Origin: an uncultured Prochlorococcus sp.
GTDB lineage: Bacteria > Cyanobacteriota > Cyanobacteriia > PCC-6307 > Cyanobiaceae
Assembly: GCA_902590775.1 (NCBI GenBank)
Contig: CACIYC010000004.1
Location: 1 to 64,000 of the forward strand
Reading direction: 5' to 3'
Length of the DNA: 64,000 bases
Shown here: piece after piece, positions 1 through 64,000 of the stretch
Position numbering within the stretch: position 1 is the stretch's first letter
Layout: the number at the start of each line of letters is the position of its first letter
Translations under genes and position numbers: made by a program
Notes under the pieces: model-generated
The model's database searches: none
Seen by the model: the letters and a program-made list of their open reading frames with translations, nothing else
Told to the model about the DNA's origin: nothing

Positions 1-169
1 TTTCTGGGTTGTAACGAGCCAACTCCCAAAGAGTGCTACCACCAGCCGCAAAGCAGATCAAGCCTGTATGTCCTACATGAGAGGCAATAAATCGGCCAGA
101 ACGGTTGGTAACCACAGAATTACCAGCCCACCATCCATAGGTAACTTCTGGATTTCCATAGGTCTGCAT
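1..169 (-). CDS. pcb: Chlorophyll a/b-binding antenna protein Pcb, N-terminal part (gene runs off the window start)
   Basis: Reverse complement begins [44 protein letters not shown], matching the N-termini of the two full pcb ORFs in the window. Confidence 0.93.
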
Positions 170-232
170 AATTTTTAAGCAATACAGGCAAATATCCAAT
201 GCAGATTACACTGTGCTCATTAGATATGCGCA

Positions 233-252
233 GAATAGTTAAAGGTCTTTAT
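233..252 (-). promoter_or_regulatory. Conserved element upstream of pcb (copy 1)
   Basis: GAATAGTTAAAGGTCTTTAT, 64 nt from the pcb start; near-identical copies at the same spacing upstream of the other two pcb genes. Confidence 0.6.
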
Positions 253-756
253 TTAGTTGGTAAGATTTTTTTTAATTCCTTAAAAAAAATCTGATACCCA
301 AAGTCTATTCCATTAAAATTTTCATGATAAGCATGAACAAGCAAGAGGACAGAAAAGACTGCACTGCAAGGCTTTACAAAGACAAGATAGAAAGATTTCA
401 AAAAAAAATGAACTAAAGGTGGCGTTTAAACATCAATTCAAAATAAAAAACTAAAAATAATAAGAAAATTATTAAGAAGTCAAATAAAGCTGAATTGCTA
501 AGAAAAAGAGAAGTGGAAAGCATCCATAAAAGCAGCTTCCTAAGAAAGAAAAATTATTTTTACTCATATAGACTAAAAAAACTCATGTATTCAATTAATA
601 GCCTTGAAAGAAAAACTTTTTAGTTGGATAAAAATTAAGAAGAACGAAATTATGAGCTTCTTCTATTGATTTAATTAATAGTAATGTCAAAAAAACAATC
701 TGCTACAAAGAAATCCTCATCTCTAGGCTATAACTGAGCTACTTTTCATTGGCTTG

Positions 757-969
757 ATGATTGATTTCTCGCATTTGCTGGATTTCGCAACACAACTACC
801 ACACCCATCAGATATAGGTTTAGTAAAGCCATCAGGTGGATTTCAACTGCTTCCACTCGTTTTTGGCATACTTGCAATAATTCAAGTATCTCAATTCCAT
901 TGGTACGCTAGAGACTGTAACGATCCAGAAAAGTTTGAAGGAACTGAAAGACAAAAATTATCACGTTAA
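757..969 (+). CDS. Small single-TM-like protein of the pcb-associated family (copy 1)
   Basis: MIDFSHLLDFATQLPHPSDIGLVKPSGGFQLLPLVFGILAIIQVSQF...; conserved N-terminal block shared with the copies at 2945 and 3286. ATG at 757; the ORF track starts at TTG 754. Confidence 0.8.
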   Translation: MIDFSHLLDFATQLPHPSDIGLVKPSGGFQLLPLVFGILAIIQVSQFHWYARDCNDPEKFEGTERQKLSR

Positions 970-1030
970 CCTCTCGGTAAAGAAAAATTCTTTCAACTCT
1001 AAGTTTGATTACTTAGAGAGTTCTAAAAAA

Positions 1031-1058
1031 AACAGAGCTAAGAACTCTGTTTTTTTTT
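1031..1058 (+). terminator. Rho-independent terminator after the small ORF
   Basis: ACAGAG..CTCTGT stem followed by a T run. Confidence 0.55.
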
Positions 1059-1064
1059 ATGCCT

Positions 1065-1099
1065 AAAAAAAGCCCCTATTTTAATAGGGGCTTTTTTTA
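1065..1099. terminator. Bidirectional terminator between the small ORF and pcb
   Basis: AAAAAAAGCCCCTATTTTAATAGGGGCTTTTTTT: GC stem flanked by A and T tracts, between convergent genes. Confidence 0.85.
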
Positions 1100-1148
1100 G
1101 ATAATTTTTAACTATTAATTTAATTATTAATAGAAAAAATAAGGGTCT

Positions 1149-2204
1149 TTAATTAGAAAGAGTCCTTGGAATACCAAATGGTCCAGTTCTATCTAGCAAT
1201 CTCTTGAAGTCAAAACCCATAGCTCGCAATGCATGCCAAAGATGACCTTGAATAAAGAAAAATCCAAGATAATAATGAACATTAACCAAAGCAGCTCTTG
1301 ATGTATGACCCAAGAAAGCAGTGCCTCCTGGAACTGTGTCTATCCAATAAGGAGCAATCCCAAACTTAAATTGAAGAACTTCGCCATACCAGGCCTCTGG
1401 ATAAACAGTGGTATTAGTAGCAGCCCAAAAAGCAGCTACGCATGCCATCCAGCCAATACCTGCTAAAGACCAAGAAAGAATTGCTTCTGCTGAAAGTAAT
1501 TCCTTACCCTTGAATTTTGTGTAAGTACCAATTTGCTTGGTTGCAATATGGAAAGCACCTCCTCCAAGCTGGAAGAAAGCTAAAAATGCATGGCCTCCCA
1601 TGACATCTTCAAGGCTATCAATAGCTAGGAAATCAAACTGATGATTCCAAATCTGAGTAAGGTCAAGATTGTAATTAACTTGACGTATTGCATCAACAGC
1701 AGGATCGTAAATTCCATGAATCCTGGCCCATTCAACGAACCAGATATTGGCAACACCAAAGAAAAGCAAATGATGTCCAAGAATAAAAGTCTGATTGTCT
1801 GGGTTATCCCATTCCAATTTGAACTTTCTTGCTTGTGGCACTTCAGAATCCTGCATATCTCCAGTGAAATATACGGAATGCAAAAGTCCTCCTCCCCCAT
1901 AAACCATGGAGAGAATTAAATGAAGTATCGCGATATTGGCAACACCAACACCTGTCCAGACTCCAGCTTCATCAAAGCCAATACCGACAGATGCTAAATG
2001 TGCAAGAAAAAGAGAACTCTGATGCCCCATTGGCAATGAAGGGTCAAATCCTGCTAGTTCAACAAGCGTGGCTGCACCGCACCCAAAGGCAATTAGTCCT
2101 GTATGAGCTGCATGAGCTGCAATGAATTTGCCTGAGCGGTTGGTGACTCCAGAATTACCAGCCCACCACCCGTAGGTGACGTTTGGGTTTCCGTAGGTCT
2201 GCAT
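1149..2204 (-). CDS. pcb: Chlorophyll a/b-binding antenna protein Pcb
   Basis: 351 aa, IsiA/CP43-like ([25 protein letters not shown]..., HLWHALRAMGFDF). Confidence 0.95.
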   Translation of the reverse strand: MQTYGNPNVTYGWWAGNSGVTNRSGKFIAAHAAHTGLIAFGCGAATLVELAGFDPSLPMGHQSSLFLAHLASVGIGFDEAGVWTGVGVANIAILHLILSMVYGGGGLLHSVYFTGDMQDSEVPQARKFKLEWDNPDNQTFILGHHLLFFGVANIWFVEWARIHGIYDPAVDAIRQVNYNLDLTQIWNHQFDFLAIDSLEDVMGGHAFLAFFQLGGGAFHIATKQIGTYTKFKGKELLSAEAILSWSLAGIGWMACVAAFWAATNTTVYPEAWYGEVLQFKFGIAPYWIDTVPGGTAFLGHTSRAALVNVHYYLGFFFIQGHLWHALRAMGFDFKRLLDRTGPFGIPRTLSN

Positions 2205-2270
2205 AATTTTTTTTGAGCGAAAAAGGCGCTATTCCCCATGAACACTACATGGTGCTCCCTTAATATGTAC

Positions 2271-2291
2271 GAAATAGTTAAAGGTCTTTAT
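2271..2291 (-). promoter_or_regulatory. Conserved element upstream of pcb (copy 2)
   Basis: GAAATAGTTAAAGGTCTTTAT, 67 nt from the pcb start. Confidence 0.6.
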
Positions 2292-2389
2292 GTAAGAGAA
2301 ATAAAAAAACATTTTTCAACATGCAAAGAGATGAGATTTTCTGTGCTCTTTATGTTTATCTATAAGGAAATTTTCCAACAAAATCTTAA

Positions 2390-2545
2390 TTCAATAATTT
2401 CACTGCTCACTCATCAGATTTATTAGCAACCATTACTGTTGGTGGTTTCAACCCACTTGCAGCAACTTTTGGAATAATCGCTTTCATTCAAGTAACTCAA
2501 TTCATTTACTATGGTTTTGATGCGAATGATCCTTCAAACGGTTAA
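2390..2545 (+). pseudogene. Decayed copy of the pcb-associated small protein family
   Basis: In-frame TAHSSDLLATITVGGFNPLAATFGIIAFIQVTQFIYYGFDANDPSNG*, resembling the copy at 757; the conserved N-terminus is degraded and no ATG follows the TAA at 2387-2389. Confidence 0.65.
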
Positions 2546-2578
2546 TCGTTTGATAAATCGCTAATTGCTTTTTCAATC

Positions 2579-2618
2579 AAAAAAAGCCCTGCTAAAATAT
2601 GGCAGGGCTTTTTTTTTT
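2579..2618. terminator. Rho-independent terminator
   Basis: AAAAAGCCCTGCTAAAATATGGCAGGGCTTTTTTTTTT. Confidence 0.85.
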
Positions 2619-2944
2619 GAAAAACAGAAATTTACTAGACAAGCAAGCGCTTAAATCAAATAAACAAATATCTTTGACCATGGCATCAATTAAGTTAAAA
2701 AAAAAGTCCCAAGCCTTATTAATACCCCTTCAAACAAACCCACTCGATTTGAATGCACTAAACAAGGTTTTTAATGATGATTAAAAAAGTTCGTCAATTT
2801 TTTAGCCCTAGCTAAAAGTCTTATTTATTTGTCAAACTTAGTAGAGTTTTCATCTCTCCCGTAAAGCTGTTGTAAAGTCATAGAACACGGGTTTGGCAAA
2901 GTGGCCACCTGGGTTATTTAGAGACAAACTTGCAATTCTACTCA

Positions 2945-3139
2945 ATGATTGATCCAACTCACTTAATTGATTTCGCTACACAATTGCCCCACCCATCTGA
3001 TATTGGAATCATTAAACCCTCAGGAGGGTTTAATTTTGTGGCAGCTCTATGTGGCTTAGGAGCATTTTTTGGTGCTTCTCAATTCTTCTATTATTCAGAC
3101 GATTCCAAGAGAATCGATCCTTGGGCAAAAAAAGATTGA
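2945..3139 (+). CDS. Small protein of the pcb-associated family (copy 2)
   Basis: MIDPTHLIDFATQLPHPSDIGIIKPSGGFNFVAALCGLGAFFGASQFFYYSDDSKRIDPWAKKD; the family alignment supports the internal ATG at 2945 over 2930. Confidence 0.82.
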   Translation: MIDPTHLIDFATQLPHPSDIGIIKPSGGFNFVAALCGLGAFFGASQFFYYSDDSKRIDPWAKKD

Positions 3140-3285
3140 TCGATTGTCTAAAGACAATTTAGAAAAATTTTTCCCATAAATTGTTCAAATCTAGTTTTGT
3201 AAATCCTTGATGAGTTAGAAAGTTCTGAAAGGAATTATAAAAATGGCCACCAACCAAACATCTAGACAACTTACACTTAAATTAA

Positions 3286-3453
3286 ATGATCGATCCATCA
3301 CACATTATTGATTTTGCAACTCAATTGCCGCATCCATCTGATATTGGACTAATTAAACCCTCAGGAGGATTTAATTTAGGTGCAGCATTAGCAGGATTAG
3401 GAGCATTTTTTGGTGCCTCTCAATTCTTCCTTTATGCAAATTCAAAAGATTAG
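3286..3453 (+). CDS. Small protein of the pcb-associated family (copy 3, 55 aa, not in ORF track)
   Basis: MIDPSHIIDFATQLPHPSDIGLIKPSGGFNLGAALAGLGAFFGASQFFLYANSKD*. Confidence 0.85.
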   Translation: MIDPSHIIDFATQLPHPSDIGLIKPSGGFNLGAALAGLGAFFGASQFFLYANSKD

Positions 3454-3507
3454 ATTCTCTAATTTATTTGTTATTCTTTTAATCAAGAATCACTAAAAAA
3501 TTCATCT

Positions 3508-3547
3508 AATAAAAAAGCCTCGCCATTATAGCGAGGCTTTTTTATTA
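3508..3547. terminator. Bidirectional terminator
   Basis: AATAAAAAAGCCTCGCCATTATAGCGAGGCTTTTTTATT between convergent genes. Confidence 0.87.
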
Positions 3548-3562
3548 GCTTGAGAAACTAAG

Positions 3563-4621
3563 TCATGAAGCAGCTGATTCTGTTAAACCACCTATTGCTT
3601 TGGCAATGCGTCTGAAATCAAATCCAAGCGCTCTTAAAGCATGCCATAAGTGACCCTGAAGACAGAAAAAAGCAAAATAGTATTGAACATTTACTAATGC
3701 TGCTCTTGTCGTATGTCCAAGGAAGTAATTGCAATCTGACACGTCACCCGTATCAGCCCAATAAGGAGAAATACCAAACTTGAATTCTAAAGGTTCTCCA
3801 TACCATTCAGTTGGATAAACGGTTGTATTAGAAGCAGCCCAAAATGCTGCTACTACACCCATCAAGAAAAGTCCAGCTAAAGACCATGACAAAACAGCTT
3901 CTGAAGAAAGAAGACCACTACCCTTAAATTTGGTGTATTCACCCAATTGTCGGGTTGCAATGTGAAATGCACCGCCACTGATTTGTAAGAAAGCCAAAAA
4001 GGCATGGCCACTCATTACATCTTCAAGGCTATCTATTTTTATGAAGTCAAATTGATGACCCCATACCATTCCAAAATCTCCGTATCCAGGGAAAACTGTT
4101 CGAACTGCTTCCACTGCTGGATCGTAAATTCCATGAACTCTGGCCCATTCAACAAACCAGATGTTTGCCACACCTAAGAAAATTAAATGGTGACCAAGGA
4201 TAAATGTCAAATTATCTGGGTTGTCCCATTCCAACTTGAATTTATCTACTCGACCGATTGGCCCACCTTGGAGATCTGGGTCAAAAAGTAATGAATGAGC
4301 TAATCCTGCTCCTCCATATACTAAAGAAAAAATGAGATGGAAAATTGCAATAGTTGCAACACCAGCTCCTGTCCATACTCCAGCTTCATCAAAGCCAATA
4401 CCTAATGAGGCCAAATGTGAAAGATATATTGAGCTTTGATGCCCCATTGAAACAGAGGGATCAAATCGAGAAAGTTCCCAAAGACAACTTGCACCAGTTG
4501 CGAAGCAAATAATTCCTGTGTGCCCAACATGAGATCCGATAAATCGTCCCGCACGGTTGGTTACTACAGAATTACCAACCCACCACCCGTAGGTGACATC
4601 TGGGTTTCCGTAGGTCTGCAT
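3563..4621 (-). CDS. pcb: Chlorophyll a/b-binding antenna protein Pcb
   Basis: 352 aa, same family as 1149-2204. Confidence 0.95.
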   Translation of the reverse strand: MQTYGNPDVTYGWWVGNSVVTNRAGRFIGSHVGHTGIICFATGASCLWELSRFDPSVSMGHQSSIYLSHLASLGIGFDEAGVWTGAGVATIAIFHLIFSLVYGGAGLAHSLLFDPDLQGGPIGRVDKFKLEWDNPDNLTFILGHHLIFLGVANIWFVEWARVHGIYDPAVEAVRTVFPGYGDFGMVWGHQFDFIKIDSLEDVMSGHAFLAFLQISGGAFHIATRQLGEYTKFKGSGLLSSEAVLSWSLAGLFLMGVVAAFWAASNTTVYPTEWYGEPLEFKFGISPYWADTGDVSDCNYFLGHTTRAALVNVQYYFAFFCLQGHLWHALRALGFDFRRIAKAIGGLTESAAS

Positions 4622-4686
4622 AATTTTTTTTGAGCGAAAAAGGCGCTAAACATGAAGAGATTACATGTTGCGGAATGGATATTGTC

Positions 4687-4707
4687 GGAATAGTTAGAGG
4701 TCTTTAT
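4687..4707 (-). promoter_or_regulatory. Conserved element upstream of pcb (copy 3)
   Basis: GGAATAGTTAGAGGTCTTTAT, 66 nt from the pcb start. Confidence 0.6.
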
Positions 4708-4729
4708 TTAAATAAAATATGAAAACCAA

Positions 4730-4891
4730 TCAAAATGAGGTAGAAAATGAATCGTTTTTTGAATCAAAGTGATCTTTGATACCTAAAAAATTAATGAATT
4801 CAGCCAAATCATCTTCAGAACAATTTGTTGTTTTAGCAAATTCCTCACAAAATTCTTCTAGATAATCAATTTTAGATTGGTGGTTAGACAT
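4730..4891 (-). CDS. Hypothetical small acidic protein (53 aa, not in ORF track)
   Basis: MSNHQSKIDYLEEFCEEFAKTTNCSEDDLAEFINFLGIKDHFDSKNDSFSTSF*. Confidence 0.5.
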   Translation of the reverse strand: MSNHQSKIDYLEEFCEEFAKTTNCSEDDLAEFINFLGIKDHFDSKNDSFSTSF

Positions 4892-5224
4892 AAGTCATAA
4901 AGGGTTAAGACAAAGAAAGCATTTGCACGAAATTAAGAAATCCTTGATGGCACAATTCAACAAAAACACTCAATCAAAGATGTATTCCATTATTTCATGC
5001 ATTTTGCCTTCGTTTTATTCAAATTTTCAACCAAGGCCGAAGAAGGAACAAACCATTGCTTTACAAAACTTCACGAACAGCGTAATGTTGCTTAATACTT
5101 ATTCCATTCCTTTGCTCTAAGAAGAAAAGAACTTGGCGCTTAGAAGAGAAGGCTTATTTCTTGTCTAAATTAAAGTTTCCTTTCTCTCGGTTTAAAGTCA
5201 ATTTTTTTTAGATCTTTACTTCAA

Positions 5225-5434
5225 ATGACCTCATCATCCCAAAATCAAATAACAACTGAATCAGGAAATCGCCAGAACATGTTTCCAATTGAATCTCAGC
5301 CCGAATTAATTGAAAACTACTCTGGTTATATTGAGGAAGCTGAATTAGCGAATGGTCGTTGGGCAATGATTGGCTTCATAGCATTGCTTGGATCATATAT
5401 AACTACAGGTCAAATAATTCCAGGTATTTTCTAA
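5225..5434 (+). CDS. hli: High light-inducible protein (Hlip/Scp, one-helix Chl-binding-like)
   Basis: EEAELANGRWAMIGFIALLGSYITTGQIIPGIF: ExxNGRxAMxG signature. Confidence 0.93.
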   Translation: MTSSSQNQITTESGNRQNMFPIESQPELIENYSGYIEEAELANGRWAMIGFIALLGSYITTGQIIPGIF

Positions 5435-5808
5435 TTAAAAAAGGTTTAGCTTAATAGCATTAAAAGATAATATAATGATAAAATTATAAGAGTAATTGCT
5501 ACCATGATTTGCAGTTGATTAATTTGATTTATTTGAAATAGATTTAACATTAAGATATTAATTATTCCCTAAGAAATAAATACCTCTTAAAATATCTTAT
5601 TTTTTAATCAGAAAATTACATAAGTAATGAAAACCAACTAAAATATCAATATAAATAAAGCTTTTACTAAAGCAAAATGAACTTTTCAAATTGATCTAAC
5701 CAAGATTACTTGTATGAATATTAGAAGAAATCTAAATATATAAAACAAACAAGATTACTTGGCAAATCAATTACAATCATTTAAATTTTAAAAATAGAAT
5801 ATAGAAAA

Positions 5809-6138
5809 TTGCTAGATCCCATAAAACATCAAATCTTAGCGGCTTCATCAGCATGGGTAGCGGCCTTCTTAAACTTCCTCCCAGGGTTAGGAACAGGGTA
5901 TATATATCAAAGGAGATGGAAGGCTTACTGGATTACTACAACAATTTCAATTTGCTGGGTATATTTTGATTTCATAAGACAATTATCCTTAGATCCTTCA
6001 GATCCTGCGAATTCAGGCTCTGATTTAATTGGATTATTTGGATTGCTAGTTATTTCAACAGTCTCTGCATATGAAGCATTTTTAACTGTTAAGAAAGAAA
6101 GAGAAGTATCTACTAAGAAGTCAGGGGAAAGCAGCTAA
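5809..6138 (+). CDS. Hypothetical membrane protein
   Basis: 109 aa with hydrophobic segments; coding-like composition. Confidence 0.65.
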   Translation: MLDPIKHQILAASSAWVAAFLNFLPGLGTGYIYQRRWKAYWITTTISICWVYFDFIRQLSLDPSDPANSGSDLIGLFGLLVISTVSAYEAFLTVKKEREVSTKKSGESS

Positions 6139-6305
6139 TTCATTGAAAATTTTTTCCTTAATTTGGCTAAGAAAGACAGAGACCATTGTAAAGAGTTTAT
6201 TCTCAACAAACCATTGGCTTATAAAATCCAAATAGTTTCTAAGCAATAATTTTAAAATTAATTTGAGAAATTTAGCGAATATTCGACTAGGGTCGTTGAA
6301 ATTTT

Positions 6306-6455
6306 TTGAACAAATTGAACTATTACCAGGAACTTACAGTACCCATCTCAATTATCGCTTTTTTCATAGCATTGATGATTTTTCAAGATAGTGGTGATGA
6401 TGATGACCAAGGAGGTGGCTTAATGCAACCTGTATATCAAGGTTCTCAGCACTAG
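6306..6455 (+). CDS. Small hypothetical single-TM protein (not in ORF track)
   Basis: TTG start candidates at 6306 and 6315: LNKLNYYQELTVPISIIAFFIALMIFQDSGDDDDQGGGLMQPVYQGSQH*; TM segment then acidic/Gly tail. Confidence 0.5.
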   Translation: MNKLNYYQELTVPISIIAFFIALMIFQDSGDDDDQGGGLMQPVYQGSQH

Positions 6456-6554
6456 AATCACAACAATTCGACTCTTTTACAAATAAAACGCAAACATACA
6501 AACTAGACCAAAGCTCCTGTGAAAATGTAAAATATAAAGAGAATCTTAAGGCCA

Positions 6555-6779
6555 ATGCCATATCTGCCAAGATCGCCAGACAAATGCATACAAGACATTG
6601 ACAAATATCTTACAAACAGATTGCCTGAGCTTAAAGGTAAGGATAGATCAGCTGTGATTATGGAATTCAAAGAATGGATTCTAGATCAAACTGAAAACGA
6701 GGCTGATATCTGGACAATGCCCGATTTAACTGATGAGGCTTTACTAGACTTCTTTAAAAGGGCAATTTCAAGAAAATAA
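6555..6779 (+). CDS. Hypothetical small protein (xxEFxEWI family, copy 1)
   Basis: LKGKDRSAVIMEFKEWILD resembles 18623 LKGKDQYALINEFAEWIVD. Confidence 0.65.
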   Translation: MPYLPRSPDKCIQDIDKYLTNRLPELKGKDRSAVIMEFKEWILDQTENEADIWTMPDLTDEALLDFFKRAISRK

Positions 6780-6853
6780 AAAAATAAAAGCTTGAAATTA
6801 TTTTGGAAAGATATGACTTGAAAGCTTTTGAAAGCTAATATTTATAATTGAAA

Positions 6854-7093
6854 CTAACTATTTTGTTGATTCTTAACAGCATTTGAATTTGATACAGCTT
6901 CAACAAAAGCAGTGAAATTACACTTCCTTGAACCATCCTCCGCTTCTATAGAATACCCAGCGGCCATGCAAATTGCATCACCATTTCCATTAAATTCTTC
7001 ACGATGATCTTCTAAGTATGAAACCAGTTCATCACCAGTTAATTTAAGGGGATCCACTCTCATTACATTCAGGAATATATTTAAAGATGACAA
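6854..7093 (-). CDS. Hypothetical protein
   Basis: 79 aa ORF, protein-like composition. Confidence 0.5.
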   Translation of the reverse strand: MSSLNIFLNVMRVDPLKLTGDELVSYLEDHREEFNGNGDAICMAAGYSIEAEDGSRKCNFTAFVEAVSNSNAVKNQQNS

Positions 7094-7243
7094 ATTTCAA
7101 GGCACCTAATACATTAAAGTTATATTTTTTAAAGGAACAATGACTACAAAGTCTACTGGCTTCATATAAATTAATACATCATTTGAATAAAAAACCTTAA
7201 TTATAATAATCTTAAAGGTCCAAAGTACTAAGCTTAATAAATA

Positions 7244-7510
7244 TTATTTCTGAAAGTTCTTACTCATTGCGACAAGAGTTTTATGTGCATCTGAGCTATC
7301 AACAAGGGTATGATCAAAAGGAATTTCTATCTTTTTACCATCAACTCTTAATATCATTTTACCTGAGTTAATCTCTAACATCTCAACATTTAAAGGATCT
7401 TTAACACCACCATAATTAATAGCATAATTTAAAACCGCATCATTATGATCTTTATTCATATGAGTACAAATTCTTTTACTTATAGACTCTGATATAGGAT
7501 CATTACTCAT
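7244..7510 (-). CDS. DUF2470-domain protein (heme-utilisation-like fold)
   Basis: RICTHMNKDHNDAVLNYAINYGG motif. Confidence 0.8.
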   Translation of the reverse strand: MSNDPISESISKRICTHMNKDHNDAVLNYAINYGGVKDPLNVEMLEINSGKMILRVDGKKIEIPFDHTLVDSSDAHKTLVAMSKNFQK

Positions 7511-7545
7511 AATTAACTTTTAAGATAATTTAGAATAGAATAAAA

Positions 7546-8208
7546 TCACATTGATTTTAAATTTTCAAAAGAAAACTTTTTATAAAATGAATTAATATCT
7601 TTAAACGATTCTCTTTTCATTTCCCTTTCTGATAGAACCCATGGGCCTGTTTCCCCTAAAGAGATGAATTTATCTACGAAGGAACAAACTCCTGACTTAG
7701 GGGATATAGATTTGGGCTCAAAATACTGACTTGTATAAGCCTTACTTAAATATCCGTTTCCGGTTTCAAAAACTTCTGTTGTAAAGATATTCACCAAGCT
7801 TCCATGGATATGCCTATAAACCATTGTAATTATTTTATCTTTTACTCGATATTTATCTCCTACATTATTTCCTCCAACTAATATCTCTAAACCAAAATCA
7901 TTGAAATCTCCCGCTGTAAAAGTATTTCCTCCATGAACTTTTTCAAAACTTCTCCGAACTCTATGAATTGCAACCTCCCATAATTGGGAAGAAATCTCAT
8001 TTTGAATTTCTTCATTATCTATACCTTCTACTTTAGCCTTGCAATCATGATCTACCAAAAAAGAGCATTCATATATTTTTTCTTGATCTTTTAATATGCA
8101 CTCGCCTTTATATCCTTTAAAATTTGTATCCCAGGTATAGCGATTATGATAAGCATCTCTAAAAAGACTTGAGCAATCACTTCCTTTCTTAAATTCAAAA
8201 TTATTCAT
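7546..8208 (-). CDS. DUF3386 family protein
   Basis: LFRDAYHNRYTWDTNFKGYKGECILKD... typical of the cyanobacterial DUF3386 family as I recall it. Confidence 0.7.
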   Translation of the reverse strand: MNNFEFKKGSDCSSLFRDAYHNRYTWDTNFKGYKGECILKDQEKIYECSFLVDHDCKAKVEGIDNEEIQNEISSQLWEVAIHRVRRSFEKVHGGNTFTAGDFNDFGLEILVGGNNVGDKYRVKDKIITMVYRHIHGSLVNIFTTEVFETGNGYLSKAYTSQYFEPKSISPKSGVCSFVDKFISLGETGPWVLSEREMKRESFKDINSFYKKFSFENLKSM

Positions 8209-8396
8209 TGCTAGTAAAAATAAAAGTCAGCTTTTTTATTCTAATCAAAAAAATATATAAAAATCAAAGCTTCCTAAAAAGCTTCTAGATATCTCTACTT
8301 TTAAAAATATAAATCAATTTATATATGCGCACAAAATCGCAAGTTGAAAGTCATATGATAATCGATTAGTATAAAATTAGATTTTATCTCAAATTC

Positions 8397-8606
8397 TTGG
8401 CTATCGAACCAGAGGTGATTCCAAATAATAGCAATGAAGGGGAGACGGCTAAAGTCATTTACCCAAGTATCATTCCTTTAGTTATTTTAGTAATAGTTTC
8501 TTCAATCGTTATTTATTTTGTTAAGACCATTTTTACATTTTTGCTAATGCTAATTGGTCTTGTTTTTGCTTGGAATCAAATAAAAAATTTGATTACATCT
8601 AATTAA
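8397..8606 (+). CDS. Hypothetical small membrane protein
   Basis: 69 aa with two hydrophobic helices; TTG start. Confidence 0.5.
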   Translation: MAIEPEVIPNNSNEGETAKVIYPSIIPLVILVIVSSIVIYFVKTIFTFLLMLIGLVFAWNQIKNLITSN

Positions 8607-8623
8607 TTTATGAAATTTCATAT

Positions 8624-8839
8624 TCAATTGTATTCACCTGGAACATCATTCTTCTTAACTGTAACTTTGCCAACTTTCTTACCTGAAAATCTTAGTAATT
8701 CATCTCCTGAAAATTCATAACCCATTTGCATTGCTATTTTAGCTACATCATCTGCTGTTGATGAAGCTAATACATTCCTTTTAATTTCAGGATCCTTCTG
8801 CATTTTTGCAAGAAAAGCTTTGATTTGATCAATTGACAT
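8624..8839 (-). CDS. Nif11-like domain protein
   Basis: MSIDQIKAFLAKMQKDPEIKRNVLASSTADDVAKIAMQMGYEFSGDEL: Nif11/N11P leader-like helix pattern. Confidence 0.8.
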   Translation of the reverse strand: MSIDQIKAFLAKMQKDPEIKRNVLASSTADDVAKIAMQMGYEFSGDELLRFSGKKVGKVTVKKNDVPGEYN

Positions 8840-9079
8840 TCAATAAGCTTTGATTGTATTTTATAGCTTTTTCAAGCAAAGGAAATTTTAGCAAAAGATA
8901 TCATCCTGTTTTATCTACTCCAAGAAATTATATTAACATTATTAATATAATTTTATTTTTTCCTTAAGGACTCAAAGCCACTAACAAATAATTTTTATTT
9001 GATTATAAGAAAAATAAATTGATTTTATATTTCTATGTAAAAATCATGCGAACATTCTTAGATAATAAAGTTTTAAGCA

Positions 9080-10252
9080 ATGAACATTTTCCCAAAACTT
9101 CTGATGCTACTAGGAAGTGGCGAACTAGGTAAGGAAGTTGCAATTGCAGCAAAAAGACTAGGTTGCAAAGTAATTGCGTGTGATAAATACAAAAATGCTC
9201 CGGCAATGCAAGTCTCAGACGAAGCAATTGTAATAGATATGAATGACAAAAAAAGTCTCCAAAAAGCAATCAGAACTTATAAGCCAGATGTTGTTATACC
9301 TGAAATAGAAGCATTAGAAGTAGAGGCTTTAATAGAAATAGAACAAGAAGGAATCAATGTTATTCCAACTGCAAGAGCTACTTCTATAACTATGAATAGA
9401 GATAAAATAAGAACCTTGGCATCTAAAGAATTAGAGATAAAAACAGCAAAATATGCATATGCAAAAAATATAGATGAATTGAAAAAAGAAGCTGAGAATC
9501 TTCAGTATCCAGTTTTTATAAAACCTGTTATGAGTTCATCCGGGAAAGGTCAAAGTCTTGTTTATAAAGCTAAAGACATCGAAACCGCATGGAATTGTGC
9601 GAAGGAAGAGGCAAGAGGAAATTCCAAACAAGTAATAATAGAAGAATTTATAAATTTTGATTTTGAAGTCACTCTTCTAACTATTAGACAAAGAAATGCA
9701 GAAACTTTGTTTTGTCCTCCAATTGGACATATGCAAGTAGATGGAGACTATCAATCAAGCTGGCAACCTCAAGAATTAAAGAGAGAGCAAGTATCTGAAA
9801 TGCAAAGGATTGCTAAAAAAGTTACTGACAACTTAGGAGGCAGTGGTCTATTTGGAGTTGAATTCTTTATTAAAAACAATGAGGTTATTTTTTCTGAATT
9901 ATCACCCAGACCTCATGATACAGGTCTGGTCACACTAATTAGTCAGAATTTGAGCGAATTTGATTTACATTTAAGAGCAGTTCTAGGTTTGCCAATTCCT
10001 TACATAGAATGCACTCATCCTTCAGCAAGTAGAGTTATTAAATCGAAAAAAAACATATCCAAAGTTTCTTATAGAGGACTAGAAAAAGCTTTAAAGCAAA
10101 AAGATACAGAATTGTTCTTATTTGGGAAGCAAACCGCACACTCAGGTAGAAGAATGGGAGTAGTACTAGCCAAAGGGGGAAATATCCAAGAAGCAATAAC
10201 TAAAGCAGAGGTTTCCGCTGCTTTAGTTGAAGTAATTGAAAATGAGGAGTAA
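9080..10252 (+). CDS. purT: Formate-dependent phosphoribosylglycinamide formyltransferase
   Basis: 390 aa ATP-grasp protein; LLGSGELGKEVAIAAKRLGCKVIACD, FGVEFFIKNNEVIFSELSPRPHDTGLVTL. Confidence 0.94.
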   Translation: MNIFPKLLMLLGSGELGKEVAIAAKRLGCKVIACDKYKNAPAMQVSDEAIVIDMNDKKSLQKAIRTYKPDVVIPEIEALEVEALIEIEQEGINVIPTARATSITMNRDKIRTLASKELEIKTAKYAYAKNIDELKKEAENLQYPVFIKPVMSSSGKGQSLVYKAKDIETAWNCAKEEARGNSKQVIIEEFINFDFEVTLLTIRQRNAETLFCPPIGHMQVDGDYQSSWQPQELKREQVSEMQRIAKKVTDNLGGSGLFGVEFFIKNNEVIFSELSPRPHDTGLVTLISQNLSEFDLHLRAVLGLPIPYIECTHPSASRVIKSKKNISKVSYRGLEKALKQKDTELFLFGKQTAHSGRRMGVVLAKGGNIQEAITKAEVSAALVEVIENEE

Positions 10253-10357
10253 AAAGACTGATTTCTATTAGGAGAAGACAAATGGCTTATAAAAAACAAT
10301 CGAAGGAATCTCTTAATTATCACTAAAGAAATGAAAATGAAATTAAGCTAAGACTTA

Positions 10358-10693
10358 ATGTTATTTTCTAATTCATTCTTATCAAATATTATGCTTTGCA
10401 GCTTTAATTTATGCACACTTTTAGAGAAATACTGCTATTCAAAAAAAATATCTGAAGCTGAACTAGATTATCTTGAAAGATGCTGGCTTGATTCCTTAAA
10501 TAGTATTCATTATAATAGATATCCTGGAATAGCCCCTGCAATCGTTTGCGATGAAGCTGGAGTAGCAAGAGGAAGCTATTGGATAAGCTGCAATGCAGCT
10601 ATTCTTGACAAGATTAGACCCATTGATGCCTCAAAGAGTAGAAGCGCAAGAGTTTTTGATGTATTGTTCCAAACTGGCTTGGTCGCTGCATAA
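10358..10693 (+). CDS. Conserved hypothetical protein
   Basis: 111 aa; the exact start is unclear. Confidence 0.55.
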   Translation: MLFSNSFLSNIMLCSFNLCTLLEKYCYSKKISEAELDYLERCWLDSLNSIHYNRYPGIAPAIVCDEAGVARGSYWISCNAAILDKIRPIDASKSRSARVFDVLFQTGLVAA

Positions 10694-10999
10694 TAATAAG
10701 ACTATCTCTAAGTATTAAAAGACAAATATATTAATAATTTTTTTATAGTTGAAGATAAGGGTTTATTAAAATAGGCTTTATGATTAATATTAATAATAAA
10801 CAAAAAGGATCTCTAAAAAGATTTAGTAATAATAAAGATTTTAATTGGATATTTTAATCAAAAGGAAGTTACTAACAAGTTTAAATATCAAATAATCCTT
10901 TAAAGAAGCTTTGAAAATATTTAAATACGTAATAAAAAAGCCCAAATTTAATTTCTAAAGACTTAACATTATATAAAAAACATTTTGGAGGTTTTCTCT

Positions 11000-11119
11000 A
11001 TGGCATCTGAAGAAGGCGGTGGGATGGTTCCTGGACTTCTTGCTATTGCAATATCAGTTGTATTTGCAGTATGCGTAGGTTTAATAGTGCTTCATTTCCT
11101 TCCAAACACCCCTTTCTAA
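11000..11119 (+). CDS. Small single-TM protein (39 aa, not in ORF track)
   Basis: GGAGG at 10986-10991 upstream of ATG: MASEEGGGMVPGLLAIAISVVFAVCVGLIVLHFLPNTPF*. Confidence 0.72.
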   Translation: MASEEGGGMVPGLLAIAISVVFAVCVGLIVLHFLPNTPF

Positions 11120-11166
11120 GAAAGGGTTAGCCATCTTGACTAATGATTTAAAAAATTTGCTTTTTA

Positions 11167-11910
11167 TCATATTTTCAATTTATAAGGTACACCAACTTCA
11201 GGATTTACAAAATTCGATTTTCCATTAAGGAATTCAGCAGCTTCTCCTTGAGTACCATCAACAGAAATTAGCGAATTTAAGAGTCCTGTAAAAGTAGCAT
11301 CTCCACCAGTAGTACTTGAAAAGATAGTTTTAGGCTTTAGAAGTTCTATCAGTTTTGGAAGTATTGTCTTCCCTCGTATAAAAGCACCAGCAAAAGGCAG
11401 TTTAAGATCTATCACTGGTGAAATAGCTAAATCTATTTGACGAGGGGAAATTCTTGGATCTAAGTATCCATGAGGCTCAACATAAAAAGAATATTTCTCA
11501 TGAGAAACTATATATCCATTTTCTACTTGTGGAACAGGGGCACCACTTGTAGCTTCTATTGATATAGGGCCTATCTCAATAGTTTGGTTGGGTTTTATTG
11601 CATTAACATTTTGAAAGCCAAGCCCATCAAGAACCTTGAAAGCAGATGGTGATCCTATGCCAGGGATAGAACGATCCAAGAGCTTCAAAGAAGCAGGGTG
11701 TGCATGATCAGCAAGCCCCTGAGTTAAAAGTAAAAGATTGATTTTTTCAGGTACATCAAAAACATTTCTCAATCGTCCATTGATCAGCCAAGGTCCTGGG
11801 GGACTAAAGAAAAGATCCCCTGTCAACCAAGGGTCTATTAATATCCTAAATCCATCAAGATCAATTAACCATCCACTAGAGCCATAATAAAAAGCATAAA
11901 AATTCATCAC
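11167..11910 (-). CDS. MBL-fold metallo-hydrolase-like protein
   Basis: FYYGSSGWLIDLDGFRILIDPWLTGDL, LLLTQGLADHAHPASL. Confidence 0.8.
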   Translation of the reverse strand: MMNFYAFYYGSSGWLIDLDGFRILIDPWLTGDLFFSPPGPWLINGRLRNVFDVPEKINLLLLTQGLADHAHPASLKLLDRSIPGIGSPSAFKVLDGLGFQNVNAIKPNQTIEIGPISIEATSGAPVPQVENGYIVSHEKYSFYVEPHGYLDPRISPRQIDLAISPVIDLKLPFAGAFIRGKTILPKLIELLKPKTIFSSTTGGDATFTGLLNSLISVDGTQGEAAEFLNGKSNFVNPEVGVPYKLKI

Positions 11911-12182
11911 CTTAAAAATTTAAATTATTTTTCAAAGAAGGTTTAAAGGGAATAAAGGGTTTTTCTCTTTCTAAGTAATGCTAGAAGTATTGTCACAGGA
12001 TTCTAGTAAAGATAAAGGTTTACTGTTTCAGTGTCATATGAAACAGTTCATTGGTAAATTCTAGTTTATGATAACTATTAACAAAAGGTCCTAATCGGTT
12101 TCTAGCATTTAGCCTTAAAGCACTAATTTCTTAATTCATTCTTCTAGGAACCTCTAATCAATTCCAATTTATTTTTTCTACC

Positions 12183-12368
12183 ATGTCTTATGAATCTGGG
12201 AGCCTCGAATGTAGGAAACTAGTTGAGGCAAAAGAGAATTTGATAAAAACAATGCAATCTTTGGATTGTTTAAATAATGCAGAACATTTAAATGAAAAGC
12301 TAAAAGAGATCTATAAAGAGATTGAAGATATGCATGAGGAGAGAAGAAAGATTGAAATAAAATTTTAA
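12183..12368 (+). CDS. Hypothetical protein
   Basis: 61 aa charged, helical ORF. Confidence 0.45.
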   Translation: MSYESGSLECRKLVEAKENLIKTMQSLDCLNNAEHLNEKLKEIYKEIEDMHEERRKIEIKF

Positions 12369-12420
12369 ATTCAAAGTACTTTTTAAGTAAAATAATTCTT
12401 GATTATTTTTAAAATTAAAT

Positions 12421-12603
12421 TTATTTCTTTTTAAAAGTTTTTCTTCTTAATTCGTCATTCTTCAAGGTGGTTCTCACAAGATCTTGATATCCACCTCCTG
12501 AGGAACTAATCCCAAACATTATAATAAATCCAATTGCTGTAAATGCAACAACACCAATTTCTAAAGGATTCAAAGCTAAAGCATTTAAAAATATATAACT
12601 CAT
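12421..12603 (-). CDS. Hypothetical small membrane protein
   Basis: 60 aa with one TM; overlaps the upstream ORF 12600-12788. Confidence 0.55.
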   Translation of the reverse strand: MSYIFLNALALNPLEIGVVAFTAIGFIIMFGISSSGGGYQDLVRTTLKNDELRRKTFKKK

Positions 12604-12788
12604 GCTTTATTTTCTTCATAACTACTTTGAGCCAAATAAAACTCGGCAACATTATTCAGCATTTCAATAACTACTTCATTTGAGCATTTTGTTTTCTCTT
12701 GAAGCCTCAAACATGCCTCCTTAACATTAACAAAGGCATCTTCACAGATTTGATTCAACTCATCCTCAGCAAACTTAGGATTAGACAT
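12600..12788 (-). CDS. Hypothetical small protein
   Basis: 62 aa; overlapping stop/start with 12421-12603. Confidence 0.55.
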   Translation of the reverse strand: MSNPKFAEDELNQICEDAFVNVKEACLRLQEKTKCSNEVVIEMLNNVAEFYLAQSSYEENKA

Positions 12789-12843
12789 TAATACTAATTT
12801 TTATATTAAACAATTTAATTATATATTATTTTTAAAAGAGTGG

Positions 12844-13350
12844 TTATATAAAATACAACTTAATGCTAGAAGGACTATTATTTCTTATCCATATAATCTC
12901 ATGGTTCTCTTTAGAGTCTTTTTGGGCAAGAGCAATTAAAGGGATTGTTTTCACAGAACTCTGAATATAGTGTTTATATTCAGAAATTAATTTCTTATAT
13001 TTTTTATAGGTCCATCCATAATTTTGCAGATCATCCATACGCCAACAATTTCTTAAGGCTCTATAGAAATCATCCATGCCAAACTCATCCCAACATTTTT
13101 GAGCCGCAATAAGCAAACTATTACCTTCATTAATCAGTTGATGATATCTGATAATCTCAGGAGCTTCACTAGAGAAATCAGGAGGTAGCTTATAAGCCAA
13201 ATCAGCTAATGGGATTTTTTCAAGTTTCAACCAAGATCTATCAAGCATTAATATTGGAAAATTTAATGACCAAGTCTTATTTGAAATCTCTTGAAAAACT
13301 AATTTGGTTTGATTTTGATGACTAATAGATAATTGAAAAGATACTGCCAT
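12844..13350 (-). CDS. Hypothetical protein
   Basis: 168 aa coding-like ORF. Confidence 0.6.
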   Translation of the reverse strand: MAVSFQLSISHQNQTKLVFQEISNKTWSLNFPILMLDRSWLKLEKIPLADLAYKLPPDFSSEAPEIIRYHQLINEGNSLLIAAQKCWDEFGMDDFYRALRNCWRMDDLQNYGWTYKKYKKLISEYKHYIQSSVKTIPLIALAQKDSKENHEIIWIRNNSPSSIKLYFI

Positions 13351-13472
13351 TCTTTTATGTCTATAAATTTAACTTAGGACAGATAAAGTCATGTTTTCAA
13401 GAAGAAATCCTAAATTTAAAGCCTTCCTAGTATTTTCTTAATCATGATAAGACAAATATCGAACAAAAAGTT

Positions 13473-14432
13473 GTGTCTTCGATTGGTTTTGGAACATGGT
13501 CTTGGGGCAACAAATTAATTTGGGGATACATCCCGGAGAAAGATGATCAATTACTAGAGCAAGCTTTTAAGGTTGCTATTAATAACGGACTCACTTTCAT
13601 TGATACTGCTGATTCTTATGGAATAGGACAACTAAATGGTAGGAGTGAAAAGCTACTCGGGAAATATCTTGAGAGATTAAATATTTCCAAAAAAAAATCC
13701 ATTATTGTTGCAACAAAATTAGCTCCATATCCCTGGCGACTGGGAAGGAAAGGATTTAATCAAGCGTTCAAAGCGAGTAAAGAAAGACTAAATAATAAAA
13801 TCGATCGAGTTCAACTCCATTGGAGTACCTCAAGGTACGCTCCATGGCAAGAGGCCCAACTTATAGATGGTCTTGGAGATCTATATGAAAATGGAGAGAT
13901 TGCCGAAGTAGGAGTTTCAAATATGGGACCAATAAGATTGCAATGGATTTATAATCGTCTAAAGGAAAGAGGTATCGCTCTAAAAAGCATTCAAGTGCAA
14001 TTTTCACTCTTGTCTCCTCAACAAAAGACAACTCACAAACTAATTAATATTTGCAAGAAGTTAAATATTGAACTCTTAGCTTATAGCCCTCTAGCATTAG
14101 GGGTCCTAGGTATATCACCCAAAGCAGAAAAAGTTCCTAAGACTTTTTTAAGACGTACTATTTTCAATCGTCTACTGCCAGCAACAATTGAATTAAGGGA
14201 AGGGCTTGAAAAGATAGCCAAAGAACGACATGTCTCTCAAGCTCAAGTAGCCTTAAACTGGTGTAGATCACATGGAACTATTCCTATTGCTGGAATTAGA
14301 AACCCGATACACGCAAAAGATATCGGTTCAGCTTGTAAATGGACACTCTTTGAGAAAGAAAAAGTTTTTTTAGATCGTCTTAGCAATGAAGTCAAAATAA
14401 GGATGCCTAACAACCCTCTGCTCAGTGATTAA
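13473..14432 (+). CDS. Aldo/keto reductase
   Basis: FGTWSWGN, FIDTADSYG, GEIAEVGVSNM; GTG start. Confidence 0.92.
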   Translation: MSSIGFGTWSWGNKLIWGYIPEKDDQLLEQAFKVAINNGLTFIDTADSYGIGQLNGRSEKLLGKYLERLNISKKKSIIVATKLAPYPWRLGRKGFNQAFKASKERLNNKIDRVQLHWSTSRYAPWQEAQLIDGLGDLYENGEIAEVGVSNMGPIRLQWIYNRLKERGIALKSIQVQFSLLSPQQKTTHKLINICKKLNIELLAYSPLALGVLGISPKAEKVPKTFLRRTIFNRLLPATIELREGLEKIAKERHVSQAQVALNWCRSHGTIPIAGIRNPIHAKDIGSACKWTLFEKEKVFLDRLSNEVKIRMPNNPLLSD

Positions 14433-14435
14433 AGC

Positions 14436-14717
14436 TTAAACAGTTAAATCTCGTTTTGAATCGTTTAAGGAATAAGCCAATTTCATTGCAAGAATTGAAC
14501 TATTAAGAATTAATGTAATAGTATTTGCAATGACAACTGGTAGAGAATGCAATTTCGAGCCATAAATAATCCAGAAACATAACCCAGAAATAAACATCAA
14601 CAGCATTAAGATAGAGACATCATCAGCAGATTTTGTTTTATAAGTTCTGAGGACCTGGGGTAAAAAAGCTATTGTTGTTAAAAACGCAGCTACAAATCCA
14701 TATAAATCCGTTGACAC
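14436..14717 (-). CDS. SemiSWEET/MtN3-like membrane protein
   Basis: GFVAAFLTTIAFLPQVLRTYKTKSADDVS: PQ-loop/SemiSWEET signature; GTG start. Confidence 0.85.
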   Translation of the reverse strand: MSTDLYGFVAAFLTTIAFLPQVLRTYKTKSADDVSILMLLMFISGLCFWIIYGSKLHSLPVVIANTITLILNSSILAMKLAYSLNDSKRDLTV

Positions 14718-14948
14718 AAATCGATCCTCAAATCCTTATTAATTGTTTATAACTGTTATGAATCTAAATTGCATAAAGAAATAAAAACTTTTGAAATTAC
14801 TGAGAGAGAAAAACTTAGTTGCAAAGGTGAAAACTCTCTCAAAATCTAGATATCAAGAAATCGAAAGAAATTTAATACTAATTGTAAAAAGTCCACACTT
14901 AGATCAATAAGGCATTATAGTTCTTTTGAGAATATTAAAATTAAGAAA

Positions 14949-15266
14949 TTGTTTAAAAAAGACGAAAAAAAAGCTCTAACTCGACTTGCAGTACTTTCAA
15001 TTGGCTGGGGTTTAGGACTTGATAGATTCTATGAAGGCAGAACCAAAGATGGAATTCTTTCTATTTGTGGTTGGACTTTAATTTTTGCAAGCCTTTTGTA
15101 TCTTTCTCCATGTCATGGGTCTGACTATGCAAATGGAGTTAAAAATTATTCTGAAATGAGCTTTAACCCACTATCTATATTTCCTTTAGGTTTTGGTGCT
15201 TATGGAATAATTTTAGTTATTCGAAAGGGATTCAAACTTCTTCGTTCTTTTGAAAATGCTGAATAG
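14949..15266 (+). CDS. TM2-domain-like membrane protein
   Basis: GWGLGLDRFYEGRTKDGILSICGWTLI; TTG start. Confidence 0.6.
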   Translation: MFKKDEKKALTRLAVLSIGWGLGLDRFYEGRTKDGILSICGWTLIFASLLYLSPCHGSDYANGVKNYSEMSFNPLSIFPLGFGAYGIILVIRKGFKLLRSFENAE

Positions 15267-15376
15267 TTCTACCTCCTTAAAAAGAAAATTCAGCATAAGT
15301 TGAATTTAAGAGCTAATCAACGTAATTATTTAAGATATGGTTAATGAAAATAATTTGTATCTAATTAGAAATATTT

Positions 15377-17314
15377 ATGTCACTAATTAGTATTACTGAT
15401 GCATCAAAAGATTTTGGAGTTAGAACCCTTTTTAAAAATCTAGAATTACATATAAAAAAAAATGAAAGGCTAGGTCTAATTGGTCCAAATGGTAGCGGAA
15501 AATCAACATTACTCAAAGTAATAGCTGGCTTAGAACCACTTCTAAATGGTGAAAGGACCTGCTCACCAGCATTAAAGATTTCATTAGTCGGACAAGAAAA
15601 CACTTTAGACAAAAATATAACTGTTATGGAAGAAGTTCTAAAAGGCTGTAAAAAGAAGAGTGACCTATTAATTCGTTTTAGAAAGCTAACTGAAAAAATA
15701 TCAAGCAACTCAAAAGACAAAAGCCTTTTAAAAGAACTTGGATATTTAAGTGAACTTATGGATAATACAAACGCATGGAACCTTGAACAGCAATGTAAAG
15801 AGATACTTAGAAGGCTTGGAATAAAAGATACAGGTCGAACAATTAAAGAACTTTCTGGTGGATTCCAAAAAAGAGTTGAACTTGCTTCAGCACTAATTAG
15901 CAATCCAGATGTTTTACTTCTTGATGAACCAACAAATCATTTAGACGTTTCTAGCATTCAGTGGTTACAAGGATGGCTAGAAAAATACAAAGGGGCTCTT
16001 GTTCTTATTACACATGATAGATATTTTTTAGAGAAAGTTACTACAAGAATGATAGAGATTGATAATGGAAAGATTTATAAATACTCAGCAAATTATAGTA
16101 ATTATCTTCAACTTAAACTTGTTCAGAATACTTCCGAAAAATCAACCAATAAAAAATTTAGAGCAATTCTTAAGAAAGAGCTTAACTGGTTAAAGAAAGG
16201 TCCGAAAGCTAGAAGTACTAAGCAAAAAGCACGAGTGCAGAGAATAACTAATTTGCAATCACAACAACCTTTAGAATCAGAAAAAAACTTAGAACTTAAT
16301 TCTATATCTAATAGAATTGGGAAAAAAGCAATTGATGTAGAAAATCTTTCTATAACAATAAATCATAAGAAAATATTAAAAGATTTCTCGTATAATTTTA
16401 CTCCTAATGATCGAGTAGGAATTATTGGACATAATGGCAGTGGAAAGACAAGTTTATTAGACGTACTTGCAGGAAAAAGAAAACCAACAAGCGGTAAGAT
16501 TGAATTTGGCCAAACTATTGCGATTGGTTACTTAGATCAACACACAAATGAATTATCAATCGGGAAAGGGATAAATAGAAGAGTTATAGATTTCATAAAA
16601 GAAGCTGGTCCAATAATTAATATTAATGAAAAAAAAATAACTGCTAGTCAATTACTTGAAAAATTTCTTTTCCACCCATCCGAGCAATACAGCAAGATTG
16701 AAAAACTTTCAGGTGGTGAAAAGAGAAGATTAACTCTTTGCAAGATGTTAATTAATGCTCCTAACATTTTACTTTTAGATGAACCTACTAACGATCTAGA
16801 CATACAGACTCTTAGTGTTCTAGAAGATTTTCTTGAAGATTTTAAAGGTTGTGTAATTATTGCTTCGCATGATCGTTATTTTCTAGATAGAACTATAAAT
16901 AAAATTTTTAACTTTGAACAAGGAGAATTGAAAAGGTATGATGGAAATTACAGTTCGTTTCAAGAAAATAAAAGAAGTAATACTTTAAGAAAAACCTTAC
17001 CTTACGAAAGTAAAGACTATTCCTTAAATAAAAAATCATCCAGAAAAAATATTTCTCTATCATCAGAAGCAACTAAAAAATCTAAAAATATTAAAGAATT
17101 AAGAAAAATAAGCTTTAAAGAAAAAAGGGAACTTGATCAGTTGGATAAGGAAATACCCATGTTAGAAAATCGAAAGCTAGAGGTTGAAAAAAGTATATCT
17201 GAGAATTTTTCAGATCAGAATGTAGTTAGATTAAGCCATGAACTAGCTAATATAACTGAAAAGATTAAAGTTTTAGAAGAAAGATGGTTAATTCTTAGTG
17301 ATCTTGCAAAATGA
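15377..17314 (+). CDS. ABC-F family ATP-binding protein
   Basis: Two ABC domains (GPNGSGKST, LSGGFQKR; GHNGSGKTS, LSGGEKRR), no TM segments. Confidence 0.92.
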   Translation: MSLISITDASKDFGVRTLFKNLELHIKKNERLGLIGPNGSGKSTLLKVIAGLEPLLNGERTCSPALKISLVGQENTLDKNITVMEEVLKGCKKKSDLLIRFRKLTEKISSNSKDKSLLKELGYLSELMDNTNAWNLEQQCKEILRRLGIKDTGRTIKELSGGFQKRVELASALISNPDVLLLDEPTNHLDVSSIQWLQGWLEKYKGALVLITHDRYFLEKVTTRMIEIDNGKIYKYSANYSNYLQLKLVQNTSEKSTNKKFRAILKKELNWLKKGPKARSTKQKARVQRITNLQSQQPLESEKNLELNSISNRIGKKAIDVENLSITINHKKILKDFSYNFTPNDRVGIIGHNGSGKTSLLDVLAGKRKPTSGKIEFGQTIAIGYLDQHTNELSIGKGINRRVIDFIKEAGPIININEKKITASQLLEKFLFHPSEQYSKIEKLSGGEKRRLTLCKMLINAPNILLLDEPTNDLDIQTLSVLEDFLEDFKGCVIIASHDRYFLDRTINKIFNFEQGELKRYDGNYSSFQENKRSNTLRKTLPYESKDYSLNKKSSRKNISLSSEATKKSKNIKELRKISFKEKRELDQLDKEIPMLENRKLEVEKSISENFSDQNVVRLSHELANITEKIKVLEERWLILSDLAK

Positions 17315-17388
17315 ATCTATTAATTCTTATTAGTATTTTAAGCAATTTACAAAAAATATAGATTATAAGAAAACTTGTTTTTTAATAA

Positions 17389-17685
17389 TTATCTTTTCCT
17401 ATCACTAGCACCATGATCTGATCGACGACCTCCCGATGAATTATTGCGAGGTTGGGCTTTGTTCACTCGAATATTTCTACCCATCCATTCAACATCTTGA
17501 AGATCATCTATTGCCGACTGTTCATCTGCTTGATTTGCCATTTCAACAAAAGCAAACCCACGCTTTCTTCCTGTTTCACGATCTAAAGGCATTTTACAGT
17601 TTTTAACTTCTCCATAACTGCTAAAAACATTAGTGACATCCTCCGGTTCAGCATCAAAAGAAAGGTTCCCTATAAAAATTGTCAT
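17389..17685 (-). CDS. RRM RNA-binding protein, glycine/arginine tail
   Basis: IFIGNLSFDAE..., KRGFAFVEM RNP motifs. Confidence 0.93.
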   Translation of the reverse strand: MTIFIGNLSFDAEPEDVTNVFSSYGEVKNCKMPLDRETGRKRGFAFVEMANQADEQSAIDDLQDVEWMGRNIRVNKAQPRNNSSGGRRSDHGASDRKR

Positions 17686-17915
17686 GCGAAAAGGATTAAA
17701 AAGAAAAGCGAATGGTCATCAAGGAAATTCTTTATTACCAAAGCTTTTAAAGCTTAAGTCAATGAAAGCGCTATTTTGATGAGGCAATTTAACTTTATTC
17801 TAACTTCGCGCTCTTTCAAGAACCTTAATAAATAGTTTAATCAAAATAATTCAAAGATATATTTACTAACTTCTTAAGATAAGATCAATATCGTTAGTTA
17901 ACTGGAATTTATTAA

Positions 17916-18347
17916 ATGTCAAACTCAGTTGAATTTGGATCTTTTTATAAACTTCTCCAAGCAGTTAGAGATGGTAACGAGAAGAAGAATCAAGAATTAG
18001 AATGGATGCTTGCTGAATATGAGCATGCAAAGGATGCTAAAAGTGCATATGACGAACTAGGACAAATTTTTTGTCATCATGGAGTAATGGAACTCTATGA
18101 ATACACTGGTGTAGACAACATCTCATACATAAATGGTCTAGGCAATTCCGTTTGGAGTTATTTAAAAGTAAGAATGAATATCGGTCTAAATGAATATATG
18201 ACTAAATCTATGTTAAATCATGCAAAAGATCATCAATTAGCAAAGAAAATCTCAAGCAAATGGGATAATGACTTGAGTGAATTCGAAAGTAATATGGAAG
18301 GTTTAGCTAAGTATGTTGCAGAAGGAATCGTAGAATTGATAACCTAA
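17916..18347 (+). CDS. Hypothetical protein
   Basis: 143 aa coding-like ORF. Confidence 0.6.
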   Translation: MSNSVEFGSFYKLLQAVRDGNEKKNQELEWMLAEYEHAKDAKSAYDELGQIFCHHGVMELYEYTGVDNISYINGLGNSVWSYLKVRMNIGLNEYMTKSMLNHAKDHQLAKKISSKWDNDLSEFESNMEGLAKYVAEGIVELIT

Positions 18348-18622
18348 CTAGAACTTAGCCAATAACTTAGCAGAATAGACAGTCATAGGGGCCAAATCAA
18401 AATAGTTGTAATTAATTTCTTTGCACTAAATTCAATAAAAGCAAAAATACAACTTATAATTTAATTCTCATTAATAATTTTTTTTTCATAGCTTTTTTAC
18501 TTTATTTCATTAGCCAAGTTTCCAAGATAAACCTACATGCATTCATGTATTCACATAATTCACCTACTGAGTAGTAGCTTTTGATACAAACATTAGGTAG
18601 TCTGACTTAGCTTAATAAAACA

Positions 18623-18832
18623 ATGCAAGAAATCAATTCAGCCCTTGAATCATTATCACTTGCAGTAATTCATGTTTTGGACAGATCAAAACATTTAAAA
18701 GGAAAAGACCAATATGCGTTAATCAATGAGTTTGCAGAATGGATTGTTGATCTTCCAAGTTATGAGGATGTAATTTCTTTTCCTGATATGACTTTCCGAG
18801 ATAATGAAGGAGAGAACTCAACAAAATCATAG
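18623..18832 (+). CDS. Hypothetical small protein (xxEFxEWI family, copy 2)
   Basis: LKGKDQYALINEFAEWIVD block. Confidence 0.65.
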   Translation: MQEINSALESLSLAVIHVLDRSKHLKGKDQYALINEFAEWIVDLPSYEDVISFPDMTFRDNEGENSTKS

Positions 18833-18883
18833 AGATATCAAAAGCCTCACATTCAGCATTATAAGAAATTTAAATTAATAAAT

Positions 18884-19516
18884 ATGTATCTTATTGAGCG
18901 TTACCAAAACAATGGGTTTGAGTCTGTAGCAGATGGCATAATGGCATTTTTTGACAAGCGCACAGATTTACAAACACGAGGTATCTCTTTTAAAAAGGAT
19001 TCAACTCTCTCTGGAACAGAAGCCAAGATTTCTACTGATATAAGCCTTGTAGCGATTGACCATTCTGATCCTGAAGCATTTGCTCTATCTCAAATAATTA
19101 TTCGAGGTATTAACGCTGGGCTGAATCAATATTTAAAAGATCGGCCACTTCTTAGAGACTGCTGCCCTGAGAATGATTTATTCGTAAACCCTATTTTTAA
19201 CTTACAAAGATATGCTCCTAATGAGGGGTTTAAAGAATGGCATTGCGATTGGACAATTAGCAATGAACTTACCGAACCTGTAAATCGAGTGCTGGCTTGG
19301 ATCCTTTATTGCAACGACATTGAGTCTGCTGGCACTGAATTTTATTGGCAAAAACACCATGAAACAGCAAAGCGTGGAAAGCTTTTAATTTTCCCCGCAG
19401 GCTTATCCCATATTCATAGAGGGAGAGTAAGTAAAACTGAGTCGAAAACCATTGCGACAGGTTGGATTAACGCAGGGACTGAAAAATCATATATTTCACG
19501 TTTGGCCAATAGTTAA
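18884..19516 (+). CDS. 2OG-Fe(II) oxygenase-like protein
   Basis: LQRYAPNEGFKEWHCDWT (HxD), FPAGLSHIHRGRV distal His/Arg. Confidence 0.75.
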   Translation: MYLIERYQNNGFESVADGIMAFFDKRTDLQTRGISFKKDSTLSGTEAKISTDISLVAIDHSDPEAFALSQIIIRGINAGLNQYLKDRPLLRDCCPENDLFVNPIFNLQRYAPNEGFKEWHCDWTISNELTEPVNRVLAWILYCNDIESAGTEFYWQKHHETAKRGKLLIFPAGLSHIHRGRVSKTESKTIATGWINAGTEKSYISRLANS

Positions 19517-19565
19517 AAAAACGCTTTTTAAAAATCATTGATAAGGATAAAACTTTTATTTCTAA

Positions 19566-19596
19566 AACATATTTTTAATTTCTCTAAAAATATGTT
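19566..19596. repeat. AT-rich inverted repeat (possible hairpin)
   Basis: AACATATTTTTA-ATTTCTC-TAAAAATATGTT, 12-bp stem. Confidence 0.6.
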
Positions 19597-19738
19597 CTAG
19601 ACAAGAGTTCTTAGAAAAACACATAAATTAAGGCCTTATCCAAAACTTCCCTTAAGTGCTTAAAGCAAATTATTTATCCCATTTCTTACTTGTTCTTGTC
19701 ATTGTATGTGTAATTCAATTTTTCTGATGCAATAAAAT

Positions 19739-19984
19739 ATGTCTACACAAGAACTGCTTGAGGATTCTTTAAAAGAACCAGCGATTGGACAAACTTCAAC
19801 CTTCCATTGGCATGCAACACCAATTGGAATAGCGGCTTTATGTAAAAAAGAAATGTCAGAGCCTTTGAAGACATCATATGAAGATGCTCTTAAGGAAGGA
19901 CTTGAAGTTGGGCTTGATCTAAGTAGAGAAGAAAGAGAGTCTCATTATTCAAAAAAAGGCTTCGTTATTTTATTTTATTCTTAG
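19739..19984 (+). CDS. Hypothetical protein
   Basis: 81 aa ORF. Confidence 0.5.
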   Translation: MSTQELLEDSLKEPAIGQTSTFHWHATPIGIAALCKKEMSEPLKTSYEDALKEGLEVGLDLSREERESHYSKKGFVILFYS

Positions 19985-20192
19985 TTAGATTTATAAGTAA
20001 AAGCATTGAGGATAAATAAATCTAGTTCAAAAAAATCTTAAGAAATCGAGACGATTTAAATAAAGATTTGGCTATAAACAAATTTTTTACTAATCACTTA
20101 AATAGAAGCAGAAATATAATCATCTACTTTTGTTGTGGAGTTTGGCGAAAAATTTATTTTCCTATCAACATAGAATCAATGCTTTTTAAATA

Positions 20193-21500
20193 ATGACTCT
20201 TACAAGGAAAGGAATCCAAAAATCATTAGGTCCTGGAATCATATTAGCTGGAGCTTGCATTGGAGGATCCCATTTGATGTCATCAACACAGGCTGGAGCA
20301 AAGTTTGGATTTACACTAGTTGGCTTAATTTTGCTTACGAATTTATTGAAATATCCCTTCCTTCTTGTCGGGACTCGCTTTACCGCAGTTACTGGCCTTT
20401 CATTATTAGAGGGATTTAAGGCTAGGAATCCTATTTACTTGCCAATTTATTTAACAGTAAGTTTAGTGACAGGAACATTTACTATTGCTGCAGTTAGCTT
20501 TGTTACGGCTCTTCTACTAACAAATATTCCCATTTTTGCCGCATTTCCACCAATGGATTTGTCTATTGGTGTTTTAGTCAGTAGTGGATTAATTTTATTG
20601 CTAGGTCAATACAAAGCACTTGATCGTATATCAAAAATACTTGTCGTATTGCTTACTTTACTGACAAGTTTTGCATTTTTATCGCTATTAAGAAGCAATT
20701 CACTGGATTTTATCGACATTAATTTAATTAAAAGCACTCCTAGTCCTTGGACTTTGACCAATTTATCTTTTTTAATTGCATTAATGGGTTGGATGCCTGG
20801 TCCTATTGAATTATGTGTTTGGCCTTCACTTTGGATGTTTTCTAGATCTAAAGATAGCAAATATATTGCAAATACGAATGAAGCCGAGTTCGACTTTAAT
20901 CTTGGATATTTAATCACTGTCGCAACAGCATTACTGTTTGTTTCTCTTGGTGCTTTCACTATGTATGGAAGTGGCAATGTAATGATGTCTGGGAGCGGTG
21001 TATATTTTGCAAAGAACCTCATCCGTTTATATACAGAAGCTATAGGAGATTGGGCTAAATGGATAATTGTTCCTGCCTCCTTTGCAGCAATGTTTAGTAC
21101 TACATTGACATGCTTAGATGCCTACCCCCGAAGTATTTCTGCTATACAAGGACTTCTTCAAAATAAAGATAGGGGCATCACTTCTTCTGGCTCTGAAAAT
21201 AAACGTTTAAGAGTTTGGATCGTTCTTCATGTGTTTGCTGCATTAATCGCTCTTCTAATTGCAAGGTCTGGTGGAGTTACTGTGGCACAGTTTGTCTTTG
21301 GTGCAATGACAGGAAGTTTTTTAACAGCTCCTATCTTTGCTTGGATGGCAATGGATACCCTGAATAGTTCTTTAGTAGAAAAAAAACACCAATATGGTCC
21401 ATTGATGCAATCCTTATGTTGGACAGGATTAATTTTCCTAGTAGGCTTCAGCGTGCTATTTATTGCTAATTCGTTTTTTGGCTTAGGGAATAGTAGTTAA
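20193..21500 (+). CDS. NRAMP-related membrane transporter (divergent)
   Basis: 435 aa polytopic; GPGIILAGACIGGSHLMSSTQAGAKFGF. Confidence 0.8.
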   Translation: MTLTRKGIQKSLGPGIILAGACIGGSHLMSSTQAGAKFGFTLVGLILLTNLLKYPFLLVGTRFTAVTGLSLLEGFKARNPIYLPIYLTVSLVTGTFTIAAVSFVTALLLTNIPIFAAFPPMDLSIGVLVSSGLILLLGQYKALDRISKILVVLLTLLTSFAFLSLLRSNSLDFIDINLIKSTPSPWTLTNLSFLIALMGWMPGPIELCVWPSLWMFSRSKDSKYIANTNEAEFDFNLGYLITVATALLFVSLGAFTMYGSGNVMMSGSGVYFAKNLIRLYTEAIGDWAKWIIVPASFAAMFSTTLTCLDAYPRSISAIQGLLQNKDRGITSSGSENKRLRVWIVLHVFAALIALLIARSGGVTVAQFVFGAMTGSFLTAPIFAWMAMDTLNSSLVEKKHQYGPLMQSLCWTGLIFLVGFSVLFIANSFFGLGNSS

Positions 21501-21707
21501 TAATCATAAATATAGGTTCATTTAGCATATAGACTAGCTATAAATAGCATTGACTTGAAGCTTCTTTTTATTTTTTTGTTCTTCTTTTTTTGTAATTCAA
21601 TAGTGGAAAGTTATGAATGATCCAAAGAAAAAATACAAAATATAAATTGCCAAGGGATAGGCTAAGCCATTTGAGAACTCTTTTTCCAATCGTAACAAGT
21701 ATTTTAG

Positions 21708-22046
21708 CTAGCCAAAAGTTCTCCCACTCCACCCCCATAATCTTGCGGGAACATCCTCGAAAGCTAAATATATTCGCTCTTCAGCTATATTAGTTTTGCT
21801 TGAAATCAATTTGCAGAAAACTGAAGACATCTTACTTGGATTTATTGCACCAATAGACTTGATTTCCACATAGCAACAAGGATCATTAGTACCTGCAAAT
21901 GTCATTGGAACGTTAGTTTGAAGCAAAGTCATAACGTAACTTTCTGGCTTTCCAGTAATTAAAGACAACTCACTCGAAAGATCTTTAAGGAGTAGCTCAG
22001 GTTTTTCAATATTTGAAATAGATGTTTTGACATTAATTAGAGGCAT
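21708..22046 (-). CDS. MIF-like tautomerase
   Basis: MPLINVKTSI... with Pro2, ITGKPESYVM, WGWSGRTFG C-terminus; start placed at the MPLINV Met inside the longer track ORF. Confidence 0.9.
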   Translation of the reverse strand: MPLINVKTSISNIEKPELLLKDLSSELSLITGKPESYVMTLLQTNVPMTFAGTNDPCCYVEIKSIGAINPSKMSSVFCKLISSKTNIAEERIYLAFEDVPARLWGWSGRTFG

Positions 22047-22126
22047 AACAAAAGTAAGAAGGAAGAGATCAAAATCAATTTTACTTTGACAATGTCTCAA
22101 ATAGAAGAATGTATCAACTAAGAATC

Positions 22127-22519
22127 TTATTTGCTTTTGGTGTACGCAAACTGTTTAAGGATACTTGCATCAATTACTTCTAATGTGCTGATTTCAGTAG
22201 CTTCCAACCTAACCAAAGGGGCCATCCCATCCAAATAAGCTTCTCTCCATCTCAAAGCACATAAACACCAATGGTCTCCTTCTCTTAAACCTTTAAACCC
22301 ATACTGAGGTATGGGTGTAGACAAATCATTTCCCTGTGCCTTGCTATATCGAAGAAAAGCCTCAGTAATTACGCAACATATACTATGTTTTCCTAGATCA
22401 GAGACATCTGTTCTACAACTACCATCTCTATACCAACCTGTAAGTGGTGAACAACTACAATCCTGTAGTGGTTCACCAAGCACATTCTTTGATTGACTTT
22501 TGGTGGTGTTCCTCTCCAT
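22127..22519 (-). CDS. DUF2237 family protein
   Basis: LGEPLQDCSCSPLTGWYRDGSCRTDVSDLGKHSICCVIT, GDHWCLCALRW. Confidence 0.82.
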   Translation of the reverse strand: MERNTTKSQSKNVLGEPLQDCSCSPLTGWYRDGSCRTDVSDLGKHSICCVITEAFLRYSKAQGNDLSTPIPQYGFKGLREGDHWCLCALRWREAYLDGMAPLVRLEATEISTLEVIDASILKQFAYTKSK

Positions 22520-22788
22520 CTTTATATAAAGTTTAAATTAACTCGCCTTAACTGCAAAAGCATAATGCATCGTGAAACAGACAAACAGCCTGAAAGAATT
22601 GCTAATAAAACGCAAAAAGAGCAATGAGGGAAGCCCATATACCTCTGTATATCTTTAGCCATTTACCATTTTATTAAAATAATGACCAAAAAATCAACAA
22701 GCTTCATTGCCTGCAATTAAAAAAATTAATATTTATTCGAATAAACTATGCTCCGATCAATTAGATCACAATCAAGTTAATTGGGTAA

Positions 22789-23046
22789 TTAATTCAATGT
22801 GTCTTTCGCACATTTATTGGCTGAAATTATTTCATCGCTACCTTCGTCTACTATTGCAATCAAAGCACAGTCACAGAACTCTTTTATAGATTCTAAAGGG
22901 ATTTCAACTAAGGATGAGTTGCTTTGAGCTGCGACAATACATTCTTCTAATTGTTCATTTGGATAAGCATCTACTTCTGCAACAACACAAAAGACACAAA
23001 GAAAACAAGTGAATAAAAGGCTAAGGCTAACAAAAAAAGGTTTCAC
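22789..23046 (-). CDS. Small Cys-containing protein with signal peptide or TM anchor
   Basis: MKPFFVSLSLLFTCFLCVFCVVAEVDAYPNEQLEEC... Confidence 0.6.
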   Translation of the reverse strand: MKPFFVSLSLLFTCFLCVFCVVAEVDAYPNEQLEECIVAAQSNSSLVEIPLESIKEFCDCALIAIVDEGSDEIISANKCAKDTLN

Positions 23047-23235
23047 AGTTTAAAAAGAACTAAATTGCGTCACTATTAAAAGTGAAAGATCAAAACAATC
23101 ATCTATACATAATAGTCCTTGATTGGAAATCTCGTAGTCTAAGGGAAGACTAAAACCATGTGAAATTTAATCCTATTTTAAAAATTTTAAATAGAAATCA
23201 ACTTAGAAATATTAAAGATTGCTCATTTACTAAAG

Positions 23236-23901
23236 TCAATCGCCTAATCGTCTTAAAAAATTATTATAAGCCTGAAACACAAGGTCTAGTTGAGGGGATT
23301 GTCCGTATTCAGCAAGCAATCCTCTGGCTCCTGCGTTAAGTCCAAATAATATATTTCTATCCTCATTGCTAGAGATGTAGCTTTGAATCCATCCAACACA
23401 AACCAATCTTTCTCCTTTTGTTACTTTCTTTACCGCATGCAAGCTTGTGCTTGGATAAAAAACAACTTCTCCTGCTGATAGTTTTATTTCTTCAATTTCT
23501 TGAGTACTCTGAATACAAAGTTCTCCTCCTTCATAGTCGTTTTTTTTACTTAAAAAGAGTGTAAAAGATATATCACTTCTTCCCGATTTCATATAAGCAT
23601 TATCTACATGCATTCCATACCCCTGAGAAGATTTAGCTTTTGAAAACATAACACCATGAATCTTCCTAGGCAGGCAAAAACTCTTAATGAGAGGATCTAT
23701 AGTGATTTGGCTAGTAATGTATTTACAGCTTTCTATAAATGTGCTGGAATTTCTATTTAACTGTTGATTATTTTTGACCTTTGCTGCGTGAGAACCCGCT
23801 GTTTTTCTTCCATCCTCCCAATCAGCTTCATTAACAAGAAGCTTTTCCCTTAAGATGGTTGAATCTTCTTCATTTAGAAGTCGATGAATCAAATGATCCA
23901 T
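23236..23901 (-). CDS. Fe(II)/2OG-dependent PKHX-type hydroxylase (PiuC/YbiX-like)
   Basis: GYGMHVDNAYM (HxD), FYPSTSLHAVKKVTKGERLVCVGW. Confidence 0.92.
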   Translation of the reverse strand: MDHLIHRLLNEEDSTILREKLLVNEADWEDGRKTAGSHAAKVKNNQQLNRNSSTFIESCKYITSQITIDPLIKSFCLPRKIHGVMFSKAKSSQGYGMHVDNAYMKSGRSDISFTLFLSKKNDYEGGELCIQSTQEIEEIKLSAGEVVFYPSTSLHAVKKVTKGERLVCVGWIQSYISSNEDRNILFGLNAGARGLLAEYGQSPQLDLVFQAYNNFLRRLGD

Positions 23902-24116
23902 TAATCTATAAGTAATATCTAGCTCATTATTAAGTTAACCCCAATGCATGTTTAAAACAAAGGAATATCTATTTTTTAAAAATCCTCACACACAATATGT
24001 CTGACAAAAAACAATTATTTTTTAGTTGTTAGCTATTTGCGTTCAATCCAAAAGCTAATAGGCAAAAGCTTGCGAAAAATCCTTTTTAATAAAAAGACAA
24101 CAAACAAAATGGTTAT

Positions 24117-25229
24117 TCAAAGTGTAGACAATTTCTCCAAATCCTTATCCCACAGAATATATTTAAAACAACCGGGTATGTCTCTGATTTTTAGGTACTT
24201 TGCACCTAAAAGAAGGTTTTCATTATGATTATGGCAAGCACACAAATTGTAATTAGGTATACGATCACATAAATGGTGAATACTATGATAGGAGATATCA
24301 GCAAGGAACCAATTCAAGACAGGTGGTAGAACTAAGTTACTACTACCTTTTATAGCGCCAAGTAATGAGCTCCATTGTTGTTCACCATTAGCATATGAAT
24401 CTTGAAAATTATGCTGTACAAAAAATACACATATAAAAATAGCTGCCGAAAATGTCATAACAACCGAGTAACAACTCCAAAAAAGACCAGCACCTAGCCA
24501 TTTGCTCATAAAGATCCAAGCAAATATAACAACAATATTATTAGCAAATAAATCTATTAGTTCTCCAGAAGTTTCTCCATAACCTGAATAATGAGCCTTA
24601 AGTCTAGTGGAAAACGAAAAGATTTTCACAAAATCTCTATTGATTAATTTGGTAGTTAATTCCCTACCTATAGAATAAATAAAATTTGTTATAGTAACTA
24701 ATAATGTCAATCTAGGTTTGATAACCAAATAAAAGAAGCCTCCTGGAAATAGCATTATCCAATGACGACTTAATGAATAAAGCAACTGATTTCTTTTAGA
24801 TAATAATTGATATTCCTGTAGGGTTAAAACATCTATAGGACCACGATACATTTCCCAGTTTCCATTATGTCGATGATGAAAAGCATGATCACGTGACCAA
24901 GGAAATTGTGGAATAGCATTAATAGTTCCAAGGAAAAATCCAGTCAATCGATTGAGCCGAGATGTTCGAAATAGAGAATTATGGCCACAGTCATGCATCA
25001 AAGAAAATGTACGCAATGAGAATAAAGTTAATAGGCTAAGGATAGGGATTAATATAATGATCTTAACAGAAATAGAGGGATAACTTGTATCAATGAATGG
25101 TATTAAAAGCCATAATCCAACTATTGGGAAAACTGTAGTTAAAATTTGCCAAGCAGCTCTTAAATTACTTCGCTTCAGATAAGGAGTAAGTGTAAAATCA
25201 CTAAGCTTAATTGTTTGATCTTTTTCCAA
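24117..25229 (-). CDS. Fatty acid desaturase family protein
   Basis: Histidine boxes HDCGH, HAFHHRH, HSIHH. Confidence 0.88.
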   Translation of the reverse strand: MEKDQTIKLSDFTLTPYLKRSNLRAAWQILTTVFPIVGLWLLIPFIDTSYPSISVKIIILIPILSLLTLFSLRTFSLMHDCGHNSLFRTSRLNRLTGFFLGTINAIPQFPWSRDHAFHHRHNGNWEMYRGPIDVLTLQEYQLLSKRNQLLYSLSRHWIMLFPGGFFYLVIKPRLTLLVTITNFIYSIGRELTTKLINRDFVKIFSFSTRLKAHYSGYGETSGELIDLFANNIVVIFAWIFMSKWLGAGLFWSCYSVVMTFSAAIFICVFFVQHNFQDSYANGEQQWSSLLGAIKGSSNLVLPPVLNWFLADISYHSIHHLCDRIPNYNLCACHNHNENLLLGAKYLKIRDIPGCFKYILWDKDLEKLSTL

Positions 25230-25559
25230 GTAAAGCTAAGATATCTTTAATATAAAGATTCTACCAAGAAGTTAAGCTTATATCTCAGAGTTTTAATCTA
25301 TTTTATATATTATTTACAGAAATACCAAAAGTAAATTCATAAAAAAGTGACTTGCTTTTTATTTCCTTAACCCTTCTTAAACTACTTGAATGGGAAAAAT
25401 TTATCATTAATCAGATGTTCCTATTTTCAAAGCAATTTGTCTTAGACTTCAATATAAAACATAAAAAAATTAAGAGAAAACTTCTTTTGGAAGATAGCTT
25501 GAAAGGAGCAGTCCAATCATCTAAACAACATATATTTTCTGAGAGGGCAAAGCCTTTGA

Positions 25560-25886
25560 TTAAATCTTTTTTGTTTCTCTAATTACAAAACTACTCTTTG
25601 TTATCAAATCAGAGCCCTGCACTTCTAACCCTTTTACACTAGATATCTCACCTTTTAGTCCTTCCAATTTTAATTGCTCAATCATAGTCTGTATAACTTG
25701 TGCTTCAACCAACTTCTCATCAATCGTATCTGGCGTGATTTTCTCAAAAAGCTTACCTGCCTTAGCTTTTACAACCTCAGAAGAGTTTGTTATTCTAAGT
25801 AAAATCATTTTTTTTAAAGTCTTAAGCATAAAATACACTAATATTAAAAATTTGATTTGTATCTTCCGTGTAGACAACATTTTCAC
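25560..25886 (-). CDS. Hypothetical protein (start uncertain)
   Basis: 108 aa ORF; internal Met starts possible. Confidence 0.45.
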   Translation of the reverse strand: MKMLSTRKIQIKFLILVYFMLKTLKKMILLRITNSSEVVKAKAGKLFEKITPDTIDEKLVEAQVIQTMIEQLKLEGLKGEISSVKGLEVQGSDLITKSSFVIRETKKI

Positions 25887-25903
25887 AATTTAGAAATACA
25901 TCA

Positions 25904-26371
25904 TCATGAATTTAACCAAGGGATCAAAGCCTTTTGGGGATTAGATATATCCTCAATAGATGTAAAAAAAGAATCTGTCCAATTAGAGGCTGGTAAACCA
26001 GCAAAAAGCATTAAGTTAAGTGGATACTCATCTGAATCACTACATTTTCTAAAGTCATCCCGAAATAAAAAGACTATTTTGCCCCAAGCAGTTGCTGCAC
26101 CAAGTTCAATCATTACACCTTCATCAGGTGGAGTTCCATTTACCACAGCAAATATTGCATCTGCACTCTTAACATCTTGAAGATCAGCTAATGCTATCTT
26201 ATGAGCCCATCCACTACGTGCTTTTTCAACTTGTGAGTTACGGCTAAAAGGTTCCCATACCTCTGCACCTAACCCCTCCAGAATCTCTACAAATTCTGGT
26301 AAAATGTTTTTCTTACATTGCTTTGAAAAACCATAAGGTGATGCTAAGTAGATAATTTTTCTTGTCATCAA
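25904..26371 (-). CDS. Nucleoside 2-deoxyribosyltransferase family protein
   Basis: IIYLASPYGFSKQ, DAIFAVVNGTPPDEGVMIELGAATAWGK. Confidence 0.85.
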   Translation of the reverse strand: MMTRKIIYLASPYGFSKQCKKNILPEFVEILEGLGAEVWEPFSRNSQVEKARSGWAHKIALADLQDVKSADAIFAVVNGTPPDEGVMIELGAATAWGKIVFLFRDDFRKCSDSDEYPLNLMLFAGLPASNWTDSFFTSIEDISNPQKALIPWLNS

Positions 26372-26781
26372 ATTTTACTCCTCATTTTTTGAAAATCTTC
26401 TTTATCCTTCATAGCAAATTCTTGCGCCTCCCATGGGAATACAAACCATTCTTCTGAGTTGCTAATTTCCAAAGCATTCCACCATTTTGGTTCCACCTTA
26501 CTTAACCAAACAAATGCTTTAATATCAGGAATTTTCCTGACTTGATTTAAAGTTAATCCTGTATCATAAACATCATCAACTACCAGTGCATTTGGTTTTG
26601 GTTCATTCAATAATGGAATTCGCAATGAATGGCTAACAGCAACAGCTAAGCAAAGTCCACCTCTTGGAAAGCCATATACACCTGAAAATTCTTGTGAATC
26701 ATACAAAACCGATATGCTTTGAATGCAATAATCAAACTCATCCCAACTAAGAATTCTCATATTTTTCATCGGGATAGTCAC
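26368..26781 (-). CDS. Phosphoribosyltransferase-domain protein
   Basis: VYGFPRGGLCLAVAVSH, NALVVDDVYDTGLTL (PRPP loop). Confidence 0.8.
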   Translation of the reverse strand: MTIPMKNMRILSWDEFDYCIQSISVLYDSQEFSGVYGFPRGGLCLAVAVSHSLRIPLLNEPKPNALVVDDVYDTGLTLNQVRKIPDIKAFVWLSKVEPKWWNALEISNSEEWFVFPWEAQEFAMKDKEDFQKMRSKI

Positions 26782-27637
26782 TAGATTAATTAAATCAAAG
26801 GATGATTAGAGGGAAAGCTATCAATTCCCTAATTAATTAAAAATAATTCTATAACTCTTAATCTCATTGTTATGAAAAATCTTAATGGTCAAACACCTCA
26901 TACTAGTAGAGATTCAAGTGAGTTATATAGCAATTGTACTAGATATTAAAATAGGGAGCTCATCTTAAACTTTAAGACATACGTGCAAATGACTTTAGCT
27001 CAAAATAATTTTTCACTCATCATTACCAAGAATTCACTCAGCATATGCAATTGAATTTCCTATTCAATCTACTGCAAAGTCCCATTCATTAAACAGTTAG
27101 GTATCCTCTTCTAAGAAACTTGTAAAGGATATTGAAAGTAGGTAATAGGCCCCAAATTACACAAAGAACAACCCATTACACATTAAGGTCGCAGAATGGG
27201 AAAATTATCATTAGATAAACGAAAAAATCAGTGGTTCAGAAAAGGAAGGGAACCAAAGCAAACTAGGAGAACCCCTAAAACTTCTTAGACACACAAAGAA
27301 AACTACTAAAACTTCTAAAGAAGCTAACGTGTCCTAAAAAAAAGATTTCTGAAAGAACAAAGTCTTTAGGAATGCTAAAGAGCATGCAAGATTGTCTGCT
27401 TGAAGAAGCAATGGCTAAGGAATAGAACCGTTTTGCATAAATACTTGTTTTTTCTGATCAATCGATAGAATTATTTAAAAAAATTCACTGGCATGGTTGC
27501 GCATAATTAGGTATTTTTTAAAAAATATCACTTAATCTCATGACTCAAGAGGTGTACAAAGCAATTCTTGAAGCTTCAAAAAAAGGTGAACTTTGGGGAA
27601 TTAAACGAAGTCCTACTTAAAAACAAATTCTTAGAGT

Positions 27638-27838
27638 TTATAGTTCTTTCTCAATAAAGCAAAAAGGAATGATATTCGGTAATTTTCTTGAATTCCATAT
27701 GCATTCAAGTCTTGTCTCAGCACATCCTTTTTTATCTCTAGCGACACATTGATCTGCAAATTCTTTAATTACATCACTAACTAGACTTCCAAGAATAACC
27801 GCGATTAATATCTGTAGAAAGCTTAGTACTCCTTTCAT
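27638..27838 (-). CDS. Small hypothetical protein with N-terminal hydrophobic segment
   Basis: MKGVLSFLQILIAVILGSLVSDVIKEFADQCVARDKKGCAETRLEC...; start moved to the internal Met. Confidence 0.45.
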   Translation of the reverse strand: MKGVLSFLQILIAVILGSLVSDVIKEFADQCVARDKKGCAETRLECIWNSRKLPNIIPFCFIEKEL

Positions 27839-28127
27839 TTTTAAAAAGCAAAAAAGAAACTCGCTAAAAGTATTTAAAGTCAAATCAGAGATAATACAAG
27901 CTGAGATCAAGCTCTTTTTTCAAAGTTAATAGGTTTTGAGATGCATAACCCATGATTTTACAATTTCGAGTTTAAGAGCAGATCCTAAGTATTAATAACC
28001 ATAAAAGAAGGATAAGGTTCCGAAGGCATTATATGACTATAAATTAAGTCTCTTAAAGAACTTTATACTTAAGTTTTTTTTCTGTATTATTTAGTCTATT
28101 TATATATAACTAGAAAAGGTCCTAGGA

Positions 28128-28337
28128 ATGAACAAAAATCTGAAAGTTTTTTTATATGTATTAGCCTGGATTATTTCCTGGTTTGTCTTTAGCTCTATTA
28201 TCAATGCTGGGCTTATAACAACTAATGTTTATTCAGAAGAAGAAAAAGGTAAAGTAATTACATTCTTTATTGGAGCTATACTTTTTCTTTTTGGTGGAAC
28301 TTCCTTATATAAAGAAGTTTTTACAAATGAAAAATAA
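28128..28337 (+). CDS. Hypothetical small membrane protein (two TM)
   Basis: 69 aa with two hydrophobic helices. Confidence 0.6.
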   Translation: MNKNLKVFLYVLAWIISWFVFSSIINAGLITTNVYSEEEKGKVITFFIGAILFLFGGTSLYKEVFTNEK

Positions 28338-29045
28338 TTCTTTTGAAGTAACTAATATCAATCTCTATAATTAAAATTATAAAAAAATGACAGTTTTTGT
28401 TTAAAAAATATTGATTTGCATCTAGAGGATTTGGAAGGAGTACTAAAAAATTCAGGCGATCTAGTTGACGTTAAGTTTCGACAACCAAGTGCTTGGCATC
28501 AGGTACACAACCATGCATAGAACAGTTGGCATAGGCATATTCTCTCAATTCAACTCAGTAACATCTTTCAGCATTTACTTGCTTGTTGTATGGTTTTCAA
28601 CTAAACCTTCAACATAACGATAACCAACTACTGCAAAAAGATTAGTCAATAGCATATGAGTAGTCTATCTACTTCCCAAATGTATTTCCAAATAATTGAC
28701 TAAGAGAAGCATTAAAGGCTTTTTTAGCTTACTCCCCCATATTGCCGTAGATCTTTAGTATCAAAAAAGACTAGTTAAACCCAGAAGAATTGCAACACCG
28801 TCGAATGAGAGTGATAGGAATAAAAAGCAACGAAATAGAATCATTAAAAAATTCAAAGTACTATAGCGAAATCTAGCTAAATCAATCTACCTCTCAAAAA
28901 AAATTCTTAGCGGAGCTAAAGAAGATAAATAGACTCTTATAAGTCAATAGATAAATATAAAGAAGAAAAGATTCATTTTTTTTTTAAAATAACTTGAAGA
29001 TTAAAAAATAGGCATTAGAATATAAATAATATAAAACAATTATAG

Positions 29046-29213
29046 ATGGAACAAAAAATTAGACGTCGAAGGAATTCAAGCAACCTCTTCAACCCAAGTA
29101 GCCAAGGCTTAACTACCTATGACGTTGCATATGTAACCGCAAAAAATAATCAGATAAGAAATGAAGAGATTCGCTTAAATCTTAATGCCAACCAAAAGAA
29201 GGAAGCAGCCTAA
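29046..29213 (+). CDS. Hypothetical small protein (55 aa, not in ORF track)
   Basis: MEQKIRRRRNSSNLFNPSSQGLTTYDVAYVTAKNNQIRNEEIRLNLNANQKKEAA*; overlaps the next ORF as TAATG. Confidence 0.55.
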   Translation: MEQKIRRRRNSSNLFNPSSQGLTTYDVAYVTAKNNQIRNEEIRLNLNANQKKEAA

Positions 29214-29410
29214 TGGTTTTCCCTTTATTTAAATCGATGACAGAACTACTCATACCTGTAAAACAGGCCGAGAAAAGAAAGAGAGAAAGAGGTTTTGCAA
29301 GTCAAGAGGCAATGCATAGATATATAAAACTTACTGAGCAAATGAACAAAACCCTCAAAAGGAGAGTCGCGAGAAAGGTTTTAGATCAGTCACTAAAGAA
29401 ATCAGCTTAA
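29213..29410 (+). CDS. Hypothetical basic small protein
   Basis: 65 aa; translationally coupled to 29046-29213. Confidence 0.55.
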   Translation: MVFPLFKSMTELLIPVKQAEKRKRERGFASQEAMHRYIKLTEQMNKTLKRRVARKVLDQSLKKSA

Positions 29411-29572
29411 TTATCAAAAAATATTTAACCGCATCTATTTTGCCTCTCAAAACCACACTCTTTCTTTTTTGACTAGTGTTTGGGGTTTATATTTAATTGA
29501 CATTCAAAAGGAAATCTTATATACCTTTACTTTTACACTCCTAAAAGACTAGAAGGCCTCTCATAGTGGAAA

Positions 29573-30160
29573 TCACAAAAAGAAAAGTAACGCGCCAGAG
29601 ATAAAGCCAGTGAAATGCGCTGAAAAACTTATGCTTGGCAGAAGGGACCATGCAAATCCTACTCCTGTTAGAAATAACATTGCATTTCTAACTGAAATAC
29701 TTTTTACCAACCCAATATCCAGGCTAAGAAAAGTGTTCTTCCCATACATCGAACTCAGCAAAATAAAAGCATCTATACCATAAATAATTCCACTAAAGCC
29801 TAATAATAAGTAATAGCCCCCTTTAAGAATATAAATATCTAATATCCATTGCATTAAGGCTTGCAGCGGAATCAATAAAGAAATAAGAAGAAGTAAAAAA
29901 TAATATCCTTGAAGCTTTAACTCCTTTAAAAAGTACCTTGCCACAACTAATCCAAAAATATTAGCACTCAAATGACTAAGGTCAGCGTGAAAAAAATGTG
30001 ATGTCACCCCCCTGTAAGGTTGAAAGGGAAGGACAGTCGAAATATATGCAAAATCTTCTTTTTTTAGAGCTCCTATCAGATCAGTAGCCATAAAGATAAA
30101 GGCTATAACCAAAAAAGGAATTAAAAACTGCCAATCATTTTTTGAGATCTTATCAATCAA
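29573..30160 (-). CDS. Rhomboid-family intramembrane protein
   Basis: HADLSHLSANIFG (HxxxN), LLGFSGIIYG (GxSG), SAHFTGFISG. Confidence 0.82.
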   Translation of the reverse strand: MIDKISKNDWQFLIPFLVIAFIFMATDLIGALKKEDFAYISTVLPFQPYRGVTSHFFHADLSHLSANIFGLVVARYFLKELKLQGYYFLLLLISLLIPLQALMQWILDIYILKGGYYLLLGFSGIIYGIDAFILLSSMYGKNTFLSLDIGLVKSISVRNAMLFLTGVGFAWSLLPSISFSAHFTGFISGALLFFL

Positions 30161-30170
30161 GTTACAAACT

Positions 30171-30650
30171 CTATATAGTCAAGGCAACCTCGATAGCGGC
30201 AATTATTTCTTCGTTAAAAGGGTCAATATTAGGTTGGAATCTTGCAATTACATTACCATCTTTGCCTACTAAGAACTTCTCAAAATTCCAACTAACATCT
30301 CCAATAGGTTCTACCTTATTTAGAGTTGTATAAGGTTCTGTTGTTTGTCCTTTTGCATGCACCTTGTTGAAAATTTCAAAATTAGCTCCAAATTTCGAGG
30401 AACAGAATTTTTTTATTTCATCAACAGTGCCTGGCTCTTGTCCGCCAAAGTCATTGCAAGGAAAGCCAAGAACAACTAAACCCTTTTCCTTATATTTGTC
30501 TTGAAGGGCTTGCAAGCCTTCATATTGAGGAGTATTTCCACATTGACTAGCAACATTAACAATTAAAAGGACTTGTCCAATGTAATCACCTAGTTCCTTT
30601 TTTTCTCCACTTGAAGTTTCAACTACAGTTTCTTTAACGTTGACTAACAT
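30171..30650 (-). CDS. Glutathione peroxidase family protein
   Basis: VNVASQCGNTPQYEGLQ, GFPCNDFGGQEPG, WNFEKFLV. Confidence 0.94.
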   Translation of the reverse strand: MLVNVKETVVETSSGEKKELGDYIGQVLLIVNVASQCGNTPQYEGLQALQDKYKEKGLVVLGFPCNDFGGQEPGTVDEIKKFCSSKFGANFEIFNKVHAKGQTTEPYTTLNKVEPIGDVSWNFEKFLVGKDGNVIARFQPNIDPFNEEIIAAIEVALTI

Positions 30651-30798
30651 AAAATTGGATTGTTCTTTTGAAAAGCTAGCAGCTATAGAATATTTTAGAA
30701 GTAGGGTTTTTTCTACAAGAAAACTTTAAGGCATTTCCCTTAAAAAACTACACCTATAAAACAACTTGCTCATAAAAGATTATCTCAAGATTTTATTC

Positions 30799-31674
30799 TT
30801 AAAAATCTCTGATAATACATTTTTTCAATACAGATACGTCATAATCACCATAGCCTTGCTCTATAAGTTGTTTCTCCATTTCTTTGACTTTAGATGTAAT
30901 AGGTAGACATAACCCTGATTCCTTGGCAGTTTTAAGCGCAATAGACAAATCCTTATAATGTAACCCCAACTTAAATCCCAAAGGATATCTATTACTTAGC
31001 ATCCCTTCAGAACGATGTGATAAAGCCCAGGAGCCTGCAGCGCCTGTTTTTAATGAATTTACAACAAGGTTCATTGGTAAATTCAATGTTTCTCCAAGAG
31101 CAATTGCTTCTGCTAATGCTGCATAACTACCAGCTACAAGTATTTGATTAAGTGCTTTTACTTCTTGGCCTTTTCCTACTTCTCCAAAACAAAAAACATT
31201 AGACGAAATTATTTCCAACAGCGATTGAATCTCTTTTAGCTGTTTATTGTCACAGCCTAAAAAAATCGTCAACTTAGCTTCCTTGGCTCCCTCAGTCCCC
31301 CCAGAAACAGGGGCATCTAAATAAAAAATCTCTTTTTTAAGCAACCTTTTCGAAACAGCCCGCGCCTTGCTGGGGGAAATAGTTGAAAAATCAATTATTT
31401 TACATCCTCTTTTTAGACTTTCACAAGCTCCATTTAAACCGAAAAGAACCTCCTCAACTGCCTGATCATCAGTTAAACAAAGGAAAAAGACATCACACCC
31501 TTTAGCAGCATCTTTAGGACTCGAAAAAAATTTCGAGTCCGTCAACCTTGGATCTTTTTCTATTTTGGAATTTCTCGTATGCAATCGAAGGCTATATCCT
31601 GCCGAAACAAAGTTGAGTACAACCGGCAATCCTATCGAACCTAAACCAACAAAGCCTAGAGATTTCGAATGCAT
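30799..31674 (-). CDS. NAD-binding beta-hydroxyacid dehydrogenase (3-hydroxyisobutyrate dehydrogenase family)
   Basis: FVGLGSIGLPVVLNFVSAGY, LDAPVSGGTEGAKEAKL. Confidence 0.92.
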   Translation of the reverse strand: MHSKSLGFVGLGSIGLPVVLNFVSAGYSLRLHTRNSKIEKDPRLTDSKFFSSPKDAAKGCDVFFLCLTDDQAVEEVLFGLNGACESLKRGCKIIDFSTISPSKARAVSKRLLKKEIFYLDAPVSGGTEGAKEAKLTIFLGCDNKQLKEIQSLLEIISSNVFCFGEVGKGQEVKALNQILVAGSYAALAEAIALGETLNLPMNLVVNSLKTGAAGSWALSHRSEGMLSNRYPLGFKLGLHYKDLSIALKTAKESGLCLPITSKVKEMEKQLIEQGYGDYDVSVLKKCIIRDF

Positions 31675-31812
31675 AAAAATCTTGCATCAATTACAATAAA
31701 CTTACTAAAAAAATAATCCAATACTGCAAAACATATTAATTGTTTCTATAATTCAGAAAAAGTCAAACCAGGGGAAATCTCTTTACATATAAATATTTTT
31801 AATGTTAAGAAC

Positions 31813-31852
31813 TAAAGTATATTTAAAGATCAAGATCTTTAAATATACTTTA
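31813..31852. repeat. Perfect 19-bp inverted repeat with 2-nt centre
   Basis: TAAAGTATATTTAAAGATC-AA-GATCTTTAAATATACTTTA. Confidence 0.95.
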
Positions 31853-32216
31853 GGATGAACTTTTATAATTAGATTTCTTAATTACAATAAGTTAAAACTG
31901 ATAAAGTTATTTTTTAAGTTAAGAAGAAGAAGTTAATCATTAAGATGTAGATCTAATTCTAATTAAGTGTAACTTTTGATATACCTTTACGAAAAACTCG
32001 TTTGAAGGGAAGAGTTCTATAAGATTTTTTGGAGCTCGCTTCTTCACTATATGGGTATTACCTTTAGCAGTAACTGGTGCAGTTATGGAGTTCCTATTTG
32101 TAAGTCCATTAACAGGTGCAAAGCCTTTTGGATAGTTCCCATTGGTGGAAACAACACATTAAAAATATGGAAAAATCTTTGCAAATAAGCTAGAGAAGAT
32201 ACTACAAAGTTTCTTC

Positions 32217-32351
32217 TTATAATTTATCTTGATAATTTCTGTAAACAGCACTAAAAAAGGCTGCAACAAAAAAAATACCAAGTGCTAAATAAGCACATCT
32301 TTCAATTGTTAAGGTTATTGGGTTTCCTACGATTTGGGATTCAATGTCCAT
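32217..32351 (-). CDS. Small single-TM protein (44 aa, not in ORF track)
   Basis: MDIESQIVGNPITLTIERCAYLALGIFFVAAFFSAVYRNYQDKL*; ATG overlaps the stop of 32351-32545 (TAATG). Confidence 0.68.
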   Translation of the reverse strand: MDIESQIVGNPITLTIERCAYLALGIFFVAAFFSAVYRNYQDKL

Positions 32352-32545
32352 TATTCCTTATTACGATATTCAACTGATCCATCAGACTTTCTTAATGGCT
32401 TGGCATAGAGAACTCGTAAAAGACCTTTTGTATCCATGTTTTTACTTGTCAACGCGAAGGAAAATAAAAATAACACTCCAAAAACAAATATCAAAATAAT
32501 AGTTGGTGGAGTTAGCCCCATTTCTTGAATAGAAATCGCAAACAT
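32351..32545 (-). CDS. Small single-TM protein
   Basis: MFAISIQEMGLTPPTIILIFVFGVLFLFSFALTSKNMDTKG...; coupled to 32217-32351. Confidence 0.65.
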   Translation of the reverse strand: MFAISIQEMGLTPPTIILIFVFGVLFLFSFALTSKNMDTKGLLRVLYAKPLRKSDGSVEYRNKE

Positions 32546-32747
32546 TTTACTTTTTAATACATTTTTCTGAATATATTAATAGCAATCTATCGTAATCATA
32601 AAAAAATGTTTAACTTTAAAGATTTTACATAGATACATCAAAAAGACAACCTAGCAATAATGATCGCCTATTTAATTTGTATTGTAGGAAAATCGATTTC
32701 CTCCTACCCTCTCTTAAAGTTATCTTAATTAATTTAATCTCAGTAAA

Positions 32748-33149
32748 ATGTACATTATCAATAGACCAAAAATCTCAGTAGAAGACTTTGAAAAAGCGTT
32801 AGAAAAAGCAAACTTAAGTCAAAGTGATCAAGAGTTAATCGATTACATAAGATATACAGGTGTTTTTTCTCAGCCCAGCCTGGTTAAAGATCTAAGGATT
32901 AATCATAAACCACCTGTTTTATCTATTCTTTGTGAGGCATGTAAAAAAGTTGGTCTACAAATTCCAAATCATCTTGAAGCTGTTCGAAAATGGTCAGAGA
33001 GAGTTAGTGAACACGGAGTTCGCTGGGATGGGGATTTGATTTGTTCTACTGCTAGGAATATAGAAGGCCTTCCACTAACACCAGAATCAGGGACCTGCTC
33101 CTATGAAATCCTGGTCGTTCATAAAGAATTCTTTACCGGACTTGGTTGA
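32748..33149 (+). CDS. Conserved hypothetical protein
   Basis: 133 aa coding-like ORF. Confidence 0.65.
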   Translation: MYIINRPKISVEDFEKALEKANLSQSDQELIDYIRYTGVFSQPSLVKDLRINHKPPVLSILCEACKKVGLQIPNHLEAVRKWSERVSEHGVRWDGDLICSTARNIEGLPLTPESGTCSYEILVVHKEFFTGLG

Positions 33150-33295
33150 AAAATCGAGTTCAAAACAACTAGGTCTATAGACATGAGCTATACGTAATCC
33201 AATTAAACCGCAACAAAATAATGTTAAGAGATTCATTTTATTAAAGTATCAATATCTAGTAAAAAGATTACGGAGCCATGAAGGGAATACAAAGA

Positions 33296-33595
33296 CTAAT
33301 TTGAATTATGTAAAACCTGAAAAGTTTTTTTTCTATAACTTAAAAGAAGGACTTTATTATTTTTTTCAATGAAAGATAACCCTGTTTGATCTCTCAACAA
33401 ATCAAATGTTGTAAGAGCGACACCACATGTTTCCATAAATAACACTGGCAAAGTCTCGCCGTTGCCTCTCATTTGCTGTAAATCAAAAGCTTGTCTAATC
33501 GCTTGAAAAGCTTTATCTCTACCAAGCAATTGAATCAATTCAGTCCATAAATAGTTGACTGATTCACATTCTGTTAGAGCTAAGGACTTAATCAT
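33296..33595 (-). CDS. Hypothetical protein
   Basis: 99 aa coding-like ORF. Confidence 0.6.
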   Translation of the reverse strand: MIKSLALTECESVNYLWTELIQLLGRDKAFQAIRQAFDLQQMRGNGETLPVLFMETCGVALTTFDLLRDQTGLSFIEKNNKVLLLSYRKKTFQVLHNSN

Positions 33596-33719
33596 AAGAA
33601 ATAATAGCCCATAAACTTGAATGATAAACTAACTAAAAACTAATGAAATAGACTATTTTTTTTATAGAAAAATAAGTTGTTTGAAAATAATTAAGAATCA
33701 AGGCTCTTTAACAACACAA

Positions 33720-33887
33720 TTATTGTTTTTTTTTTAAATTATCTTTTTCCAACAAGTTGCTATCATAGTTACATCTAAGATCAGTAAACATTGCTTCTAA
33801 AATAATTTCTTGTGCATCATCAACTTCTTTAAGATGAGCCTTTGCAGCTTTCATCTCATCGTGAGTAGGCAATTCCCCAAGCTCCAT
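33720..33887 (-). CDS. Hypothetical small protein (55 aa, not in ORF track)
   Basis: MELGELPTHDEMKAAKAHLKEVDDAQEIILEAMFTDLRCNYDSNLLEKDNLKKKQ*. Confidence 0.55.
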   Translation of the reverse strand: MELGELPTHDEMKAAKAHLKEVDDAQEIILEAMFTDLRCNYDSNLLEKDNLKKKQ

Positions 33888-34028
33888 CACTATAATTGCT
33901 TTCTAATCGGTATAGAAATTCTGTCAATAGATTAATTAAAATAATTTTTCAGATATATCTTTTGAAAACGTCTTAATACACCTAGATCAAAATACTTTTT
34001 ATATATTATTCAAATTAACACCTAATTT

Positions 34029-34586
34029 CTAGATTTCTACGTTCGTTATCCTGCATTCAAGTTTTGCCAAGGCTTCATTTGGTAAAGAAAGGAAAAGATC
34101 CAAAAGCTTGTGACCAGTCTTAGGAATAACTGCTATCCCAACTAAAGTTGCCTTTCCATCCTTTCCCCAACATTTACCTTCAGCATCAAAGAGTTTGCTA
34201 ACTACTCGACTACTTTTTAGAAATGTTTTTACAGTCAATTTAGGAAAAACAAAAATAGGCCAAATTGTAAATAAAAATTCTGATTCGAAGTCTAAACATA
34301 TTTCACCAGTATCCAAAGCAATGGTTCCTTCAAGCTTCTCCAACAACATTTTTATTTCTAAGCCAAGAGGCATTGGAATAGATAAGAATCTAGTTGTTCG
34401 CCAATTCAGCGAAGGAATCGAAAAAGTATCTGGATTAAATATCAGAAATAAATGATTTTTGTTCTTTACTTTTACGAGAGAAGTTTTTCCACCTCCTCCT
34501 CTTGCATCGTAAACGAAGTGAGGATATGAGCCAATTGCAAGCTTACATCCTTCTAAACTATCTAGTATAATCAATTTTTTTTTCAT
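34029..34586 (-). CDS. Conserved hypothetical protein
   Basis: 185 aa coding-like ORF. Confidence 0.68.
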   Translation of the reverse strand: MKKKLIILDSLEGCKLAIGSYPHFVYDARGGGGKTSLVKVKNKNHLFLIFNPDTFSIPSLNWRTTRFLSIPMPLGLEIKMLLEKLEGTIALDTGEICLDFESEFLFTIWPIFVFPKLTVKTFLKSSRVVSKLFDAEGKCWGKDGKATLVGIAVIPKTGHKLLDLFLSLPNEALAKLECRITNVEI

Positions 34587-34864
34587 CTTTATTCTTCAAA
34601 AAAGAAATGCTTCTAAAAGAAATATCACTTCAAAACACTATACAAACATCAAATTAAAGATAATTTATATACGAAATCAATAAAAGTCGCCTTCCAAAGA
34701 CCAGGATACTTAAACAAAGTAATGGATAGCAACATCTCCATCATCTGAAAAATCAATCAATCAAAACTCCATATTTTACATTTCTTAGAAGTAATCAATA
34801 AATTTAATAGAACTATTATTGTTTTTCATCTAATATTCTATTATAACTATGCAAAATTAGTGAA

Positions 34865-35104
34865 ATGAGTAAAAAATCCAAAAAATGTTTAAACAACAAA
34901 AGTAAAAGGTTGCTTTGGTATGCATATACAACAATAGGATTAGGAGTACGGGCAGCTGCAGCACTTGCTCTTATAGCAATTTCAATCAAAGCATATCCAC
35001 TAAAAAATCAAGCAAAGTCCTTTAATGCTTGTGTTTTAGAAATCCAAGAAACTGGGATGAGTATTTCCACTGCTGTAAATTTTTGCAATGGTGGTGGGGA
35101 CTAG
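34865..35104 (+). CDS. Small hypothetical protein with TM/signal segment and two Cys
   Basis: TTIGLGVRAAAALALIAISIKAYPLKNQAKSFNACVLEIQETGMSISTAVNFCNGGGD. Confidence 0.55.
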   Translation: MSKKSKKCLNNKSKRLLWYAYTTIGLGVRAAAALALIAISIKAYPLKNQAKSFNACVLEIQETGMSISTAVNFCNGGGD

Positions 35105-35739
35105 TGTTGTTTTAAAAGAAGAAGCGTCTATCAATTTATAGGCATAGAAAGTTAAATACCTAAATTTCTTTTCGAAATAGATTTCTCAACATCAACGTAA
35201 ACTCATTGATGATGAATTCAGTTTTTTGATTAATTTTGTATTTTTTGTTCTGTTAAAATCCTAAATTCCTTTATTAATTCTCTAACAAAGCCACTTCCCT
35301 TCTTAACCTTTTAGTGCAAGTCCTTATCAAATCGTTGTAGATTTTTTTGTTTTCTAATTTATACTGAAAGTGATTAATACATCTACAACCCATAATGAAA
35401 CGAGAAAAGCCAATGTATACCCAAGGTAAGTTTGACTTCCATTAAAAGTCCTATAGTCCAACTAAAACAAAATATCTGATAGTTACTTAATCCAAAATTA
35501 TTCTAAATTGCGAAGAAAACTTTCTTGTCTAAAGAAATAAAATCCATCTTTTTATACGGATAATTTTTAATAAATATAATTGAATTACATCCGAATAGTT
35601 AACTAGTTTCGAAGATAGAAAGCTTAAACAAATACAGTCAAAACAGATTCAAAATGCTAAATCTTTCATGAAGTTCACTATTTAGTACGTTTTACATTTA
35701 AACTGATATACTCTATCCTAAAAGAAAATCAAACTAGAG

Positions 35740-36852
35740 ATGTCAGTTCATTTTAAACTCAATGAGGAGTTCATACAAAGATTAAAAAGCTTTATCAATT
35801 CAGAAGCATATAATTCACGTAGTGAGATTTCTTATTCTGAATATTGGCTTGAGAATGCATCTTCTATGTCAATAGAGTTTGGTAAGGACAATGCAAATAT
35901 CGAAGGTAAATCGGGCTTTTATATTCCACAATCAATTCTTATTTCAAGAATATTGAAGGTTATTAAAAATCCATTTTTAATAAGAAAGAAGTTAATAAAT
36001 AAATTTCAAGAATATTTTGAAAAGCCCTTATTTGTTGATACTAATAAAGCTTTTGACCGTGCAATGAGTCATCATTATTCAACTGATCCAGACTTGTCAA
36101 AATATCGTGTAAACCATTTAAAATTAGTAAATCAATTTGCAAATGTACTTAAGAATTCTAAAGAAGTCAAAAATTATCATTATAAATGGGCAAAAGAATA
36201 TCCTAATTCGCAAATAATCATTGAGTATTACCTGAGAAATCTATTGATTCCTTATTTAGAAAGAAAGAAAGATAATATCTTTTTGGATATAGGTTCAGGT
36301 AATGGAAATCTTGTGAATTTATTAACACATGAATACTCTCCTAAAGTTTATTGCCTTGTCGATCTCCCTGAATCCTTAATTAATGCAATAATTTTTCTAA
36401 GAAAATACTATCCTAAATCTCTATTTTTCTTTCCTAATGAAATTAACAGCCAAGAAGAAATTACTAGTATAATTTCTTCTTCTTCAATTAATGAGACTAC
36501 AAAGTTTGTTTTTCTTACCCCTTGGCAGGCAAATTATATACCTTCTAATACTTTTAGCTTTTGTTCCAATATTACTTCATTTCAAGAAATGACTAAAGAG
36601 CAAGTTAATATTTATTTTGACTTAATTGAACGAATTACTATTAAAGATGGTTTGTTTTTATGTGTAAATAGAGTTGAAAAAATCCCTGTCAATTCAAACG
36701 CTTTTCATGTAGAACAAACTGCAGAGCCTATAAGGTTTTATGAATATCCATGGAGAAAAAGAAATTTAAGACTTATTGATGAAATTTCTCGCTTACATCG
36801 AATTGTACAGGCTGATGATATTGCTATTAGGTTAGAATCTATAAAGGATTAA
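35740..36852 (+). CDS. Putative sugar O-methyltransferase family protein
   Basis: 370 aa; DNIFLDIGSGNGNLVNLLTHEYSPKVYCLVDLPE SAM-binding motif. Confidence 0.78.
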   Translation: MSVHFKLNEEFIQRLKSFINSEAYNSRSEISYSEYWLENASSMSIEFGKDNANIEGKSGFYIPQSILISRILKVIKNPFLIRKKLINKFQEYFEKPLFVDTNKAFDRAMSHHYSTDPDLSKYRVNHLKLVNQFANVLKNSKEVKNYHYKWAKEYPNSQIIIEYYLRNLLIPYLERKKDNIFLDIGSGNGNLVNLLTHEYSPKVYCLVDLPESLINAIIFLRKYYPKSLFFFPNEINSQEEITSIISSSSINETTKFVFLTPWQANYIPSNTFSFCSNITSFQEMTKEQVNIYFDLIERITIKDGLFLCVNRVEKIPVNSNAFHVEQTAEPIRFYEYPWRKRNLRLIDEISRLHRIVQADDIAIRLESIKD

Positions 36853-36982
36853 GGCTAGTAATGATAATATTTTATCAATAGTTTATTTAAGATAAAACTC
36901 ATTTTAAACATTCAAAAAAAAACTAAATAAGATCAAGTAATAGTATTAGGTTTAGTCCAAATCTCCTGCTATAATTTGACTG

Positions 36983-38074
36983 CTATACGTTGAATAAAAA
37001 CTCCATTACATCTCCTTCATTAACTATATAGTCTTTACCTTCACTACGAATCCAGCCTTTGTTTTTTGCTTCCAATAAAGAACCCGCTTCAAGCAATTTT
37101 TTACAACCAATTGTTTGAGCACGAATAAAACCTCTTTCAAAATCTGTATGTATTACTCCAGCAGCTTGTGGCGCAGTCATTCCTTCTTTTATAGTCCAAG
37201 CTTTAGTCTCTTTCTCTCCAGTAGTAAAATATGTTCTCAAGCCAAGAATTTGATAAGAAGCTTTGATAAGGCTTTGAAGGCCTCCCTCTTTTACACCTAA
37301 ACCATTGAGATAATCAACTCTTTCAGTAGGAGCTAGATCAATCAATTCAGCCTCGACTTGCGCGGAAATTCTTATGCTCTGTGCACTTTCTCTTGAAGCA
37401 AGTCTGTTAACTTTCTCTGAAAAGAGATTCCCCGATAAAAGTTCATCTTCACTTAAATTTGATGCATAGATTATTGGTTTAGCTGTAAGTAATCCTAATG
37501 GTTTTATTAATTTATTTTCTTCTTTAAGCAAAGAAATATTTCTTGCGGAACCTCCTTTCTCAATCTCTAAAGATATTTTTTCCAAACAGTTATCTTCAAT
37601 TTGACTTTCCTTGTTAATTCGAATCTGCTTTTTCAGGCGTTCTCTACGTTTTTCTATTTGGTTAAGATCTGAAAGACCAAGCTCTAAATTAATGATTTCT
37701 ATATCTCTTGCAGGGTCTACTGAACCTGCTACATGAATAACATTTTCATCTTCGAAACAACGAACTACATGAACAATTGCGTCTACTTCACGAATATTGG
37801 ACAAAAACTTGTTCCCCAGACCTTCGCCTTGACTGGCTCCTTCGACAAGTCCGGCAATATCCACAAACTCAATCCTTGTAGGAATTAATTCTTTGCTATC
37901 ACTTAGAGCACCCAGTAAATGCAAGCGATCATCAGGTACTGCAACAGTTCCTACATTTGGCTCAATAGTGCAAAATGGGAAATTTGCAGCTTGAGCTTGC
38001 GCATTTGCTACAAGTGCATTAAATAAAGTTGATTTCCCTACGTTTGGGAGACCTACTATTCCTACTTTGAGCAT
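36983..38074 (-). CDS. ychF: Redox-regulated GTPase/ATPase YchF
   Basis: KVGIVGLPNVGKSTLFNAL, C-terminal TGS domain. Confidence 0.96.
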   Translation of the reverse strand: MLKVGIVGLPNVGKSTLFNALVANAQAQAANFPFCTIEPNVGTVAVPDDRLHLLGALSDSKELIPTRIEFVDIAGLVEGASQGEGLGNKFLSNIREVDAIVHVVRCFEDENVIHVAGSVDPARDIEIINLELGLSDLNQIEKRRERLKKQIRINKESQIEDNCLEKISLEIEKGGSARNISLLKEENKLIKPLGLLTAKPIIYASNLSEDELLSGNLFSEKVNRLASRESAQSIRISAQVEAELIDLAPTERVDYLNGLGVKEGGLQSLIKASYQILGLRTYFTTGEKETKAWTIKEGMTAPQAAGVIHTDFERGFIRAQTIGCKKLLEAGSLLEAKNKGWIRSEGKDYIVNEGDVMEFLFNV

Positions 38075-38197
38075 CAGAAAAAATCTAAAATCAACATTCG
38101 AGGGGTTAGTCTTACGAAACTAATCGCTCTCGGAACCCTAAGCAAGCTAACGAGAAAATCCTAAATTTTTCAACCAAGAAATTTTCCTTTTAAAACG

Positions 38198-39262
38198 ATG
38201 TTAGGTCTAAGTCGAAACAAAACCATCACCCTCTTTACTTTTTTATTGGTCATAACAGGGAGCAATGTTATTAACAATGCAATTAAGAGTGGGAAAGAGA
38301 TGCGAGATTTTTCTGCTTACACAATCGAAGCACAAGAAGGGAGGTTGCCATCATTGGTTACTGCTAGTGGTGAATTACAGGCAAAGAAAAGTATAGATGT
38401 AAATCCTCATCGCCAAGGAATAGTAGAAATAATGTATGTCCAAGAAGGAGACAAAGTAAGCAAAAATCAATTAATAGCCAAATTAGAAAGTCGAGACTTT
38501 AAATTTCGACTTGAAGAACAAAAGGCAAATTATGAAAATACAAAAGCCGCCTTTGAGAGAAGAAAGGAATTATTTTTAAAGGGTGGAATAAGCAAAGAAA
38601 CATATGATGAATTTTCAAAAAGCTTTCTAATTAGCAAATCTAAACTTGATCAAATCAAAGTAGAAGGCAAAGAGTTATTCATTACAGCTCCTTTGCAAGG
38701 ACGTGTTACGGCAAGACATGCAGACCCTGGAACATTTGTTTCTCCAAATACAACAAGATCCAACAACGAAAGTACTTTTAATCAAGCTATAGTTGAAATT
38801 TCTCAAGGGATCGAAGTTATTGCGAAAGTACCTGAAAGTGATATTGGGCGAATACAAATAGGTCAAGAAAGCAATATTCGTATAGAAGCTTTCCCAGATG
38901 AACTTTATAAAGCATTAGTTAGCGAGATAGCTCCTCGAGCAATTAAAAGCAATAATGTAACTTCGTTCGAAGTAAAGCTATCTCTTGTTAATCCACCCCC
39001 AAAACTACGAATTGGAATGACTTCAGATATAGAGTTCGAAACCGGCAAGTCAGGATTAAGAACCTTAGTGCCTACAGTTGCAATAGTTACTGAAGAAGGA
39101 GAAGCAGGCGTACTTGTGGTTGGAAAAAACAAGGAAGTGTTATTTCAAAAAGTTGAACTTGGTTCAAGTAATGGGAATCAAACATCAATTATAAAAGGAA
39201 TCAAACCGGGTGAAAAAATATTTATAGATATTCCTCCATGGTCAAAAAGAAAACGCAAGTAA
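38198..39262 (+). CDS. HlyD-type periplasmic adaptor (membrane fusion protein)
   Basis: Signal anchor, lipoyl/barrel-sandwich hybrid repeats (GRVTARHADPGTFV). Confidence 0.88.
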   Translation: MLGLSRNKTITLFTFLLVITGSNVINNAIKSGKEMRDFSAYTIEAQEGRLPSLVTASGELQAKKSIDVNPHRQGIVEIMYVQEGDKVSKNQLIAKLESRDFKFRLEEQKANYENTKAAFERRKELFLKGGISKETYDEFSKSFLISKSKLDQIKVEGKELFITAPLQGRVTARHADPGTFVSPNTTRSNNESTFNQAIVEISQGIEVIAKVPESDIGRIQIGQESNIRIEAFPDELYKALVSEIAPRAIKSNNVTSFEVKLSLVNPPPKLRIGMTSDIEFETGKSGLRTLVPTVAIVTEEGEAGVLVVGKNKEVLFQKVELGSSNGNQTSIIKGIKPGEKIFIDIPPWSKRKRK

Positions 39263-39293
39263 CGTCATTCACACACAGTACAATTATGAAGAC

Positions 39294-42254
39294 ATGAATC
39301 AAGAAAAAGAAAAACCTATTTTACTACTTGTTGACGGACATTCTCTAGCTTTTAGAAGCTTTTATGCATTTAGCAAAAGTGGAGAAGGAGGTCTTAAGAC
39401 AAAAGAAGGTTTACCTACAAGTGTGACATATGGCTTCCTAAAAGGTCTTCTAGAAAACTGTAAGACACTGAGTCCTCAAGGTATAACAATTGCATTTGAT
39501 ACTGCTGAACCAACTTTTCGCCATAAAGCAGATCCTAACTACAAAGCTAATAGAGATGTTGCTCCAGAAATATTTTTCCAAGACCTAACACAACTTCAAC
39601 AAATACTTAAAGATTTTCTAAAAATACCGATCATTGCGGCACCTGGATATGAAGCAGATGACGTTTTGGGTACATTAGCTAATAATGCTGCAAATACAGG
39701 CTGGAAAGTTCGGATACTTACAGGAGACAGAGACCTTTTTCAACTAGTAGATGATTCTCGTAATATAGCTGTTTTGTATATGGGAGGTGGACCTTATGCA
39801 AAAAGTAGCAATCCTTCTCTAATCAATGAAGCGGGCGTAAAAGAAAAACTTGGTGTGACGCCTCAAAAGGTTGTTGAATTAAAAGCTTTAACTGGTGATA
39901 GTTCCGACAATATCCCTGGAGTAAAGGGTGTCGGTCCAAAAACAGCAATAAACTTACTAAAAGAGAATGGAGATTTAGATAGCATCTTTAAATTATTAGA
40001 TCAATTAGAGCTCAAAGGTGAGAAAGCTTTTCAAGGTGCAATTAAAGGAGCATTAAAGCTAAAGCTAAAGGAAGGAAAAAAAAATGCATATTTATCAAGA
40101 GAACTGGCAGAGATCATGATCGAGGTCCCTTTAAATGAAAACCCAATTTTAAGTTTAAAAGAAATAAATAAAGAAGGTTTAAAGGAAGCACTTGAAAATT
40201 TAGAGCTTTATAGTCTTATCAATCAGATCCCAAACTTTGTTGCCAGCTTCTCAAAAGGAGGTTTTAAAGCTAATAAAAAAAGCACTTCACAAGAACAGCC
40301 TCAACCATCAAAAATCGTTAATCAAAAATCGAAAAGCTCTTCTTCACATGACGAAAATCAACCGCCAAATATAAAACCTCTAATAATCACTACACACAAT
40401 CAACTCAAAGATTTAGTAAACACTTTAAATAATTGCAGCAAACCACTACTACCTGTAGCTATAGATACAGAGACTACCAGCTTAAATCCCTTCATAGCAG
40501 AGTTAGTTGGCATTGGATTCTGCTGGGGGCAAGGGCTAGATGATCTAGCTTATATTCCAATTGGACATAACTCTCAAGGTGAATTAGAACAAAATAAAAA
40601 AGAAGATCAGCTACCTTTAAAAGATGTTATAACAGCCCTAACTCCCTGGTTAAGCAGCTCTAATCACCCAAAAGTTCTTCAAAATGCTAAATATGATCGT
40701 CTGATTTTTCTTCACAATGGTATTCCATTAGAAGGAGTCATACTCGATACTCTCCTTGCAGATTATCTTTGTAATTCAACCGCGAAGCATAGCCTTGAGG
40801 ATATTACTTATAGAGAATTTGGTTTTAAAGTAACTAGCTTTAAGGAACTAGTCAATAAAGGGCAGAGCTTCAAAGATGTCGACATTAATACTGCAAGTTT
40901 ATACTGTGGAATGGATGTATATCTCACAAGAAAAGTTTCTTTTCGCATCAAGGACAAGCTAAAGGGAATGGGAATAGAACTAATTGAACTATTAGAAAAA
41001 GTAGAACAACCACTGGAACCAATTCTCGCTGAGATGGAAGCTAGAGGAATTTGCATAGATATTGCCTACTTGAAAGAATTATCTATTGAATTAAATAAAA
41101 ATCTACTAAAATTAGAAAAGCAAGCCTATAAATTTGCGGGCATCGAATTCAACCTCAACTCACCAAAACAGCTTGGTGAAATACTTTTTGAAAGGCTAGC
41201 TCTTGATAAGAGAAAATCCCGTAGGACAAAAACAGGTTGGAGTACAGATGGCAATGTTTTAGAGAAATTAGAGAAAGACCATTCAATCATTCCTATGTTG
41301 ATCGAACATCGAACACTAAGTAAACTTTTAAGTACATATGTTGATGCTCTTCCTCAATTGGTTGAGAAAGAAACAGGTAGAGTCCATACAGATTTCAATC
41401 AAGCCGTAACTGCCACTGGTAGGTTAAGTAGTAGCAATCCAAATTTACAAAATATTCCAATACGAACTGAATTTAGTCGTCGTATAAGAAAAGCATTTCT
41501 CCCTCAAGAACACTGGAAATTAATAAGTGCAGACTACTCGCAAATAGAACTGAGAATTCTAGCCCACCTCTCAAAAGAACAAACACTACAAAAAGCTTTT
41601 AAGGATAATATTGATGTTCATACTTTAACAGCAAAAGTTCTTTTAGAAAAAGAATCAATTAACTCTGATGAAAGGAGATTAGGGAAGACAATTAATTTTG
41701 GAGTGATCTATGGAATGGGAGCTCAACGCTTTGCAAGATCAACTGGGGTTTCCCTATCAGAAGCGAAAGAGTTCTTAACTCGTTATAAAAATCAATACCC
41801 TAAAGTTTTCTCCTTCCTAGAGCTTCAAGAAAGACTTGCTTTAAGTAAAGGCTACGTAACAACACTACTAGGTAGACGTAGGTACTTTAACTTTGATAAT
41901 AATGGATTAGGGAGACTTTTAGGTGCTGACCCTATGGATATAGATCTAAAGCTTGCCCGACGTGCTGGAATGGAAGCGCAACAACTTAGAGCCGCAGCAA
42001 ATGCACCAATACAGGGGTCAAGTGCAGATATCATTAAAATAGCAATGGTACAACTATCAAAGAAGATCAAAGAAGAAGCTTTACCCGCGAACCTTCTCTT
42101 GCAAGTTCATGATGAATTGGTTCTAGAAGTAGAACCATTAGTAATAGAAGAAGTTAAATCTTTGATCATTAGTACAATGGAAAATGCTGTAAAGCTTAGT
42201 GTTCCATTAGTTGTAGAAGCTGCTATTGGAGAGAATTGGATGGAAACAAAATAA
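39294..42254 (+). CDS. polA: DNA polymerase I
   Basis: 986 aa; 5'-3' exonuclease, exonuclease and Pol domains (SADYSQIELRILAH, LLQVHDELVLE). Confidence 0.98.
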   Translation: MNQEKEKPILLLVDGHSLAFRSFYAFSKSGEGGLKTKEGLPTSVTYGFLKGLLENCKTLSPQGITIAFDTAEPTFRHKADPNYKANRDVAPEIFFQDLTQLQQILKDFLKIPIIAAPGYEADDVLGTLANNAANTGWKVRILTGDRDLFQLVDDSRNIAVLYMGGGPYAKSSNPSLINEAGVKEKLGVTPQKVVELKALTGDSSDNIPGVKGVGPKTAINLLKENGDLDSIFKLLDQLELKGEKAFQGAIKGALKLKLKEGKKNAYLSRELAEIMIEVPLNENPILSLKEINKEGLKEALENLELYSLINQIPNFVASFSKGGFKANKKSTSQEQPQPSKIVNQKSKSSSSHDENQPPNIKPLIITTHNQLKDLVNTLNNCSKPLLPVAIDTETTSLNPFIAELVGIGFCWGQGLDDLAYIPIGHNSQGELEQNKKEDQLPLKDVITALTPWLSSSNHPKVLQNAKYDRLIFLHNGIPLEGVILDTLLADYLCNSTAKHSLEDITYREFGFKVTSFKELVNKGQSFKDVDINTASLYCGMDVYLTRKVSFRIKDKLKGMGIELIELLEKVEQPLEPILAEMEARGICIDIAYLKELSIELNKNLLKLEKQAYKFAGIEFNLNSPKQLGEILFERLALDKRKSRRTKTGWSTDGNVLEKLEKDHSIIPMLIEHRTLSKLLSTYVDALPQLVEKETGRVHTDFNQAVTATGRLSSSNPNLQNIPIRTEFSRRIRKAFLPQEHWKLISADYSQIELRILAHLSKEQTLQKAFKDNIDVHTLTAKVLLEKESINSDERRLGKTINFGVIYGMGAQRFARSTGVSLSEAKEFLTRYKNQYPKVFSFLELQERLALSKGYVTTLLGRRRYFNFDNNGLGRLLGADPMDIDLKLARRAGMEAQQLRAAANAPIQGSSADIIKIAMVQLSKKIKEEALPANLLLQVHDELVLEVEPLVIEEVKSLIISTMENAVKLSVPLVVEAAIGENWMETK

Positions 42255-42309
42255 AAAAAACATCTCTACATTGATTCCTTTTTTTAATTAATCAAACATT
42301 TTATAAAAA

Positions 42310-43812
42310 GTGTCCTTAAAACTTACAAACACACTCACTCAAAAAACAGAACTATTTAGTTCTATAAAACCCATGCAGGTGAGTATTTATTGTTGTGGTG
42401 TAACTGTCTACGACCTATGTCATTTAGGACATGCACGAAGCTACATAATATGGGATGTATTACGAAGACACTTCATATGGCAAGGATATAAAGTCAATTT
42501 TATTCAGAATTTTACTGATATTGACGACAAAATTCTTGACAGAGCAGCTAAGGAAAATTCTACTATGACTGAAATTAGCGAAAAAAACATTAAAGAGTTT
42601 TTTCAAGATATGGACGCATTGGGAATCATGCGTGCTGATCGAATGCCTAGAGCAACTAAATGCTTAGATGGCATTATAGCTATGATTAAACAGTTAGAAA
42701 AGAAAGGAGCTGCTTATTCAGTAGATGGAGATGTCTACTTTTCCGTAATGAAATATGCTGATTATGGCAAGCTAAGTAGACGTGACCTTTCTAAACAGCT
42801 GCTCAATGCAGATGGACGCATTACTAATCAAGAGGAAGCTAGAAAACAAAACTCATTTGACTTTGCACTTTGGAAAAAAGCAAAAGGGACCGAAACCAGC
42901 TTCAATTCTCCTTGGGGACAAGGAAGACCTGGTTGGCATATTGAATGTTCAGCAATGGTTCTTAAGGAGTTAGGACAAACTATTGATATTCATTTAGGTG
43001 GAGCAGATCTAATTTTTCCCCATCATGAAAATGAAATTGCTCAATCAGAATCAGCGACAGGGAAAAAGCTGGCAAGATTTTGGCTTCATAACGGAATGGT
43101 AAATGTTGGAGGGCAGAAAATGAGTAAATCGCTTGGCAATTTCACAACAATTAGATCTCTACTAAACGAAGGCATCTCTCCAATGACTTTAAGGCTATTT
43201 GTACTACAAGCCCATTACAGAAAGCCTCTAGATTTCACTAAAGCATCCCTTGAAGCTGCATCCAAAGGATGGGAGAGCCTAAACAAGGCCTTATGTGTTG
43301 GCTTCATGAATGACAAAAGACTTGATTGGCCTCAAAGCCAACCTCAAGAAACTAAATCAGAGACGACTCAGCGGAAAAACTCTTTACCAAAAATATTGTT
43401 AAAATTGCATCAACAATTTTTAGATGCATTAAATGACGACCTTAATACGTCAGTAGCTCTTTCAGTACTCTTTAAACTTTCTCGCCCACTAAAAGCAATA
43501 TCCAACCAAATTGAACATGGAAGCTTTAATTTAATTGAAAATTCTGAAAACCAAAATTTATATTCACGATGGTTGCTTCTTGTTGAACTTGCAAGTGTTT
43601 TAGGTCTTAAGCCCGAGCAACCTAAAGAAACTCCTTCCAGTGAAACTACAAAGATCAATGAAGATGAAATCAAAAAAGCAATAAAAGAACGAAATAATGC
43701 AAAATTAATCAGAGATTATGCAAAAGCGGACGAAATAAGGGCAGCTCTAATAAATCAAGGTGTTGAGCTGATTGACAAGTCAGATGGTCAAACAGATTGG
43801 ATCCAAAATTAA
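42310..43812 (+). CDS. cysS: Cysteinyl-tRNA synthetase
   Basis: [32 protein letters not shown] start. Confidence 0.98.
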
Positions 43813-43900
43813 TTTATTTTTCTTTACTTGATAGATCTTGTATTTTTTCTACTGAAAGAAACCATAAGGTGAGAAACTAAAGATTACCTGCTGGAACAAT

Positions 43901-45154
43901 GTGAAAGCCATCAGCGTACTGGGCTCCACTGGTTCGATTGGTACCCAAACACTTCAAATAGTAAAAGAATTCCCCAAGCAATTCAAAGTAGTTGCTTTAA
44001 CAGCAGGCAAAAACTTGGGTTTGCTTTTAGAGCAAATCAAGTACTACAAACCTGAAGTAGTTGCTCTTGCTGACAAATCTCAATTATCTGCGCTTCAACA
44101 GGCAGTAGACGACTTATTTAAGAATGAAAAGTATTTCTCTCCTCCTAAGCTTTTAGGTGGAGATGAAAGTTTGAATATTGCTGCTTCATGGGATAGCGCA
44201 GATCTTGTGGTCACAGGAATTGTTGGATGTGCCGGTCTTTTACCTACTCTTTCAGCAATTAAAGCAGGCAAAGACATAGCACTAGCAAACAAAGAAACGC
44301 TAATAGCTGCTGGCCCAGTTGTTCTTCCTGAATTAAAGAAAAGTGGAAGTCGATTATTCCCTGCAGACTCTGAACATTCCGCAATCTTTCAATGTCTTCA
44401 AGGTACCCCTTGGCCAGATAATGCTCGCCTTTCCACTGGCCAAGCAACTCCAGGAATAAGAAATATTCAATTAACTGCATCTGGAGGGGCTTTTCGTGAC
44501 TGGGCAGCAAAAGACTTAATTCATGCAACTGTAAAAGATGCGACTAGTCATCCGAATTGGAGCATGGGAAAAAAAATCACAGTAGATTCTGCAACTCTTA
44601 TGAATAAGGGGCTTGAGGTAATAGAAGCACATTATTTGTTTGGACTTGCTTATGAGCACATTGAGATAGTGATTCATCCTCAAAGCATTATTCATTCAAT
44701 GATTGAATTGGCAGATTCTTCCGTTTTAGCCCAAATGGGATGGCCTGATATGAAACTTCCACTTTTGTATGCAATGAGTTGGCCAGAAAGGATTGAGACA
44801 CCCTGGAAACGACTAAATCTTTCAGAAATAGGGCGCCTGACTTTTAGTGAACCAAATACATCTAAATATCCTTGTATGGAACTTGCATATTCAGCTGGGA
44901 AAGCAGGAGGAACAATGCCTGCTGTTCTTAATGCAGCAAACGAAGAAGCTGTAGCTCTATTTTTGCAAGAAAAAATTCATTTTCTAAACATCCCAAAAGT
45001 AATTGAATCAGCTTGTGAAAGCCACAAAAATGATCTTAAAGCCAACCCCCAATTAAATGATGTGATTGAAGTCGATAATTGGGCTCGTAAAGCAGTTAGG
45101 GCACATGTGCAAAAAAATGCTCATCAAATGACAATGTCAACATTGAGAAAGTGA
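43901..45154 (+). CDS. dxr: 1-deoxy-D-xylulose 5-phosphate reductoisomerase
   Basis: [38 protein letters not shown]. Confidence 0.98.
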
Positions 45155-45498
45155 GTCCAAAAATAAGTCACCATTTATTGCTATGTGCGACACCTAAGAA
45201 GCCATCATGTTGCAATCCCAACGAAGGACTCAAAAGCTGGGAAAGACTAAAAAATATTTTGAAAGAACTAAAACTTGAAAGTCCTCACAGACCTGAAGGT
45301 ATTGTTTTACGTAGCAAAGTGGACTGCTTAAGAATATGTCAAGAAGGTCCAATCCTTTTGATTTGGCCTGATGGTATTTGGTATCACAATATTTCGCCTG
45401 AACGAATAGATGTAATAGTTAAGAATCACATTATCAAAGGTAACCCAATAAAAAAGTGGGTTCTAAAAGAAACTCCTCTTGCCATAAACAAATTCTAA
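45151..45498 (+). CDS. Thioredoxin-like [2Fe-2S] ferredoxin
   Basis: [13 protein letters not shown]..., [20 protein letters not shown]. Confidence 0.85.
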
Positions 45499-46613
45499 TT
45501 TGCTGTTATATTTGCAAATTTCAAAAGCCAACGTTTAACGACTTCATCTCCCCAACATCCTCCCAAAGAATGAAATCCATTATGACCTCCATTTTTTGTT
45601 AAAAGAATTTCTACTTTATAATCCAGTTTTCGCTTCTTAATACTCATATACAAATTTTCTATAGCTTGAGAGGGAACCCAGGGATCATCAAGTGACTGAA
45701 TAAGCAATGTTTTTGGAATCATTTCCAAGGAATCTGAATTTAACGAATAAATAGGCGAAGCCCTTCTGTAATAGTCATCTACATTCTTATAACCCCACCT
45801 TGGAGCCGTTATTGCTGAGTCAAAAGCTTTAATTGATGACGTAATCGATGTCTTAAAAACATTCCCTATAAGCAACTGGTCTCTTTCTGAATCTGCAATC
45901 CCAAAAGGATCTTCAAGAGTTTGTCTAACCAATCTATTTAACAACCAAGTTTGATAAAACCTATTACGAAGCCTCTCAATAGACAAGCTACATTCTTCTA
46001 AATCCAAAGGACTGCTAATACATACCAATCCATCTAATAATGATCTACCTGGAGAGAGAGTTTTGCAATCCAAGCAAGCATTTAACAAGATAGTTCCACC
46101 CAATGAGAGTCCAACTCCAAAGAGTGGTATTGGAAGGTCCTTCTTTCTAGCTAAAAGGTTAGCAATTTCTCTGGCTTTCTCTATCGCTGGGAAAATATCA
46201 CTACTACAATTAGCAGCATATGTTCCCGCTGCATATTCTCTACCAGGGTTGGCTCCACGAAGATTCAATCGCAAAACAGCAAAGTCTGCTGCCAAGAGAG
46301 AAGCAGCCATACGTCTCAGTCCTCTTCGTTGACTTGATCCTCCTAAGCCATGAAGCATCAAAATCAATCCTTTAACTTGAGAAGTGTGTAAAGGGCAATT
46401 AAGAAAAGCTATTAAATGCTCATCACTAGAACTCCTAGAGTATTTGGGAGGTATAGCTATTTGAACGACTTCAGAGTTGTAAAGGTACAAATTCTCATCA
46501 ACAAAAGTATCTCTAAGAGTCTGTAGATCTGCTCCAATCCAAGGAAAACGTTGTCGAAATTTTGGTATAACAATTTCTTCAATAACTTTTTTCTTTAATT
46601 CAAGCTTTGCCAC
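45495..46613 (-). CDS. Alpha/beta hydrolase (YheT-like)
   Basis: LILMLHGLGGSSQRRGLRRMA, FGVGLSLGGTILLN. Confidence 0.9.
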   Translation of the reverse strand: MAKLELKKKVIEEIVIPKFRQRFPWIGADLQTLRDTFVDENLYLYNSEVVQIAIPPKYSRSSSDEHLIAFLNCPLHTSQVKGLILMLHGLGGSSQRRGLRRMAASLLAADFAVLRLNLRGANPGREYAAGTYAANCSSDIFPAIEKAREIANLLARKKDLPIPLFGVGLSLGGTILLNACLDCKTLSPGRSLLDGLVCISSPLDLEECSLSIERLRNRFYQTWLLNRLVRQTLEDPFGIADSERDQLLIGNVFKTSITSSIKAFDSAITAPRWGYKNVDDYYRRASPIYSLNSDSLEMIPKTLLIQSLDDPWVPSQAIENLYMSIKKRKLDYKVEILLTKNGGHNGFHSLGGCWGDEVVKRWLLKFANITAN

Positions 46614-48051
46614 TAATTCCCAATTCCTTTAATTCCAATAAGAGATCCCCTAACACTTTCTTTGCATCTCCAAAAACCATAGATGTATTAGATAACTCAA
46701 ACAAATCATTCTTAATTCCTGAATAGCCTGCACTCATACCCCTTTTAATAACAAATACTGTTCGTGCTTCTTGAACATCAAGAACGGGCATTCCATATAG
46801 AGGTGAAGTTGGATCATTTTTAGCCTGAGGATTAACAACATCATTAGCTCCTAGAACAAGAACAACATCTGTAGCTGGAAAGTCAGGATTAATTACATCC
46901 ATTTCCTTAAGTTGTTCATAAGGAACATCTGCTTCTGCTAAAAGGACATTCATATGCCCAGGCATTCGACCTGCAACAGGATGAATTGCATAATTCACTT
47001 CAATTCCACTGGCTTCCAATATCCTTGTAACCTCTCTAAGGGTATGTTGAGCCTGAGCTACAGCCAATCCATATCCAGGAACAATTACAACTCGTTCTGC
47101 TGCTTCAAGAGTGAGTGCACATTCTTCTACACTGCAACTAGTAATATTTAAGTATTCATTAGATCCATTCTGCCCTCCTGAAATTGCACTAGAGGCAATT
47201 GCACCGCCAAAAAGGACTGAAACCAAAGATCGATTCATACCTTTACACATAACTTGAGTAAGAATTAAGCCAGCAGCTCCTACCATTGCCCCAGCGACTA
47301 TTAGCAATTGACTACCTACAACAAATCCTGCTGCTGCTGCTGCTACACCAGAGTAGCTATTTAATAAAGAAATAACTACAGGCATATCAGCACCGCCAAT
47401 AGGAAGAGTTACTCCTATTCCCAAGACAGCCGAGCTTATCACCAATAGCCAAAGGCCTGTCTCGCCTCCACTGGAAAAGAATGTGCTAATTCCTATTAAG
47501 GAAATAAACGCCAATCCAATATTGATTATATGACGTATTTTTCTTTGCATTATTCCAGGAGTTGAAAGCCACCCCTGCAACTTCGCCATGGCTATCATTG
47601 AGCCAGTAAAAGTTACAGCCCCAACAAAAATAGAAATAACGATTGATATTTTTCCAACTAATATATTGCTTAGGCTTGTAGTGGAGTCGGTTAAAAGAGA
47701 AGGAGTAAAAGCATATGCCAACGCAACCAACAAAGAAGACATCCCTCCACATCCGTTAAACAGTGCAACTGTTTCAGGCATTGCTGTCATTGCTACTTTT
47801 TTGGCTGTGATCATCCCAAACAAACAACCGATAACGGAGCCAAGAGTTATCCATATCCATGCATCTACAGATATGCGAGCACTCCCAAGAGCATCAATCA
47901 AGACTCCTATCACAGCAAGAGTCATTGCAATTGCAGCAAGTCGATTTGCTTCACGCGCAGAACGAACTTTAGAAAGCCCTTTAATGCCTAAAGCCAAAAG
48001 AAGAACAGCTGAAAGGTCAATAAGAAACTTCAATGTTTCGGAAAAATCCAT
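46600..48051 (-). CDS. pntB: NAD(P) transhydrogenase subunit beta
   Basis: VVIVPGYGLAVAQAQHTLRE, VALVLGANDVVNP-type motifs. Confidence 0.96.
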   Translation of the reverse strand: MDFSETLKFLIDLSAVLLLALGIKGLSKVRSAREANRLAAIAMTLAVIGVLIDALGSARISVDAWIWITLGSVIGCLFGMITAKKVAMTAMPETVALFNGCGGMSSLLVALAYAFTPSLLTDSTTSLSNILVGKISIVISIFVGAVTFTGSMIAMAKLQGWLSTPGIMQRKIRHIINIGLAFISLIGISTFFSSGGETGLWLLVISSAVLGIGVTLPIGGADMPVVISLLNSYSGVAAAAAGFVVGSQLLIVAGAMVGAAGLILTQVMCKGMNRSLVSVLFGGAIASSAISGGQNGSNEYLNITSCSVEECALTLEAAERVVIVPGYGLAVAQAQHTLREVTRILEASGIEVNYAIHPVAGRMPGHMNVLLAEADVPYEQLKEMDVINPDFPATDVVLVLGANDVVNPQAKNDPTSPLYGMPVLDVQEARTVFVIKRGMSAGYSGIKNDLFELSNTSMVFGDAKKVLGDLLLELKELGISGKA

Positions 48052-48064
48052 CTTTTAAACTCCT

Positions 48065-48352
48065 TTATTTACGTGATGTTTTACGACTAAACATTGCGAG
48101 CATCCTATCTGTCACAAGGAAGCCGCCAACTACATTGAACAATGCAAATCCAAGAGAAACAGCTCCAAGTACCAACAAGAGAGTATTAGATGTATTACCT
48201 GCCTTAATGATTAAGGTAAGAGCAGCAAGCATTGTTATCCCGGAAATTGCATTAGCACCACTCATTAATGGTGTATGCAATGTAGGGGGGACTTTCCCAA
48301 TTAGTTCCAATCCGAGAAGGCTCCCTAAAAGAAGCACCCAAAAAAAAGACAT
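48065..48352 (-). CDS. pntA-2: NAD(P) transhydrogenase subunit alpha, membrane part
   Basis: TPLMSGANAISGITMLAALTLI; lies between pntB and pntA-1. Confidence 0.94.
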   Translation of the reverse strand: MSFFWVLLLGSLLGLELIGKVPPTLHTPLMSGANAISGITMLAALTLIIKAGNTSNTLLLVLGAVSLGFALFNVVGGFLVTDRMLAMFSRKTSRK

Positions 48353-49494
48353 TACTTAGAACCTCCTAAATTCATTACATGAGTAAGACGTATTACCCCA
48401 TCCTTGCTTATCAAAGACCCAGCAATTAATTCGTCTTCTTCATTAATTATAAGTTCCCCATGTTTGATCAATGGATTAACCATTGCAAGCAAATTCTTTG
48501 AATATAAATAACTTGCATGATTTGGAACTGTACAAGGCAAATCAGATGCACCAATAAGCTTAACTCCTTTTCTAACAACGGTTTCACCAGGCTTGGTTCC
48601 TGCACAATTCCCTCCTTGAGAGACTGCTAGATCTACAACAACGGAGCCAGGTCTCATCCGATCAAGCATCTCTTCTTCAATTAGTCGCGGTGCTCTCTTA
48701 CCTGGCACTTGAGCAGTGCAAATAGCAACGTCAGCATCAGCCAAATGATCAGAAAGCTCCTCTCGCTGAGTTGCAAGAAATTCTGCTGAAACCTGCTTGG
48801 CATAACCTCCAGATTCGTCAGTCGCATCTGAATTTTTTGGAGGCTCTATGAACCTTGCTCCTAAAGATTCAACTTGTTCTTTTACTTCTTCACGAATATC
48901 GCTCACATAAACAACAGCGCCTAAACGTTTGGCAGTGGCTATAGCTTGTAATCCAGCAACTCCTGCTCCCAAGATAACAACCTTGGCTGGTTGAATAGTT
49001 CCAGCAGCAGTCATAAGCATTGGGAAATATCTATCCAATGCACTTGCTCCTAGCAGTACGGCTTTATAACCAGCAACATTAGCTTGAGAAGAGAGAGCAT
49101 CTGATGATTGGGCTCTGCTTATCCTGGGTAAAAGTTCAAGCGATAATGCGGAAAGCTTTGAATCAATAAGAGCTTTAGCTAAATTTTCATTCCCATAAGG
49201 TGCCAATAATCCAACAACTAATGCCCCAGATTTCAACTTCATTAAAAATTCATTGCGAGGAGCGTTAACACATAAAACAACATCAATTTGCTTAAGAGAA
49301 TCTCCATCTTTTTCAGAAAAAACTTCAGCTCCAGAATTGCAATAATTTTCATCTGTAAATCCTGCTGAAAGACCTGCTCCTTTTTCAAAAGATACGGAAA
49401 AGCCAATAGATAAAAGCTTTTTCACAGTCTCTGGGGTTGCTGCAACTCTCGTTTCATCTAAAGCAGCTTCGATAGGAATTAAAATTCTTGGCAA
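48352..49494 (-). CDS. pntA-1: NAD(P) transhydrogenase subunit alpha, soluble part
   Basis: ILIPIEAALDETRVAATPETVKKL, ILGAGVAGLQAIATAKRLGA. Confidence 0.95.
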   Translation of the reverse strand: MPRILIPIEAALDETRVAATPETVKKLLSIGFSVSFEKGAGLSAGFTDENYCNSGAEVFSEKDGDSLKQIDVVLCVNAPRNEFLMKLKSGALVVGLLAPYGNENLAKALIDSKLSALSLELLPRISRAQSSDALSSQANVAGYKAVLLGASALDRYFPMLMTAAGTIQPAKVVILGAGVAGLQAIATAKRLGAVVYVSDIREEVKEQVESLGARFIEPPKNSDATDESGGYAKQVSAEFLATQREELSDHLADADVAICTAQVPGKRAPRLIEEEMLDRMRPGSVVVDLAVSQGGNCAGTKPGETVVRKGVKLIGASDLPCTVPNHASYLYSKNLLAMVNPLIKHGELIINEEDELIAGSLISKDGVIRLTHVMNLGGSK

Positions 49495-49625
49495 GATAAA
49501 TACTCTTGAACTTTTAAAGATTAGAACCGATAAGGTTCGAAGACCACGATTTTTGTTGAAAAAACCTTTTCCTTAAGTGCGATTATGGCTAAGAAGAAAG
49601 AGAAACTTAAATATTTAGGAAGAAT

Positions 49626-50204
49626 ATGAGCCTAAAAGCAATCGAATGTCCAGACGGTGTATGCCACAGCCATCATGGCGGGCATGCTATCCCTAGGACA
49701 GCCATGCAAAAGAATCTCCAAAGTCATGGGAAAGAATGGTGTGAACGTCTTGCAGAAAGAATTTATGAAATGTCAGTAGACACATATTCCCAAACCGTCA
49801 TGCCAAGTTTGCATGCCTCAGGATGGCAAAGACGGCATTTAGATTGGGAATTCAAGCTTGCTGATAATAATTCTGAGCCAGATGAAACACTAGTTGAAGG
49901 AATTATCAATGCTACTGAGAGTTTCCTTCGCAGCAGTGAAGTGCATCGATTATTTATTCAGGAACTTGTTCAAGGTACTTTTGAGGAGGCAACTGAAGAT
50001 CATTTAAGATCAAAAGCTGTCAGATCACTCATAGAAAGTGAAATAATGCAAATGATTGAAGAACGCAAAGAAGAACTTTTAGATCGTTTAGCAGAGAACC
50101 TTTTAAACGAATCAAATGGAGATTTTAATATTGCCAAAAAAGCTGCTAAAGAAGGAATTGATGAAGTTAAAAAATTACTTTTAAATCATTCAGAATCAAT
50201 ATAA
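49626..50204 (+). CDS. Conserved hypothetical protein
   Basis: 192 aa coding-like ORF. Confidence 0.7.
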   Translation: MSLKAIECPDGVCHSHHGGHAIPRTAMQKNLQSHGKEWCERLAERIYEMSVDTYSQTVMPSLHASGWQRRHLDWEFKLADNNSEPDETLVEGIINATESFLRSSEVHRLFIQELVQGTFEEATEDHLRSKAVRSLIESEIMQMIEERKEELLDRLAENLLNESNGDFNIAKKAAKEGIDEVKKLLLNHSESI

Positions 50205-50408
50205 ATTCAGTAAAAAAGACATCAGGATATATTTTTGAATATAAATATATTTTTACTTAAGATTCTCCAAATCCCAGTAGAAAGGTTATTCAATCTAAAG
50301 AATTCATTAAGACAATAATTCTATTTGTTCATAAAACACGGTTTTGTACAAATAACGCAGGATTAAGAGTCATTGCCATGCAAAGGTACCCCCGTTGAGG
50401 GCAATTAA

Positions 50409-50651
50409 ATGGACAGACCTCTTAAAAGAAGAATAAGTATAGCTAGCTGTTGGGCTTCTAGCAGAATGGCTCTTTTAGATAGCATTGAACGCTATGAAGA
50501 TAGTTATGCAATAACCCAAGAGTTTCGTGAATGGATAACATGCATTGAAAGCAAAAATTCTATGACTGATTTTTCGATATTAAAGGTTCCCAAATCAATG
50601 ACTTCGCTTAAAGAAGAAAATAGAGAACTTGATGAACTCTTAGAGCTATAA
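50409..50651 (+). CDS. Hypothetical small protein (xxEFxEWI family, copy 3)
   Basis: YEDSYAITQEFREWITC resembles the 6555 and 18623 ORFs. Confidence 0.6.
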   Translation: MDRPLKRRISIASCWASSRMALLDSIERYEDSYAITQEFREWITCIESKNSMTDFSILKVPKSMTSLKEENRELDELLEL

Positions 50652-50732
50652 ATAATTTACCCTCAATACTTTTGATTCACAGTAATAAGATAATTCATTT
50701 AAAATTTTCGTAATTATAAATAAATAAAAAAT

Positions 50733-52091
50733 TTGACAATTGAAAATCTTGTAATAATTGGCTCTGGCCCTGCTGGTTATACATCAGCAATATATGCAGC
50801 AAGAGCAAATCTGCAGCCTTTATTGATTACTGGTTTCGAGCGAGGTGGAATTGCTGGAGGACAATTAATGACAACAACTTTTGTTGAAAATTTCCCTGGT
50901 TTCCCAGACGGAATTATGGGCCCAGATCTAATGGATTTGATTAAAGCACAATCTATTAGATGGGGTACCAAACTTATAGAACTAGATGCAGAAGAAATTA
51001 ACCTAAATCAAAATCCTTTCAGAATTAAAACCTCAGTTGATGAAATTTTTTGTCATTCGATAATAATTGCAACTGGTGCAAGTGCTAATAAATTAAACCT
51101 TCCTAATGAAAAGATTTTTTGGAGTAAAGGAATAAGTGCTTGTGCCATATGCGACGGAGCTACACCTCAATTTAGAAATGAAGAATTGGCTGTAGTGGGT
51201 GGGGGAGATTCCGCGTGTGAAGAAGCTGTTTATTTAACAAAGTTTGGAAGTCATGTTCATTTAATAGTTCGTTCCAATAATCTGAAGGCCAGTAAAGCAA
51301 TGTCTGATCGTGTAATTAACAACCCTCGAATATCTGTCCACTGGGAGAATGAAATAATAGATGTTGATGGCAATGAATGGCTGGAAAGCATTAAAATTAA
51401 AAATAAATTTTCTAATACAACAGAACAAATAAATATAAAAGGTCTTTTTTATGCAATTGGCCATACTCCAAATACAGATTTGTTAAAAGGTCAGATTTCA
51501 ATTAATGCGAAAGGATATATAGAGACTGAGTCAGGGAGGCCAGAGACCTCAAAAGAGGGGGTTTTTGCAGCAGGCGATGTTGCTGACCCAGAATGGAGAC
51601 AAGGTGTTACTGCTGCAGGCAGTGGATGTAAAGCGGCCTTAGCTGCAGAAAGATGGCTTACTCAAAAAGGTCTTTGTACTTTAATTAATAGGGAATCAGT
51701 AGAGCCCGCAAAAACAAAAAAAGAAGAAGACATAAAAGAATCAACTAAAGAAAATTTTCAATCAAATGGAAAATGGCAAAAAGGAAGCTATGCCCTCCGC
51801 AGGCTTTACCATGAAAGTTCCAACCCTCTTTTAGTGGTCTATACATCTCCAAACTGTGGGCCCTGTCATGTACTAAAGCCTCAACTTAAAAGAGTCATTG
51901 AAGAATTTAAAGGAACTATTCAGGGTATTGAAATTGATATAGATCTTGAACAAGAAATTGCTAAGGATGCAGGTGTAATTGGTACTCCCACTGTGCAACT
52001 TTTCCATAATAAAGAGCTAAAGAATCAATGGAAAGGAGTAAAGCAGCGAAATGAATTCACAAAAGCAATTAACAAAATTCTAAATTCGTAA
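50733..52091 (+). CDS. NADPH-dependent thioredoxin reductase fused to thioredoxin (NTRC)
   Basis: [23 protein letters not shown], then a C-terminal Trx domain [16 protein letters not shown] / [11 protein letters not shown]. Confidence 0.95.
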
Positions 52092-52102
52092 AACGTAGAA
52101 TT

Positions 52103-52384
52103 TTATTTTTTACGAGGTCCTCCAAACTTACCTCCAGCATTTCTATTCCCAGGTCTTCCTCCACCTCCACCAGCATTCCTCTCTCTATAAGTAATTCTTC
52201 CTCGGGTTAGATCATATGGACTGATTTCGACTAAAACTTTATCTCCTGCAAGTAATTTTATTCTGAATTTAGTTAGCTTCCCTGCAGCTCTACATAGACA
52301 TTGATGGCCAGCTGGCTGCTCAAGCGTGACTAAATAAAAGCCATTCCCTTGCTCTTTCTCAATAACTCCTGAAGTTTCAATCAT
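52103..52384 (-). CDS. Translation initiation factor IF-1-like protein with Gly/Arg-rich tail
   Basis: KFRIKLLAGDKVLVEISPYDLTRGRITYRERN + AGGGGGRPGNRNAGGKFGGPRKK. Confidence 0.88.
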   Translation of the reverse strand: MIETSGVIEKEQGNGFYLVTLEQPAGHQCLCRAAGKLTKFRIKLLAGDKVLVEISPYDLTRGRITYRERNAGGGGGRPGNRNAGGKFGGPRKK

Positions 52385-52461
52385 ACTTTTGTTAATTCTA
52401 TAAAAATATAATTCTAATTGTATTCGAATTAAAAAAAAATAGATTTAAGAATTGATCGTTA

Positions 52462-52677
52462 CTAGCTCAATATCTCTTGCAGCTCTCTAACTGTTTGAAG
52501 TTGTCCATAATAATAATTTGCCATCGCTCTCAAATCAGCATCCTTTAAACCATCAACTGCCTCAAACCCAATATTTCTCCATAATTCATTTCCACAAACC
52601 TTATTCAACTCCAGAGTTGCCTCAGAAGCAAGATTATCCAACCTTCTATTCAAATTCCTTACTTGTACAGCTGACAT
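52462..52677 (-). CDS. Hypothetical protein
   Basis: 71 aa ORF with coding-like composition. Confidence 0.6.
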   Translation of the reverse strand: MSAVQVRNLNRRLDNLASEATLELNKVCGNELWRNIGFEAVDGLKDADLRAMANYYYGQLQTVRELQEILS

Positions 52678-52735
52678 AACTAAAGAGAGTCTTACTAAAT
52701 AGTACAGATAAACTATTTTTTTTCAAGTGTCTTGC

Positions 52736-53710
52736 CTAAAAAGGAAGTTTCTTCCTCTGTTCTTTATTTAGATCTGCCTCCATCTCTCTAAGCCGTTTCA
52801 GGATTATGTCGTAATACTCTTTGATGTAAGAATCTAATGTTGTAGTTTTAGAAGGATCTAATCCAAAGGTTCTATAAGTGTCCTCCATTGGTGCATCAAG
52901 TTTTACACCACTTCCGCTAACATCAGCAAAAGCAAGCCTTTCTAGCACATTTAAACTCGATTGAAAGAAAGAAACCAAGGTTTTAGCAACCTTGATAAGA
53001 AATGGGGATACTCGTAAAACTTTTGCTTTCTTATTGCTAAAACCTTCACACAAGCTAATAACGTCTTCGCTCTTCCAACACTTGGGCCCAACAATTGCAT
53101 AACTTTTTCTGATTGTCTGGGGCTTATTTAAAGCCGCAACAGCAAATAAAGCCATATCCTCTGTATTCATATAAGCAATTTCACTCGGATTTCCACTTAT
53201 CCATACTGGCTGACTATCTAAGATTGGAATAGCAAACTGTCCAATAACACCCTGCATGAAAGCAACACCTTGGAGGACAGTGAAGTCCAACGAGGAATCT
53301 TCCAATAAACGCTCAGTACAGAATTTGATATCCATTAAAGGAACTTTTCTAAATTTCTCTGCTGCTAATAAGGAAAGAAAAATAACTCTTTTAACACCAA
53401 CTTTTTCACAAGATCTAAAGAGATTCAACTTTCCTTGCCAATCAGTTTCATAAACGCTTCGTGGATCATCAGGCCTACTAGTAGATGCATCTATTACTGC
53501 ATCTACTCCTGCCAACGAATATTCAAGAGACTTTATATTAAGCAAATCTCCTTGGGTCAACTCGCAACCCCACTCCTGCAAGTAAGAGGCTTTTCTAGGC
53601 CTCCGAACTATGCATCTTACTTGAACACCAGTATCTATAGCCTTTTTGGCTATCTGTCTACCAAGTGTTCCAGTGCCACCAATAATTAAAACCTTCATCC
53701 CAGAATTCAT
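52736..53710 (-). CDS. ycf39: Ycf39-like NmrA-type NAD-binding protein
   Basis: VLIIGGTGTLGRQIAKKAIDTGVQVRCIVRRPRKASYLQEWGCELTQGDL. Confidence 0.93.
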   Translation of the reverse strand: MNSGMKVLIIGGTGTLGRQIAKKAIDTGVQVRCIVRRPRKASYLQEWGCELTQGDLLNIKSLEYSLAGVDAVIDASTSRPDDPRSVYETDWQGKLNLFRSCEKVGVKRVIFLSLLAAEKFRKVPLMDIKFCTERLLEDSSLDFTVLQGVAFMQGVIGQFAIPILDSQPVWISGNPSEIAYMNTEDMALFAVAALNKPQTIRKSYAIVGPKCWKSEDVISLCEGFSNKKAKVLRVSPFLIKVAKTLVSFFQSSLNVLERLAFADVSGSGVKLDAPMEDTYRTFGLDPSKTTTLDSYIKEYYDIILKRLREMEADLNKEQRKKLPF

Positions 53711-53756
53711 TTCCAGTCAGAAGCTTAATAGTAAGCAATTTTGACTGCGAGAAAAA

Positions 53757-53855
53757 TCATTTTCCTTGAATCTTAAGCAAAAGAGCACCTCCTATGAGTC
53801 CTGCAGGAATCAATACCCAAAAAATCGCAGCCGTACCAAAAATCTCTGAAGCCAT
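53757..53855 (-). CDS. petM: Cytochrome b6f complex subunit PetM (not in ORF track)
   Basis: [32 protein letters not shown]: PetM sequence, directly upstream of ycf39. Confidence 0.95.
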
Positions 53856-54087
53856 TTGTTAAAGATTTTGAATCATGTAACTATTTAAACCCCTAGCATT
53901 TAAATACCCAAGCAATTTTGATCCAAAAGCAATAAATCGATTAATCAAAAACATCCATTAGTATCTTCTCAGAATTGACTAAAAAGTAATTTCTGATGTA
54001 TAAATCTCAGTACTAGCTTAAAAGCTGAAATTGTTGATGTAATAAAAATAATAAATACTCAAAACATTTAATGCTAAACAATCCAAA

Positions 54088-55053
54088 GTGAATCAGACAA
54101 TCTCACCTAAAAACAATACTGATTGGGGAGAGTCTGCTTTTTGGGAATGGGAAGGATTTAATTGCCATTGGCGAGAGTTAGGAATGGAAAACAAAAATCC
54201 ACTCTTATTTCTCCATGGATTTGGAGCCAGTAGTTCGCATTGGAGGTATAACGCAAATTATTTTGCAAATAAAGGCTTTAGAGTTTTTTCCTTAGATCTA
54301 ATAGGATTTGGTAATTCTGAACAACCAGGTCCTAAAAAGATTAAAAAACTAGACAATAATTTTTGGGCTAAGCAAGTAGCTGCATTTTTAAAAGAAGTTG
54401 TTGACACACAAAAGAATGGGAAAGCCGTTCTCGTAGGAAATTCTCTTGGAGGTCTTGTTGCTTTAACTACAGCTACCTTTAATCCAGAACTTGTAAAATC
54501 AACAATAGCAGCACCCTTGCCTGATCCTGCCTTAATAAGTAATATAAAAAGAAAAGTACCAAGATCAATTACATTAGTTAGGAATACTTTAATAAAGATT
54601 TTCTACAAAATACTCCCATTAGAAATACTTATTCCTTTTATTTTAAGAACAAAACTAATCGATATTGCTATTCAATTTGCATATCATCATTCAACAAAAA
54701 AAGATAAAGACCTAAAAAAAATAATTATCGAGCCTGCAAAAAAGAAATTTGCACCAAGAGCACTTAGATTAATGTGCATAGGGATGGCGACACGTAAAGA
54801 TTCTTTGAAAGCTCCATTTTTACTAGAGAGCCTTATTTCATCTCCAAATCCTATTCCAATACTTGTAGTATGGGGAAGACAAGACCAATTAGTCCCATTG
54901 AAAATTGGTACAAAAATAAGCAAGCAATATCCTTGGCTAAAATTGATTGTTTTTGAAAATACTGGCCATTGTCCTCATGATGAATCTCCAAGCGTCTTCA
55001 ACGAATACGTTTTAGATTGGTTGAAAAACAATTCAGGAGGCAATATAAAATAA
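54088..55053 (+). CDS. Alpha/beta hydrolase
   Basis: [31 protein letters not shown]. Confidence 0.9.
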
Positions 55054-55055
55054 TC

Positions 55056-55568
55056 ATGAAGCATACTCTTTCTGTACTTGTAGAAGATCAATCAGGGGCT
55101 CTTAGCCGAATTTCTGGTCTGTTTGCTCGAAGAGGATTTAATATCGATAGCCTTGCAGTTGGGCCTGCAGAGGAACCAGGCATTTCCAGACTAACAATGG
55201 TAGTAGAAGGAGATAATCAAGCCCTACAACAAATGACAAAGCAATTAGACAAGTTAATCAATGTCATTAATGTCATTGATTTAACAACATTGCCAGCAGT
55301 AGAAAGAGAGTTAATGCTTTTAAAAGTTGCAGTAAATAACGACCAAAGAACAAATATTCTTGACCTTGTTCAAGTTTTTAGAGCAAAAGTTGTAGATGTT
55401 TCATACGATGCACTTACATTAGAAGTTGTAGGTGATCCAGGCAAACTAGTTGCCTTGGAAAAGCTTCTGAGACCATATGGAATACTTGAGATAGCCAGAA
55501 CTGGCAAGGTTGCTTTAGAAAGAGCTTCTGGTGTTAATACAGAAATGTTAAAATCATCAAGCATGTAA
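55056..55568 (+). CDS. ilvH: Acetolactate synthase small subunit
   Basis: [37 protein letters not shown]; start at the ATG at 55056. Confidence 0.96.
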
Positions 55569-55622
55569 AACAATTTACCAACTTAATTTTTTTTAAGAAT
55601 CAATCAAATATATATAAAACAG

Positions 55623-56321
55623 TTACTTAATAAGTTCTTTCATTCTCAGAATGACATCCCCTTCTTTAATCTTATCGACAATATTCATACCCTTTATAAC
55701 TTTTCCAAAAACAGCATATCTTCCATCTAACTCAGGCAAATCTTTTAAAGCTATGTAAAACTTAATTCTTCCAGAATCTAATCTTTGCATCCTTGCCATT
55801 GCCAAAGATCCTCTTTGATGAGTCAAGATAATCCTATTAAAATTTCCATTATTCCTAACAAATTTATTATAAAGAGGCGACTCGTCTCCCCTAAGCTTTA
55901 TTTCAAGAGGTATTGGTCTTAAATTAACACTTTCTTTATCAAAATAACTTTCACTAAGTTTATCAATTGTATTATCTATATTTACTTCAGAATCCTTGAA
56001 ACCTCCTTGAATAACGAATGGGAAAGGTTTCTTTATAGCTCTATCAAAAGAAGTTCCATCATAAAATCCTTTTTTAACTAAAAAAATAAAATTAGTTGTA
56101 GTAACTGGTGCAGAATTGCCATTTAATTCAAAAACAACTCTGCCTCTAGTTGTAATCATTTCAACTTGAACATTTTTGCGAATACAAGGTGTCCCTAAAT
56201 AAAAACAATAAGTTTCATCTTTTGATTTTTTTGGTGCAGAACAGCCAAAAATATTAAAAAGAATAAGTATGCTTAAAAAAAAGTATTTAGAAAAGATTAA
56301 TTTTCGCATTTCCCAATTCAA
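55623..56321 (-). CDS. Cyclophilin-type peptidyl-prolyl isomerase, lipoprotein-like signal
   Basis: Signal/lipobox ILFNIFGCSA, FYDGTSFDRAI, GSLAMAR, FGKVIKGMNIVDKI. Confidence 0.9.
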   Translation of the reverse strand: MNWEMRKLIFSKYFFLSILILFNIFGCSAPKKSKDETYCFYLGTPCIRKNVQVEMITTRGRVVFELNGNSAPVTTTNFIFLVKKGFYDGTSFDRAIKKPFPFVIQGGFKDSEVNIDNTIDKLSESYFDKESVNLRPIPLEIKLRGDESPLYNKFVRNNGNFNRIILTHQRGSLAMARMQRLDSGRIKFYIALKDLPELDGRYAVFGKVIKGMNIVDKIKEGDVILRMKELIK

Positions 56322-56332
56322 AGCTCAGAAAA

Positions 56333-56917
56333 TCAATTAGTAGACAAGCCTTCCAAGTTAACTCCCAAAAATCTTGCCAGTTCAGCACCTTCCTGCTCTA
56401 ACAATAAAAGTGGCTGAGGCCCGCCAACTTCGCTTATCGGAATATCTTTGCGGCCCTTGAGCCTTAAAACAATTCTTCTCCTTGGGTTAAATCCTTCTCT
56501 GATCTCCAGCTTGACTGCCTGTATGTCTTCAATAGGGATCTCAATATTAATCTCTTCTAAGAACCCTTGTCTAGTAACAGATAAGATCCCTTTTGCTTTG
56601 TCAAAACGATTAAGTCCAGAACCATAATCAACCCTAATTAAAGCCCATAAATAACACGCAAGAAATATTGCTAGAACACCATAAAAGCCCATGAACAATC
56701 CCTGAGGGACAAAAATCAAAGTCGATGGACTACCCAAAGGGAGCAAGTCCTTACCAAAATAGCTTGACAATGAAGCCAAAGAAAAACCAATTCCACCAAT
56801 ACTCAGCATTGATGCGACTATGTAATTGGATCTTTTTTTAGAACCATTAACAATTTGTTCAAGGAAGTTTTCCATTGAATCGGAGTTGTTCGATGACTCC
56901 ATGAGATCAGCCGACAT
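56333..56917 (-). CDS. ycf4: Photosystem I assembly protein Ycf4
   Basis: Two TM helices, VPQGLFMGFYG, GFNPRRRIVLRLKGRKDIP. Confidence 0.94.
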   Translation of the reverse strand: MSADLMESSNNSDSMENFLEQIVNGSKKRSNYIVASMLSIGGIGFSLASLSSYFGKDLLPLGSPSTLIFVPQGLFMGFYGVLAIFLACYLWALIRVDYGSGLNRFDKAKGILSVTRQGFLEEINIEIPIEDIQAVKLEIREGFNPRRRIVLRLKGRKDIPISEVGGPQPLLLLEQEGAELARFLGVNLEGLSTN

Positions 56918-57105
56918 AACAGGTCACAACTGAAAGCTATTGTGTATTAAACCAGTGTAAAAAACATAAAAAACACATGAAAAGACATTGCTTTGTTTAA
57001 TTAGCAATACAACAAGGGGTTTCATCTGATAAATAATTTCCCCGGTTGGGTTTTGGAATTGTTAAAGTCTCGAGCGTATCCCAAAAGTTCAGCAACGTTG
57101 CTCTC

Positions 57106-58182
57106 ATGACGATCGCTGTTGGTGGCGCCCAAGATAGAGGATGGTTTGACGTCCTCGATGACTGGCTTAAACGCGACCGATTCGTATTTGTTGGTTGGTC
57201 TGGTCTTCTTCTCTTCCCTACTGCCTATTTGGCTATCGGTGGATGGTTTCTAGGCACAACCTTCGTAACTTCCTGGTACACACACGGTGTTGCCAGCTCT
57301 TATCTAGAAGGATGTAATTTCCTTACTGCTGCAGTTAGTACCCCTGGCGATGCCATGGGTCATAGTCTTTTGTTCCTATGGGGACCTGAAGCTCAAGGCA
57401 GTCTTGTTCGCTGGCTTCAACTAGGCGGACTATGGAATTTCGTTGTTCTTCACGGCGCTTTTAGCCTTATAGGCTTCATGCTACGTCAGTTTGAAATCGC
57501 AAGACTTGTAGGCATAAGGCCTTATAACGCTCTAGCCTTCTCAGCTGTTATAGCTGTTTATTGTGCATGTTTCCTTATATATCCTTTAGGGCAACACAGC
57601 TTTTTCTTCGCTCCTTCTTTTGGGGTGGCAGCTATTTTCCGATTTATCTTATTTATTCAAGGTTTCCATAACATCACGCTGAATCCATTTCACATGATGG
57701 GTGTTGCTGGAATTCTTGGAGGTGCTCTTCTTTGTGCTATTCACGGTGCAACAGTACAAAACACCCTGTATGAGGACACAAGCGTCTATTCAGGTGGAAA
57801 AGCTCAAAGTACAACTTTCAGAGCCTTTGATCCTACTCAAGAAGAAGAGACTTACTCCATGATCACTGCAAATAGGTTCTGGAGTCAGATTTTCGGTATT
57901 GCTTTCTCAAACAAACGATTCCTTCATTTCTTAATGCTATTTGTACCTGTTATGGGTATGTGGTGTGCTGCTATTGGAATCGTTGGTCTGGCTTTAAATT
58001 TAAGGGCATATGACTTTGTAAGCCAAGAAATTAGAGCTGCTGAAGACCCTGAGTTTGAAACTTTCTATACCAAAAACATACTTTTGAATGAAGGTATGAG
58101 AGCTTGGATGTCTTCTGTGGATCAGCCACACGAAAACTTTGTATTCCCTGAGGAGGTACTCCCACGTGGAAACGCCCTTTAA
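57106..58182 (+). CDS. psbD: Photosystem II D2 protein
   Basis: [33 protein letters not shown]; start at ATG 57106. Confidence 0.99.
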
Positions 58183-59548
58183 TAGCCTTTTAAAAGCTCC
58201 TAACCAGAGCATTGAGGAAACTGGTTATGCCTGGTATGTAGGTAACGCTCGTTTAATCAATCTTTCTGGAAGATTATTAGGAGCCCATATTGCTCATACA
58301 GGACTAATGGTGTTCTGGGCAGGAGCAATGATGCTTTATGAGGTGAGTCATTTCACCTTTGACAAGCCAATGTGGGAGCAAGGTTTAATACTTCTTCCTC
58401 ATGTAGCCATGTTTGGTTATGGCATAGGACCTGGCGGAGAAGTAGTTGACATAATGCCTTATTTCCAAGCAGGTGTTGTTCACCTAATAGCATCAGCTGT
58501 TCTTGGATTTGGAGGAATTTATCATTCTCTAGCTGGCCCTGAAAAATTAGAAGCAGAGTTCCCATTTTTCTCAACTGATTGGAGAGATAAGGATCAAATG
58601 ACAACCATCCTTGGTCGTCATTTATGTGTCCTTGGATTAGGCTCATTAGCTTTTGCAATTAACTGGCAGTTCCTTGGTGGTCTATATGACACATGGGCTC
58701 CAGGCGGGGGTGAAGTCCGCTTAATAACTCCAACTACAGATCCAGGTATCATCTTTGGTTACCTTTTCCAAACCCCTTGGGGAGGTGGAGGAAATATGGT
58801 TGGAGTTAACTCTGTTGAAGATATTGTTGGCGGTCATTATTACCTAGGCATCATTGAGCTTTTAGGTGGTCATTTCCATATGCAAACAAAGCCTTTTGGC
58901 TGGGCTAGAAGAGCTTTCATATGGAATGGTGAAGCATTGCTTAGTTATGCATTAGGTGGTTTATGTGTAGCAAGTTTCTATGCATCAACATTTGTTTGGT
59001 TTAACAACACAGCTTATCCATCTGAGTTTTACGGCCCTACAAACGCTGAAGCATCTCAAGCACAAAGTTTCACTTTCCTTGTAAGAGATCAAAGAATTGG
59101 AGCTAATGTTGGAACAACTATGGGTCCAACAGGACTAGGTAAGTACCTAATGCGCTCTCCTACTGGAGAAATTATCTTTGGTGGAGAAACAATGCGTTTC
59201 TGGGACTTCCGAGGGCCTTGGCTAGAGCCACTAAGAGGAGAGAATGGATTAAGCCTAGATAAAATCCAAAATGATATTCAGCCTTGGCAAGTTCGTCGAG
59301 CTGCTGAATATATGACTCATGCACCTAACGCTTCTATCAACTCTGTTGGTGGAATCATTACCGAGCCTAATGCAGTTAACTTTGTTAACCTTCGCCAATG
59401 GCTTGCATCAGCTCATTTCTTCCTTGGTTGGTTTACTTTTGTTGGTCACCTTTGGCATGCTGGTCGAGCAAGAGCAGCTGCAGGTGGATTTGAGAAAGGT
59501 ATTGATAGAAAGACTGAACCAGCTCTTTCCATGCCTGACTTAGATTAA
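58166..59548 (+). CDS. psbC: Photosystem II CP43 protein
   Basis: [34 protein letters not shown] start at 58166 overlapping the psbD end. Confidence 0.98.
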
Positions 59549-59569
59549 AATATCAATAAAATTTGCAAT

Positions 59570-59601
59570 AAAAAAGCCCCCAAGTTTTGGGGGCTTTTTT
59601 T
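59570..59601. terminator. Bidirectional terminator after psbC
   Basis: AAAAAAGCCCCCAAGTTTTGGGGGCTTTTTTT. Confidence 0.92.
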
Positions 59602-59614
59602 GATTCTGTTTTAC

Positions 59615-60283
59615 TTAATCAAATAAAGGAATCAAAGCTTTTGATAAAGCATTCCGCAACCATGGAAGGCTAAGGCCTATGACATTGCTATAACAACCTT
59701 CAATACTTTCAATGAAAACAGATCCTTTCCCCTCTAAAGCAAATCCACCCGCACAATTAAGAGGCTCTCCTGTCTGAACATAATTAACAATGTCAGCATC
59801 AGTTAATCTAGAAAAGTTAACTTTTGTACTAATTACATTTTTAATAATTCCACTAAAACTTTTCTCTCTATCTCTATTTGTACAAATTTTTCTATACATG
59901 AAACAATGGCCAGTATGCAGAATTCCACTTTTAGAAGACATCTTTGACAATCGATCAGAAGCTTCTATTGCATTTCGAGGTTTACCAAATACCTCACCAT
60001 TAAACTCAAACAATGAATCACAACCCAAAACAGCTATTGCTGTATTTTCATGATTAACAGTCGAAGCATCTAATAAAATTTTTGAAACAACAGATTCAGT
60101 CTTCGCAATTGCAAGCAATTCAACTAATTTCTTGACATTGCAATGAGATATTTCGTCCTCATTAATTTCGCTTACGATTACTAAATGATCAATTCCAAAC
60201 CTTTTTAGCAAAGACTTTCTGGCCTTAGAAGCCGAAGCAAGAATTAACACAAAACAAAAGAAATGGATTTTATTGATAAGCAT
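59615..60283 (-). CDS. maf: Maf-like nucleotide pyrophosphatase
   Basis: LILASASKARKSLLKRFGI, GCDSLFEFNGEVFGKP. Confidence 0.93.
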   Translation of the reverse strand: MLINKIHFFCFVLILASASKARKSLLKRFGIDHLVIVSEINEDEISHCNVKKLVELLAIAKTESVVSKILLDASTVNHENTAIAVLGCDSLFEFNGEVFGKPRNAIEASDRLSKMSSKSGILHTGHCFMYRKICTNRDREKSFSGIIKNVISTKVNFSRLTDADIVNYVQTGEPLNCAGGFALEGKGSVFIESIEGCYSNVIGLSLPWLRNALSKALIPLFD

Positions 60284-60637
60284 ATTATTAACAGAAGCCT
60301 TAGAGCTATAAAATGCCTTCCCTTAAATTCAAATTTTTATCAACATATTCAAACTTCAGGATTATCAGCAGAAGACATTTTCAAAAAAAAGGAAAAATAT
60401 ATTGCCAATGTTTTCTATAAGCCAAGAAGTGAAGAAAAAATAGAAGATAGCCTTTTATGGTTAATCAAAATAGGTCTTCTAAGAAGAGAAGTTGATGGGC
60501 AAGGACTCACCTCTAAAGTGAGACTAACGCCACTAGGTCGACTCATTTTAAGAAATGAACCCAACTTAGCGAATCAAAAAGCCTCTGTTTTTGAACTTTT
60601 GACTAATTGGATCTTAAGAAATTTCTTTTTCACGTGA
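60263..60637 (+). CDS. Conserved hypothetical protein (winged-helix-like)
   Basis: 124 aa; stop overlaps the cobQ GTG start. Confidence 0.72.
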
Positions 60638-62148
60638 AATCGTCAATCTCAACTTCCAGTTCTCTAATGGTTCTAGGGACTTCTAGCGGAGCTGGAAAGT
60701 CTTTAATTACAACTGCAATTTGTAGATATTTATATAGAAGAGGGGAGACGCCTTTGCCATTTAAAGGACAAAACATGAGCAATAACGCTTGGGTTGATGA
60801 AAATAATTGTGAAATGGCTTATTCCCAAGCTGTACAAGCTTGGGCAGCAGGACTAGAGCCTTTATGTGCAATGAATCCTGTCTTATTGAAACCGCAGGGA
60901 GACTGTAAAAGTGAAGTAATTCATCTAGGTAAAAGTGTTGGTATTACAACAGCCTCAAACTATTACGACGATTGGTTCAGTTCTGGATGGGAAGCTATCA
61001 AAACAGGCCTAAACAAACTAAAGGAAACATACAAAGATAGCAGGCTAGTACTAGAGGGAGCAGGGAGTCCTGTAGAAATAAACCTTAAGCACAGGGATTT
61101 AACAAACATGAAATTGGCAACATATTTATCATCAAATTGCATATTAGTTGCTGATATTGAAAGAGGAGGAGTTTTTGCTCAATTAATTGGAACTCTTTCT
61201 CTTCTTAATCCAGATGAAAGAAAATTAATAAAAGGAATTATCATCAATAGATTTAGAGGAGATATTTCATTATTTGATGAAGGTCGAAAGTGGATTGAGG
61301 AAGAAACAAAAATACCAGTTCTAGGTATTCTGCCCTGGTTAAACGAAATCTTCCCGCCTGAAGATTCTTTAGATTTACTTGAAAGGAAACCAATTAAGAA
61401 AAATATTGAAATTGAAATAGCCGTAATTAAATTACCTTCTATTAGCAATTTCTCGGATTTAGACCCTTTAGAAGCAGAATCTACAATTAATTTAAAATGG
61501 ATTCAACCAGGAGATTTTCTTGGCAATCCTTCTGCTGTAATTATTCCTGGCAGCAAACAAACTATCAAGGATTTAAACAAAATTCATTTAAGTGGACTAG
61601 GGAAACAACTTCAAGATTTTGCTTTCTCCGGCGGCAACATTTTTGGGATTTGTGGAGGCCTACAAATGTTAGGGGAGGAATTGGAAGACCCATTAGGCCT
61701 AGAGCATTTCAATCAAGACTCCTCTAATCATTCCTTCAATGGCCTAAACCTTTTGCCTATAAAAACTATTTTCAAATCAGAGAAATCCCTAACTAAAAAA
61801 CATACAAAGATTAACTGGCCAGAACTTTCAGACATTTATGGTTTTGAATTACATCACGGGAAAAGCATTATCAGTAACCCACTAAATCATAAAGTTAAAA
61901 AGATTTGCCAGGAAGATGATCTGGGATGGGTAAATGCACAAGGGAATATAGCGGGAACTTACTTGCATGGAATCTTTGAGAATGGTACTTGGCGAAGAAT
62001 TTGGATTAATCACATTAGAGCCCAAAAATGCCTTGCACCTTTACCAATTATTAATCAAAATCATAGAAAAAAAAGAGAACAGTTAATTAACCTACTCACA
62101 GATACTTTTGAACAGCATATTGAACTAGATCAAATATTAAATATATGA
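60634..62148 (+). CDS. cobQ: Cobyric acid synthase
   Basis: [43 protein letters not shown]; GATase [15 protein letters not shown] start. Confidence 0.97.
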
Positions 62149-62393
62149 GATCACAACCTATAGAAATAAAATGGCCAAATGGTAAAACGACCTTTGCTTG
62201 CTCTGGCGAAGATTGGCTTTTAGAAGCTAAAAAAGCGGACATTTCAATTCCAACTGGTTGTTTAACCGGAAGTTGTGGTGCTTGCGAAATAGAAGTAAAT
62301 GGAGAAGTACTACGGGCATGTATCCATTCAATACCTAGAACAAATGGAAGCAACCTTAAAGTTGATTTTTCATATGACCCATACTGGGAATAA
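62145..62393 (+). CDS. [2Fe-2S] ferredoxin-like protein
   Basis: [26 protein letters not shown]. Confidence 0.88.
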
Positions 62394-62601
62394 AAAAGAT
62401 TGCAAATAGTATTTATTCTCGTAATGTTTCAAGAAGAAAATTTTAGGTATAGCAGAGAGAATAGAATGCTTAAATCTGAACAAGAAATGTATTTAGAATT
62501 AAAATCTACTATCTTAAAAATATGGCCTATTAGTGCGATTAATTAATTCTAAACAAGGTATTTCCACTTTACAAAAAATAATTCACCAATAAAAGATCAA
62601 A

Positions 62602-63852
62602 ATGAAGATTAAATTAACAACAATTTTAAATCTAATACTTTGCTCCACCGCAGCTCTTCCTATATTTTTTGACCTAAGCAATGGTTCAATTATATTTTTG
62701 CAAGAAGTAGCACACCCAACAAATGCACCAAAAATCCCGCTTCCAATCTCATTTGCTGCTATTGCAATTCTTGTCATATGGAAATCATCTCCAATAATTA
62801 AGAATATTCTTAAGAGAAAATATCAAATAGTTCTGTCTCTCCTATCAATATTCACGGCAATCGGGTTTATCAATGATCTTCCTATAACAAGGCTTATTCA
62901 ATTAATTATACCTGCTCTATTCCTTCTTGCTTTACCATCAATAATAAGATCATCTAACTACATTACACCTTATACATTTATACTTAGCCTAGCTTCTTTT
63001 GCTTCTCTTCACTTTATTTATTATTTTAACAATAAAGACGACTTGGCCAATTTATATAATAAGTATCACATATTATATGGATATGAAATATATCATGCAA
63101 ATGTTGGCTATCCGGAAATAGTAATACTTGGCTCATCACTATGTTTTTTTATACTAGGTTCTTCAAATTTCCTTAAGAAAAAATCAATATTTGCTATCTT
63201 AGGTATATATATATTAATGTATTCTTTTCAAATAGGAAGGGCTGCTACTGGTCTTTCAATTGCAATTACTTTTACAATCTTTATATTAGTTTATACAATA
63301 AGGACTCTACTAACACTTAAACTCAACAAAAACTCACTGATTATTATAACATGGGCATCATTTTTGGTTTATATATCTAGTGGAATAATAAATACATTTT
63401 TTCACGTAATTAGAGGGAAGATACAAGATGGGCAGCAGAGTCCTAGGCTTGAGATATGGAATCAGTTTTACAATATTTTCTCAAATGACCTTTCAAAATT
63501 ACTGCTAGGAGGAGCAGCTAAAGATGTGGTCGGCCATAATTACATTATAAGCATTATTGCCTTAGTAGGGGTTTTAGGCCTAACCTTACTTGTTTACAGC
63601 TATTGGAGAATAATTAGAGACCTTTACAAGAATTATAATCTACAGAGATATCAAATGAATAATATTCAAGTATTTTCGATATTGCTAGCATTAAATGCGG
63701 TAATTATAGGAAATATAGTAAATGATTCACTCACTCAAGTATTTAATATTGTAGCAATTATTGTATATACAATCTCTATCTATACAGTACTTAATACAAA
63801 AGAAATAAGACATGGTCATTCAAATAGAAAATTACTTAATCGAAAGATATAA
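62602..63852 (+). CDS. O-antigen ligase/polymerase-like polytopic membrane protein
   Basis: 416 aa multi-TM with large loop (GGAAKDVVGHNYIISIIALVGVLG). Confidence 0.6.
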   Translation: MKIKLTTILNLILCSTAALPIFFDLSNGSIIFLQEVAHPTNAPKIPLPISFAAIAILVIWKSSPIIKNILKRKYQIVLSLLSIFTAIGFINDLPITRLIQLIIPALFLLALPSIIRSSNYITPYTFILSLASFASLHFIYYFNNKDDLANLYNKYHILYGYEIYHANVGYPEIVILGSSLCFFILGSSNFLKKKSIFAILGIYILMYSFQIGRAATGLSIAITFTIFILVYTIRTLLTLKLNKNSLIIITWASFLVYISSGIINTFFHVIRGKIQDGQQSPRLEIWNQFYNIFSNDLSKLLLGGAAKDVVGHNYIISIIALVGVLGLTLLVYSYWRIIRDLYKNYNLQRYQMNNIQVFSILLALNAVIIGNIVNDSLTQVFNIVAIIVYTISIYTVLNTKEIRHGHSNRKLLNRKI

Positions 63853-64000
63853 ATAAAGACCTATATACTAGAAAATTTTTCTATGAGTTTCTATATTAGA
63901 ATAATATTACTTGGCGTTAACTATAGATAAACATGAAATTAAAAAGGTTTAATTCATTGGTTCCAACCTTTTTAACAATATACTTGTGGATAAAAGGAAA

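Follow-up and report, generated by a model that had tools for sequence, protein, structure and literature searches.

Small membrane proteins encoded at the start of the window (the whole 64,000-nucleotide stretch of DNA analyzed, from an uncultured Prochlorococcus) belong, by sequence comparison, to an unnamed family of deep-living Prochlorococcus that is mostly encoded among pcb antenna genes. We put at about even odds (a probability near 0.5) the reading that these proteins are low-molecular-weight, mostly single-helix accessory subunits of Pcb antenna–photosystem complexes, specific to Prochlorococcus.

The window opens contig C4 of a partial, Prochlorococcus-like genome (G000, 67% complete), and the pcb cluster at its start follows the gene order of SS120: pcbD (partial, minus strand), A (plus), pcbB (minus), D (plus, broken), B (plus), C (plus) and pcbH (minus). 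The full order recurs in locus L082 of genome G001, which we take to be SS120, and loci L071 and L075 share it, without type C. The letters B, D, E and H given to the pcb genes match the order of the SS120 accession numbers along G001 (PMC2644788). As the first-pass annotation had described, minus-strand pcb genes alternate here with plus-strand small ORFs. The pcb 5' end at 2–169 (minus strand; PF00421 match) is cut by the contig start and was assigned to pcbD by synteny with G001, the same order being found in L082, L071 and L075. The orthologues of pcbB (1149–2204) and pcbH (3563–4621), both antenna genes on the minus strand, scored 546 and 522 bits against TIGR03041, above its curated cut-off of 335 bits, and are 97% and 94% identical to the respective G001 copies. 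The plus-strand genes comprise type A1 (757–969; 70 aa, consisting of an N-module, one predicted transmembrane helix and a C-terminal helix), a broken copy of type D (2390–2545), type B (2945–3139; 64 aa), the most widely conserved type, and its tandem paralogue type C (3286–3453; 55 aa). In alignments and models, the window proteins fit the family as defined here, by an N-module of the form MID..H..DFATQLPHPSD[IL]G..KPSGGF followed by one or two predicted transmembrane helices.

Terminators had been proposed to close each block of the array, and strong hairpins with T runs do follow type A (two adjacent hairpins at 1025–1100, terminator-like on both strands, between convergent A1 and pcbB), type D (about 2584–2620) and type C (a bidirectional terminator-like hairpin at 3506–3548, between convergent C and pcbH), but type B has none, so it may share a transcript with C. 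An ORF between D and B (2599–2784) showed no conservation in the loci examined. Just outside the cluster lies a Hlip-like ORF (EEAELANGRWAMIGFIALLGSYITTGQIIPGIF; window 5225–5434, plus strand).

A fifth family copy, A2, is located elsewhere in the same genome (G000:C8:8573), behind a pcbE orthologue. The sequence shows A2 beginning 18 nt downstream of the pcbE stop codon, in the same orientation and with no intervening hairpin, and an inverted repeat with a T run lies ~50 nt past the A2 stop; the pcbE–A2 arrangement recurs in nine genomes of the window's genus. Within one genome, A1 and A2 have 85–93% of their coding DNA in common, whereas their flanks are unrelated and their orientation to pcb differs. 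This limitation of the likeness to coding DNA implies that the coding sequence alone moved next to pcbE. The idea that pcb and small ORF were duplicated together as one unit was therefore abandoned, given the unrelated A1/A2 flanks and the tandem arrangement of B and C with no pcb between them.

Comparison of orthologues indicates that types A, B and C are genuine protein-coding genes under strong purifying selection. Differences between genomes fall mostly at silent sites, with median dN/dS values of 0.065 (A), 0.071 (B), 0.053 (C), 0.136 (D) and 0.090 (E), these being approximate NG86 estimates over the first 50 codons only, for orthologues from different genomes. Of the first 29 residues, 23 are identical across A, B and C of the window, in line with the nearly invariant common N-terminus reported initially. 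The family is present in 14 of the 14 genomes of the window's genus, which, together with median dN/dS of 0.05–0.14, argues against chance ORFs. The ORF at 2390–2545, at first called a remnant, is indeed degraded in the window genome, lacking an ATG and one base in the DNA alignment and producing a weak match in the search, but it represents a separate paralogue, type D, that is intact in relatives (L084, L038, L093, L075, L071 and L070), compared with which the window copy is one base short; G001 type D has lost its ATG as well.

Conserved blocks upstream of the small genes differ by type, each block being type-specific. The promoter-like block of type B (ACGGGTTTGGCAAAGTGGCCACCTGGGTTA; 2887–2916, plus strand) occurs once in each of 8 of the 13 genomes searched, and in every case its coordinates place it at the type-B gene. 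Many pcb genes are preceded by a conserved box, AATAAAGACCT[TC]TAACTATTC (e.g., window about 4685–4711 and 2270–2292, minus strand), and other pcb genes by a different block (..CTTACGGATGCTGAAC..). A promoter common to pcb and small genes was rejected because the upstream boxes differ, and a sigma-70 scan returned fewer sites than in shuffled sequences. Structured RNA was rejected as well, all Rfam matches being sub-threshold and mostly located on terminator hairpins. IsrR-like matches of ~32 bits (gathering score, 52) at window 1640–1811 and 4062–4228 (plus strand, antisense to pcb) probably reflect only the homology of pcb and isiA, IsrR being the antisense RNA of isiA.

Physical linkage to pcb is pronounced. 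Across ten complete genomes, 23 of the 26 copies of types A–D have a pcb gene within 1 kb (chance for random positions, ~1%), comprising 5 of 7 copies of A, 10 of 10 of B, 3 of 3 of C and 5 of 6 of D. Type E, a two-helix form of about 106 aa, is the exception, with 0 of 6 copies within this distance in the same genomes; in some genomes its neighbors resemble rsmI and pnp. It carries the N-module in many low-light genomes, whereas its N-terminus is short in MIT1223 and genus g56.

The phyletic pattern follows the same line. A scan of genome contigs from 84,980 species with profile A1 yielded 76 loci, of which two come from a single MAG titled Synechococcaceae (AG-439-B13) and all others bear the title Prochlorococcus; the MAG title aside, the long-N-module form (…HPSDIG…KPSGGF) is confined to Prochlorococcus in that scan. 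In a 386-genome sample of the phylum, searched with a better profile, strong matches appeared only in Prochlorococcus-like genomes of the same taxonomic family. Profile A1 matches 90 of 400 genomes of that taxonomic family, and profile A3 adds one more. With pcb counted at E ≤ 1e-110 and up to five per genome, the small-protein family is carried by 76 of the 77 genomes with at least three pcb, by 13 of the 144 with one or two (131 lack it) and by 2 of the 179 with none (177 lack it), a co-occurrence built on a small number of independent gains and losses, the genomes being related. Altogether, 308 of the 323 genomes with fewer than three pcb lack the family, and the carriers in this group are nearly all incomplete assemblies. 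An expansion of pcb copy number is reported to have arisen in the LLVII grade, persisted in the later low-light clades and disappeared in the ancestor of the high-light strains (PMC11559063). The small-protein family tracks this reported expansion, to judge from its presence in MIT1300xe (G070), MIT1307xe (G064) and MIT1341xe (G043); it is also carried by MIT1223 (G016).

High-light genomes encode ORFs of 41–47 aa with the core [IF][AT][ILV]GGFxPxAA, and such a short-form ORF is also found in the window genome (G000:C5:33991–34122; L194 2992–3123, minus strand). A membrane ORF of 45–47 aa, M[ND][FL]L...GGFxPxAA..G....GPNLSKFD, occupies a conserved position in both low- and high-light Prochlorococcus genomes (L194, L195–L199) and has no Pfam match. 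It is apparently a distant relative of the small-protein family: in one profile comparison, the short form matched type D plus short E with E = 1.3e-9 over 24 columns, and profile A5 alone matched the short forms weakly (E 0.003–0.007). The short-form core sits at fixed, non-pcb loci, and its high-light hosts have few pcb; no match to the short form was detected in the LLIV-like or Synechococcus-like genomes sampled. If the two are homologous, the broader family would be shared by the Prochlorococcus that diverged after LLIV, with the long N-module and type D alone tracking the pcb-rich lineages. Further tiny membrane ORFs (..STPAPTAP.VGIA...LFA.VGV.VGPDYDG.NAP..), some in tandem, were seen in L202–L205 (G000:C5, G068 and G016); their kinship to the family is uncertain. 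Linkage of the small proteins to pcb, raised initially as a check, thus largely holds for types A–D, and the distribution follows pcb expansion, but it fails for type E and for the distant short forms of few-pcb high-light genomes; the persistence of the latter implies that the broader family is not strictly antenna-bound.

These unlinked forms bear on a rival explanation that we regard as somewhat unlikely, namely that the small proteins are subunits of photosystem cores (PSI, PSII, b6f or NDH-1) or general thylakoid proteins, whose closeness to pcb reflects a common low-light gene neighborhood. Type E and the short forms away from pcb, the latter in few-pcb high-light genomes with their related core at fixed non-pcb loci, are in keeping with it, as are small-gene promoters that differ from those of pcb and the Hlip-like ORF adjoining the window cluster (5225–5434). 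Such a neighborhood effect sits poorly, however, with the placement of A2 directly behind pcbE as coding sequence alone and with the tie of types A–D to pcb in 23 of 26 cases. Nor do Pfam, NCBIfam or the PDB reveal any likeness to known core subunits. Types A, B and C have no match in Pfam or NCBIfam at E ≤ 1; types D and E and the B form of MIT1300xe gave only sub-threshold chance hits there at E ≤ 10; PHROGs contained no match to the small proteins; and a PDB copy of 177,635 sequences returned nothing significant for a single sequence or for profiles A2 and A3. A known photosystem, b6f or other curated subunit was rejected on these grounds, which agrees with the initial impression that no named photosystem subunit was at hand.

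AlphaFold models of type A contain helices at residues 5–13, 31–54 (confident, pLDDT about 92) and 57–69 (weaker), with a loop after the first; the type-E model is poor. In A and B, the C side carries more lysines and arginines than the N side, so that, by the positive-inside rule, the N-terminus would lie outside the cytoplasm. Two residues, His16 of the N-module and Gln46 of the helix, hardly vary across 53 sequences and are possible pigment ligands, which would suit a second alternative, that the proteins help to regulate or turn over the antenna, for example by assisting its assembly or degradation or by carrying chlorophyll, and are not stoichiometric subunits. The separate conserved promoters would likewise suit conditional expression. 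Types A–E nevertheless lack the chlorophyll-binding ExxNGR signature of HLIPs and any chlorophyll a/b-binding Pfam match, and we consider this role improbable.

The N-module and the remainder of the protein appear to have separate histories. Up to GGF, types A and B are 82% identical, compared with 35% over the next 30 residues. In locus L134, an A-type N-module (100%) is followed by a D-type body (78%). AG-363-A16 has a type-B and a type-E gene ~13 kb apart (L138 and L124 around 5900–6090; contig QCFB01000003.1) that are nearly identical in promoter, in a ~98-nt leader and in the N-module, over about 70 nt at the start of the coding sequence, and diverge near the GGF junction. This pair looks like a recent gene conversion, a single-cell assembly artefact being possible. 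From these junctions we infer that the N-module recombines between different bodies. The N-module exchange between paralogues, this one recent case extending to the promoter, would fit small hydrophobic elements devoid of a photosynthetic role, such as toxin-like or selfish genes spreading by recombination in the pcb region, as would small size, a single helix, several paralogues and the decay of type D, but strong purifying selection, a near-invariant soluble N-module, synteny stable across genera and the lack of phage or viral copies make that explanation very improbable. A phage origin was rejected because neither viral contigs nor phage records contained a copy; no pcbB-type genes were found in viral contigs either.

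The accessory-subunit reading thus draws on purifying selection, linkage in 23 of 26 cases, A2 behind pcbE, co-occurrence with at least three pcb, the modular N-module, the single predicted transmembrane helix and the type-specific upstream blocks, and is weakened by promoters without the pcb box, by the unlinked type E and by the short forms of few-pcb high-light genomes. To observations on the genes themselves (their reality, selection, linkage, co-occurrence and modular structure), it adds a putative thylakoid location, binding partner and role. Each protein joins a strongly constrained N-module, consisting of a short helix and then a proline-rich loop (HPSDIG...KPSGGF), to one of several transmembrane bodies. 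The invariant N-module would dock on a common surface, of a Pcb or a photosystem core, and the variable helix and tail would suit a particular Pcb type or position. The small proteins could thereby aid assembly, spacing or holding of the several Pcb types deployed under dim light. A joint 2.8- to 3-fold rise of PcbE and PcbD followed azaserine in SS120 (PMC5451487). In the window's genus, both are among the pcb genes found beside or ahead of type-A copies, a coincidence that is suggestive only. A bolder version, which we hold to be unlikely, is that the family forms a docking-subunit kit for CP43-like antenna, new among Pcb/IsiA systems, in which a constant N-terminal clip is swapped among transmembrane bodies by recombination and each low-light Prochlorococcus attaches different Pcb to PSI and PSII with its own kit.

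The pcb neighbors of the small genes belong to the CP43-like Pcb antenna of the IsiA family (TIGR03041), and the nearest solved relatives of the window Pcb in the PDB copy searched are IsiA (6nwa, 6k33) and an antenna chain of 7ymi/7ymm. The small proteins themselves have no sequence likeness to Pcb, and no chain of a solved complex in that copy matches them. In size (40–106 aa), in their one or two helices and in the position of their genes near pigment-protein genes, they resemble small Psb, Psa and Pet subunits, from which they differ in being restricted to Prochlorococcus, in having several paralogues per genome with a common N-module and in matching no Pfam, NCBIfam or PDB entry. Hlips are likewise small, single-helix and multi-copy in Prochlorococcus, but types A–E have neither their ExxNGR motif nor a Pfam match. 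PufX and the protein W/Y type small polypeptides of purple-bacterial LH1-RC, which serve another antenna in another phylum, would be a functional parallel should the Prochlorococcus proteins shape or close antenna rings.

Low-light Prochlorococcus inhabits the deepest sunlit waters of the ocean, and for its Pcb antenna the PDB copy searched contains no close solved structure. With seven or eight Pcb types to be sorted to PSI and PSII, the small proteins are concrete candidates to look for in proteomes and cryo-EM maps, and the family illustrates how proteins of a streamlined genome evolve by swapping an N-terminal module.
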